Source of the DNA: an uncultured Erysipelotrichaceae bacterium
GTDB taxonomy: Bacteria > Bacillota_I > Bacilli_A > Erysipelotrichales > Erysipelotrichaceae
Assembly: GCA_944326825.1 (NCBI GenBank)
Contig: CALVFL010000008.1
Span: 1 to 37,788 of the forward strand
Length of the DNA stretch: 37,788 nucleotides
Reading direction: 5' to 3'
The position numbers and the translations under genes are program-made. Below the pieces are notes generated by a model that worked only from the letters and a program-made list of their open reading frames with translations, was not told the DNA's origin and made no database searches. Positions 1-37,788 of the stretch are shown here, one piece after another (the first letter of the stretch is position 1; every line of letters begins with the position of its first letter).

Positions 1-171
1 TTTTCAAAGATCGAAAGCTATACCCTGCTTATTAAAGGCAAGATATATGCACCATTAAATGGTGCTTAGTTATATTACCAAATCAGCAAAGGTAATGCAA
101 GGGGAAATGGGAAAAAAGTTGAAAAAAATTTTAAGTGGCGAAGATGTACTTATTAGCCACCTTTAAATAAA
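1..171. other. Intergenic sequence with short inverted repeats
   Basis: No gene is visible here. Positions 49-65 form a perfect 7-bp inverted repeat (GCACCAT/ATGGTGC, 3-nt loop). A GTGGC/GCCAC pair lies near 134-160. Neither is followed by a convincing T-run, so their role is unknown. Confidence 0.4.
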
Positions 172-207
172 TATAAAAATCCCCGTGCAAAACTATTACA
201 CAGGGAT
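172..207 (-). terminator. Intrinsic terminator of the purine permease gene
   Basis: On the minus strand a 9-bp stem (ATCCCTGTG / CACGGGGAT, one G-T pair) is followed by TTTTTATATTT. It lies about 40 bases after the permease stop codon in the correct orientation. Confidence 0.85.
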
Positions 208-243
208 CATAAATCATTTAGTCAATTTAATGAGCCAATCTTT

Positions 244-1599
244 TTAAAGCAGTGCCAAAAGCACAAAGTTCAACACAAACAGTAAAGTACATACCCATAA
301 GATCGGATGAATCTCTTTTACTTCCTTTTTGATGATCTTAGTTATGCAGTATGTAATAAAGCCAAAAGCGATACCGTATGAGATGCTGTAGCAGATAGCC
401 ATGAAGATGCCGGCAAAGAAAGCCGGTACAGCCTGCGACAAGTCTTCCCATTCGATCTCTTTGAACGAAGAAGTCATCATCACACCGACGATAACTAAGG
501 CTGGCGCAGTTGCCGCATAAGGTACAGCCGAAATGAATTGAGCTAAAAACGATGATACAGCAAAGCAGATGGCTACGACCACTGAAGTCAAACCTGTTCT
601 TCCTCCAGCTCCGATGCCTGAAGCCGATTCAACGAATGTCGTCGTATTGGAAGTACCAAACAAAGCACCGATACTGGTAGCTGTCGCATCAGCGAATAAA
701 GCTTTATCTAATCTTGATTTAAAACCGGAAGATGTTTCCATCATTCTTTCATCTTCAGCCGAGAAGATTCCGCTCTTGCGGCCGGTTCCGATGAAAGTGC
801 CGATCGTATCAAAAGTATCTGTTATCGAGAATGAAAAGATTGTGATCAAAACAAGCGGCAGTTTATTCACATCCGTAAACAAGCTGGCAATGCCACCTTC
901 TTTAAAGATCGCCAAAAAAGTAGTCGGCAAAGCATTTAAAGCTTCGGTAAATGAAACAGTGTCTTGTGTAGTAGTAACACCGAAAGGAATACCGATAAGA
1001 GTCGTAACGATGATGGCAATAAGGATGCCACCCTTAACATTTTTGACCGTCAGGACGATTATCAGCAATAGACCGATCAAAAAGACCCAGAATACCGGCT
1101 GATTTAAAGTAGCTAATGCTGGAACGCCGCTGCTGAAATCGATGATGCCGACATTCAATAGACCGATATAGGCTACAAAGATGCCGATACCGCCGCCGAT
1201 AGCGTTTTGTAAACTGTTGGGAATAGCTTTGATGATATATTTGCGGATCTTGGTAACAGTAATCAGAATATTAAATAAACCGCAGATAAAGACCATCGAT
1301 AAAGCCTGCTGCCAGGTGAAACCTAAACCGAAACATACCGTATAAACAAAAAATGCGTTCAAACCCATTCCTGGAGCTTGCGCATAAGGTACGTTGGCCA
1401 CTAAGCCCATAATTAAAGTTCCAATGATCGAGGCAATGATCGTAGCTAAAAATACTGCTCCCCACTCCATGCCTGATTGTGCCAGAATTCCCGGATTGAC
1501 GATGATGATGTAAGACATCGCAAAGAAAGTCGTCAGACCCGCCATCACTTCGGTAGAAACTGATGTGCCATTTTCCTTGAGTTTGAAAAACTTCTCCAT
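244..1599 (-). CDS. NCS2/AzgA-type guanine-hypoxanthine permease
   Basis: A 451-residue polytopic membrane protein of the AzgA/PbuG branch of the NCS2 family, which imports hypoxanthine, guanine or adenine by proton symport. Family marks include the N-terminal TFFAMSYIIIVNP segment, the QAPGMGLNAFF signature near residue 75, and the later SATATSIGALFGTSNTTTFVES-like block, seen here as DATATSIGALFGTSNTTTF. The frame is open 20 codons further upstream, but a GGGAGGAT site 3 nt before the ATG at 1599 fixes the start. It is monocistronic: its own promoter and leader hairpin lie upstream and a terminator downstream. Substrate specificity among purines cannot be read from sequence. Confidence 0.9.
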   Translation of the reverse strand: MEKFFKLKENGTSVSTEVMAGLTTFFAMSYIIIVNPGILAQSGMEWGAVFLATIIASIIGTLIMGLVANVPYAQAPGMGLNAFFVYTVCFGLGFTWQQALSMVFICGLFNILITVTKIRKYIIKAIPNSLQNAIGGGIGIFVAYIGLLNVGIIDFSSGVPALATLNQPVFWVFLIGLLLIIVLTVKNVKGGILIAIIVTTLIGIPFGVTTTQDTVSFTEALNALPTTFLAIFKEGGIASLFTDVNKLPLVLITIFSFSITDTFDTIGTFIGTGRKSGIFSAEDERMMETSSGFKSRLDKALFADATATSIGALFGTSNTTTFVESASGIGAGGRTGLTSVVVAICFAVSSFLAQFISAVPYAATAPALVIVGVMMTSSFKEIEWEDLSQAVPAFFAGIFMAICYSISYGIAFGFITYCITKIIKKEVKEIHPILWVCTLLFVLNFVLLALL

Positions 1600-1621
1600 T
1601 CTATCCTCCCTTAAAAAACCA

Positions 1622-1652
1622 AAATGCCGGTTATCAGTAGTAACCGACATTT
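1622..1652 (-). promoter_or_regulatory. Terminator-like leader hairpin before the purine permease
   Basis: A 12-bp stem (arms 1622-1633 and 1641-1652, one G-T pair, 7-nt loop) is transcribed just after the promoter. On the minus strand it is followed by TTTTGGTTTTTT and then the permease Shine-Dalgarno. It could work as an attenuator. The leader is too short for a known purine riboswitch aptamer. Confidence 0.55.
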
Positions 1653-1661
1653 CATGCAAGT

Positions 1662-1690
1662 ATCATACCATACTTTTCTTTTCTAACCAA
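1662..1690 (-). promoter_or_regulatory. Promoter of the purine permease gene
   Basis: A -35 box TTGGTT (1685-1690), a 17-bp spacer and a -10 box TATGAT (1662-1667) on the minus strand, just upstream of the leader hairpin. Confidence 0.7.
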
Positions 1691-1718
1691 GGATATTTTG
1701 GCTTTTTAAGCCTGTCTA

Positions 1719-2255
1719 TCATCTTTTTTTATAAAGAAAACAATCCTTTTCATGAGAATTGATCAAACCTACGGCTTGAAGATATGAATAAACGGTAATC
1801 GAACCCAGCGATCTCATGCCTCTTCTTTTAAGATCATTGGAAAGTTCATCGGATATTTCAGAGGTTGTTTTGTCATTTTCATAGATCACATCTTTGACAA
1901 AGGTTCTTAAATAATCATAAAAACAGCCGTATTCTTTCTGGATCTTTATAAAGACTCTGGCATTGCTGATGCTGGCGGCGATCTTGCGTCTGTTGCGGAT
2001 GATGCTGCTGTCAGCTAAAAGTTCATTGATCTTGTTTTCATCATACTCGCTGACCATCTTGACATCAAAGTCATCATAGGCTTTTCTGAAAGCTTCCCGC
2101 TTATTTAAAACACATTCCCAAGAAAGGCCGCTTGCAAACATCTCTAAGATCAGCATCTCAAAAAGATAATGATCATCGCTTTGAAGCACGCCCCATTCTT
2201 CATCATGATATTTGATATATAAAGGATTGTTTAATTTACACCACTTGCATCTCAT
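1719..2255 (-). CDS. tag: DNA-3-methyladenine glycosylase I
   Basis: Base-excision repair enzyme that removes 3-methyladenine from alkylated DNA. The protein (178 residues from MRCKWC) carries the Tag family zinc clamp Cys3, His17, His168 and Cys172, the YHDEEWG motif, and the catalytic Glu38 in LILEMFASGLSW. An in-frame TTG three codons earlier is possible, but the ATG at 2255 matches the family N-terminus. The start overlaps the end of ogt by about 20 bases, so the two repair genes are translationally coupled. It is the last gene of the alr-ogt-tag operon. Confidence 0.92.
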   Translation of the reverse strand: MRCKWCKLNNPLYIKYHDEEWGVLQSDDHYLFEMLILEMFASGLSWECVLNKREAFRKAYDDFDVKMVSEYDENKINELLADSSIIRNRRKIAASISNARVFIKIQKEYGCFYDYLRTFVKDVIYENDKTTSEISDELSNDLKRRGMRSLGSITVYSYLQAVGLINSHEKDCFLYKKR

Positions 2256-2694
2256 AACTTTCAATATCCAATAAAGCTTTCTTGATCTTCACACCATAAG
2301 CATACCCGCCCAGCCCGCCGTTTTCATTTACGATCCTGTGACAAGGGATCATGATGGCGATCGGATTTTTATTTAAAGCCTGACCGATAGCCCGATAACC
2401 CTTAGAAGCGATCATCCCGCCAAGTGTTTTATAAGAGATCACCTTCCCCTTAACCACTTTCATAAGTGCTTCATAGACTCTTTTTTGAAAAGGTGTCACA
2501 TCCAATTCTAAAGGCGGCAACTCCTTCACAATGCCCTCATTAAAATAGGCATCAAGCCACTCTTTAGTCATTTTAGCGATCGTGTTTTCTTTATCGCTTT
2601 GTTTTATCTCATCTATAAAACCCAAAGTCAATAAAGCATAGTCGTTATAAGTAAAACAGATGTTCCCTATTTTAGAGCGGTAATAAGCGATCAT
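2236..2694 (-). CDS. ogt: Methylated-DNA--protein-cysteine methyltransferase
   Basis: Suicide repair protein that transfers the alkyl group from O6-methylguanine or O4-methylthymine to its own cysteine. The 152-residue protein has the active-site motif IPCHRIV with Cys118, preceded by the DNA-binding helix containing YRAIGQALNKNP, and a short Ogt-type N-terminal domain. Its ATG overlaps the alr stop by 4 bases (ATGA), and the GAAGAAGAG at the alr end can serve as a weak ribosome site. Pairing with tag directly downstream makes a two-gene alkylation-repair unit. Confidence 0.93.
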   Translation of the reverse strand: MIAYYRSKIGNICFTYNDYALLTLGFIDEIKQSDKENTIAKMTKEWLDAYFNEGIVKELPPLELDVTPFQKRVYEALMKVVKGKVISYKTLGGMIASKGYRAIGQALNKNPIAIMIPCHRIVNENGGLGGYAYGVKIKKALLDIESYEMQVV

Positions 2695-3797
2695 AACTCT
2701 TCTTCATTAAACCTTGGCGTATAAATATCGATGATCTCGCCTTGGGCATTGACATACTCTCTTGTCAGACGATCAGAAAGCGAAGTAAGTATCTCATAAG
2801 AAATAGTACCCAGATCTTTAGCCATCTCTTCAATATTGATATGCTCGCCAAAGATCTCCACTTCATCAAAAAGATGACAGTTTTCATCCACTTCGATCAT
2901 CATCTGGTCCATACAGATATTGCCGACGATCGGATAATATCGGCCATTCACATATACTTTTCTGCCTTTGTTAGCTCTTAAGATCCCATCAGCATAACCG
3001 ATCGGCAAAGTGGCGATATATGCATCCTTATCAAGATGATAAGTCTGACCATACGATATACCTTCACCCTTTTTGACTCTTTTCAGATTGACGATCGTCG
3101 TATATAAAGAAACACATGGTCTTAGATCGCTCTTAAAACTGCTGTATCCCAAAAGTCCCAGACCGCAGCGCACATGTGTCGAAATCTCATCTTTGAAGTT
3201 GATCGAAGCATCCGTATTGGCTGTGTGGATATATTTAAAATCATGATCTAAAGACTTTACTGTCTTTAAAAAACGTTCATATTGTCTTTTGGTAAACTCT
3301 TCATCTTTTTCATCACTTGAAGCATAGTGAGTAAAGATACCCTCTACAAGAGCTCCCTTTTCCTTTAACAGTTTTAAGCATTCTTTAGCTTCTTCATCAA
3401 ACAGACCGATCCTGTTCATGCCGGTATCGATCTTTAAATGAACTTTCAGACCTTTGATCTCTTTTTTCACAAGCTCTTTAACGAATGTTTCAGATACCGT
3501 CGTGATCGAAAGATCGTTCTTTAAAATAGTATTCAGATAAGCAAGATTGACATAGCCAAGGATCAGGATCTCTTCTTTAAAACCATGCTTTCTTAAAGAT
3601 AAAGCTTCCGATAAAGAAGAAACACCGAATATCTTCACACCCTCTTTTTGCAATAGTGATGCACATTTATAATCGATAGCTCCATAACCGTTAGCTTTGA
3701 TGATGCCGATCATCTGCTTGTTTGTCTTGTTTCTTAAATAATTGATATTATACCGATAATTATCGATATTGATCTTTATATAACTGTCCCTTAACAT
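2691..3797 (-). CDS. alr: Alanine racemase
   Basis: PLP enzyme (fold type III) that interconverts L- and D-alanine for peptidoglycan. The 368-residue protein from MLRDSYIKI has the PLP lysine Lys34 in IIKANGYGA, the CGLGLLGY strand, the catalytic-tyrosine motif GISYGQTY, and the substrate loop GNICMDQMMIEV. The frame stays open 15 codons upstream, but that extension (MIFLIFFKWV...) contains the promoter -10 box and does not fit the family. No Shine-Dalgarno precedes the start; the -10 box is 9 nt upstream, so the mRNA is leaderless or nearly so. It is first gene of alr-ogt-tag. Confidence 0.92.
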   Translation of the reverse strand: MLRDSYIKINIDNYRYNINYLRNKTNKQMIGIIKANGYGAIDYKCASLLQKEGVKIFGVSSLSEALSLRKHGFKEEILILGYVNLAYLNTILKNDLSITTVSETFVKELVKKEIKGLKVHLKIDTGMNRIGLFDEEAKECLKLLKEKGALVEGIFTHYASSDEKDEEFTKRQYERFLKTVKSLDHDFKYIHTANTDASINFKDEISTHVRCGLGLLGYSSFKSDLRPCVSLYTTIVNLKRVKKGEGISYGQTYHLDKDAYIATLPIGYADGILRANKGRKVYVNGRYYPIVGNICMDQMMIEVDENCHLFDEVEIFGEHINIEEMAKDLGTISYEILTSLSDRLTREYVNAQGEIIDIYTPRFNEEEL

Positions 3798-3806
3798 AAC
3801 GCTCTT

Positions 3807-3834
3807 ATTATATACCCATTTAAAGAATATTAAA
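3807..3834 (-). promoter_or_regulatory. alr promoter with almost no leader
   Basis: TTTAAT (3829-3834), a 16-bp spacer and TATAAT (3807-3812) on the minus strand. The -10 box ends 9 nt before the alr ATG, leaving a leader of only about 2-3 nt. Confidence 0.6.
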
Positions 3835-3871
3835 AATATCATCTACTAAAGCCCTTACATTTTTAATTTAG

Positions 3872-3899
3872 TTGTCAAATAACGAAAAGTGACTATAAT
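3872..3899 (+). promoter_or_regulatory. Promoter of the DUF6465-like gene
   Basis: TTGTCA (3872-3877), a 16-bp spacer and a perfect TATAAT (3894-3899), followed by GAGGAAAGGG and the ATG at 3922. Confidence 0.75.
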
Positions 3900-3921
3900 A
3901 GATTGAGGAAAGGGTGCGAAT

Positions 3922-4134
3922 ATGAAGACAAGTATTGTAGTTCAGACATTAGGCAACGAAAAAGAGATCGCTGAAGTTGAAAAGAAGGTCAAAGAAGAAC
4001 TTAAAGCACAAGGTATCAAAGTTACGACTGTCGAAACTTTAAATATCTATCTGAAACCGATCGAAAACGAATGCTATTTCGTAGCTAATCTTAAAGATGG
4101 TTCTGAAATTGAAGGACAGATCGAAAACTGCTGA
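3922..4134 (+). CDS. Small DUF6465-like protein
   Basis: A 70-residue protein with a good ribosome site (GAGGAAAGGG) and its own promoter and terminator. The pattern of an N-terminal beta strand (SIVVQTLGNE), a charged helix with EIAEVEKKVKEELKAQG, and a C-terminal LNIYLKPIENECYFVANLKDG resembles the DUF6465 family, whose core is a lYvKPEe...YYVIN hairpin. The function of that family is unknown. It is monocistronic, just ahead of tRNA-Gln. I made the family match by pattern only, so it is moderately sure. Confidence 0.65.
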   Translation: MKTSIVVQTLGNEKEIAEVEKKVKEELKAQGIKVTTVETLNIYLKPIENECYFVANLKDGSEIEGQIENC

Positions 4135-4155
4135 CTAGCAGTTTTCTCATCTTTG
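4124..4155 (+). terminator. Terminator overlapping the stop of the DUF6465-like gene
   Basis: A perfect 9-bp stem (AAAACTGCT 4124-4132 / AGCAGTTTT 4137-4145, GACT loop) runs into a T-rich tail. The TGA stop lies in the hairpin. Confidence 0.65.
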
Positions 4156-4175
4156 TGTTATAATGATTTCACGAT

Positions 4176-4250
4176 TGGGGTGTAGCCAAGCGGTAAGGCT
4201 GTGGACTCTGAATCCACCATGCATAGGTTCGAATCCTATCACCCCAGCCA
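4176..4250 (+). tRNA. tRNA-Gln (CTG anticodon)
   Basis: A complete cloverleaf: acceptor TGGGGTG/CACCCCA with the U1-A72 pair typical of tRNA-Gln, anticodon stem GTGGA/TCCAC with loop CTCTGAA (anticodon CUG), T-loop TTCGAAT, and an encoded CCA. A TATAAT at 4159-4164 precedes it. Confidence 0.93.
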
Positions 4251-4262
4251 AATAAAAAAACT

Positions 4263-4286
4263 AAAGCAGAGCGATCTGCTTTTTTT
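4263..4286 (+). terminator. Terminator after tRNA-Gln
   Basis: An 8-bp stem AAAGCAGA/TCTGCTTT with a GCGA tetraloop, followed by a T-run. Confidence 0.85.
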
Positions 4287-4465
4287 GATGCTTAATAGTC
4301 TTTTTTCATGATCAGATCAGCAAGTATCACAAATAAATAAAATGAGAACTCGAGTATTATCTTTCAGATCCTGATAATGTCAAAGCATGATCTGAATCAG
4401 CTGACCAACAGGATAATAAAATCATAGGATCGACAGTAAAATTACCTAAATTCATTTTAAATCAA

Positions 4466-4489
4466 TCAAAAAGCCCTTTAAATAAGGGC
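4466..4489 (-). terminator. Terminator after tRNA-Ser
   Basis: On the minus strand the stem GCCCTT/AAGGGC (4473-4478, 4484-4489) is followed by TTTTTGATTG. It lies 15 bases after the tRNA 3' end. The stretch 4290-4465 shows no gene or clear element. Confidence 0.8.
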
Positions 4490-4503
4490 CAAAAAATTAA
4501 AAA

Positions 4504-4594
4504 TGGCGAAGGAAATGGGATTTGAACCCATGCGCCACCTAAATGACCTATTGGTTTTCGAAACCAACCCCTTCAGCCTCTTGGGTATTCCTTC
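4504..4594 (-). tRNA. tRNA-Ser (CGA anticodon)
   Basis: A class II tRNA of 91 nt with a long variable arm. The acceptor is GAAGGAA/TTCCTTC with discriminator G and encoded CCA, and the anticodon stem TTGGT/ACCAA has loop TTCGAAA (anticodon CGA). Confidence 0.92.
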
Positions 4595-4627
4595 GCATCA
4601 CTTTTAATTATAATCGTTTTATTGAAA

Positions 4628-7318
<2,691 letters not shown>

Positions 7319-7332
<14 letters not shown>

Positions 7333-8767
7333 TCATTTTAAGCATCTTCTTGTATTTGACAAGTTCTTTTTTAAGACCCTCAAAACTTTTTAAACGGTAT
7401 TCCCAGTTTGGTGAACCGATAGTACCAGGCGTGTTTATCCTGGCTTTATCATCTAAATGAAGAAGATCAAAAAACGGAATGATGGCTAAAGCTGATGTTG
7501 AGGCAAAGGCATAATAGATAAAATTATCTAATGTATTGTCGTAAGGGAAGTTCTTAAAGTATTTATAAACTTTCCTTTTAAATTTAGCATCTTTTCTTTG
7601 AAACCAGGAGCGCAGCGTTTCACCGTCGTGTGTAGCCGTATAGACGACCTGATTTTCTTTTTCCCCGCTTTTTAAATCAAAGTCAAAAGAGAATTCAATG
7701 ACCCGCATGCCCATCAGATCATAATGATCACGCAAGATGCCGACTTCCGCTCTTAGGTCACCCAGATCTTCAGCGACGATCTTGATTTCGGGATAGGTAT
7801 CAAAAAGCGTATCAAAAAGTTCATATCCCGGGGCAAATTCCCAAGTACCCACTCTTGCATCTTCGCTGCTGGCAGGTATCTTGTAATAAGTATCAAAAGC
7901 CCTAAAATGGTCGATCCTCACGATATCATAAAGTTTGGATACATAGTAAAGACGATCCAGCCAGAAATTGAAACCATCTTCTTTGATCTTTTCCCAGTCA
8001 TATAACGGATTGCCCCACCTTTGACCATTGGCGCTGTAATAATCCGGCGGTACACCAGCCACACTTGTCGCTTTGCCGTCTGAATCTAAAAGAAAACCTT
8101 CCTGATAAGACCAGACATCTAATGAATCGATCCCGACATAGATCGGAATATCACCCAAGATCATGATACCCTTGCGGTTGGCATAATGTTTTAATTTTTG
8201 CCATTCCTCATATAAGATAAACTGTAAAAAGACTTCATAATAGATCTCATTTTCATAATCAGTCAAGTCAAGACGATGATCGATGATCCAGTTTTTATAT
8301 TCAAGCGGCCATTCATTCCAGCACTTGTTCTGGTTGTGCTTTTTAAAAGTCTTAAAAACAGCATACTCATAGACCCAATCCTGACGAATGAAAGCCCTGA
8401 AGGCTTTATTCTTTCGATCGAAGTTTAAAAAAGCTTCCCTGAAATACAGTTCTTTATAAGACCGTACTCTTTCATAACCGATAGTATTACTTTTTCTATA
8501 AGGCTTGATCTTTTTGATAAGACCTCTTTTTAACAGATCGTTTAAAGAGATGTAGATCTCATCAAAAGCTTTAGATGAATAAGGCTGGTAGGGAGAATTC
8601 CCATATCCCAAAGGATTAAGCGGCAGGATCTGCCAGACTTTAAAGCCGCCCTTTTTAATAAGATCGATAAATTCATAGGCACTTTCCCCAAAATCACCGA
8701 TACCGGATGTCGTGGGCAAAGCACTGATCGGCAATAAGATGCCGGCTTTTTTAGCGGTTGAGGTCAT
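7319..8767 (-). CDS. malQ: 4-alpha-glucanotransferase (amylomaltase)
   Basis: GH77 enzyme of 482 residues that transfers alpha-1,4-glucan segments between maltodextrins, with no signal peptide (cytosolic). It shows the family N-terminus GILLPISALPTTSGIGDFG, the nucleophile Asp286 in VRIDHFRAF, the acid/base Glu333 in VAEDLGDL, and Asp381 in THDGETLRSW. The start overlaps the coaX stop by 17 bases, so it is coupled to the CoA genes although unrelated in function. No other maltodextrin gene is nearby. Confidence 0.94.
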
Positions 8768-9515
8768 AGATCTTCTTTAGTCCTTTAAATGTCAATTTAG
8801 CATCATAGATATCGATACTGTCCGTATTCTCGGAAATGATCCGACCCAGACCGCCGGTAGCGATGACTTTGAGATCTTTTTGGATCTCTTCTTTAAATCT
8901 TTTGATCAGATATTCCACTGAACCGATATAGCCTAAAAATAAGCCGGCCTGCATAGCGCTGATCGTGTCTTTATTGACAAGGGTATCTATAGGCTTAATA
9001 GCGATCTCAGGAAGTTTAGCGGTTTTAGAAGTAAGAGCTTCGCTGCTGATCTCAAGGCCAGGCATGATCGAACCGCCATGATAAGTGCCGTCAGATGATA
9101 TATATTCAAAAGTCGTAGCCGTACCGAAATCGATCACCAAAAGATCGCCACCATAGTGATAATAAGCACCGATCGCATCAACGATGCGGTCAGCTCCGAC
9201 TTCTTGAGGATTGTCATAATCGATCTTGATGCCAAGATTAAGATCTTTAGATACGATGATCGGCTCTTTTCCTATGTAACGGCGGATACTGTTTATAAAG
9301 GAGTGCATGATCTTAGGCACGACTGAAGCGACGATGACATCTTCAACATCTTCTTTTCTGACATCGGCGGAATTTAAAAAGTGAGTGATCATAAAACCAT
9401 ACTCATCACCCGTTCTTTTAAACCAGGTCGTCAAACGGTAAGTAGCCGTGATCTCTTCATTTTCATAGATCGCAAAAGTTATGTTGGTATTTCCGATATC
9501 TGCAACCAGCAACAT
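8751..9515 (-). CDS. coaX: Type III pantothenate kinase
   Basis: First step of CoA synthesis, phosphorylating pantothenate. The 254-residue ASKHA-fold protein has the N-terminal phosphate motif VADIGNTNITFAIY, GADRIVDAIGAYYHYGG, the second phosphate motif VIDFGTATTFEYI, and GGSIMPGLEIS. CoaX enzymes usually need a monovalent cation and are insensitive to CoA feedback. GAGGTG sits 7 nt before the ATG, which follows the coaBC stop by one base. Confidence 0.95.
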   Translation of the reverse strand: MLLVADIGNTNITFAIYENEEITATYRLTTWFKRTGDEYGFMITHFLNSADVRKEDVEDVIVASVVPKIMHSFINSIRRYIGKEPIIVSKDLNLGIKIDYDNPQEVGADRIVDAIGAYYHYGGDLLVIDFGTATTFEYISSDGTYHGGSIMPGLEISSEALTSKTAKLPEIAIKPIDTLVNKDTISAMQAGLFLGYIGSVEYLIKRFKEEIQKDLKVIATGGLGRIISENTDSIDIYDAKLTFKGLKKIYDLNR

Positions 9516-9516
9516 T

Positions 9517-10698
9517 TTATTTCACCTCGTATAATGCTTTCAAAATAAGATAAGCCAGATCGCTTTTAGCCATCAAAGGCATCTTTTTTACTTCTTGAGC
9601 AGATATGATATAGACAGCGTTGGTATCATGTTTAAAACCGGCACCTTCTTCACTTAAATCATTGGCGATCAGAAGATCGCAATTCTTTATATCGAATTTG
9701 TGCTTGGCGTTTTCTAAAAGGTCATCTGTTTCCATCGCAAAGCCGCACAATTTCTGATGTGTTTTATGCTGGCCAAGATAAGCTAAAATATCATCTGTCT
9801 TAGTCAGTTTAAGTTCTAAAGAGGAACTGTTCTTTTTGATCTTGCCGCAAGCATATTCTAAAGGTCTATAATCTGCTACTGCGGCAGCCATGATCACATA
9901 ATCACTGTCAGCATAGAGTTCCTTCATCGCTTCAAACATCTCTTTGGCACTTTTTACTTGGACCATGTTTACCCCATAAGGTTTATCAAGATCGACTTCG
10001 CCGCTCACCAAAGTGACCTCAGCCCCCAAGGCATAAGCGGCCCTGGCAATAGCATAGCCCATTTTGCCGCTGGAATGATTGGTGATGAAACGTACCGGAT
10101 CAATGGCTTCTTTAGTCGGGCCGGCCGTAACGATCACTTTTTTGCCTTTTAAATATTTATCTTTAACCAAAGTACTTTCGATCACTTCGATCAAAGTACT
10201 GATATTGGCTAACTTGCCCTTGCCTTCATCCTTGCAGGCCAAAAGACCATATTCTGGCTCGATAATGATAAAGCCCATTTCTTTAAGTTTAGCAAGATTG
10301 GCCTTTGTGATCTCGTTTTCATACATATTGGTATTCATAGCCGGAGCGATGATCTTAGGCGCCTTGGAAGCTAAGACTGTAGTCGTCAAAAAATCATCGG
10401 CGATGCCGTTAGCCAGTTTGGCAATCACATTGGCCGTTGCCGGAGCAATGATCAAAACATCGGCTTTTTTAGCCAAAGAGATGTGTTTGATATCGTAATC
10501 GATATCATCTTCAAACATCTCATAGACCGTCTTATGCTTCGTTAAAGAAGAAAAAGTCAGCGGCGTGACGAATTTAGTGGCATTTTCGGTCATCATCACT
10601 TCAACATCATAACCCTTCTTCAAAAGATCGCTGACTAGCTGAACGCTTTTATAAGCAGCGATCGAACTGGATACTCCTACCAAGACACATTTTTGCAT
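9517..10698 (-). CDS. coaBC: Bifunctional phosphopantothenoylcysteine decarboxylase / phosphopantothenate-cysteine ligase
   Basis: Makes 4'-phosphopantetheine in two steps. Residues 1 to about 180 are the flavin-dependent CoaC domain with His72 in KHISLAK, APAMNTNMY near 120, and catalytic Cys155 in LLACKDEGKGKL. Residues from about 186 are CoaB, with VTAGPTKEAIDPVRFITN, HSSGKMGYAIA and VMAAAVADYRP. Length (393) is normal. GAGGGAT overlaps the end of the upstream transporter gene, one base before the ATG. Transport, coaBC and coaX form one operon. Confidence 0.96.
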   Translation of the reverse strand: MQKCVLVGVSSSIAAYKSVQLVSDLLKKGYDVEVMMTENATKFVTPLTFSSLTKHKTVYEMFEDDIDYDIKHISLAKKADVLIIAPATANVIAKLANGIADDFLTTTVLASKAPKIIAPAMNTNMYENEITKANLAKLKEMGFIIIEPEYGLLACKDEGKGKLANISTLIEVIESTLVKDKYLKGKKVIVTAGPTKEAIDPVRFITNHSSGKMGYAIARAAYALGAEVTLVSGEVDLDKPYGVNMVQVKSAKEMFEAMKELYADSDYVIMAAAVADYRPLEYACGKIKKNSSSLELKLTKTDDILAYLGQHKTHQKLCGFAMETDDLLENAKHKFDIKNCDLLIANDLSEEGAGFKHDTNAVYIISAQEVKKMPLMAKSDLAYLILKALYEVK

Positions 10699-10699
10699 A

Positions 10700-11305
10700 T
10701 CAATCCCTCACAATAACTTTAGCAGCTACTTTCATCACGATCAGACTGAAGATCATCGCTACGATTATCTCCGCTACGCCATTTGTAGCCACGACACCCA
10801 AAATAACTTTAAAGATGACATTTACCTCATTACCCGTAGCCAAAGCATAAGCATCTTTGAAAAACAGATAAGCCATACCCATAACTAAAGCCGTATTGAT
10901 AAAGGCTCCTAAGCCGCTGGCGATCATGATCCTCAAATTGCCTTTGACTTTGATCTTTTCATAGATTAGACCGGCCATATAACCGCACAATACTCTTGGC
11001 ACGATAGCGATAAAAATACTCATGATATTGCCGCTTGTTCCATTCAAGGAATAAAACGGCGAAAAAAGAAAGGATGTGGCATTCGGTTCAAAAGTATTCT
11101 TAAGCAAAGATGTAATACCAAAGACTAAGCCGACGATCGCTCCTTCTTTTTTAGAAATGATCATGCCTGCCAGGATAACTGGAATATGCAAAGTCGTAGC
11201 ATTAATGACCCCCAAAGGAATATAACCTAAAAAAGGAACGATCGACATCACGATCTCAAGAGCGATAAACAAAGTTAAATAGGCCATCTTTCTTGTCTTA
11301 TTCAT
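10700..11305 (-). CDS. ECF transporter S component, probably for pantothenate
   Basis: A hydrophobic 201-residue protein with about six membrane helices and the start MNKTRKMAYLTLFIAL, which fits ECF-type vitamin-binding S components. These pair with a shared energising module (EcfA, EcfA', EcfT) that is not in this window. The neighbours coaBC and coaX, one base apart, point to pantothenate (PanT-like); this is an inference from context. An in-frame ATG three codons upstream overlaps the -10 box, so I chose the ATG at 11305, 7 nt after TATAAT. There is no ribosome site: the mRNA is probably leaderless. Confidence 0.8.
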   Translation of the reverse strand: MNKTRKMAYLTLFIALEIVMSIVPFLGYIPLGVINATTLHIPVILAGMIISKKEGAIVGLVFGITSLLKNTFEPNATSFLFSPFYSLNGTSGNIMSIFIAIVPRVLCGYMAGLIYEKIKVKGNLRIMIASGLGAFINTALVMGMAYLFFKDAYALATGNEVNVIFKVILGVVATNGVAEIIVAMIFSLIVMKVAAKVIVRD

Positions 11306-11312
11306 ACCTAAC

Positions 11313-11318
11313 ATTATA
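11313..11318 (-). promoter_or_regulatory. -10 box of a leaderless promoter for the CoA operon
   Basis: Perfect TATAAT on the minus strand, 7 nt before the chosen ATG at 11305. The -35 region is poor. Confidence 0.5.
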
Positions 11319-11436
11319 GCATCTCTAATGATGATTAAACTTTAAAATTATTCTCTTTGTCATTTATGTCTTTATAATATGTTTTGATCTTTTTAAGCCA
11401 TTCTTAATAAAAACTAGCGTTTTTCAAGTAAAACTG

Positions 11437-11464
11437 TTGCATTGTTTGATGATTTGTTTATAAT
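11437..11464 (+). promoter_or_regulatory. Promoter of a predicted small RNA
   Basis: TTGCAT (11437-11442), a 16-bp spacer and TATAAT (11459-11464) on the plus strand, with no ORF behind it. Confidence 0.6.
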
Positions 11465-11470
11465 CATAGA

Positions 11471-11557
11471 TACAAATAAACGAAGTTTTCTTTTCATTTT
11501 CCTTTTTCTATTAAATATATTCGTTTATTTTCGCCCCAAACGGAAGGGCGTTTTTTT
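11471..11557 (+). ncRNA. Predicted small RNA with pyrimidine-rich loop and terminator
   Basis: About 87 nt follow the promoter at 11437-11464. A perfect 11-bp stem AAATAAACGAA (11475-11485) / TTCGTTTATTT (11520-11530) encloses a C/U-rich loop of 34 nt. A rho-independent terminator follows at once: CGCCC/GGGCG with a 9-nt loop (11532-11550) and seven Ts. No plus-strand coding frame fits. The loop contains TTTTCCTTTTT, which could pair with AAGG-type ribosome sites. The RNA converges on glpK, and its 3' end overlaps the last bases of that gene. No known RNA family is recognised. Confidence 0.55.
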
Positions 11558-13025
11558 AATATTCAACGCAGGCCTTGACCGCCTTCAGCCAGCCTTCATA
11601 TAGTTTATCAGCTTCTTCTTTACTCATCTTTGGTCTGAAGATCTCAACATCATCGTATTTAAAATCATCAAATTCATAAAAGCCGACAGCCAAACCTGCC
11701 AGTCTGGCCGCTCCTAAAGCAGTCGATTCACTGACTTTATTGCGGATGACATTCATATTCAGGATATCGCTTTGAAACTGTAATAAGAAATTATTCTTGC
11801 TGGCACCCCCATCCACTTTCAGATCATTTATGATAGTGTTGCTGGCACTTTGCATGATATCAATAAGATCTTTGGCTTCATAAGCCATCGCTTCTAAAGC
11901 TGCTCTGATGATATGGCGATAGTCGGTATCTCTTTTTAAATTGAAGATCATGCCTCGAGCTTCCTTTTTCCAGTATGGTGCTCCCATGCCGACAAAGGCC
12001 GGCACGATGATCACGCCCTGGCTTGAAGGAACTGAAGCAGCGATCTTTTCGGTATCATTGACATCTTTAAACAAGTGCAAGCTATCTCTTAACCATTGTA
12101 AAAGCGATCCGGAAGTGAAGATACTGCCTTCTAAAGCATAAGTGACCTCTTCGCCAATACACCAGCCGACCGTTGTCAAAAGGCCGTCTTTTGAATCGAC
12201 GATCTCTTCTTTGGTGTTCATAAGCAAGAATCCGCCGGTACCGTAAGTATTCTTGATCGCCCCTTTTTCAAAACAGGATTGTCCGAATAAAGAAGCCTGC
12301 TGATCACCGATGATCGAAGCGATCGGCACGCTTTCATTAAAGAAGAAGTTAGGATCGATATAACCCAGTATCTTTGCGTTGTCAGTGATCTCAGGAAGCA
12401 TCGTTTCAGGTATTTCAAATAGCTTCAAAAGCTCATCATCCCACTTTAAAGTATGAATGTTAAAAAGGAGCGTTCTTGAAGCGTTGGTCACATCGCTTAA
12501 AATAACTTTGCCAAGCGTCATCTTATATAACAGCCAGGTTTCGACCGTTCCGAACATCAGATCTTCAACAGGACATTTAAACTTGATGTTTTCTAAGATC
12601 CAGCGGATCTTTGTGGCACTGAAATAAGGATCTAAGATCAGTCCGGTCTTGGCTTTGATCAGCTCTTCGACTCCCATCTTTTTATAGCGTTCAACGATAG
12701 CGGAAGTCTGCCGTGATTGCCAGACGATGGCGTTATAGACCGGAAGGCCGCTCTTGCGATCCCAGACGATCGTCGTTTCTCTTTGATTGGAAATGCCGAT
12801 CGCTGCCACTTCGCTAGGTGTCATCTCATGATTTTGAAAGATGTCGGCAATGACCCCCAAAACTGAAGTCCAGATCTCATTGGCATCCATCTCCACCCAG
12901 CCGTCATTTTTAAAGATATTCTTGACGCTTTTAGCCTCCGATGCAACGATCCTTTGTTTCTTATCAAACAAGATCGCTCTTGTTGATGTCGTTCCCTGAT
13001 CGATCGCTAAAACATACTTTTTCAT
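11556..13025 (-). CDS. glpK: Glycerol kinase
   Basis: FGGY-family kinase (489 residues) that makes glycerol-3-phosphate. Clear marks are the N-terminal ATP motif LAIDQGTTSTRAILFD, ISNQRETTIVWDRKSG, the catalytic IGDQQASLFGQ, and GALKGTYG-type NTYGTGGFLL. The HPr-phosphorylatable histidine loop of Firmicute enzymes is not obvious to me. Its ATG overlaps the upstream stop by 4 bases (ATGA), and AAGGAG lies inside the end of that gene. No glpF or glpD is adjacent, so coupling to a translation GTPase is unusual. Confidence 0.95.
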   Translation of the reverse strand: MKKYVLAIDQGTTSTRAILFDKKQRIVASEAKSVKNIFKNDGWVEMDANEIWTSVLGVIADIFQNHEMTPSEVAAIGISNQRETTIVWDRKSGLPVYNAIVWQSRQTSAIVERYKKMGVEELIKAKTGLILDPYFSATKIRWILENIKFKCPVEDLMFGTVETWLLYKMTLGKVILSDVTNASRTLLFNIHTLKWDDELLKLFEIPETMLPEITDNAKILGYIDPNFFFNESVPIASIIGDQQASLFGQSCFEKGAIKNTYGTGGFLLMNTKEEIVDSKDGLLTTVGWCIGEEVTYALEGSIFTSGSLLQWLRDSLHLFKDVNDTEKIAASVPSSQGVIIVPAFVGMGAPYWKKEARGMIFNLKRDTDYRHIIRAALEAMAYEAKDLIDIMQSASNTIINDLKVDGGASKNNFLLQFQSDILNMNVIRNKVSESTALGAARLAGLAVGFYEFDDFKYDDVEIFRPKMSKEEADKLYEGWLKAVKACVEY

Positions 13026-15439
13026 AAATGCTCCTTTTCATTATGCTGTTTCATCGCTTTATCCTTTAAATAAGCGATCTCGCTGAATAGAGTCCTCGTA
13101 GAAAGACGATAGGCTCCATCAGAAAATATAGATACCTGGATCAGATTATCGTCACTGATGACCGTGATATTATAATCATCTTCCAGTTCCTTGACCTGTC
13201 TTTGAATATAGGCATCGGCCGTTACATTCTTGGGAGTATAGATGATCTTGAAGTCATCGTTTCCCTTTTTGGAAGGATTATTGACTTTATAGGCATCAAA
13301 AATCACCCACATCTTGGCCTTTTTCATACTGCGATAAAAACTGAGATCATTTAAAAGACTGTCCAGATCCTCATGATCATCATAAGCATAAAGGACATTG
13401 TAGCCATCAACGAGATAAAGCTTCTCTTTGGGCTTGCTTTTGGTCTTGTAATTAGAATTAGGCTTGACTGTCTTTTTCATATACTTGTCTTTTTTAACAG
13501 GATTGGCCTTCGCAAATACTTTTTTCACTTCATCATCATCAACCTTCAAACGGTTATAAACAGCCACTTCGCCCTTATCAACTTTTAAAAGCGGTTTAAT
13601 ATGAGCCAATTCAAAAGTTTCTTCAGCACTCACATAATAACCGGCGCCCTTTTTAAAGAAGATGCTGCCGCTGAGTTCATCTTTATCATTTAAAGGATCA
13701 TAATCACGCTTTTGCACTTTGGCTGTATCAAAACCATGAAAACTATGATCAATATAAAGATGATTGCGAATGATATACTCATCATCCAGCAGTTTATTTA
13801 GATCATTTAAACTGATAATGCCTTTGATGATATTCAGATCTTCTTTTGTGCTTATCTCATACTTTGTTTGATAAGCATCCAAAAGATAGATGAAATGGGC
13901 TGTATCAGCTGTCGGCACCTCTGCTCTGAAGCTTTCAAAAGGCTCTAGGATCACACTTTCATTAACCAGTAAAGCATTACGCAACGCAAAATCAACAGCT
14001 CTTTTCACATCATCATTGACAGTATGATTTAAAGAAGTTTTGATCGCTTCTAAAGAAATATGGACATCATTTAAAGGATAACCGCCCTTAACCCCTTTAA
14101 ACTGGTGCTCGCTTAAATAATTCATCGCAAAATCAAGATAGTTGTCTTTCAGATTGTAAGGGTTGGCAACGATCCTTCCTGCACCTCTTTTTAAAGGTTT
14201 AAGGCGGAGATGCACTTCGGCATAATGTCTTAAAGGTTCAAAATGACCGATCCCGTAACTGTCCTTCAAGATCGTTTCTTCATAATTTACTTCCCCTTTG
14301 ACAAACTCTACTTCCAGACCCTGCTTTTTAAGCTCTTCTTTTAAAAGTTCTTTATCCATAAGCCCCATCAAAGAAACTCTGACACACTCATCCGTCTTGA
14401 CATTTAAGCTGGGATTTTCCCTTTGCAGCTGCTTTAAAGCTTTGACTAACTCATTTCTTTTAGAATCCTCGATCATGACTTCATAGTTTAAAAAAGGCAC
14501 CATCTCTTTGTTCAGATCCTTTTTATCATCATTGATATATTCACCGATCAAAAGATTCTTCAGACCCTTGATCGCTACCAGTTCAGAAGCCACTACTTCA
14601 TTTACTGTTTTATAAGAGTTGCCTGAATAAAGTCTTAATTCATCAGCCTTTTCATCTTTGATGAATTCTTTTACTTTTAAACTGCCGCCGTTGATCTTTA
14701 AATATGTCAAAAGATTGCCTTTAGGATCATGATTGATGCGATAGACATAAGCTTTAAATTCTGAAGGATATTCCTTAGGCTTAAAAAGTAAAGCGATGAC
14801 TTCTAAAAGCTTGGTTATGCCGCTGAGTTTTAAAGCCGAGCCGCTAAGGCATGGGTAAAACTTTTCTTTTTTAAAGAGTTCCCTGATCTTTTCATCGTCG
14901 ATAGTGTTATTTTTAAGGTATTCTTCAAACAGCTGCTCATCCAAAAAAGCCGCTTCTTCCAAATAAGTTTCATTATTAAAATTTATTATCTCAGCTTCTA
15001 ATTCCTTTTTGATCCTGTTTAGGACTGTATCTTCATCTTCAAAAGCGAGATCTTTCTTGTTTAAAAAGAATAATACCGGTATATGATAACGTTTTAAAAG
15101 CTGAAAGATCTTCTTAGTATAAGATTTGAGGCCGCTGCTCATGTCAATGATCAATATAGCATAGTCAAGGATCGGCAAGACCCTTTCCATTTCGGCACTG
15201 AAATCTAAATGACCGGGCGTATCTTCTAAAATATATTCCTGATCCCGATAAGTAAAACGGGCTTCCTTGGCATAGATAGTGATGCCTCTTTGTCTTTCAT
15301 AAGCACTGTAGTCCAAAGCACTGTCTTTATGATCGACCCGGCCGAGCTTTAAAATAGATTTAGACATGTATAAAAGGGCTTCACTTAAAGTCGTTTTCCC
15401 TGCATCTACATGAGCTAAAAGACCGATCGTCACTTTCAT
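13022..15439 (-). CDS. TetM-like translation GTPase fused to a YacP/Rae1-like NYN domain
   Basis: An EF-G/TetM-type ribosomal GTPase of 805 residues with a C-terminal nuclease-like domain. The G domain shows AHVDAGKTT (G1), RGIT (G2), EDTPGH (G3) and NKKD (G4); domains II to V follow to about residue 630. After a Lys-rich linker, residues 669-805 match the PIN-like NYN fold of YacP/Rae1: LVDGYNVL with Asp678, VIFDAYK with Asp715, VTADAYIQ with Asp742, and VISDD at 763-764. Family knowledge: TetM-like proteins clear drugs from the ribosome, and Rae1 cuts mRNA in the A site. I infer a ribosome-targeted rescue or cleavage factor, not proven drug resistance. The -10 box is 6 nt before the ATG, with no ribosome site. 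Confidence 0.85.
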   Translation of the reverse strand: MKVTIGLLAHVDAGKTTLSEALLYMSKSILKLGRVDHKDSALDYSAYERQRGITIYAKEARFTYRDQEYILEDTPGHLDFSAEMERVLPILDYAILIIDMSSGLKSYTKKIFQLLKRYHIPVLFFLNKKDLAFEDEDTVLNRIKKELEAEIINFNNETYLEEAAFLDEQLFEEYLKNNTIDDEKIRELFKKEKFYPCLSGSALKLSGITKLLEVIALLFKPKEYPSEFKAYVYRINHDPKGNLLTYLKINGGSLKVKEFIKDEKADELRLYSGNSYKTVNEVVASELVAIKGLKNLLIGEYINDDKKDLNKEMVPFLNYEVMIEDSKRNELVKALKQLQRENPSLNVKTDECVRVSLMGLMDKELLKEELKKQGLEVEFVKGEVNYEETILKDSYGIGHFEPLRHYAEVHLRLKPLKRGAGRIVANPYNLKDNYLDFAMNYLSEHQFKGVKGGYPLNDVHISLEAIKTSLNHTVNDDVKRAVDFALRNALLVNESVILEPFESFRAEVPTADTAHFIYLLDAYQTKYEISTKEDLNIIKGIISLNDLNKLLDDEYIIRNHLYIDHSFHGFDTAKVQKRDYDPLNDKDELSGSIFFKKGAGYYVSAEETFELAHIKPLLKVDKGEVAVYNRLKVDDDEVKKVFAKANPVKKDKYMKKTVKPNSNYKTKSKPKEKLYLVDGYNVLYAYDDHEDLDSLLNDLSFYRSMKKAKMWVIFDAYKVNNPSKKGNDDFKIIYTPKNVTADAYIQRQVKELEDDYNITVISDDNLIQVSIFSDGAYRLSTRTLFSEIAYLKDKAMKQHNEKEHL

Positions 15440-15445
15440 ATCTCA

Positions 15446-15474
15446 ATTATAAACTCTCGTTTTCATAATTAAAA
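15446..15474 (-). promoter_or_regulatory. Leaderless-type promoter of the GTPase-NYN/glpK operon
   Basis: TATAAT (15446-15451) exactly 6 nt before the ATG, with a weak TTTTAA at -35 (15469-15474) after a 17-bp spacer. Confidence 0.6.
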
Positions 15475-15579
15475 GGATATACTCTGTCCTTTATACACTC
15501 TATCAGTTATAAAAATAAGTTTTTAGTAAGAAGTTCTCTTTTAATAAATAAGCTCCCATAAATCCGGGAACCTGTGCTT

Positions 15580-15846
15580 TCATTTATAAACTTCTCTTCG
15601 ATGGCCGACAGACAAAGCCAGTATTATCAACTCTTCGTCTTTGATCTTGCAGATCAAACGATAATCACCGATTCTATAACGCCATTGTCCGCTGTGATTC
15701 ACTGTTAATCGTTTGCCCTGTCTGTGAGGATCTTCGCAACCGACCAGATTTTTTCCGATCCAGGCATAAATTATCTGTCTTGTATATCTATCAAGCTTTT
15801 TAAGTTCTTTTATTGCCCGTTCAGTATATTCTACGCTGTAACTCAT
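15580..15846 (-). CDS. RelE/ParE-superfamily toxin
   Basis: An 88-residue toxin of the RelE superfamily, probably an mRNA interferase acting on the ribosome. The fold signature is clear: YSVEYTERAIKELKKLD at the N-terminus, GKRLTVNHSGQWRYRIGDYRLICKI in the middle with the basic Arg residues of the active site, and the C-terminal VGHRREVYK. The start overlaps the antitoxin stop by 4 bases. Target and specificity cannot be read from sequence. Confidence 0.9.
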   Translation of the reverse strand: MSYSVEYTERAIKELKKLDRYTRQIIYAWIGKNLVGCEDPHRQGKRLTVNHSGQWRYRIGDYRLICKIKDEELIILALSVGHRREVYK

Positions 15847-16061
15847 AAATCTAAAAGTTCCTTGGCTTCTTCATGAGTATAGGTTTTAGGGTTTTTAAGA
15901 TATTCACGATAAGCTTCATCAGCGACAGTGATATCATACTCATCTTCAATCTTTTCAAACAAAGATCTTTTGAAAGCCTCGGCTACTGAAATGCCATGGA
16001 TCTTAGCGTAACTTTCGGCAAGTTTTCTTTCGCTTTCGGTTAATCTGATTGAAAAACTCAT
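15843..16061 (-). CDS. RelB/DUF6290-like antitoxin
   Basis: A 72-residue antitoxin: an N-terminal ribbon-helix-helix (SFSIRLTESERKLAESYAKIHGISVAEAFKRSL) for DNA binding and an acidic C-terminal tail (TYTHEEAKELLDL) that would wrap the toxin. GGAGG lies 6-7 nt upstream of the ATG. A 13-bp palindrome between promoter and gene suggests autoregulation. Confidence 0.88.
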   Translation of the reverse strand: MSFSIRLTESERKLAESYAKIHGISVAEAFKRSLFEKIEDEYDITVADEAYREYLKNPKTYTHEEAKELLDL

Positions 16062-16080
16062 AAAGTCATCCTCCTTTGGA

Positions 16081-16093
16081 AGTACATTGTACT
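16081..16093. promoter_or_regulatory. Putative operator of the toxin-antitoxin operon
   Basis: A perfect inverted repeat AGTACA-T-TGTACT lies between the -10 box and the ribosome site, about where transcription starts. This is a usual place for a ribbon-helix-helix antitoxin operator. Confidence 0.55.
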
Positions 16094-16101
16094 ACACATT
16101 C

Positions 16102-16130
16102 ATTATAGCAACCTCAATTCCATTATTCAA
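16102..16130 (-). promoter_or_regulatory. Promoter of the toxin-antitoxin operon
   Basis: TTGAAT (16125-16130), a 17-bp spacer and TATAAT (16102-16107) on the minus strand. Confidence 0.75.
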
Positions 16131-16140
16131 CTTCACTAAA

Positions 16141-16179
16141 TAAAAAGGATATGACCTTAAACAATAAAGGATCATATCC
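16141..16179 (-). terminator. Terminator of the DUF4015 gene
   Basis: Stem GGATATGA/TCATATCC (16147-16154, 16172-16179) with additional inner pairs, followed on the minus strand by TTTTTATTT. It lies directly upstream of the toxin-antitoxin promoter. Confidence 0.8.
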
Positions 16180-16211
16180 GTCTTTACGATTAAGAATTTT
16201 AAAATATATCT

Positions 16212-17864
16212 TTACGGCAATCTTTTAAAAGCCGAAGTAAAGCTTTGATATTTGCTTAAACTTGAAGCAGCATTCCAGACGATGAAGCCATCATCGAGTC
16301 CCTGTTCATTTAAAGCGATTGCCTGTTCATAGATCTTGTCGGCATCATAGACCACATACGGACTCTTGATCGAGTCATAACCTTGGATCCAGGTTCTGAC
16401 TTTAGCAGGGGTCGGGATCTCATTTTGGCGCTCTTTGGCTATGCTTCCCCAATTTGATAATAATTTATACGGAACTTCCCAGACATATTCACTTATGCCA
16501 TAGTCATGAGAACCGAAATGATCAGGATAAGGCATCGAACTGATGACATCTGCTACATTGGAGATCGCTGGCCAGTATTGACCATAAGCTGTAACATAGG
16601 CGTTAGAAGTTTCGCCGAAAGTATCGGCTGATACATAGGCATTGACTTCATGAAGTTCATCAGCGGCATACATCAAGAACCTTTGGATCGCTTGAGCTTT
16701 AGTTTCATTATAAGTATTGCGCATATCGATCTGGCCGCTTTCTTCATAACTTGAGATCAGATCAGGAAAGCGGACATAATCAAACTGGATCTCATTGAAT
16801 CCCATCTGCGTAACTGCTTCCTTAGCTAACAAGACATTGTATTCCCAGACATCACGGGAATAAGGTGTCGGCCAATAAGCGCTGCCATGATAGAAAATAT
16901 CATCGGCAAAATTGTCATAGATCGCATTATCCGGATGATCTTGAGCATAATAGGTATCTTTAAAAGCCGTGATCCTGCCCACAAGATATAAACCGGCATC
17001 TTTAGCCTTTTTGATCTGGGTCTGATAATCTTCAAAAGTCATATAGGCTCTTTTATAGGATGTTGGTGAATATTCTTTCAGGATCTCTGATTCATAAGAT
17101 ATTACATCCGTATCCCGGATATCGATGACCAGGGTATTGATGTCCGAACTCAAAGCCAGATCGATATAGGCATCGATGTTGTTTACAGCACCAGCACCAA
17201 GATAGATGGCCTTTACATACTCGGGCATGACATTATCGCTGAAGGAAGGCTTTTCATTTGGATAATAGTCTAAATTATCGCCGCTGCCCCCGCCATAAAG
17301 ATCTTCTCTATCGATATGATAAGAAAGATATTCCATTTCTGAAGGTATACCTTGGGTTAGATACTTGCCGTAAACATAACCTTCTACACCATCGATGGCA
17401 ATCTTATATTTATTCACTTCCCCGTTTTCATCGAGTTTATCAAAACCGATGACCTTTACTTCTTCATTTACGAATAACGGCCGCTCCAGGATCTTGGCAT
17501 CACTGTCATTTTCATAGATGACGCTTGGCCGATAGGCCAAAAGGATTTCTTCTTTAACACACTTTTCAAAACTATCAACAAGATCTTCACTCAATACATA
17601 ATAACTCTCACCGTTTTCCAAAGTTATCAGATGATACTCTTTATCATTGAAAGTATCAACTTTCTGGCGCATCGAAACGCTTTGTCCTCTGATGAGCGAT
17701 ACAGGGTTCTGTTCATCATCCAAAGCTGCCACTTCCTTTTGAAAAGAAGCCAGATACATCGGAGTGGTCTTGTTGTCTTCGAGATAGCGGTAATAAAGAT
17801 AACCGCCTGTACCAGCTATCGCAATGATCGCTACCGCCAATATCGTAAGCACTATTTTTTTCAT
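16212..17864 (-). CDS. Membrane-anchored DUF4015 putative glycoside hydrolase
   Basis: A 550-residue protein with one N-terminal membrane anchor (residues 4-26). Residues of about 40-170 form an SH3-like beta region, ending in the strand pair IAIDGVEGYVYGKYL. From about 215 a TIM-barrel domain matches DUF4015: VKAIYLGAGAV, NTLVIDIRD, and the hallmark NEIQFDYVRFP (residues 358-367). The family is related to GH13-type barrels, but its substrate is not known; cell-wall or surface glycan is a guess. AGAGGT precedes the ATG. The terminator of the upstream gene ends only about 12 bases before its start, so expression may depend on read-through. Confidence 0.82.
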   Translation of the reverse strand: MKKIVLTILAVAIIAIAGTGGYLYYRYLEDNKTTPMYLASFQKEVAALDDEQNPVSLIRGQSVSMRQKVDTFNDKEYHLITLENGESYYVLSEDLVDSFEKCVKEEILLAYRPSVIYENDSDAKILERPLFVNEEVKVIGFDKLDENGEVNKYKIAIDGVEGYVYGKYLTQGIPSEMEYLSYHIDREDLYGGGSGDNLDYYPNEKPSFSDNVMPEYVKAIYLGAGAVNNIDAYIDLALSSDINTLVIDIRDTDVISYESEILKEYSPTSYKRAYMTFEDYQTQIKKAKDAGLYLVGRITAFKDTYYAQDHPDNAIYDNFADDIFYHGSAYWPTPYSRDVWEYNVLLAKEAVTQMGFNEIQFDYVRFPDLISSYEESGQIDMRNTYNETKAQAIQRFLMYAADELHEVNAYVSADTFGETSNAYVTAYGQYWPAISNVADVISSMPYPDHFGSHDYGISEYVWEVPYKLLSNWGSIAKERQNEIPTPAKVRTWIQGYDSIKSPYVVYDADKIYEQAIALNEQGLDDGFIVWNAASSLSKYQSFTSAFKRLP

Positions 17865-17875
17865 ACTTTTACCTC

Positions 17876-17903
17876 TATAAAAAGTATCGCCTTAGCGATA
17901 CTT
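17876..17903 (-). terminator. Terminator hairpin placed just before the DUF4015 ribosome site
   Basis: Perfect 9-bp stem AAGTATCGC/GCGATACTT (17882-17890, 17895-17903) and a T-run, overlapping the stop of the upstream gene and abutting AGAGGT of the next. Confidence 0.8.
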
Positions 17904-19104
17904 ACTCTCTGACTTCTACCCGATAACCTTCGTATTCGCCGTTTAAAAGCTTAGCCTGGTTGGCGATCTCGAAGATATTGGTTAAGATCTTGCCGTCAGT
18001 ATTTTTAAATTCTTTGAAAATATCAACGATCATCTGTTTCTCATCGACATTGACCCGATAATCATGATGCAATACGATCTCAGTAAACTGTCTTAGATCA
18101 TCAAGATCGACAAAAGACAAACGATGCAAGACCAGCACTTTGACATCCAAAGGATATTCAGTAGCGATAGCTTCTTTAAGATCGTAGACTGCTCTGATGA
18201 AGTTGCGGCTCAGATAAGGATAGAGTTCATTGATCTGAGCATAAACATCGACTGTTTCTTCTTTGACTTCTGGAATAGCATCTTTAAGATCATTTAAAAG
18301 ACTTTCCAAATATTCATCGCTGACTTCTTCTTTGCCTTCGTTTTCGCTGTTTTCTTCATTGATGATCTCAGAAAAAAGTTCATCGATCTCATCTTTAGTG
18401 ATCTCTTTAGGTTCCTCATCTGTTGTTTTTAGGACATCGCTTGAAACATCTTCAACTTTATCGATCGCTTCTTTGATCTGTTTTAAGTATTCATCATCCA
18501 AAGAAACTTCTTCTTCATCGTCATGAGTGAGGACATTGACGCTGTCTTCATAATAGATATTGTCATCATCGCTTTCTAAGACGAAGTTTTCGATCTTAGG
18601 TATTTCTTTAGGTATATCGACATTCAAGACTGATACTTTATCTTCGTATTCGTTGACCTTGTCATCATCACTTTCTAAATAGAAAGGTTCGATCTTAGGG
18701 ATAAAGACTTTCTCATCTTCTTTGGGTCTTTCACTCGGTTCGACTTCCGCCAATAAAGCTTCCAATTCTTTAACGAGCTCTTCTCTTCTTTCGTCTTCTT
18801 TACTTACTTCTTCATCTTCTCTATTCAAAATCGAATCAACGGCCTCATTCAATTCTTTGATCAGGTTGTCAGAGATCTCGCTGGCTACTTCTTTAGCCTT
18901 GTTTACATCTTCACTGACTTCCTCATCAAGTCCAGCCAGTCTTTCTTCTAAATCAAAGTTATTTAATTTCTCGGCTACGATCGCTTTTACTTCTTCAAAA
19001 AGTTCATCGATGCGTCTGTCGTTTTCTTCAAGTTCAAGATTGTTGTTAAGATAGGCCATGATTGAAGCCACTACACCGATCAGAACGACATTTTTTAATT
19101 TCAT
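17902..19104 (-). CDS. Acidic coiled-coil protein with an internal repeat
   Basis: A 400-residue protein I do not recognise. It starts with a short hydrophobic segment (VVLIGVVASIMAYL, about residues 6-19), probably one membrane anchor. A long, very acidic, helix-rich stretch follows to about residue 290, then a C-terminal helical domain of normal composition (ELYPYLSRNFIRAVYDLKEA onwards). Between about 130 and 200 two copies of a 30-35 residue unit occur, with shared core IPKIE-x-F-x-LESDDD and YED-x-V-x-VL. AGGAGGAGG precedes the ATG, which overlaps the trmR stop. The acidic repeat region could bind basic partners or cations; this is speculation. Confidence 0.75.
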   Translation of the reverse strand: MKLKNVVLIGVVASIMAYLNNNLELEENDRRIDELFEEVKAIVAEKLNNFDLEERLAGLDEEVSEDVNKAKEVASEISDNLIKELNEAVDSILNREDEEVSKEDERREELVKELEALLAEVEPSERPKEDEKVFIPKIEPFYLESDDDKVNEYEDKVSVLNVDIPKEIPKIENFVLESDDDNIYYEDSVNVLTHDDEEEVSLDDEYLKQIKEAIDKVEDVSSDVLKTTDEEPKEITKDEIDELFSEIINEENSENEGKEEVSDEYLESLLNDLKDAIPEVKEETVDVYAQINELYPYLSRNFIRAVYDLKEAIATEYPLDVKVLVLHRLSFVDLDDLRQFTEIVLHHDYRVNVDEKQMIVDIFKEFKNTDGKILTNIFEIANQAKLLNGEYEGYRVEVRE

Positions 19105-19679
19105 CTATTCTTCCTCCTCCTAAGCGTAAGGATACCATCTCCAATGTCTTCATAAATCATTATATCAAATCTATCATCTTCTTGCACTAACTCTTTAAAT
19201 TTCCTGATCTTTTTCACTAAGGCTTTAGTATTGCGGTTTTTAGTCAAACTTGGATCTTTGACCATGCCATGAAAAGCAATGTTGTCAAAGACCATGACCC
19301 CGTCTTCTTTCAGATTGCCGATAAACTGATTGAGATAGTTGTAATATTGAGCTTTGGCCGCATCGACAAAGATCAGATCATATAGCTTGTCCGTCTTGAA
19401 ATCTTTGATGTCGGTATGATAGATGCTGATCCTATCATTTAAAGCAGCTTCAGCGATATTCTCCTTGGCTTTTAAGTACATCTCTTCGTTTTTTTCAAGA
19501 GTATCGATATAGATGTCCGCAGCTGTTTTAGCCATCTTTATGGCGCTATAGCCAATGGCACTGCCCAGTTCCAGAATCATCTTGCAGTCAGCTTTTTTGA
19601 TCAAAGCTATTATAAAATCAAGACCCCCATCTTTAATGATGGGGACATGATTATTCGCAGCGTATTCTTTTAAATCCAT
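19101..19679 (-). CDS. trmR: SAM-dependent O-methyltransferase, TrmR/YrrM type
   Basis: A class I methyltransferase of 192 residues resembling B. subtilis TrmR (YrrM), which methylates 5-hydroxyuridine at tRNA position 34. The SAM motif ILELGSAIGYSAIKMA, the acidic strand IDTLEKNEEM, the metal-site DLIFVDAAKAQYYNYL, and VMVFDNIAFHGMV match the COMT-like fold. Assignment to TrmR, rather than a small-molecule catechol methyltransferase, rests on length and the DN-x-x-FHG-x-V block. The start overlaps the pgcA stop by one base. Confidence 0.75.
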   Translation of the reverse strand: MDLKEYAANNHVPIIKDGGLDFIIALIKKADCKMILELGSAIGYSAIKMAKTAADIYIDTLEKNEEMYLKAKENIAEAALNDRISIYHTDIKDFKTDKLYDLIFVDAAKAQYYNYLNQFIGNLKEDGVMVFDNIAFHGMVKDPSLTKNRNTKALVKKIRKFKELVQEDDRFDIMIYEDIGDGILTLRRRKNR

Positions 19680-21370
19680 TATTTCAACAGCTCTTTAAGG
19701 ACTAGATGATAGCGGTCATTTTTATTCTTGGCCTTATTGATATCCGTATCTTTCATCGAGAAATAAACTTTACACTTTGGTTCAGTTCCGCTTGGTCTGA
19801 TGGCGACAAATGAGCCGTCAGCAAAATAATACTTCAAGACATCTGTGACATCATAGCCTTCAAGCGCTGTAACTTTATCGCCCTCATAGACCTTTCTTTC
19901 TTTATAGTCCTCATATTTGACGACCTTGTTGCCGTCGATCTCTTTGATCGGATTTTCACGCATCTCGCTCATGATCTTCTGCAGTTTGACAGCACCATCC
20001 TGGCCTGGCAAGGAGATCGATAACTGTGAATCATAATAAGCGCCTAAACGATCATAGATCTCATTCAGGACATCTTTAAGCGTCTTGTCTTTTTCACGAT
20101 AGTAAGCACATGCTTCCGCCAGCATCACACAGGCTTGAGTGGCATCTTTATCTCTGACAAAAGGTTTGATCAAAGAGCCATAGGATTCTTCATAACCAAA
20201 GACATAATTCTTGGCATGATTTTTTTCATATTTAGCCACTTTATCACCGATATATTTAAAGCCGGTCAAGGTCTTTTCAGTTTCAACACCGTAACAGGAG
20301 GCTACAGCTTCACCGATATCGCTTGTCACGATAGTATTGAACATGACCGGATTTTCAGGCATCAGGCCTTTTTCCTTCATGGTAGAAAGGATGTATTCCA
20401 AAAGCAGAGCTCCGGTCTGGTTGCCGTTAAAGATGACGTAATCACCGTTTGAATGTTTGATGCCGACACCCATTCTATCGCCATCGGGATCACAGACTAA
20501 AATAAGATCGCAATCTTCTTTTTTAGCTAAAGCCAATACTTCGATATAGGCATCAGCTTCTTCCGGGTTAGGTGTTTTCGTTTGTGAGAAATCAGGATCA
20601 GGCGTGCATTGGGCTTCGACAGGAATAACAGTATAGCCTGCTGCCTTTAGACAATCTCTTACCGGATGGTTAGAGGCACCATGTTCAGGCGAGAAAGCGA
20701 TCTTGAAATCTTTATTGACATCTTTTCTTAAACGGATCGATAAGACATTTTCATAGTAGGCTTCATCGACCTCTTTATCTACTTCGTGGAGATATTTAGC
20801 TTTCGATTCATCATAAGACGGTTTGATAGCCAAAACATCTTCAAGCTTATCGATCTCGGCAATGACTTTAGCAGCAAGATCAGGAACTAACTGACAGCCG
20901 TTTTCATCATAAAGCTTATAACCGTTGTATTCTTTAGGATTATGAGAGGCCGTGATCATGATACCACCGTCACAATGATAGTATCTGACCATGAAAGATA
21001 ATTCCGGAGTCGGTCTTAAAGAAGAAGCCACATAGACTTCAATATCATAAGAAGCCATCAGTTTGGCACAATCATAGGCAAACTCTTTAGAACCATGACG
21101 GTTGTCATAAGAGATGGCGATCTTAGGTTCTTTAGTCAATTTCTTTAAATAATTGATATAGCCCATCGTAGCTTTGCGGATAGTATGGATATTGATACGG
21201 TTAGTACCTGCTCCCATCAGTCCTCTCATACCGGCTGTCTGGAATTTGACATCGGTATAGAAAGCATCTTCTTTACTCTTTTCATCCATGCTTAAAAGTT
21301 CATTTTTTAAACCGGGATCAAGATCTTCATGGTTTAACCAGTAATTATATTTATTTTGATACTCTTGCAT
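19679..21370 (-). CDS. pgcA: Phosphoglucomutase (alpha-D-phosphohexomutase family)
   Basis: Interconverts glucose-1-phosphate and glucose-6-phosphate for glycan precursors and glycogen-type metabolism. The 563-residue protein shows the phosphoserine loop ITASHNPKEYNGYK (Ser142), the metal loop DPDGDRMGVG, the sugar loop GYEESYGSL and the phosphate-binding RPSGTEPKCKVY. The ATG at 21370 is chosen because GGGAGGAAT lies just before it, although the frame is open seven codons upstream. It leads a run with trmR and the acidic protein. A terminator directly precedes its ribosome site. Confidence 0.93.
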   Translation of the reverse strand: MQEYQNKYNYWLNHEDLDPGLKNELLSMDEKSKEDAFYTDVKFQTAGMRGLMGAGTNRINIHTIRKATMGYINYLKKLTKEPKIAISYDNRHGSKEFAYDCAKLMASYDIEVYVASSLRPTPELSFMVRYYHCDGGIMITASHNPKEYNGYKLYDENGCQLVPDLAAKVIAEIDKLEDVLAIKPSYDESKAKYLHEVDKEVDEAYYENVLSIRLRKDVNKDFKIAFSPEHGASNHPVRDCLKAAGYTVIPVEAQCTPDPDFSQTKTPNPEEADAYIEVLALAKKEDCDLILVCDPDGDRMGVGIKHSNGDYVIFNGNQTGALLLEYILSTMKEKGLMPENPVMFNTIVTSDIGEAVASCYGVETEKTLTGFKYIGDKVAKYEKNHAKNYVFGYEESYGSLIKPFVRDKDATQACVMLAEACAYYREKDKTLKDVLNEIYDRLGAYYDSQLSISLPGQDGAVKLQKIMSEMRENPIKEIDGNKVVKYEDYKERKVYEGDKVTALEGYDVTDVLKYYFADGSFVAIRPSGTEPKCKVYFSMKDTDINKAKNKNDRYHLVLKELLK

Positions 21371-21382
21371 ATATTCCTCCCT

Positions 21383-21408
21383 AAAAAACAAGGAGGCATA
21401 AGCCTCCT
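21383..21408 (-). terminator. Terminator between ptsH and pgcA
   Basis: Perfect 7-bp stem AGGAGGC/GCCTCCT with an ATAA loop and TGTTTTTT on the minus strand. It ends only a few bases before the pgcA ribosome site. Confidence 0.85.
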
Positions 21409-21428
21409 ATTTGACAGATAATATTAAA

Positions 21429-21695
21429 TTAACCGATGACTTTTTGAGTCTTTAAAATCTCTTCGATAGTTTGGATCGCAACATCTTCATCCTCGCCATC
21501 GCAAGTGATCGTGATTTCCGACTGAGTAGGAATACCTAATGACATAACGCCCATGATCGATTTCATGTTTACGCTACGATCTTTATAAGTTACCTTAACT
21601 TCACTCTTGAATTTGCTGGCTGCATTTACTGCTACTGTAGCAGGACGAGCATGTAAACCAACCGGATCGATCACAACAACTTTAATTTCCTTCAT
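21429..21695 (-). CDS. ptsH: Phosphocarrier protein HPr
   Basis: Small PTS protein (88 residues) that carries phosphate from enzyme I to the sugar-specific EII proteins. His15 in VGLHARPA is the phosphorelay site and Ser46 in NMKSIMGV is the HPr-kinase site used in Gram-positive catabolite control. Both are intact. GGGAGGAAAAT precedes the ATG. No ptsI is adjacent, which is unusual for Firmicutes. It lies between the yhf-like operon, which encodes a PRD protein that HPr could phosphorylate, and pgcA. Confidence 0.96.
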   Translation of the reverse strand: MKEIKVVVIDPVGLHARPATVAVNAASKFKSEVKVTYKDRSVNMKSIMGVMSLGIPTQSEITITCDGEDEDVAIQTIEEILKTQKVIG

Positions 21696-21713
21696 ATTTT
21701 CCTCCCGTGTGTT

Positions 21714-21761
21714 TTGTTTACTTACATAAACAATTTTAATATATTACCAGACAGTTTTCAA
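21714..21761 (-). promoter_or_regulatory. ptsH promoter with a leader inverted repeat
   Basis: TTGAAA (21756-21761), a 17-bp spacer and TAAAAT (21733-21738). A 7-bp inverted repeat TTGTTTA/TAAACAA (21714-21720, 21727-21733) follows at the transcription start and may be an operator or a small leader hairpin. Confidence 0.7.
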
Positions 21762-21767
21762 TCTTTT

Positions 21768-22988
21768 TTAGTAAACGTTTTCAAGTAGATCGAGATATGA
21801 TGTACCGTTTTCCGGCGCTTCGACACCAAAATAATCAAGGCAGGTAGCAGCATTATCCGACATCGTCTTGCGAACTCCGACATTGACGCCTTTTAAACCT
21901 TTGCGGTAGATCAGTAAAGGAACACATTCTCTGGTGTGCTTGCTGTTGCCAATATCAGGATCATTGCCATGATCAGCCTGAACGATCAGGATATCATCTT
22001 CGCTTAAAAGCGGCAGCAGTTCGCCGATGCCTTTATCAGCGATCTCTAAGATCTCTTTATAACGAGTGCTGTCTTGAGCATGGCCGGCCAGATCGGTTTC
22101 CTGCACATTGGTACAGATAAAGCCGATATCATGTTCCCTGACAGCTTTGACAGTCAGTTTTAAACATTCCTCTGTCGGCACACAAGAGATGCTTTCACCC
22201 TTGTCATTGGCGACGATATCGGCCACCTTGCCGATCAAGATGCAAGGGATGCCATGTTTTGTAAGGATTGTCGGCGCCTGAACGTTTTTATTGACGCCAT
22301 AGCCTAAATGACGGCAATGGTAATTCTTTTCATAAGATTTAGATTTAGCTGAAGCTACGCCGATGAATTTGCCCTGTTTAACTTCTTGAGCATTATAGAG
22401 ATCATCCATCGTATTGCCGCTGCCGCCAAAGACGATCACTCGGCCGACCGTAACGACTTCTCTGACTAATTCACCGATCTCAAGCTCTTTTTCAAAAGAA
22501 ATAAAATCTAATGGTGCAGTAACGTTATAGCACATGCCAAGATCAGCTTCAAGGTTGTCAGCGACGGTAACATAATCATCACAAACGATATAACGCAAAC
22601 CGGCTTCTTCTCTAAATTCTACCTTGTGGCCATGTTTTCTTAAATGTTCAGCCACTTCATCAACTTTCTGCTGGAAAGGATGGACATCCGGTTTTTTAGG
22701 CAAAGTACCCATGATCTCCTGATGACCCATGAAGGTATCAGCGCCATAATGCATCAGCATACTCTTGCCGAAATTGGCATCTTTGCTGAACTTCATGCAT
22801 TGGCTCTCTTCACCATAGGCATTCATCAGACCCAGTTTTTCCAAGTTGGGAAGTTTCAGATCCGGATGATCATGCAGGATGCTTCTTAAAGTATTGGCCT
22901 TTTCATCGCCAGGTCTTACTTCTTTGGCATCAGGCATCGCTCCGATCCCGAAACCATCTAAAACGATGATAATAAACCTTTTAGACAT
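21768..22988 (-). CDS. yhfW: YhfW-like phosphopentomutase-family enzyme
   Basis: A 406-residue metalloenzyme of the alkaline phosphatase superfamily, phosphopentomutase branch. It has the first metal ligand in VLDGFGIGAMPDA (Asp11), the nucleophile Thr85 in ADTFMGHQEIMG, and the C-terminal metal sites VQADHGNDP and KHTRECVPLL. Deoxyribose or ribose phosphate mutase activity is not assumed: position in a yhfS-Z-like cluster points to YhfW, whose substrate is unknown. Its ATG overlaps the yhfS stop, with AAGGAGG inside the yhfS end. It is the last gene of the operon. Confidence 0.85.
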   Translation of the reverse strand: MSKRFIIIVLDGFGIGAMPDAKEVRPGDEKANTLRSILHDHPDLKLPNLEKLGLMNAYGEESQCMKFSKDANFGKSMLMHYGADTFMGHQEIMGTLPKKPDVHPFQQKVDEVAEHLRKHGHKVEFREEAGLRYIVCDDYVTVADNLEADLGMCYNVTAPLDFISFEKELEIGELVREVVTVGRVIVFGGSGNTMDDLYNAQEVKQGKFIGVASAKSKSYEKNYHCRHLGYGVNKNVQAPTILTKHGIPCILIGKVADIVANDKGESISCVPTEECLKLTVKAVREHDIGFICTNVQETDLAGHAQDSTRYKEILEIADKGIGELLPLLSEDDILIVQADHGNDPDIGNSKHTRECVPLLIYRKGLKGVNVGVRKTMSDNAATCLDYFGVEAPENGTSYLDLLENVY

Positions 22989-24087
22989 TCATAGCCTCCT
23001 TGATGCTTTCCTTTAAGATCTCCATGATCTTCTCTTCGCCGCAGCGGTTAGGATTGATCCTGATCATGTGATCGCCATAACTTGGATCAGCTTTTAAGAA
23101 AGTGCCTGATACCCGATAGAACAGCGGAGCGATCTCATATTTGGATTCTGCTCCCACTGGATTGGGGAGAGCGCCTCTTTTTTCTGCAGCGGCCAAGACC
23201 TTTTTAGCGATCGGTCTTTCAAACTCCACTAACAGGACTTTTGATTGGGCATTGGCGATATAAGCATCTTTAATATCTTTGATCTCGCCAGCCTTTAAAC
23301 GGTTATAGACATTGGTAGCCGTGATATTGGAAATAGCCAATAAGACTGGTGCATAGGTAAGTCCCCGCAAGACTTCCAAAGCTTCAAAGCCCTGGGTCTG
23401 ACAACCGCCTGAATAATGCATCTTGCGGATATTATCGATATATTTCTTCTTGCCGACGACAATGCCGATGCCTTGTGGACCCTGCAGTTTAAAAGTCGAG
23501 AAACAGGAAAGATCAGCACCGCATTCCGAACCGATCTTTTTAACTTTCATCACAGCATAATTATCATCGATAACGATCGGCAGTTCACTGTCATATTCTT
23601 TGATCGTCTTGATAACTTCTTCCATATCATAGGAATCATCGATCTTTTGACGGGTATGCTGGATCAGAACACCATTAATGTCCGGATTATCTTTAAGTGT
23701 CTTTAAAACATCATTCAGATCATTATAATTCGCTCTGACTTCGTTTAGACCCAGCATTTCAAAACTGTTCACGGTAGTGGAATAGACAGGGGCATCATGG
23801 ATCAATATCTTATCGTTAGCTTTTAAAGAAGCTGCCAAGGCATAACGGATAGCTCCTGTGCCTGCTCCTCTTACCATGATGGCTGCTTCGGCACCAAAGA
23901 ATTGAGCGACAGCTTTTTCAGCCTTTAAAGTCGTAAGCGGCTGATTCTCCGGCTGATGGACACCTAAATCACCTCTCGTCAAACTTTCATGCCCCTCAAA
24001 ATTATCCATGATACAGGAAACCATTTTAAACTGTTTTTGCATCGCTTCTTCAAGTGTGATACTGTGAAGCGGATATGTATTTATCAT
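22981..24087 (-). CDS. yhfS: YhfS-like PLP-dependent aminotransferase-fold enzyme
   Basis: A 368-residue fold-type I PLP enzyme. The Schiff-base lysine is Lys200 in STFKLQGPQGIG and the pyridine-N aspartate is Asp174 or Asp175 in IVIDDNYAV. GAGTGAIRYAL near 75 binds the PLP phosphate. The closest family I know is E. coli YhfS, of unproven reaction (lyase or transaminase). GGGGGT precedes the ATG by a few bases. It lies between the amidase-like gene and yhfW. Confidence 0.82.
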   Translation of the reverse strand: MINTYPLHSITLEEAMQKQFKMVSCIMDNFEGHESLTRGDLGVHQPENQPLTTLKAEKAVAQFFGAEAAIMVRGAGTGAIRYALAASLKANDKILIHDAPVYSTTVNSFEMLGLNEVRANYNDLNDVLKTLKDNPDINGVLIQHTRQKIDDSYDMEEVIKTIKEYDSELPIVIDDNYAVMKVKKIGSECGADLSCFSTFKLQGPQGIGIVVGKKKYIDNIRKMHYSGGCQTQGFEALEVLRGLTYAPVLLAISNITATNVYNRLKAGEIKDIKDAYIANAQSKVLLVEFERPIAKKVLAAAEKRGALPNPVGAESKYEIAPLFYRVSGTFLKADPSYGDHMIRINPNRCGEEKIMEILKESIKEAMNV

Positions 24088-24099
24088 CTCTGTTACCCC

Positions 24100-25068
24100 C
24101 TATATTTGATAACCTTCGTTAAAATAATTGTTCAAATCCAAAAAATATCTCTCAATGAGTTCATCATGAACCTCATTTATCAGCGATCCCAGTTTAAGCA
24201 GCTTGGCGATCTTGTCTTCCTTTGACTCGCACATCAACAATAATGCTTCGCCTAGACCCTCTAAAGGCAAGGACATAGCACTGGCGCCAGCGATATTGCA
24301 GACTCTGACATAACCCTTGCCGCTGGCTTCTTGAATCGCCTTAGTTCTCTTATCAAAATGACCGAAAAGACTGTCGCCAAAACCGTCAAGATCGATCGGT
24401 CCTTCCTTGATCATAAAGATGTCACATTTGCTTAAAATATCTTTAAGATATGGCACTAATTCATTTCGGGGAGCCAGAGGATCTTTGATCTTGATGACTT
24501 CGCTTTTAATGCCCTCATACTTTTGATCAGATAAGACTTTGCCATAGTCATCAGCCATTTCTACCCCGATAGCGACCTTAATGGCTTTATAAAGGATCTC
24601 TTTGTCACGAGCCATGAAACCGATCGAATTAGAAGCCACTATCCCATCGGTATTGGGTTTTAAATTCATATCCCGATCTTTTTCGATCAGTTTAGAGATG
24701 AATGACAATATATTTAAACTGATAGCCGGAGCAAGTACGCTGCCGCCGCCATCATTGCCGATACCAAGATCATTGATGCCGCTGAAGACATTGATCGCTG
24801 TACCTGAAGATGATCCTGACATCATACGGCCGCTGATCGGATTGATCAGTTCTGTATCGACCGCTCTTCCGGCTAATTGGGACTTCTTATCGATCGTATG
24901 CAGACTGAAGCCTTCTTTTTCAAGCTTATGCATCAAAGTATTAGGAATGCTGCTGACATTTTTGATGCCGACAAGATACTCGTCTTCTTTGGCATCCAAG
25001 ACTTTAACGACTGAGCGGTAAGGGTTTAAAAGAGCTACCCGATGTCTTAATTCATAAGGATTTTTCAT
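24100..25068 (-). CDS. Very short amidase-signature family enzyme
   Basis: A 322-residue protein with the Ser-cisSer-Lys triad of the amidase-signature family: Lys36 in YLVGIKNV, Ser86 in SGSSSGTA, and nucleophile Ser110 in GIGNDGGGSVLAPA. The 24-residue Ser-Ser spacing equals that of classical members. The C-terminal NIAGASAMSLPLEGLGEALL matches the family NLAG-P-SLP block. Usual members have 430-550 residues; this one lacks most of the first 70-100 residues and part of the C-terminal half, yet the frame is intact. It would hydrolyse an amide or ester. Its ATG overlaps the yhfX stop. This gene is not part of the enterobacterial yhf cluster. Confidence 0.78.
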   Translation of the reverse strand: MKNPYELRHRVALLNPYRSVVKVLDAKEDEYLVGIKNVSSIPNTLMHKLEKEGFSLHTIDKKSQLAGRAVDTELINPISGRMMSGSSSGTAINVFSGINDLGIGNDGGGSVLAPAISLNILSFISKLIEKDRDMNLKPNTDGIVASNSIGFMARDKEILYKAIKVAIGVEMADDYGKVLSDQKYEGIKSEVIKIKDPLAPRNELVPYLKDILSKCDIFMIKEGPIDLDGFGDSLFGHFDKRTKAIQEASGKGYVRVCNIAGASAMSLPLEGLGEALLLMCESKEDKIAKLLKLGSLINEVHDELIERYFLDLNNYFNEGYQI

Positions 25069-26231
25069 AAATCCAGTTTGATCCTTTGGCCTTGGGAATC
25101 ATAAAGGCCTGTGATTTCCGGTTTGCCCTCGCTTAGACCTTCCACGATCGCTACATGGCTTCTTGTCGTAAAGATCTGTGTTCTGAAACACATTACAGCC
25201 GTATCTGATACTTTAGTATTTTCACTGATCTCAAAATGATAATCGATCGAATCATCATCTGGAGCCTTGACTTTCAGCATTCTGGCATCATCAAGCGAAG
25301 TGCCGACCAGGACATTTTCCATGTGGCCTCTTCGATAATGACCGCCGCCGTAACAGTAACTCTTGTCTTTAAAATTATGAGATATTTCCGATACATAGAC
25401 ATAGCCGACCCGCTCTTTTTCATCGCTTGCTTTATGAAGCGGTGTAGTACCAGTCAGACCATGACCGGGTTCGCCGGTATTGCCGCCAAGCTCTTTGATC
25501 TCTTTGATCGATGAGCAGCAGGTAGCACTGGGGATATTGATCAAAAGATCTTCATAACCGGCATCTTTTAAGATAGCCATCGCTCTTTTTAAACCGTTCA
25601 TATTGGCTGTTGGAGTGATCTTTCCCTCTTTTTCGTTATATAAAAGAGCCGGGAAAGCTGTAACACCGCCGATCTTCACATTAGAAAGAGTTTCGATCTT
25701 GACGATAAGGTCTTTGAGTTCTTCCGAACTGAAACCGGCTACCTGTCCAGAATACAGTTCAGCATCATCATCAGTGATCCTGATAAGCAAGGGCTGGACG
25801 ATGCCTAATTCTTTAGCAACTTCATTGACTTCTAAGATCTTATCATAACTATAGACCGTTACGACATCTACTTTAGAAGCGATGATCTTTCTTAAAGCCG
25901 CTTTAGGAATCTGTACTAAATGACCGACATTGGCAATATGAATTCCGTTTTCGATCATGACTAAAGCTTCTTTATAATCTACGACCACAGCCCCTTTAAA
26001 ACCTAGATCCATGAGCATTTTGCCGACTTTAGGATTACGGCCGATCTGTTTGAGCATAAAATAGAGCAAGACTCCGTTATCATCAGCTTCTTTAAGCATC
26101 GCTGATGCATTGGCTTTGATTGTATCCAGGTCTAAAAGATAGGTATCCGGCAGGATAAGTCCTTTTTGATGTGCTTTAAAGGCATATTCAATCAAAGGAC
26201 GGTTATTGGCAAGACATTTATTTAAAAACAT
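25065..26231 (-). CDS. yhfX: YhfX-like PLP enzyme (alanine racemase fold)
   Basis: A 388-residue fold-type III PLP protein. The N-terminal barrel carries the candidate PLP lysine Lys61 in LLYFMLKQIGRNP, and SATCCSS and ELGGNTGEPGHGLTGTTP are distinctive for YhfX. A C-terminal beta domain with a CFRTQIFTTRSHVAIV block follows. The substrate is probably an amino acid or amino sugar derivative, unknown. GGAGGT spans the php stop, 4 bases before the ATG. The real alanine racemase is at 2691-3797, so this one has another job. Confidence 0.83.
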   Translation of the reverse strand: MFLNKCLANNRPLIEYAFKAHQKGLILPDTYLLDLDTIKANASAMLKEADDNGVLLYFMLKQIGRNPKVGKMLMDLGFKGAVVVDYKEALVMIENGIHIANVGHLVQIPKAALRKIIASKVDVVTVYSYDKILEVNEVAKELGIVQPLLIRITDDDAELYSGQVAGFSSEELKDLIVKIETLSNVKIGGVTAFPALLYNEKEGKITPTANMNGLKRAMAILKDAGYEDLLINIPSATCCSSIKEIKELGGNTGEPGHGLTGTTPLHKASDEKERVGYVYVSEISHNFKDKSYCYGGGHYRRGHMENVLVGTSLDDARMLKVKAPDDDSIDYHFEISENTKVSDTAVMCFRTQIFTTRSHVAIVEGLSEGKPEITGLYDSQGQRIKLDL

Positions 26232-26234
26232 AGC

Positions 26235-27146
26235 TTACCTCCAGTCATTATCTAAAATACGGGCCGGATTGACACAAAGCAGTTTGTTGATGTCTTCATC
26301 ACTCACAGCGATCTTTTTAAGTAATGGCACCATGATCTTCATGACGCTTAAATAACCGTTTTGATTATAGCTTGTGAAATAAGTACGACGGGAAATATCA
26401 TTGCTTAAAACGACATGATCGCCATAACCGGCTTCGATGATCTTTTTGATATTGGCAGCTCTGGTTTCATCAGGCATATAAGCGCTCTTGCCACAGGTAT
26501 CAAAACCCAGATTGACCCCGTATTTCAATAAAGACAAATGATATTCACTGTCATCGATCAGATCCTGATGACCGATGATCACTTTATCCGGATCAACGCC
26601 CTCCGCTAAAAGGATCTCGATCGTCTTTAAAGCTGTATAACGGCCGGTATGCGTATAAACGGCACTGCCGGTCTTGGCTGAAGCGATAGCAGCAGCCTTT
26701 AAGACTTTTTCTTCATAACCGACAAACTCTTTTGGCGAAGAAGCAATCTCAGCAATGATGCCGGCTTTGATGTCGGTACCATCAATACCCTCCAAGAGTT
26801 CCTTTTCAAAGATGGCAGCGATCTCTTCTGCCGTCATATCTTTGATATAATCAGGGTGATATTCACTTAAATAAAAACCGGTAGCACATACGATCTTTAA
26901 ACCTGTATCCAAACTGATCTGTCTTAATTTCTTGACATCACGATACATATCGATGGTCGTAACTTCCACAGCACTATCGACTCCAAGATCCATCATCTTT
27001 TTGATCTCCGGTTCGACTTCTTCTAAAGTTTCGATCATGGATATGCCATCATGTCTGACATGATCTAGATCTACGATAAAGTGTTCGTGTGCCATCGTAA
27101 CTTTTAATTCTTCTTTTTTAATATCTCCCAGCACTGTACGAATCAT
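26235..27146 (-). CDS. php: Phosphotriesterase homology protein (Php)
   Basis: A binuclear-metal amidohydrolase-superfamily enzyme of 303 residues. All expected ligands are present: His20 and His22 in TMAHEHFIVD, bridging Glu133 in GIIAEIASS (Glu in place of the carboxylated lysine of phosphotriesterase), His166 in VYTHTGR, His193 in IIGHQDL, and Asp250 in VLSNDISRR. Relatives in this COG hydrolyse lactones or esters, including phosphorylated sugar lactones, so a lactone or ester of the pathway intermediate is a fair inference. AGGAGGTAA precedes the ATG; an intrinsic-terminator-like hairpin lies just before it. Confidence 0.88.
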   Translation of the reverse strand: MIRTVLGDIKKEELKVTMAHEHFIVDLDHVRHDGISMIETLEEVEPEIKKMMDLGVDSAVEVTTIDMYRDVKKLRQISLDTGLKIVCATGFYLSEYHPDYIKDMTAEEIAAIFEKELLEGIDGTDIKAGIIAEIASSPKEFVGYEEKVLKAAAIASAKTGSAVYTHTGRYTALKTIEILLAEGVDPDKVIIGHQDLIDDSEYHLSLLKYGVNLGFDTCGKSAYMPDETRAANIKKIIEAGYGDHVVLSNDISRRTYFTSYNQNGYLSVMKIMVPLLKKIAVSDEDINKLLCVNPARILDNDWR

Positions 27147-27159
27147 CTAATTTACCTCC

Positions 27160-27192
27160 TAAAAATAAAGGGACTCGCCAATATGAGTCCCT
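27160..27192 (-). terminator. Intercistronic terminator-like hairpin between yhfU and php
   Basis: Perfect 8-bp stem AGGGACTC/GAGTCCCT (27169-27176, 27185-27192) with an 8-nt loop, followed by TTATTTTT and at once by the php AGGAGGT. It may lower expression of the downstream enzymes relative to YhfT/YhfU, or stabilise the upstream mRNA. Confidence 0.75.
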
Positions 27193-27207
27193 ATTCAACC
27201 ATCTTTA

Positions 27208-27588
27208 TTATTCAGGCTTTCCTTCAGATTTATCGATTAAAGCTTGAACTAAAGCCGGAACCACTTGTTCGGTATGTGATTTAACATAACCGAAAGCTTT
27301 GTGGTTGCCTGAATAAACCATGTGACGGATCTGTTTGGCATTAGGACAATTGCCTTGTTTCGATACGGTCAGACAATTTCCATAACCCAAAACCATGATG
27401 GCCGTAGCGATCGAACCGCCGCCACCGGTCATACAGCTACCTAAGTAGTAATCCGATTCACCGTTTTTAATATGGCGGGCAGCAATCATATCAGGGTTGA
27501 TATATGCTTCTGCCTTGCCGGCAAATTCTTTTTCAATGATCTGTTTGGTCTGTAAAGAAGTCAGACCGCAGCATTCTATTTTTAACAT
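27208..27588 (-). CDS. yhfU: YhfU-like small glycine-rich protein (DUF2620)
   Basis: A 126-residue protein of the DUF2620/YhfU type, function unknown. It has an N-terminal cysteine pair (IECCGLTS), then DYYLGSCMTGGGGSIATAI, a glycine loop that may bind a phosphate or anion, and QGNCPNAKQIRHMVYSG. No membrane segment. The overall design recalls PTS IIB-like or sensor-like small domains, but I cannot show that. AAAGGAGAT precedes the ATG, right after yhfT. Confidence 0.8.
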   Translation of the reverse strand: MLKIECCGLTSLQTKQIIEKEFAGKAEAYINPDMIAARHIKNGESDYYLGSCMTGGGGSIATAIMVLGYGNCLTVSKQGNCPNAKQIRHMVYSGNHKAFGYVKSHTEQVVPALVQALIDKSEGKPE

Positions 27589-27609
27589 GGCAATCTCCTT
27601 TATCCTATA

Positions 27610-28935
27610 TTAAGCAACTACCAAGACGACAAGTCCCAGTGCGATCATCAGGTTGTACAAGATACCTACGACAACAGCAGCTAATGGACCGACAGCCGAT
27701 TTTGGCAATCTTTGACCGGTAACGTCGTTGACAACGTAGAAACCACCGACGATCATGATACCGATAGCACCCCAAGTAGCGTTAGAAGCTAAGAATGAAC
27801 CAGCGATAAGTGCTAAGCTTACACAAGATACCATGGCATCACGGATGTAGTCGCCACACTTGGTAAGTTCTGGGAACTTAGACAAGGCTTTACCAAGTAA
27901 ACCTAATAATTGAATTTCAACAAATTCGATGGCAAAACCTAAGATCGGAGCTAACCACCAGGTCGGAGCAAGCGTACCAACCAACATACAAGTAGTTAAA
28001 CCAACTGACTGGTAAACACCTGTTGCCAGTGAAGTAGAAACGATAAGCGGAATGAAGGCGATGATGACACCGATCATAGCTAACTGGAAGGTACTCATAT
28101 CACCGGCATTGATCGCAGCCTGTAAGACATAAGGCTGATAAGCCTGTGCAAGTACATGGATACCTAAAGCATTTAAGCCGCCCTGAACACAAAGATAGAT
28201 CCAGTTGCCTTTAATGCGGTTAGCATTCTTAGTGAAGATGTTTTCAGTATCAGCATCAGTATCTAATGATTCGTTATTCTTTCTGGCGCTTTGGATAGCG
28301 AAGACGAATAAGCAGATCATACCGGCTAACATAGCGAATGTGTATGGATATAAGCTGATCGATACTGAACCGACAGTAACGCTGCCGACAAGAGTGCAGG
28401 CGATATAGATAATAGCTTCGATAAGACCGGTCATGATACCGTTCTTAGCACCAAACTGGCTGGCGATAGCTACAGCCGGGAACATACAGAAGATCGGAAG
28501 TACCGGTGTAGAGATCTGAGTCAGATCGTTTAAGAAGTTGTATGGTAAAGCTGCGAAAGCCTGGTTGATGAAATCAGTACCGAAAGCACAAAGAGCTCCC
28601 CATAGACCACCGATAACCAAGGCTACCCATCTGTTTGGTGACCAGGCACCTAAACAGTCAGTAGCGATGAGTGTTAAGTGTACAGCGATAAGTCCGGTTC
28701 CTAACCATTGAGTAAAGCCGGTAAGTACCCAACCAAAGCCCATACCTGTAACGACAACTGCAAATTCTGCACGGCTCATGCGTCCTTCCATGAATTCCGG
28801 GAAGACTGGTCTAGCACCATCATTGAAGTTTGAAATGTTCAAATGTGATAGCATAGCAGCCCAAGCACAGATTGCAATTAAGACTACGGCACGGAAAATC
28901 TGAGGGTATGCAAAATTAGTAATTAAACCTTCCAT
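27610..28935 (-). CDS. yhfT: YhfT-like multi-pass membrane transporter
   Basis: A 441-residue hydrophobic protein with about 11-12 membrane helices, matching the YhfT family. A soluble loop (ARKNNESLDTDADTENIFTKN) splits it in two near residue 225. NFNDGARPVFPEFMEGRMSR near the N-terminus and TDFINQAFAALPYNFLNDL are characteristic. It presumably imports the substrate of the operon; a PTS-type EIIC mechanism is not evident. GGGGAGGAAAG lies 7 nt before the ATG. Confidence 0.83.
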   Translation of the reverse strand: MEGLITNFAYPQIFRAVVLIAICAWAAMLSHLNISNFNDGARPVFPEFMEGRMSRAEFAVVVTGMGFGWVLTGFTQWLGTGLIAVHLTLIATDCLGAWSPNRWVALVIGGLWGALCAFGTDFINQAFAALPYNFLNDLTQISTPVLPIFCMFPAVAIASQFGAKNGIMTGLIEAIIYIACTLVGSVTVGSVSISLYPYTFAMLAGMICLFVFAIQSARKNNESLDTDADTENIFTKNANRIKGNWIYLCVQGGLNALGIHVLAQAYQPYVLQAAINAGDMSTFQLAMIGVIIAFIPLIVSTSLATGVYQSVGLTTCMLVGTLAPTWWLAPILGFAIEFVEIQLLGLLGKALSKFPELTKCGDYIRDAMVSCVSLALIAGSFLASNATWGAIGIMIVGGFYVVNDVTGQRLPKSAVGPLAAVVVGILYNLMIALGLVVLVVA

Positions 28936-28987
28936 AATTTTCTTTCCTCCCCTTAATTATGAAGTGCTTTTTTTGATCATCGCATCA

Positions 28988-29350
28988 TTATCTGACACGA
29001 GCGATCAAATTGTTTATATGAAGTAATGCATAGTTCTGCTCGGTTTCATTGAGCGTGTTATGCTGCATTACCTTCATAACATCATCTAACATCTTTAAAG
29101 ACTCTTCGTAAGAATCAAGACTTTTGATTTCGTTTAAGATCTCTTCTCCCACCGGATCGATCTCTTCATGAGTCTTGTTTCTGTTGAAAGCCGCACAAAG
29201 ATGAGCAATAAAGGTATCGGCATTTTCTTCCGTCAAAGTAATGCCATACTTATCCTTGAATACCGCAATGATCGCATTGACATCTTTAACGTCATCTTCA
29301 TCGATCATGCCGCCTTCAAGATAAAGATCAAGTCTTTCAGTAAAATCCAT
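28988..29350 (-). CDS. yhfY: Single PRD-domain regulator (YhfY-like)
   Basis: A stand-alone PTS regulation domain of 120 residues with no DNA-binding or RNA-binding part. Conserved PRD histidines are visible at His50 (DTFIAHLCAAF) and His111 (NYALLHINNLI). PRDs are phosphorylated by HPr or EIIB and change dimerisation. It probably transmits PTS state to the separate YhfZ-like regulator; this is inferred. AAAGGAGAT spans the stop of the upstream zinc-ribbon gene, 4 bases before the ATG. Confidence 0.85.
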   Translation of the reverse strand: MDFTERLDLYLEGGMIDEDDVKDVNAIIAVFKDKYGITLTEENADTFIAHLCAAFNRNKTHEEIDPVGEEILNEIKSLDSYEESLKMLDDVMKVMQHNTLNETEQNYALLHINNLIARVR

Positions 29351-29353
29351 TTT

Positions 29354-29725
29354 CTATCTCCTTTTAGACTTAGCAGTCTTAGCTGCCTTAACTTTAGGTC
29401 TTTCATAAGCGATATAGCGCAAATGAAATATTTTATCTGTAATAAGTAAACACAGCTGATCAGAAAACTGTGTCAGAAGCAAGGTGAACGAGCAAACGAT
29501 AATGATCGCCACATAACTTTCGATCGTCCCCAGCTTCATGCAGCCATACATCAATATCGAAACAACGATCGCTACAAACAAGCCCCGCACATATTTAAGC
29601 ATTCTTTGCGAGCGAGGATCGATAATCATCTCTAAATTGCAATGATCGCATTTGATATGTTTACTTAACGATTTGAAGTTATATTTAAGGCTCTTGCCGC
29701 AGCGAGCACATTTGATCTCTTTCAT
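29354..29725 (-). CDS. Zinc-ribbon membrane protein of unknown function
   Basis: A 123-residue protein from MKEIKCARCGK. An N-terminal zinc ribbon with CARC (residues about 5-8) and CDHC (about 25-28) is followed by two hydrophobic segments (YVRGLFVAIVVSILMYGCM and YVAIIIVCSFTLLL), then a basic tail ending KAAKTAKSKRR. It is the promoter-proximal gene before yhfY and shares its mRNA, but it is not part of enterobacterial yhf clusters. A TATACT box lies 12 nt before the ATG and there is no ribosome site. Function unknown. Confidence 0.72.
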   Translation of the reverse strand: MKEIKCARCGKSLKYNFKSLSKHIKCDHCNLEMIIDPRSQRMLKYVRGLFVAIVVSILMYGCMKLGTIESYVAIIIVCSFTLLLTQFSDQLCLLITDKIFHLRYIAYERPKVKAAKTAKSKRR

Positions 29726-29737
29726 ACTTACAGATTC

Positions 29738-29765
29738 AGTATAACACCCCAGAAACAAAAGTCAA
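29738..29765 (-). promoter_or_regulatory. Main promoter of the yhf-like operon
   Basis: TTGACT (29760-29765), a 16-bp spacer and TATACT (29738-29743) on the minus strand, leaving a leader of about 5 nt before the zinc-ribbon ATG. Confidence 0.75.
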
Positions 29766-29773
29766 TAGTAAAA

Positions 29774-29789
29774 TACAAAATACTGTATT
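29774..29789. promoter_or_regulatory. Possible YhfZ operator
   Basis: Two overlapping inverted repeats, ATACA-N6-TGTAT (29774-29789) and AATAC-T-GTATT (29779-29789), lie about 9 bases upstream of the -35 box of the operon promoter, a place typical for an activator. Confidence 0.4.
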
Positions 29790-29813
29790 CTGCATATTCA
29801 TCTAAAAGAAAAA

Positions 29814-30743
29814 CTAGTAACTGGGCGTGATCTTTTCATCTATGACCAGTTTTTGAATATTTAAAACGGTGTTGATGTCCAAAAGTTCTCTTAAAAGATA
29901 GGCCAAGATGTCGTTATCTTTGGAGATGACGATCGCTGCTCTTGTATTCTCATCCTGCATATTCTCAATCTCAACCATCTTGATCCGCACATGTTTCTCC
30001 TTGGCTTCATCCCCGTTCATGACTGTCGCATCAATGTCGCCAGCCACGATCCGATCCAGGATCCTTGAATATTCGATCTCTACAAACTCAACATCTTTAC
30101 CTTTACACACTTCTTTTACCAATGCACTCTGATCGACAGAAGTTGAATCGATGCCGATCTTCATGTGATCTTTGATCTCTTTTTCATTTTGATCATGAAA
30201 CATGATGACATGCGAATTCAAATAAGAGCGGGGACCGAAATCCATGACGATCTCGATCTTTTCATCCGGATAATTCTGGGTGAACATATCAGCAGCATAT
30301 TTAGATACGATAGCGAAATCATACCGTTTTTGAAGCACCATGCTGATGCGGTTTTTGGAACCACGCATATATGCCAGATTGATCGGAAGTTCATAATTGT
30401 TTTCCATGGCAACGATAAGACCAGACGCCAGTCCCTCATAACGTTTCGAGTATGGCAAAGGCATTGCCCCTAAAAGTGAATCGATGCCGGCAAACCTCAA
30501 TAAGATCTTGATATTTTTCTTTACTAAATAAGAACCTAAATGGCCTCTTGATTCAAGACGGATGGCCTCATGATCGACAAGGGTCTTCAAAGCATTCTGT
30601 ACCGTTCCTCTGGCCAATTTCAAAGAATCGACAAATTCACTCACTGTCGGTATTTTATCGCCTAAAGAATACTTGATCAGCTCTCTTGACACTTTGAGTG
30701 TAGCGATCGCATTTTTACCCATTAGTTCTTCATATAATGACAT
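29814..30743 (-). CDS. yhfZ: YhfZ-like winged-helix transcription regulator
   Basis: A 309-residue regulator. Residues of about 20-80 form a GntR-like winged helix (PTVSEFVDSLKLARGTVQNAL and the wing ESRGHLGSYLV). The rest resembles a periplasmic-binding-protein-like effector domain, as in YhfZ (FDFAIVSKYAADMF, MKIGIDSTSVDQSALV, AGDIDATVMNGDEA). It is expected to sense the pathway substrate and control the operon just downstream. The ATG at 30743 follows TATAAT by 6 nt with no ribosome site; a GTG five codons earlier overlaps that box and is rejected. Confidence 0.83.
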   Translation of the reverse strand: MSLYEELMGKNAIATLKVSRELIKYSLGDKIPTVSEFVDSLKLARGTVQNALKTLVDHEAIRLESRGHLGSYLVKKNIKILLRFAGIDSLLGAMPLPYSKRYEGLASGLIVAMENNYELPINLAYMRGSKNRISMVLQKRYDFAIVSKYAADMFTQNYPDEKIEIVMDFGPRSYLNSHVIMFHDQNEKEIKDHMKIGIDSTSVDQSALVKEVCKGKDVEFVEIEYSRILDRIVAGDIDATVMNGDEAKEKHVRIKMVEIENMQDENTRAAIVISKDNDILAYLLRELLDINTVLNIQKLVIDEKITPSY

Positions 30744-30749
30744 ACTTAA

Positions 30750-30755
30750 ATTATA
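30750..30755 (-). promoter_or_regulatory. -10 box of a leaderless promoter for yhfZ
   Basis: Perfect TATAAT exactly 6 nt before the yhfZ ATG. The -35 region is weak. Confidence 0.55.
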
Positions 30756-30872
30756 CACCCTTCGCCAATATTTTTTTGCTTATTTTTAAATGGTTTGCCT
30801 TTATACCGCCGATCTTGCCAAATCAAAACTGCATCTTTTTAATATGGCTTACGATCGATATTTATTGTATGA

Positions 30873-31763
30873 TCAGCCGCCGAATGCCTGAACCCAATAG
30901 TATCTGCCGCTATGGTAATAACAGCCGACACCAAGATATTTGTATTCTTCTTTTAAGACATTGGCTCTATGTCCCGGGGAATTCATCCACCAGTTCATCG
31001 CATCGGCCGGAGTAGTTTGTCCCCAGGCGATGTTTTCGCCCATCCATGGATAACCGGATGGAAAGATCGTAAAACAGACTGATCCATCAGGACGGGTATG
31101 AGAAAGGTTTTGAACCAGTTCTTCAGCTCGGATATTAGCGGCACTAGCCAGATCATTAGCCCAGCTAAGTGCAGGCAAGCCGGCTTTAGCTCTTTCTTCG
31201 TTTACGATCTGGAATACCCCTTGAGCGTAGGAGCTGTTGTGATAGCTTTGACTTGCTGTACTTCCGGAATTAGAAGATGATCCACTGCCCGATGAAGAAC
31301 CACCTCCAGAAGAAGTTGATCCAGAGGATGATCCACCACTATATGATGGTGTACTTACAGTTTGTTTTGGTTTTTCTTTAACCGTGATAGTTACTTCATG
31401 TTCTGTCTTGTTACCTGAAGTATCAGTAGCTGTAACAGTAGCTTTATATTCACCAGCTTTATCATTTTTAACTTCATCAGTATTAACCGAAATAGTTACA
31501 TCAGATAAATCTTTAGCTTCAAAGTCCTTTTTAATGTCTGGGAGCTTATCACCTTCGGTAATTTCATATTCATCTTTAGTCTTAGTAAACTCTGGTTTAG
31601 TAGTATCCTTTGCTATGACATCAATAACTTCTTGTTCATCATTTAAAGTAATAAGGATGGCTTTTGAGCCAAAGCCTAATTCTTTACTTTCTACTTCTTT
31701 AGCGTTAGGGTCAATCTTACCTTCGGAATTCTTAATAGCACTTACTAATTTAATAGTGACATT
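30873..31763 (-). pseudogene. 3' part of a CAP-domain lipoprotein gene split by an IS200/IS605 element
   Basis: This part encodes 296 residues starting NVTIKLVSAIKN. It has a bacterial Ig-like region with DTTKPEFTK and a second unit ending HEVTITVKEK, then a Gly/Ser-rich linker of about 45 residues, and a C-terminal CAP/SCP domain with VNEERAKAGLPALSW, HTRPDGS, GENIAWG and NSPGHRANVL. CAP proteins are secreted and often cell-wall associated. Joined to 33737-33925 across the element, the frame is continuous (...LSEEDLD + NVTIKL...), giving about 359 residues. As it stands the part has no export signal; a GTG inside the element could still start a cytosolic fragment. Confidence 0.85.
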
Positions 31764-31895
31764 GTGAAGCCTCACACGACTAAAGCCGCGTGCTTCCTAT
31801 AAGCAGTCTTATGACTGCGCCTACTTTAGATAGGCGGATTGCATTTCTACCATACGATCTAAACTCAGATGATTATATCGCCAGGGATATAATCT
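31764..31895 (-). ncRNA. Probable omega RNA (reRNA) of the IS200/IS605 element
   Basis: The right end beyond tnpB folds into successive hairpins on the minus strand: GATTATATC/GATATAATC (31871-31894, overlapping the tnpB stop), GCCTA/TAGGC (31819-31835), GCAGTC/GACTGC (31803-31818), and a terminal GAAGC...GCTTC (31766-31796) with inner pairs. The element ends in TTCAC. TnpB guide RNAs are known to be made from this end, with the guide read from the flanking host DNA. Here it would begin AATGTCACTATTAAAT (31763-31748). Confidence 0.7.
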
Positions 31896-33201
31896 CCGCA
31901 TTTAGATTAATTAAAGTAGAGAATGTGCAGGTGCTTCTCTTACTACATTCAGGAACTTTTGCCTGAATGTGTAACCTTAAACTCTCATTTAAGGATTTTA
32001 AAATTTCTCTTATGAAATATTTAGCTCCTATGTTATAAGAAGCAGATAGATCGCAGTTATAAATTTTACCATTTTTAAACTTACAAAGTTCGTAAGTGTT
32101 AAAACCGCCATTCTTTCCTCGTGATACTATACCACTTCCATCATAAGCTAATCTTGATGTGTTCCAAGCACAAATATGGCTTATACGCATACCAAGCCGA
32201 TGAGCTTTGTTTGAGACAATAGATTGTACTTCTTGACTACGCCAAAGTTTTAATTTCTGTTTTTTAGATCCATGAACTTTGCCTTTCTTTTCAAGATGTT
32301 CAAATACAATCACATCAGCTTGATACCTTTGAGCGACTTCTATAATAAAAGCAGCTGTCTTTGAAGATATATCGCTATTGATGCCTTTAACTTTTGCCCA
32401 TAGTCTTGGCATTTTGCGACCACCGCGTTGTTGAGCTTTTTTAATACGATTAATACTATGCGTTAAATGGTCTATTTCTTTAGAGAGTTTAAGAAAATGT
32501 CTTCCAAGAATAGTGCCATCTGAGCGCATAACAGAAATCGTAGCAGCAGTGTTAATACCAAGATCCACGGCAACAATAGTTCGATCGCCTATAAGCTTAT
32601 TTGTAAGCTTTACCCTTTCTTCAAACGGAAAATCTAAAAGCCATTCCTTGCCTCTTTTTTGAAGAGTAGGAGCACACTTTTTACGATTTTTACAATATCT
32701 TTCTATATAATCTATATCAGACTTTTTTAGGTCTATCGTAATCCAATCCCATGTATTACGAATATAGACTTTAACCTTGGCTGTATAATCATCTATTTTT
32801 TCATACATCATAGTACGATACATTGCAGGAAATATGTATCCAGCCTTTGGACAAGATGGTCTTTTGCCAACAGGGTTTTTATTCCAGTTATCAAGATTAC
32901 TTTTATAAGATGACACTTTACCGATCGCCTCATTGATTGCGCCACGACGCATATAACTTGGCATCTTATAAAATTTAGTGTCAAAATCATATTTTGGATC
33001 AGGATTATCCTTAGTGGCATGTATGCATCTTTCCACATACTGCTGTCTTAAAAAATCCTGTTTTATAGTAGAGATATTATCCCACTCCTTAAGACAAACA
33101 TTTATTAAAAAGTCTACAGCATTGCGGTAAACATTTATAGTGTCTTTAAAAATGTGATTGTAGTGTTTGATTTTAACACTATATGTAGAATATATTTTCG
33201 T
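31873..33201 (-). CDS. tnpB: TnpB RNA-guided nuclease-like protein with an ACG in place of the start codon
   Basis: A 442-codon frame. RuvC motifs are present: Asp213 in VAVDLGIN, Glu301 in VIVFEHLEK, and Asp384 in YNCDLSASYNIG. The zinc finger is degenerate: only Cys373 and Cys383 remain where CxxC pairs are usual. The frame is open 55 codons upstream of the first GTG (33036), and this part (KIYSTYSVKIKHYN...) is typical TnpB N-terminus. The codon at the expected start, 9 nt after AGGAG, is ACG (33201-33199), not ATG. Either ACG initiates weakly or the protein is silenced. It lies 20 bases after tnpA. Confidence 0.8.
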   Translation of the reverse strand, partial: TKIYSTYSVKIKHYNHIFKDTINVYRNAVDFLINVCLKEWDNISTIKQDFLRQQYVERCIHATKDNPDPKYDFDTKFYKMPSYMRRGAINEAIGKVSSYKSNLDNWNKNPVGKRPSCPKAGYIFPAMYRTMMYEKIDDYTAKVKVYIRNTWDWITIDLKKSDIDYIERYCKNRKKCAPTLQKRGKEWLLDFPFEERVKLTNKLIGDRTIVAVDLGINTAATISVMRSDGTILGRHFLKLSKEIDHLTHSINRIKKAQQRGGRKMPRLWAKVKGINSDISSKTAAFIIEVAQRYQADVIVFEHLEKKGKVHGSKKQKLKLWRSQEVQSIVSNKAHRLGMRISHICAWNTSRLAYDGSGIVSRGKNGGFNTYELCKFKNGKIYNCDLSASYNIGAKYFIREILKSLNESLRLHIQAKVPECSKRSTCTFSTLINLNAEIISLAI

Positions 33202-33221
33202 ACTGTTAATCTCCTGTTTAA

Positions 33222-33650
33222 TTATTTAATTTTTTGGTTGTCGATATAATTTTTAACTTGTTGCAGTGTTCTATCACTGACGGTAGCTACAAAATAGGAT
33301 GGATTCCATAAATGTCCACCCCATAATTGTTTTTTGATTTCAGGGTGATTTAGGAATAACCATCTTGCAACATTACCCTTAAGGATCTTGATTGCATCTG
33401 ATAACTTTAATTGCGGTTTACAATCTACAAGAAGATGTATATGATCAGGCATAATTTCCAACGCAATAACATTCATATTTAAAGTTTTTAGTGTTTCAAG
33501 AAGATATTCCTTTATATCTTTTTCAACATCTCCTACAAATACATGCTTGCGATACTTAGTTACCCATACTATATGATATTGCAGTGAGTAGACATATCCT
33601 CGACCATATGTTACATCTTGTGGTATTGATAATATAATATCTTTATCCAT
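33222..33650 (-). CDS. tnpA: TnpA, IS200/IS605 Y1 transposase
   Basis: A 142-residue HUH single-strand transposase. The metal-binding motif is PDHIHLLV (His70, His72) and the nucleophile is Tyr135 in QVKNYIDNQ. The N-terminal YSLQYHIVWVTKYRK is the family signature. Full length and intact, so the element may still move. TATAAT (33657-33662) with an extended TG lies exactly 6 nt before the ATG and no ribosome site is present, a leaderless arrangement. Confidence 0.93.
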   Translation of the reverse strand: MDKDIILSIPQDVTYGRGYVYSLQYHIVWVTKYRKHVFVGDVEKDIKEYLLETLKTLNMNVIALEIMPDHIHLLVDCKPQLKLSDAIKILKGNVARWLFLNHPEIKKQLWGGHLWNPSYFVATVSDRTLQQVKNYIDNQKIK

Positions 33651-33656
33651 ATGTAT

Positions 33657-33662
33657 ATTATA
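33657..33662 (-). promoter_or_regulatory. -10 box of the leaderless tnpA promoter
   Basis: Extended TGGTATAAT, 6 nt before the tnpA ATG; TTTAAA lies 16 bp further upstream. Confidence 0.6.
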
Positions 33663-33691
33663 CCATATGTATGTTAACTTTAAAAGAAAAA

Positions 33692-33729
33692 TCGCCTAAC
33701 TCACGACTGAAGTCACGAGTGTGTGGCGA
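33692..33729 (-). repeat. Left-end hairpin of the IS200/IS605 element
   Basis: Stem CTCGTGACT/AGTCGTGAG (33711-33719, 33700-33708, two wobble pairs) extended by TCGCC/GGCGA (33725-33729, 33692-33696). Such subterminal hairpins are what TnpA binds. Confidence 0.75.
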
Positions 33730-33736
33730 CTATGGT

Positions 33737-33925
33737 ATCAAGATCTTCTTCAGATAGTTCACTTGTATCAAGATAGTTTTCTAAAGTAAGATCAAGATCA
33801 GAACCAAGTTCAACAGTAACAGGATCTTCATTTAATAGATGCAGTTTATCTTGAGGTGCAGCGGTACAGCCAAACAAAGATAACGACAGCGCAATTATCA
33901 TCATTCCTTTAGACAGATGTTTCAT
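33737..33925 (-). pseudogene. 5' part of the split CAP-domain lipoprotein gene
   Basis: Encodes a lipoprotein signal (MKHLSKGMMIIALSLSLFGC with the lipobox Cys20), then a short acidic stretch ending LSELSEEDLD-like sequence (ENYLDTSELSEEDLD) at the TTGAT insertion site. Translation now runs into the element and stops after TIVATHS. GAGAGAGGG gives a good ribosome site. The continuation is at 31763-30873. Confidence 0.85.
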
Positions 33926-33954
33926 ATCTTTTCCCTCTCTCGTATATTAAGTTC

Positions 33955-33984
33955 GACAGATATATCACCTTATCTGTCATAAGG
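33955..33984. repeat. Overlapping inverted repeats upstream of the lipoprotein gene
   Basis: An 8-bp repeat GACAGATA/TATCTGTC (33955-33962, 33971-33978) overlaps a 6-bp hairpin CCTTAT/ATAAGG (33968-33984). They may be an operator, or part of the IS110 left end; the boundary is not visible. Confidence 0.45.
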
Positions 33985-34259
33985 TCTAAGTCCTATGTTA
34001 TATAATCCTCTTGTAGGATTATATGCAGGCAAGCTCTTTTCCCTCCTGTAGCTCCGAAAGGATGACTTCTATTGAAAGTCTGAGCCCCTAAGCGTATAGT
34101 GTAGAATTCTAACACTAATGTTGTATCTCTTATGATGACACGCAGTAGAAGGCCATCTAATAAGATGAATACTGATAACGAGGATGTTTATAAGCTATAG
34201 GCATAGGAATAGACCTGCATATCTATCTTACTCAAAGAAGAATAGAAAGGAGGTAAGTG
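33985..34259 (+). ncRNA. Structured leader of the IS110 transposase, candidate bridge RNA
   Basis: About 275 bases with no convincing ORF precede the IS110 transposase. They include a perfect 10-bp hairpin ATATAATCCT/AGGATTAT(AT) with a 5-nt loop (34000-34024) and further partly paired segments to 34200. IS110-group elements are known to make a bridge RNA from the long left end before the transposase gene. The exact ends and the target- and donor-binding loops cannot be set without flanking-site comparison. Confidence 0.45.
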
Positions 34260-35531
34260 ATGCCACTAAGTACTTTATTCATCGGGATCGATGTCAGCTT
34301 AGACAAAAACCAAGTATGTGCGATCAATTTCAATAAAGATAGATTCTTTAATAAGTCTTATGACAATTCTCCTATAGGGACTAAGAAGCTCACAAGCGAT
34401 ATCTTGGATCTTTTAAATAAGCACAAAGAGTTATCTAAAGTATCTATCGCTATGGAATCGACTAATGTCTATCACATCCACGTTTCATCGATCTTGAGCC
34501 AAGATAAGCGTTTAAGACCATATAGACTTAGGGTATATGTCATAAACGCTACCTTGATCGCTAACTATAAGAAGTCATTAGAAGAGCCTGGCAAGGACGA
34601 TCCAACAGATGCCTATGTGATCGCTGATTATATCAGAGTAGGCAAAGGCAAGGACAGCCAGATCGTCTTAAGTAACCAAAAATTAGCCCTGCAACGCTTA
34701 ACCCGCCAAAGAAAGCACATTGCAGAGCAACTGGGGAAAGAGAAACAATACCTTTCCTCTAACTTATACCTTAAATTATCTGCGCTAAAAGTCAATGGTG
34801 AAGAAGCACCTTTTAGCAATATCTATGGCAAGACAGCTATGGATATCTTCACTGAGTTTTTGACTAATGAAGAGATAATCAATACTGATCTAGAAGATCT
34901 GGTAAAGATGATCATAAGATCATCTAAAGGCAGGTTCTCTGATCCTGATATGGTAGCTAAGCTCATCAAAAGAGCAGCTAGTAAGTCCTACACTTTAGAT
35001 AAGACGTCTTCAGGATCTATAACCCAAGCGATCGCTTCGTCTTTTAGGATCATCAAGACTTATCAAAAAGAGATGAAAGAACTAGATAAAGCGATCATCG
35101 ACTTGATCGGCACTTTAGACAATAAGTATTACGATATCTTAGTTTCGATACCCGGTATTGGACAAGTGTTTGCCGCCGGGATCATCGCTGAGATAAATGA
35201 TATCTATCTATTTCGCCATAATAAGGCTTTCGCATCTTATTGTGGACTAAGATGGAAGAAGAATGACTCGGGACGTAAATTTTCAGAACACACTAAACAA
35301 CCTAATATGGCCAATAAGTATCTTCGCTATTACGTCATCGAAGCCACTGCTTCTGTGATCAATCGTGTCGATAGCTTCAGCGTTTACTTCTATAGTAAGA
35401 AAAGCGAAGTCAAGATCAATGCATATAAGCGTGCACTCGTTTTAACTGCTCGTAAATTCGTCAGAGTTATTTTTGGCCTACTGCGTGAAAATAAGCTCTT
35501 TGATGAACGTCATCTTATCGTCAATAAATAG
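34260..35531 (+). CDS. IS110-family DEDD transposase
   Basis: A 423-residue recombinase. The RuvC-like N-terminal domain carries FIGIDVSLDKNQ (Asp11), SIAMESTNVYH (catalytic Glu) and the paired acids in GKDDPTDAYVIADYIR. The C-terminal Tnp20 domain has SIPGIGQVFAAGIIAEI, FASYCGLRWKKNDSG, and a basic tail. AAAGGAGGT with a 6-nt gap supports the ATG at 34260 over the GTG three bases earlier. Full length and intact. The element ends are not obvious, as usual for IS110 because it lacks inverted repeats. Confidence 0.93.
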   Translation: MPLSTLFIGIDVSLDKNQVCAINFNKDRFFNKSYDNSPIGTKKLTSDILDLLNKHKELSKVSIAMESTNVYHIHVSSILSQDKRLRPYRLRVYVINATLIANYKKSLEEPGKDDPTDAYVIADYIRVGKGKDSQIVLSNQKLALQRLTRQRKHIAEQLGKEKQYLSSNLYLKLSALKVNGEEAPFSNIYGKTAMDIFTEFLTNEEIINTDLEDLVKMIIRSSKGRFSDPDMVAKLIKRAASKSYTLDKTSSGSITQAIASSFRIIKTYQKEMKELDKAIIDLIGTLDNKYYDILVSIPGIGQVFAAGIIAEINDIYLFRHNKAFASYCGLRWKKNDSGRKFSEHTKQPNMANKYLRYYVIEATASVINRVDSFSVYFYSKKSEVKINAYKRALVLTARKFVRVIFGLLRENKLFDERHLIVNK

Positions 35532-35548
35532 ATAATCCATCATCAAAG

Positions 35549-35572
35549 CTTTTTCTTAACTTTTAGAAAAAG
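35549..35572 (+). terminator. Hairpin after the IS110 transposase gene
   Basis: Stem CTTTTTCT/AGAAAAAG (8 bp, 8-nt loop) followed by TAGTTTTAAT. It is A/T-rich, so a weak terminator at best. Confidence 0.5.
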
Positions 35573-35642
35573 TAGTTTTAATAGTGCGCATTTTTTCAAA
35601 GAACTAGAATTTAAAGAAATTAGATATTACTTGACATATTAC

Positions 35643-36194
35643 CTAATGACTTTCGTTTCGTTTTTGAATGATGTAGTCATACCCATAATTCACTCCGCAC
35701 TTCTCACAAAGATCTTTGTCTCTTTCAAATGGATCGGCTCTTTTGATGATGAATCTTTTAGAGCGAAACATCTTATCTTGACAATCTTTACAAAGGCACA
35801 TGATCTGAGCTTTACGAATAGGTCTGGGTTTTAATGACATTCCCACTTCATATTTGAGTCCTCGTTTGATCTGAGCGATGATCTCATCATCTTTGATACA
35901 TCCGATGTAATCTAACAATTCTTCTTTTATATCGACTGTTTTAAGCTGTTCTAACATCACCATTGAAGGTTCTTTTAAGCCGCAATCCTTTTCAAGTAAG
36001 ATATGCGTATTCATTTCCTTTTTCTTTCTGACGCTTGTGATCATTGCAACTAATGTCGTTGGACTATGTTTATTTAGTCTATTATTCTGCACGATGAGTA
36101 CCGGTCTTTTTCCAGATTGAACGCTGCCTTTTGTTTTTCCTATCTCACAATAATAGATCTGCCCCCATAAAACTTCTTTATATTTTCCTGTCAT
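35643..36194 (-). CDS. MazF/PemK-like toxin-fold protein with a cysteine-rich C-terminal extension
   Basis: A 183-residue protein. Residues 1 to about 115 are a MazF/PemK endoribonuclease fold: WGQIYYCEIGKTKGSVQSGKRPVLIVQN, VAMITSVRKK with the Thr/Ser active-site strand, and SMVMLEQLKTVD. Residues from about 130 add a likely metal-binding tail, CLCKDC then after about 28 residues CEKCG. No antitoxin gene is adjacent, so it may not act as a free toxin. AGAGGAAC precedes the ATG. It lies next to the sigma-like gene in an apparent integrative-element remnant. Confidence 0.82.
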   Translation of the reverse strand: MTGKYKEVLWGQIYYCEIGKTKGSVQSGKRPVLIVQNNRLNKHSPTTLVAMITSVRKKKEMNTHILLEKDCGLKEPSMVMLEQLKTVDIKEELLDYIGCIKDDEIIAQIKRGLKYEVGMSLKPRPIRKAQIMCLCKDCQDKMFRSKRFIIKRADPFERDKDLCEKCGVNYGYDYIIQKRNESH

Positions 36195-36288
36195 ATTATG
36201 TTCCTCTTTTCTTAAATGAGAAGGGACTAATGGCCTAGGATCATTAACCCCTTCACTTGTATGGACAAAGAGAGCGAAAAACGTAAGG

Positions 36289-36816
36289 TTATTTAAGCAT
36301 TTTCTTTAACTTTTTGACCGCCGTGTCGATCGTGAGCATAACAGCTTGGCGACTAATACCTTCTCCCTTAGCGATTTCATCAAGTGTTTTCTCCTCTAAG
36401 AAATATTTAGTGAGCCTTGATCTTTGTTTAGAAGATAATCTTTCCATATACTCAAAGAGCTTGCTGATCTGCTCTTTAAACATCATTTCATCAATCAGAT
36501 GATGTTCGTAGGATTGATCGGGGTGATGTTCATAGAAATTGGGATCATCGACATCATAGTTTGACAAGTTCCTTTTCATCCATCTTTCATGCCTTTCCTC
36601 ATTATTGTGAGATTCAACGATGATCCTTAAATGTTCCATAGATAAAATGATGTAAGGTTTCATATTAGAGAGCTCATAAGCGTATTGTCTAATAAACACA
36701 TCTTTAGGAAGATCAGTGAAGATGATCCACACAAATCCACCGATAACCTTGTCATACTCTTCATTTGCTGATAAAGCGATAAAATCAATTTCTTTTTTCA
36801 TTTTTCTTCTTTTCAT
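36289..36816 (-). CDS. Sigma-70 region 4-like regulatory protein
   Basis: A 175-residue protein. The C-terminal 55 residues are a sigma region 4 helix-turn-helix: LSSKQRSRLTKYFLEEKTLDEIAKGEGISRQAV is the typical motif, then a basic helix KKLKKMLK. The N-terminal two thirds (EIDFIALSANEEYDKVIGG...) is not a clear sigma region 2, which is common for the sigma-like proteins of Tn916/Tn1549-type integrative elements. AAAGGAG with a 5-nt gap sets the ATG at 36816. The frame remains open 30 codons upstream, through the terminator in the leader. Confidence 0.78.
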   Translation of the reverse strand: MKRRKMKKEIDFIALSANEEYDKVIGGFVWIIFTDLPKDVFIRQYAYELSNMKPYIILSMEHLRIIVESHNNEERHERWMKRNLSNYDVDDPNFYEHHPDQSYEHHLIDEMMFKEQISKLFEYMERLSSKQRSRLTKYFLEEKTLDEIAKGEGISRQAVMLTIDTAVKKLKKMLK

Positions 36817-36820
36817 GTCT

Positions 36821-36971
36821 GCTCCTTTCCGTCTGAAAGGCTGACGGTAAGAGCAAAAGAAAAGAGCCGGTTTCTTACTCACCGACTCGCGCCAAAAAGA
36901 GCACATGAGGTAGCGGCGAGCAATGAAGATCGATAACTCTTGTTATCGTGTCTTTTGTTTGCTCTCACCGC
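36821..36971 (-). promoter_or_regulatory. Layered RNA leader of the sigma-like gene
   Basis: In transcription order (minus strand): an outer stem GCGG/CCGC plus GAGCAA/TTGCTC (36959-36971 with 36913-36923) enclosing CGATAAC/GTTATCG (36931-36948); then GAGTCGGT/ACCGGCTC (36881-36888, 36864-36871) followed by TTTTCTTTT, an intrinsic terminator; then two mutually exclusive small hairpins, CCGTC/GACGG (36829-36847) and CCTTTC/GAAAGG (36824-36840), the latter covering the Shine-Dalgarno. Confidence 0.6.
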
Positions 36972-37038
36972 CTTATGGCCACTCAGGCTATTGAGAATAA
37001 AATGTAAAATGAATGATTACTTACGACTTTTTCTGGTC

Positions 37039-37155
37039 TCAAGATAATGCTGATCCAGCAACGGATTTAGATTTGCTGCTATAGCGACTATCTCTTAGAA
37101 TGGTGCTAACTTTGCTTGCTACACGATGAGATGTCTGTTTTGTATTTCGAGCCAT
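37039..37155 (-). CDS. Small basic Ser/Lys-rich protein of integrative-element type
   Basis: A 38-residue ORF with a good ribosome site (GCGAGGTG, 5-nt gap). It begins MARNTKQTSHRVASKVS and ends SKSKSVAGSALS. Very similar short proteins (KTS-VASKAS-K-LR pattern, ending KSAAGSALSQ-like) are common on conjugative elements of Firmicutes; I recall the pattern but their function is unknown. It lies upstream of the sigma-like gene on the same strand, before the structured leader. Confidence 0.65.
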   Translation of the reverse strand: MARNTKQTSHRVASKVSTILRDSRYSSKSKSVAGSALS

Positions 37156-37214
37156 ATTTTCACCTCGCTTTCTTTAATTACATTCTATAAGCAAGGCTAA
37201 TAAAGGAGTAGGGT

Positions 37215-37259
37215 ATGAGAGTTCCGATTTCTAGGCAAAAACAAACAAAAACAGTATAA
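37215..37259 (+). CDS. Putative leader peptide (14 codons)
   Basis: A tiny ORF, MRVPISRQKQTKTV, with a strong Shine-Dalgarno (AAAGGAG, 6-nt gap). Its last codons and stop lie in the 5' arm of a hairpin that ends in seven Ts. This is the layout of a ribosome-mediated attenuator. The downstream gene on this strand is the broken lipoprotein gene at 37584. Confidence 0.5.
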   Translation: MRVPISRQKQTKTV

Positions 37260-37341
37260 AAAAGAGGATATTCAATTCGCAATGAATCAAATATCCTCCA
37301 AAAATAACTGTTTTTTTAACCGGAAGTCTGAGTTCCGATTT
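37219..37341. repeat. 12-bp direct repeats flanking the attenuator-like hairpin
   Basis: GAGTTCCGATTT occurs at 37219-37230 (inside the uORF) and at 37330-37341, 111 bases apart. The second copy is part of a small CGGAA/TTCCG hairpin followed by ATTTTCT. Confidence 0.55.
37247..37317 (+). terminator. Nested hairpin with T-run behind the leader peptide
   Basis: Outer arms AAAAACAGT (37247-37255) / ACTGTTTTT (37307-37315), inner arms GAGGATATT (37264-37272) / AATATCCTC (37290-37298) and a small apical ATTC/GAAT stem. Seven Ts end at 37317. Ribosome position on the uORF could decide whether the outer stem forms. Confidence 0.6.
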
Positions 37342-37380
37342 TCTATTAAAAAGTGTATTTTTTATGATGTTAGGTTCGAG

Positions 37381-37463
37381 GCGAGAGTTTAGCCTGATCA
37401 CAAACCTACGGTATACCTAAAGATATCAATGTTTACAGACCTGAACTCTCGCTAAAATCAGGC
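37381..37463. other. Predicted pseudoknot-forming sequence
   Basis: Two perfect complementary pairs cross each other: GCGAGAGTT (37381-37389) with AACTCTCGC (37444-37452), and GCCTGAT (37392-37398) with ATCAGGC (37457-37463). Order A-B-A'-B' is an H-type pseudoknot on either strand. Between lie the palindrome GGTATACC and AAAGATATC, which recurs at 37472-37480. No ORF covers it. Confidence 0.5.
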
Positions 37464-37530
37464 ACCTGGGCAAAGATATCTCTATACTCATAATAGCAAA
37501 AACTTTTGCCTTTGTATTAATTATTCAAAC

Positions 37531-37559
37531 TTGTTTATAATATGCAGTGGCCTTATAAT
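37531..37559 (+). promoter_or_regulatory. Promoter of the truncated lipoprotein gene
   Basis: TTGTTT (37531-37536), a 17-bp spacer and TATAAT (37554-37559). A second TATAAT overlaps at 37536-37541. Confidence 0.6.
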
Positions 37560-37583
37560 GGAATTGTAAACTGGAGGGTACAT

Positions 37584-37715
37584 ATGAGAAGAAAGATAAA
37601 TCTTGTATTAGTTTTATTTTTATTGTTGTTATTGTTTGGTTGTAATAGTGCCAATCAGGAAACTGGATATGACGCGCGATTTGTGCCACCCACGTCGCTC
37701 TCAGAGTGCCACTAA
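37584..37715 (+). pseudogene. Lipoprotein gene cut by a mobile-element end
   Basis: GGAGGGTACAT precedes an ATG that begins a clear lipoprotein signal: MRRKINLVLVLFLLLLLFGC with the lipobox Cys20, then NSANQETGYDARF. After about 33 codons the frame runs into the GTGCCAC repeats and stops at TAA (37713-37715). The mature domain is missing, so its function cannot be judged. Confidence 0.7.
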
Positions 37716-37788
37716 AGTCGGAATGCCAGTGCCACCAAAGTCTTTTTTTGAGTGCCACCATCAGATTGAAAAACCGTCACGATTTATG
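37683..37788. mobile_element. Terminal region of a probable IS21-like element, cut by the window edge
   Basis: Four GTGCCAC copies start at 37683, 37706, 37729 and 37752, each exactly 23 bp apart, with an extra TGCCA at 37724. Repeated transposase-binding motifs near the tips are a known trait of IS21-family ends, many with GTGGCAC-type repeats. No transposase gene is inside the window, so the family call is tentative. Confidence 0.5.

Follow-up and report, generated by a model that had tools for sequence, protein, structure and literature searches.

The gene at positions 13022..15439 on the minus strand of the window (the whole 37,788-nucleotide stretch of DNA analyzed here) is probably this lineage's Rae1, that is, a YacP/NYN-type endoribonuclease forming the C-terminal domain of a TetM/EF-G-like GTPase. 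An order of gut bacteria would then have Rae1 built into a GTPase of the ribosome-binding type. The route of Rae1 to the A site of paused ribosomes is only a model in the literature found.

The GTPase-NYN architecture is not new. YacP-NYN domains were reported on Tet proteins of ten Clostridiales, with antibiotic resistance as a possible reading (Atkinson 2015, PMC4342817). The domain order is the same in both cases, a Tet-like GTPase followed by a C-terminal YacP-like NYN, and the Monoglobus and Agathobacter examples share approximately 34-35% identity with the window protein. Whereas the Clostridiales cases were reported as a domain gain in ten species, the fusion described here is order-wide, apparently replaces rae1, and falls into a clade apart from true Tet proteins. 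The replacement of rae1, the conservation of the catalytic aspartates, the natural deletions, and the non-Tet identity of the GTPase are added by the present survey. A literature search retrieved no later paper on the fusion; the main primary papers on Rae1 were outside its reach.

Domain layout and nuclease identity

The gene is a single open reading frame with an ATG at 15439 and encodes 805 amino acids, comprising a translational GTPase, a linker, and an NYN_YacP (Rae1) nuclease; all features given below are on the minus strand. The G domain (residues 1-220, 14780..15439) was matched by Pfam GTP_EFTU (residues 3-219, E 9.5e-43), and the G1-G5 motifs were all found intact (AHVDAGKT, RGITI, DTPGH, NKKD, and SGSA). 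Between the G and NYN domains, EF-G_D2, EFG_III, and EFG_IV gave weak Pfam matches below the cut-off. Domain II (residues ~221-305, 14525..14779) and domain III (residues ~306-380, 14300..14524) were assigned from the weak EF-G_D2 and EFG_III matches, respectively, and from the EF-G-like fold in an AF2 model. Domain IV (residues ~381-495, 13955..14299) contains the family signature GIGHFEPLRHYAEVHL and loop III LNHTVNDDVKRA, and is the stretch deleted in the L103/L104 proteins described below. Domain V (residues ~496-576, 13712..13954), which had no Pfam match here, was delimited in the AF2 model through its structural alignment with EF-G/TetM. The model of the fusion, built from six sequences, was of moderate quality (pLDDT 68, pTM 0.49), and its residues 1-574 superposed on EF-G and TetM over all domains (Z ~31). 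The closest PDB sequence for the whole protein and for its N-terminal part was TetM (3j9y, 1.5e-46). With its G1-G5 motifs and EF-G-like multidomain fold, the N-terminal part is a translational GTPase of the EF2/EF-G family.

The linker (residues 577-668, 13436..13711) comprises approximately 90 residues of low model confidence that are predicted to be disordered. It includes the conserved stretch NRLKVDDDEVKKVFAKANPxKK, an equivalent of which is retained even in genes encoding the NYN domain only.

The nuclease domain (residues 673-802, 13034..13423) was identified by Pfam NYN_YacP (PF05991) at residues 676-802 (E 2.6e-25; 89.7 bits against a gathering cut-off of 24.6), and its closest PDB sequence was B. 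subtilis YacP/Rae1 (5mq8/5mq9, 3.1e-10). Modelling of the NYN domain alone gave a poor result (pLDDT 40) from an alignment that was too shallow, and the identity of the domain therefore rests on sequence. The four acidic positions are D678 (VDGYN, codon 13406..13408), which corresponds in the alignment to the first Asp of B. subtilis Rae1, D715 (IFDAY, 13295..13297), D742 (TADAYIQ, 13214..13216), and D764 (SDDNLIQ, 13148..13150). All four were present in each of the 125 distinct NYN sequences examined. Both the initial annotation of the gene as a fusion of a translational GTPase and an NYN domain of the Rae1 type and its reading of the four acidic positions as present were thus confirmed by the Pfam and PDB matches and by a catalytic center that is intact in every homologue. 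YacP reportedly became known as a ribosome-associated endoribonuclease through the Rae1 work of 2017, which came after the report on the Clostridiales fusions.

Three features of the Rae1/YacP family were found in the window protein, namely a Pfam score above gathering, the four catalytic Asp residues, and YacP as closest solved relative. The B. subtilis protein has in common with it the NYN fold family, the four Asp residues, and the motif GA.R.S.REL, but is a standalone protein of ~170 amino acids encoded in the operon cysS-mrnC-rlmB-rae1-sigH, whereas the NYN domain of the window is fused and encoded elsewhere. The position between rlmB and sigH is a trait of the rae1 gene context and not of the catalytic family.

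An assembly join as the origin of the fusion was ruled out by homologues of the same architecture with 51-55% identity, which came from the window's own genus and from a separately sequenced Erysipelotrichaceae MAG. The closest named relative was an uncultured Erysipelotrichaceae MAG.

Distribution, the rae1 slot, and natural deletions

The genomes surveyed were mostly MAGs; that of the window has 1.38 Mb, is 82.6% complete, and has a single NYN_YacP domain, which is that of the fusion. In the window's family, NYN_YacP was matched in 88 of 146 sampled genomes and absent in 58. According to the count from the table, the domain was located in an open reading frame of at least 750 amino acids in 77 of the 88. 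In ten, every frame with the domain was shorter; several of these lie at contig ends, two have internal deletions, and one has a frameshift. The remaining match was a weak partial one in an unrelated long frame. At the level of the order, 105 of 148 genomes gave a match. All above-cut-off matches in the class (296 genomes) and phylum (392 genomes) samples belonged to the window's order and to one other family, whose members are fused too. Nearly all of them lay in reading frames of more than 800 amino acids, and the loci examined include the GTPase. Every above-cut-off NYN_YacP of the two samples is read as the fusion or a derivative of it. Within the sampled family, this GTPase was found in none of the NYN-less genomes; genome G109, considered as an exception with a lone GTPase, was found on inspection to encode a canonical Tet protein. 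The GTPase and the NYN domain also occur as separate genes on one Paenibacillus replicon, a Rosetta-stone pair.

In B. subtilis, Listeria, Aerococcus, and C. difficile, rae1 is located between rlmB and sigH (cysS-mrnC-rlmB-rae1-sigH). The cysS-mrnC-rlmB block was present in the window's genome and in seven others (six with the full fusion, one with NYN only), followed in most by sigH, rpmG, secE, or nusG. A search with B. subtilis Rae1 as query gave no match in the cysS-mrnC-rlmB-sigH block of these eight genomes. An empty rae1 slot combined with an NYN domain fused elsewhere is most simply read as replacement of the standalone operon copy by the fused one in this lineage. Standalone Rae1 on C. 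difficile 'plasmids' was rejected as a separate case; the gene lies there in the chromosomal operon, and the records are therefore regarded as fragments or mis-assemblies.

Natural deletions were found in the related genus g3 (36 genomes), where the support for them comes from recurrence and synteny, not from closed genomes. Most fusions of this genus have ~810-870 amino acids. Two species (L103/L104) encode proteins of 594-603 amino acids that lack exactly domains IV and V and keep the G domain, domains II and III, the linker motif, and the NYN domain; these two proteins are 63% identical over their full length, which indicates that the deletion was inherited. Five further species have lost the whole GTPase and encode only the linker motif and the NYN domain in a gene of 201-205 amino acids. 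These genes occupy the slot ung-[X]-dusB-hslO-ftsH, in which other members of g3 have the full fusion. In the five species, neither a GTPase remnant nearby nor a GTPase of the clade elsewhere was detected, some of the genomes being incomplete. The dN/dS values of the NYN-only genes were 0.04-0.13 where dS was not saturated, values indicative of purifying selection on the NYN domain. L120/L121 and L103/L104 were nested within the full-length g3 fusions in the NYN tree. A sixth NYN-only gene (G638) was placed elsewhere in the tree and is a less clear case.

The GTPase was thus lost while the NYN domain was kept, and no NYN-less genome of the family retains the GTPase; the NYN domain is therefore what selection keeps. 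This suggests that the nuclease is the working end of the fusion and that the label 'tetracycline resistance' is wrong.

Proposed coupling of GTPase and nuclease

Domain IV is the part that EF-G and TetM insert into the A site. The fusion most likely acts as an mRNA endonuclease that is directed to ribosomes with the help of the GTPase; a placement of the nuclease driven by GTP is plausible. On ribosomes whose A site is vacant or blocked, the GTPase part would occupy the factor-binding site like EF-G/TetM, and the nuclease, tethered on the linker, would then enter the A site. Because domain IV and Rae1 cannot share the A site at once, sequential use is proposed, in which the nuclease probably takes turns with domain IV, as both would fill one space. 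Through cutting of the mRNA in the A site, the paused ribosome would be committed to rescue. The role of the GTPase would be to recruit the nuclease or to open the A site and so to increase efficiency, and the GTPase may be dispensable in some lineages. The G-II-III-NYN proteins are compatible with a nuclease working where domain IV was. As a tentative extension, the fusion may be a dedicated ribosome-quality-control factor for GTP-dependent loading of the A site with an mRNA endonuclease, with G-II-III-NYN as its minimal version, in which the nuclease would replace domain IV. The natural series of full-length, domain IV-V-deleted, and nuclease-only proteins makes GTPase-assisted loading of an A-site nuclease directly testable.

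Conservation was highest in domain IV in most fusions as well as in the homologues without NYN. In domain IV, it falls to or below that of the G domain in g19 and in the window's own genus, where domain IV is already less constrained. From this pattern, the GTPase does something important in most lineages, which is relaxing in that of the window. Lone GTPases exist in other bacteria (Ligilactobacillus, Paenibacillus, Subdoligranulum, and family f13 of the class sample). Together with the conservation of domain IV, this indicates that the GTPase has a job of its own that is unexplained by the Rae1 account.

The same observations speak for independent action of the two parts, the main rival explanation, in which the NYN domain is Rae1, the GTPase is a ribosome factor of the EF-G type with no relation to it, and their union on one polypeptide provides co-regulation only, with no GTP-driven placement. 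The GTPase-less NYN genes of g3 and the long linker of predicted disorder fit it as well, and the persistence of the NYN domain in five species that lost the GTPase implies that the GTPase is not needed everywhere and that coupling is not obligatory. Independent action is nevertheless considered somewhat unlikely: the fusion is very broadly retained across the order and in Clostridia, the GTPase was never kept after loss of the NYN domain in the sampled family, and the conserved linker motif travels with the NYN domain.

A role in stable-RNA processing, with the NYN domain trimming rRNA or tRNA after delivery to ribosomes or assembly intermediates by the GTPase, was proposed by Atkinson 2015 (PMC4342817), after Anantharaman and Aravind, and agrees with the ancestral position of rae1 next to the genes for the rRNA methylase RlmB and mini-RNase III. 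It is quite improbable, since published work describes the nearest characterized relative, Rae1 of B. subtilis, as an endonuclease that acts on mRNA in the A site (PMC6613710, PMC12320835), and since a sizeable minority of the family, 58 of 146 genomes, lacks the gene, which is odd for an rRNA maturation enzyme.

Relation to tetracycline-resistance proteins

The NCBI name, 'TetM/TetW/TetO/TetS family tetracycline resistance...', agrees with the statement of the initial annotation that such proteins are named as tetracycline resistance. Its designation of the GTPase as 'ribosomal-protection' was not upheld. The curated Tet models NF012153 and NF033148 were not reached (290.8 against 775 and 177.8 against 1100, respectively), and in the tree the GTPase part was placed apart from TetM-type and EF-G sequences, with the root position being uncertain. 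It grouped with NYN-less GTPases of Ligilactobacillus, Paenibacillus, and Subdoligranulum and of Clostridium-like and actinobacterial contigs; the host names of two viral-collection contigs in this tree are the present reading. A canonical Tet gene was present alongside the fusion in 12 fusion genomes; these co-occurring genes are the only, indirect sign in the genomes that bears on resistance, and evidence of resistance for the fusion itself was not found. Judged by its scores far below the curated cut-offs, the missing Pro509 loop, and the additional canonical Tet gene in 12 fusion genomes, the GTPase part is not a bona fide Tet protein. For chromosomal genes of these bacteria, the tetracycline-resistance label is probably incorrect, a point of relevance to surveys of resistance genes.

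TetM and TetO have the five-domain EF-G-like architecture and the G motifs in common with the fusion, at 26-27% identity. They differ in the Pro509 loop, the C-terminus RRPNSR.DK.R.MF, and the curated scores, all three of which are lacking in the fusion. The domain IV signature of the fusion family is H[FY]EPLRHYAEVH, with the form GIGHFEPLRHYAEVHL in the window. Loop III reads HLKHTEGGDFR in the family, LNHTVNDDVKRA in the window, and YYSPVSTPADFR in TetM; the YSPVSTP/Pro509 loop III of TetM is absent from the window protein. The signature H[FY]EPL[RK]HY is common to the fusions and the NYN-less 'translation factor GTPase family' (Ligilactobacillus pMP118 and others). Most of these proteins, which have no nuclease domain, also contain the HT.GGDF loop. 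Pro509 of TetM overlaps tetracycline (PMC7456112, PMC8161019), but the TetM triple mutant S508A/P509A/V510A keeps its activity (PMC4750697), and divergence of loop III alone therefore proves nothing. Rejection by the curated models and co-occurrence of canonical Tet genes are stronger points.

A tetracycline ribosomal protection protein with the NYN domain as accessory, for which TetM as best solved match, the EF-G/TetM-like fold, and the database name would speak, is therefore highly improbable in view of these two points, the separate clade, the missing loop, and a domain IV that shows drift in the genus of the window and has been lost from relatives that retain the NYN domain. An L. salivarius strain was in addition tetracycline-sensitive (MIC 1 ug/mL; PMC10778751); the lone homologue, seen on the L. 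salivarius megaplasmids among the matches listed, may be present in that strain.

A search with PADLOC gave no match to a defence system. A conserved gene neighbourhood was rejected, as glpK and pantothenate genes were linked only within the window's genus. Spread by plasmids or phages was rejected as well: the full-length 'plasmid' matches were large replicons of Monoglobus and Agathobacter, and the viral-contig matches of the GTPase clade were without NYN. Two unannotated 'Bacteriophage sp.' records, which are putative phages only, contain the fusion.

Genes flanking the fusion

The stop codon of the gene for the GTPase-NYN fusion overlaps the beginning of a downstream glpK-like FGGY kinase gene by 4 bp (ATGA, window positions 13022-13025, minus strand), and on the basis of this overlap both may therefore be co-translated. 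Linkage of glpK to the fusion was found only inside the window's genus. A predicted toxin-antitoxin pair lies approximately 140 bp upstream of the fusion gene, at positions 15580-16061 on the minus strand. It consists of a ParE/RelE-type toxin gene (15580-15846, minus strand; PF05016, 1.4e-16) and the gene of its partner, a putative antitoxin of 72 aa (15846-16061, minus strand). No counterpart of the toxin was detected in the compared loci of relatives.

Variant fusions in relatives

In another genome of the window's genus (locus L097, genome G131), the fusion comprises 764 aa and is strongly diverged; among the EF-G domains Pfam recognises G alone, and the NYN nuclease domain is intact. At locus L105 (genome G076), the reading frame changes within the fusion, leaving a GTPase ORF of 712 aa that overlaps a separate NYN ORF of 160 aa; this may reflect a sequencing error, a frameshift or a genuine split.

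Phage- and plasmid-labelled records

Full-length fusions were present on two 'Bacteriophage sp.' records without annotation (L230, MT835514.1; L231, MT835563.1), which originate from human faeces and are possibly bacterial contigs. The standalone nuclease gene rae1 in C. difficile 'plasmid' records (L093, NZ_CP149721.1) lies in the chromosomal gltX-cysS-rlmB-rae1-sigH-rplK region, and these records are therefore probably mis-assembled or mis-labelled. Ligilactobacillus salivarius UCC118 pMP118 (L089) carries a member of the fusion's GTPase clade without NYN; its gene has as neighbours an additional rpsN, which codes for ribosomal protein S14, and a gene with a putative role in metal homeostasis.
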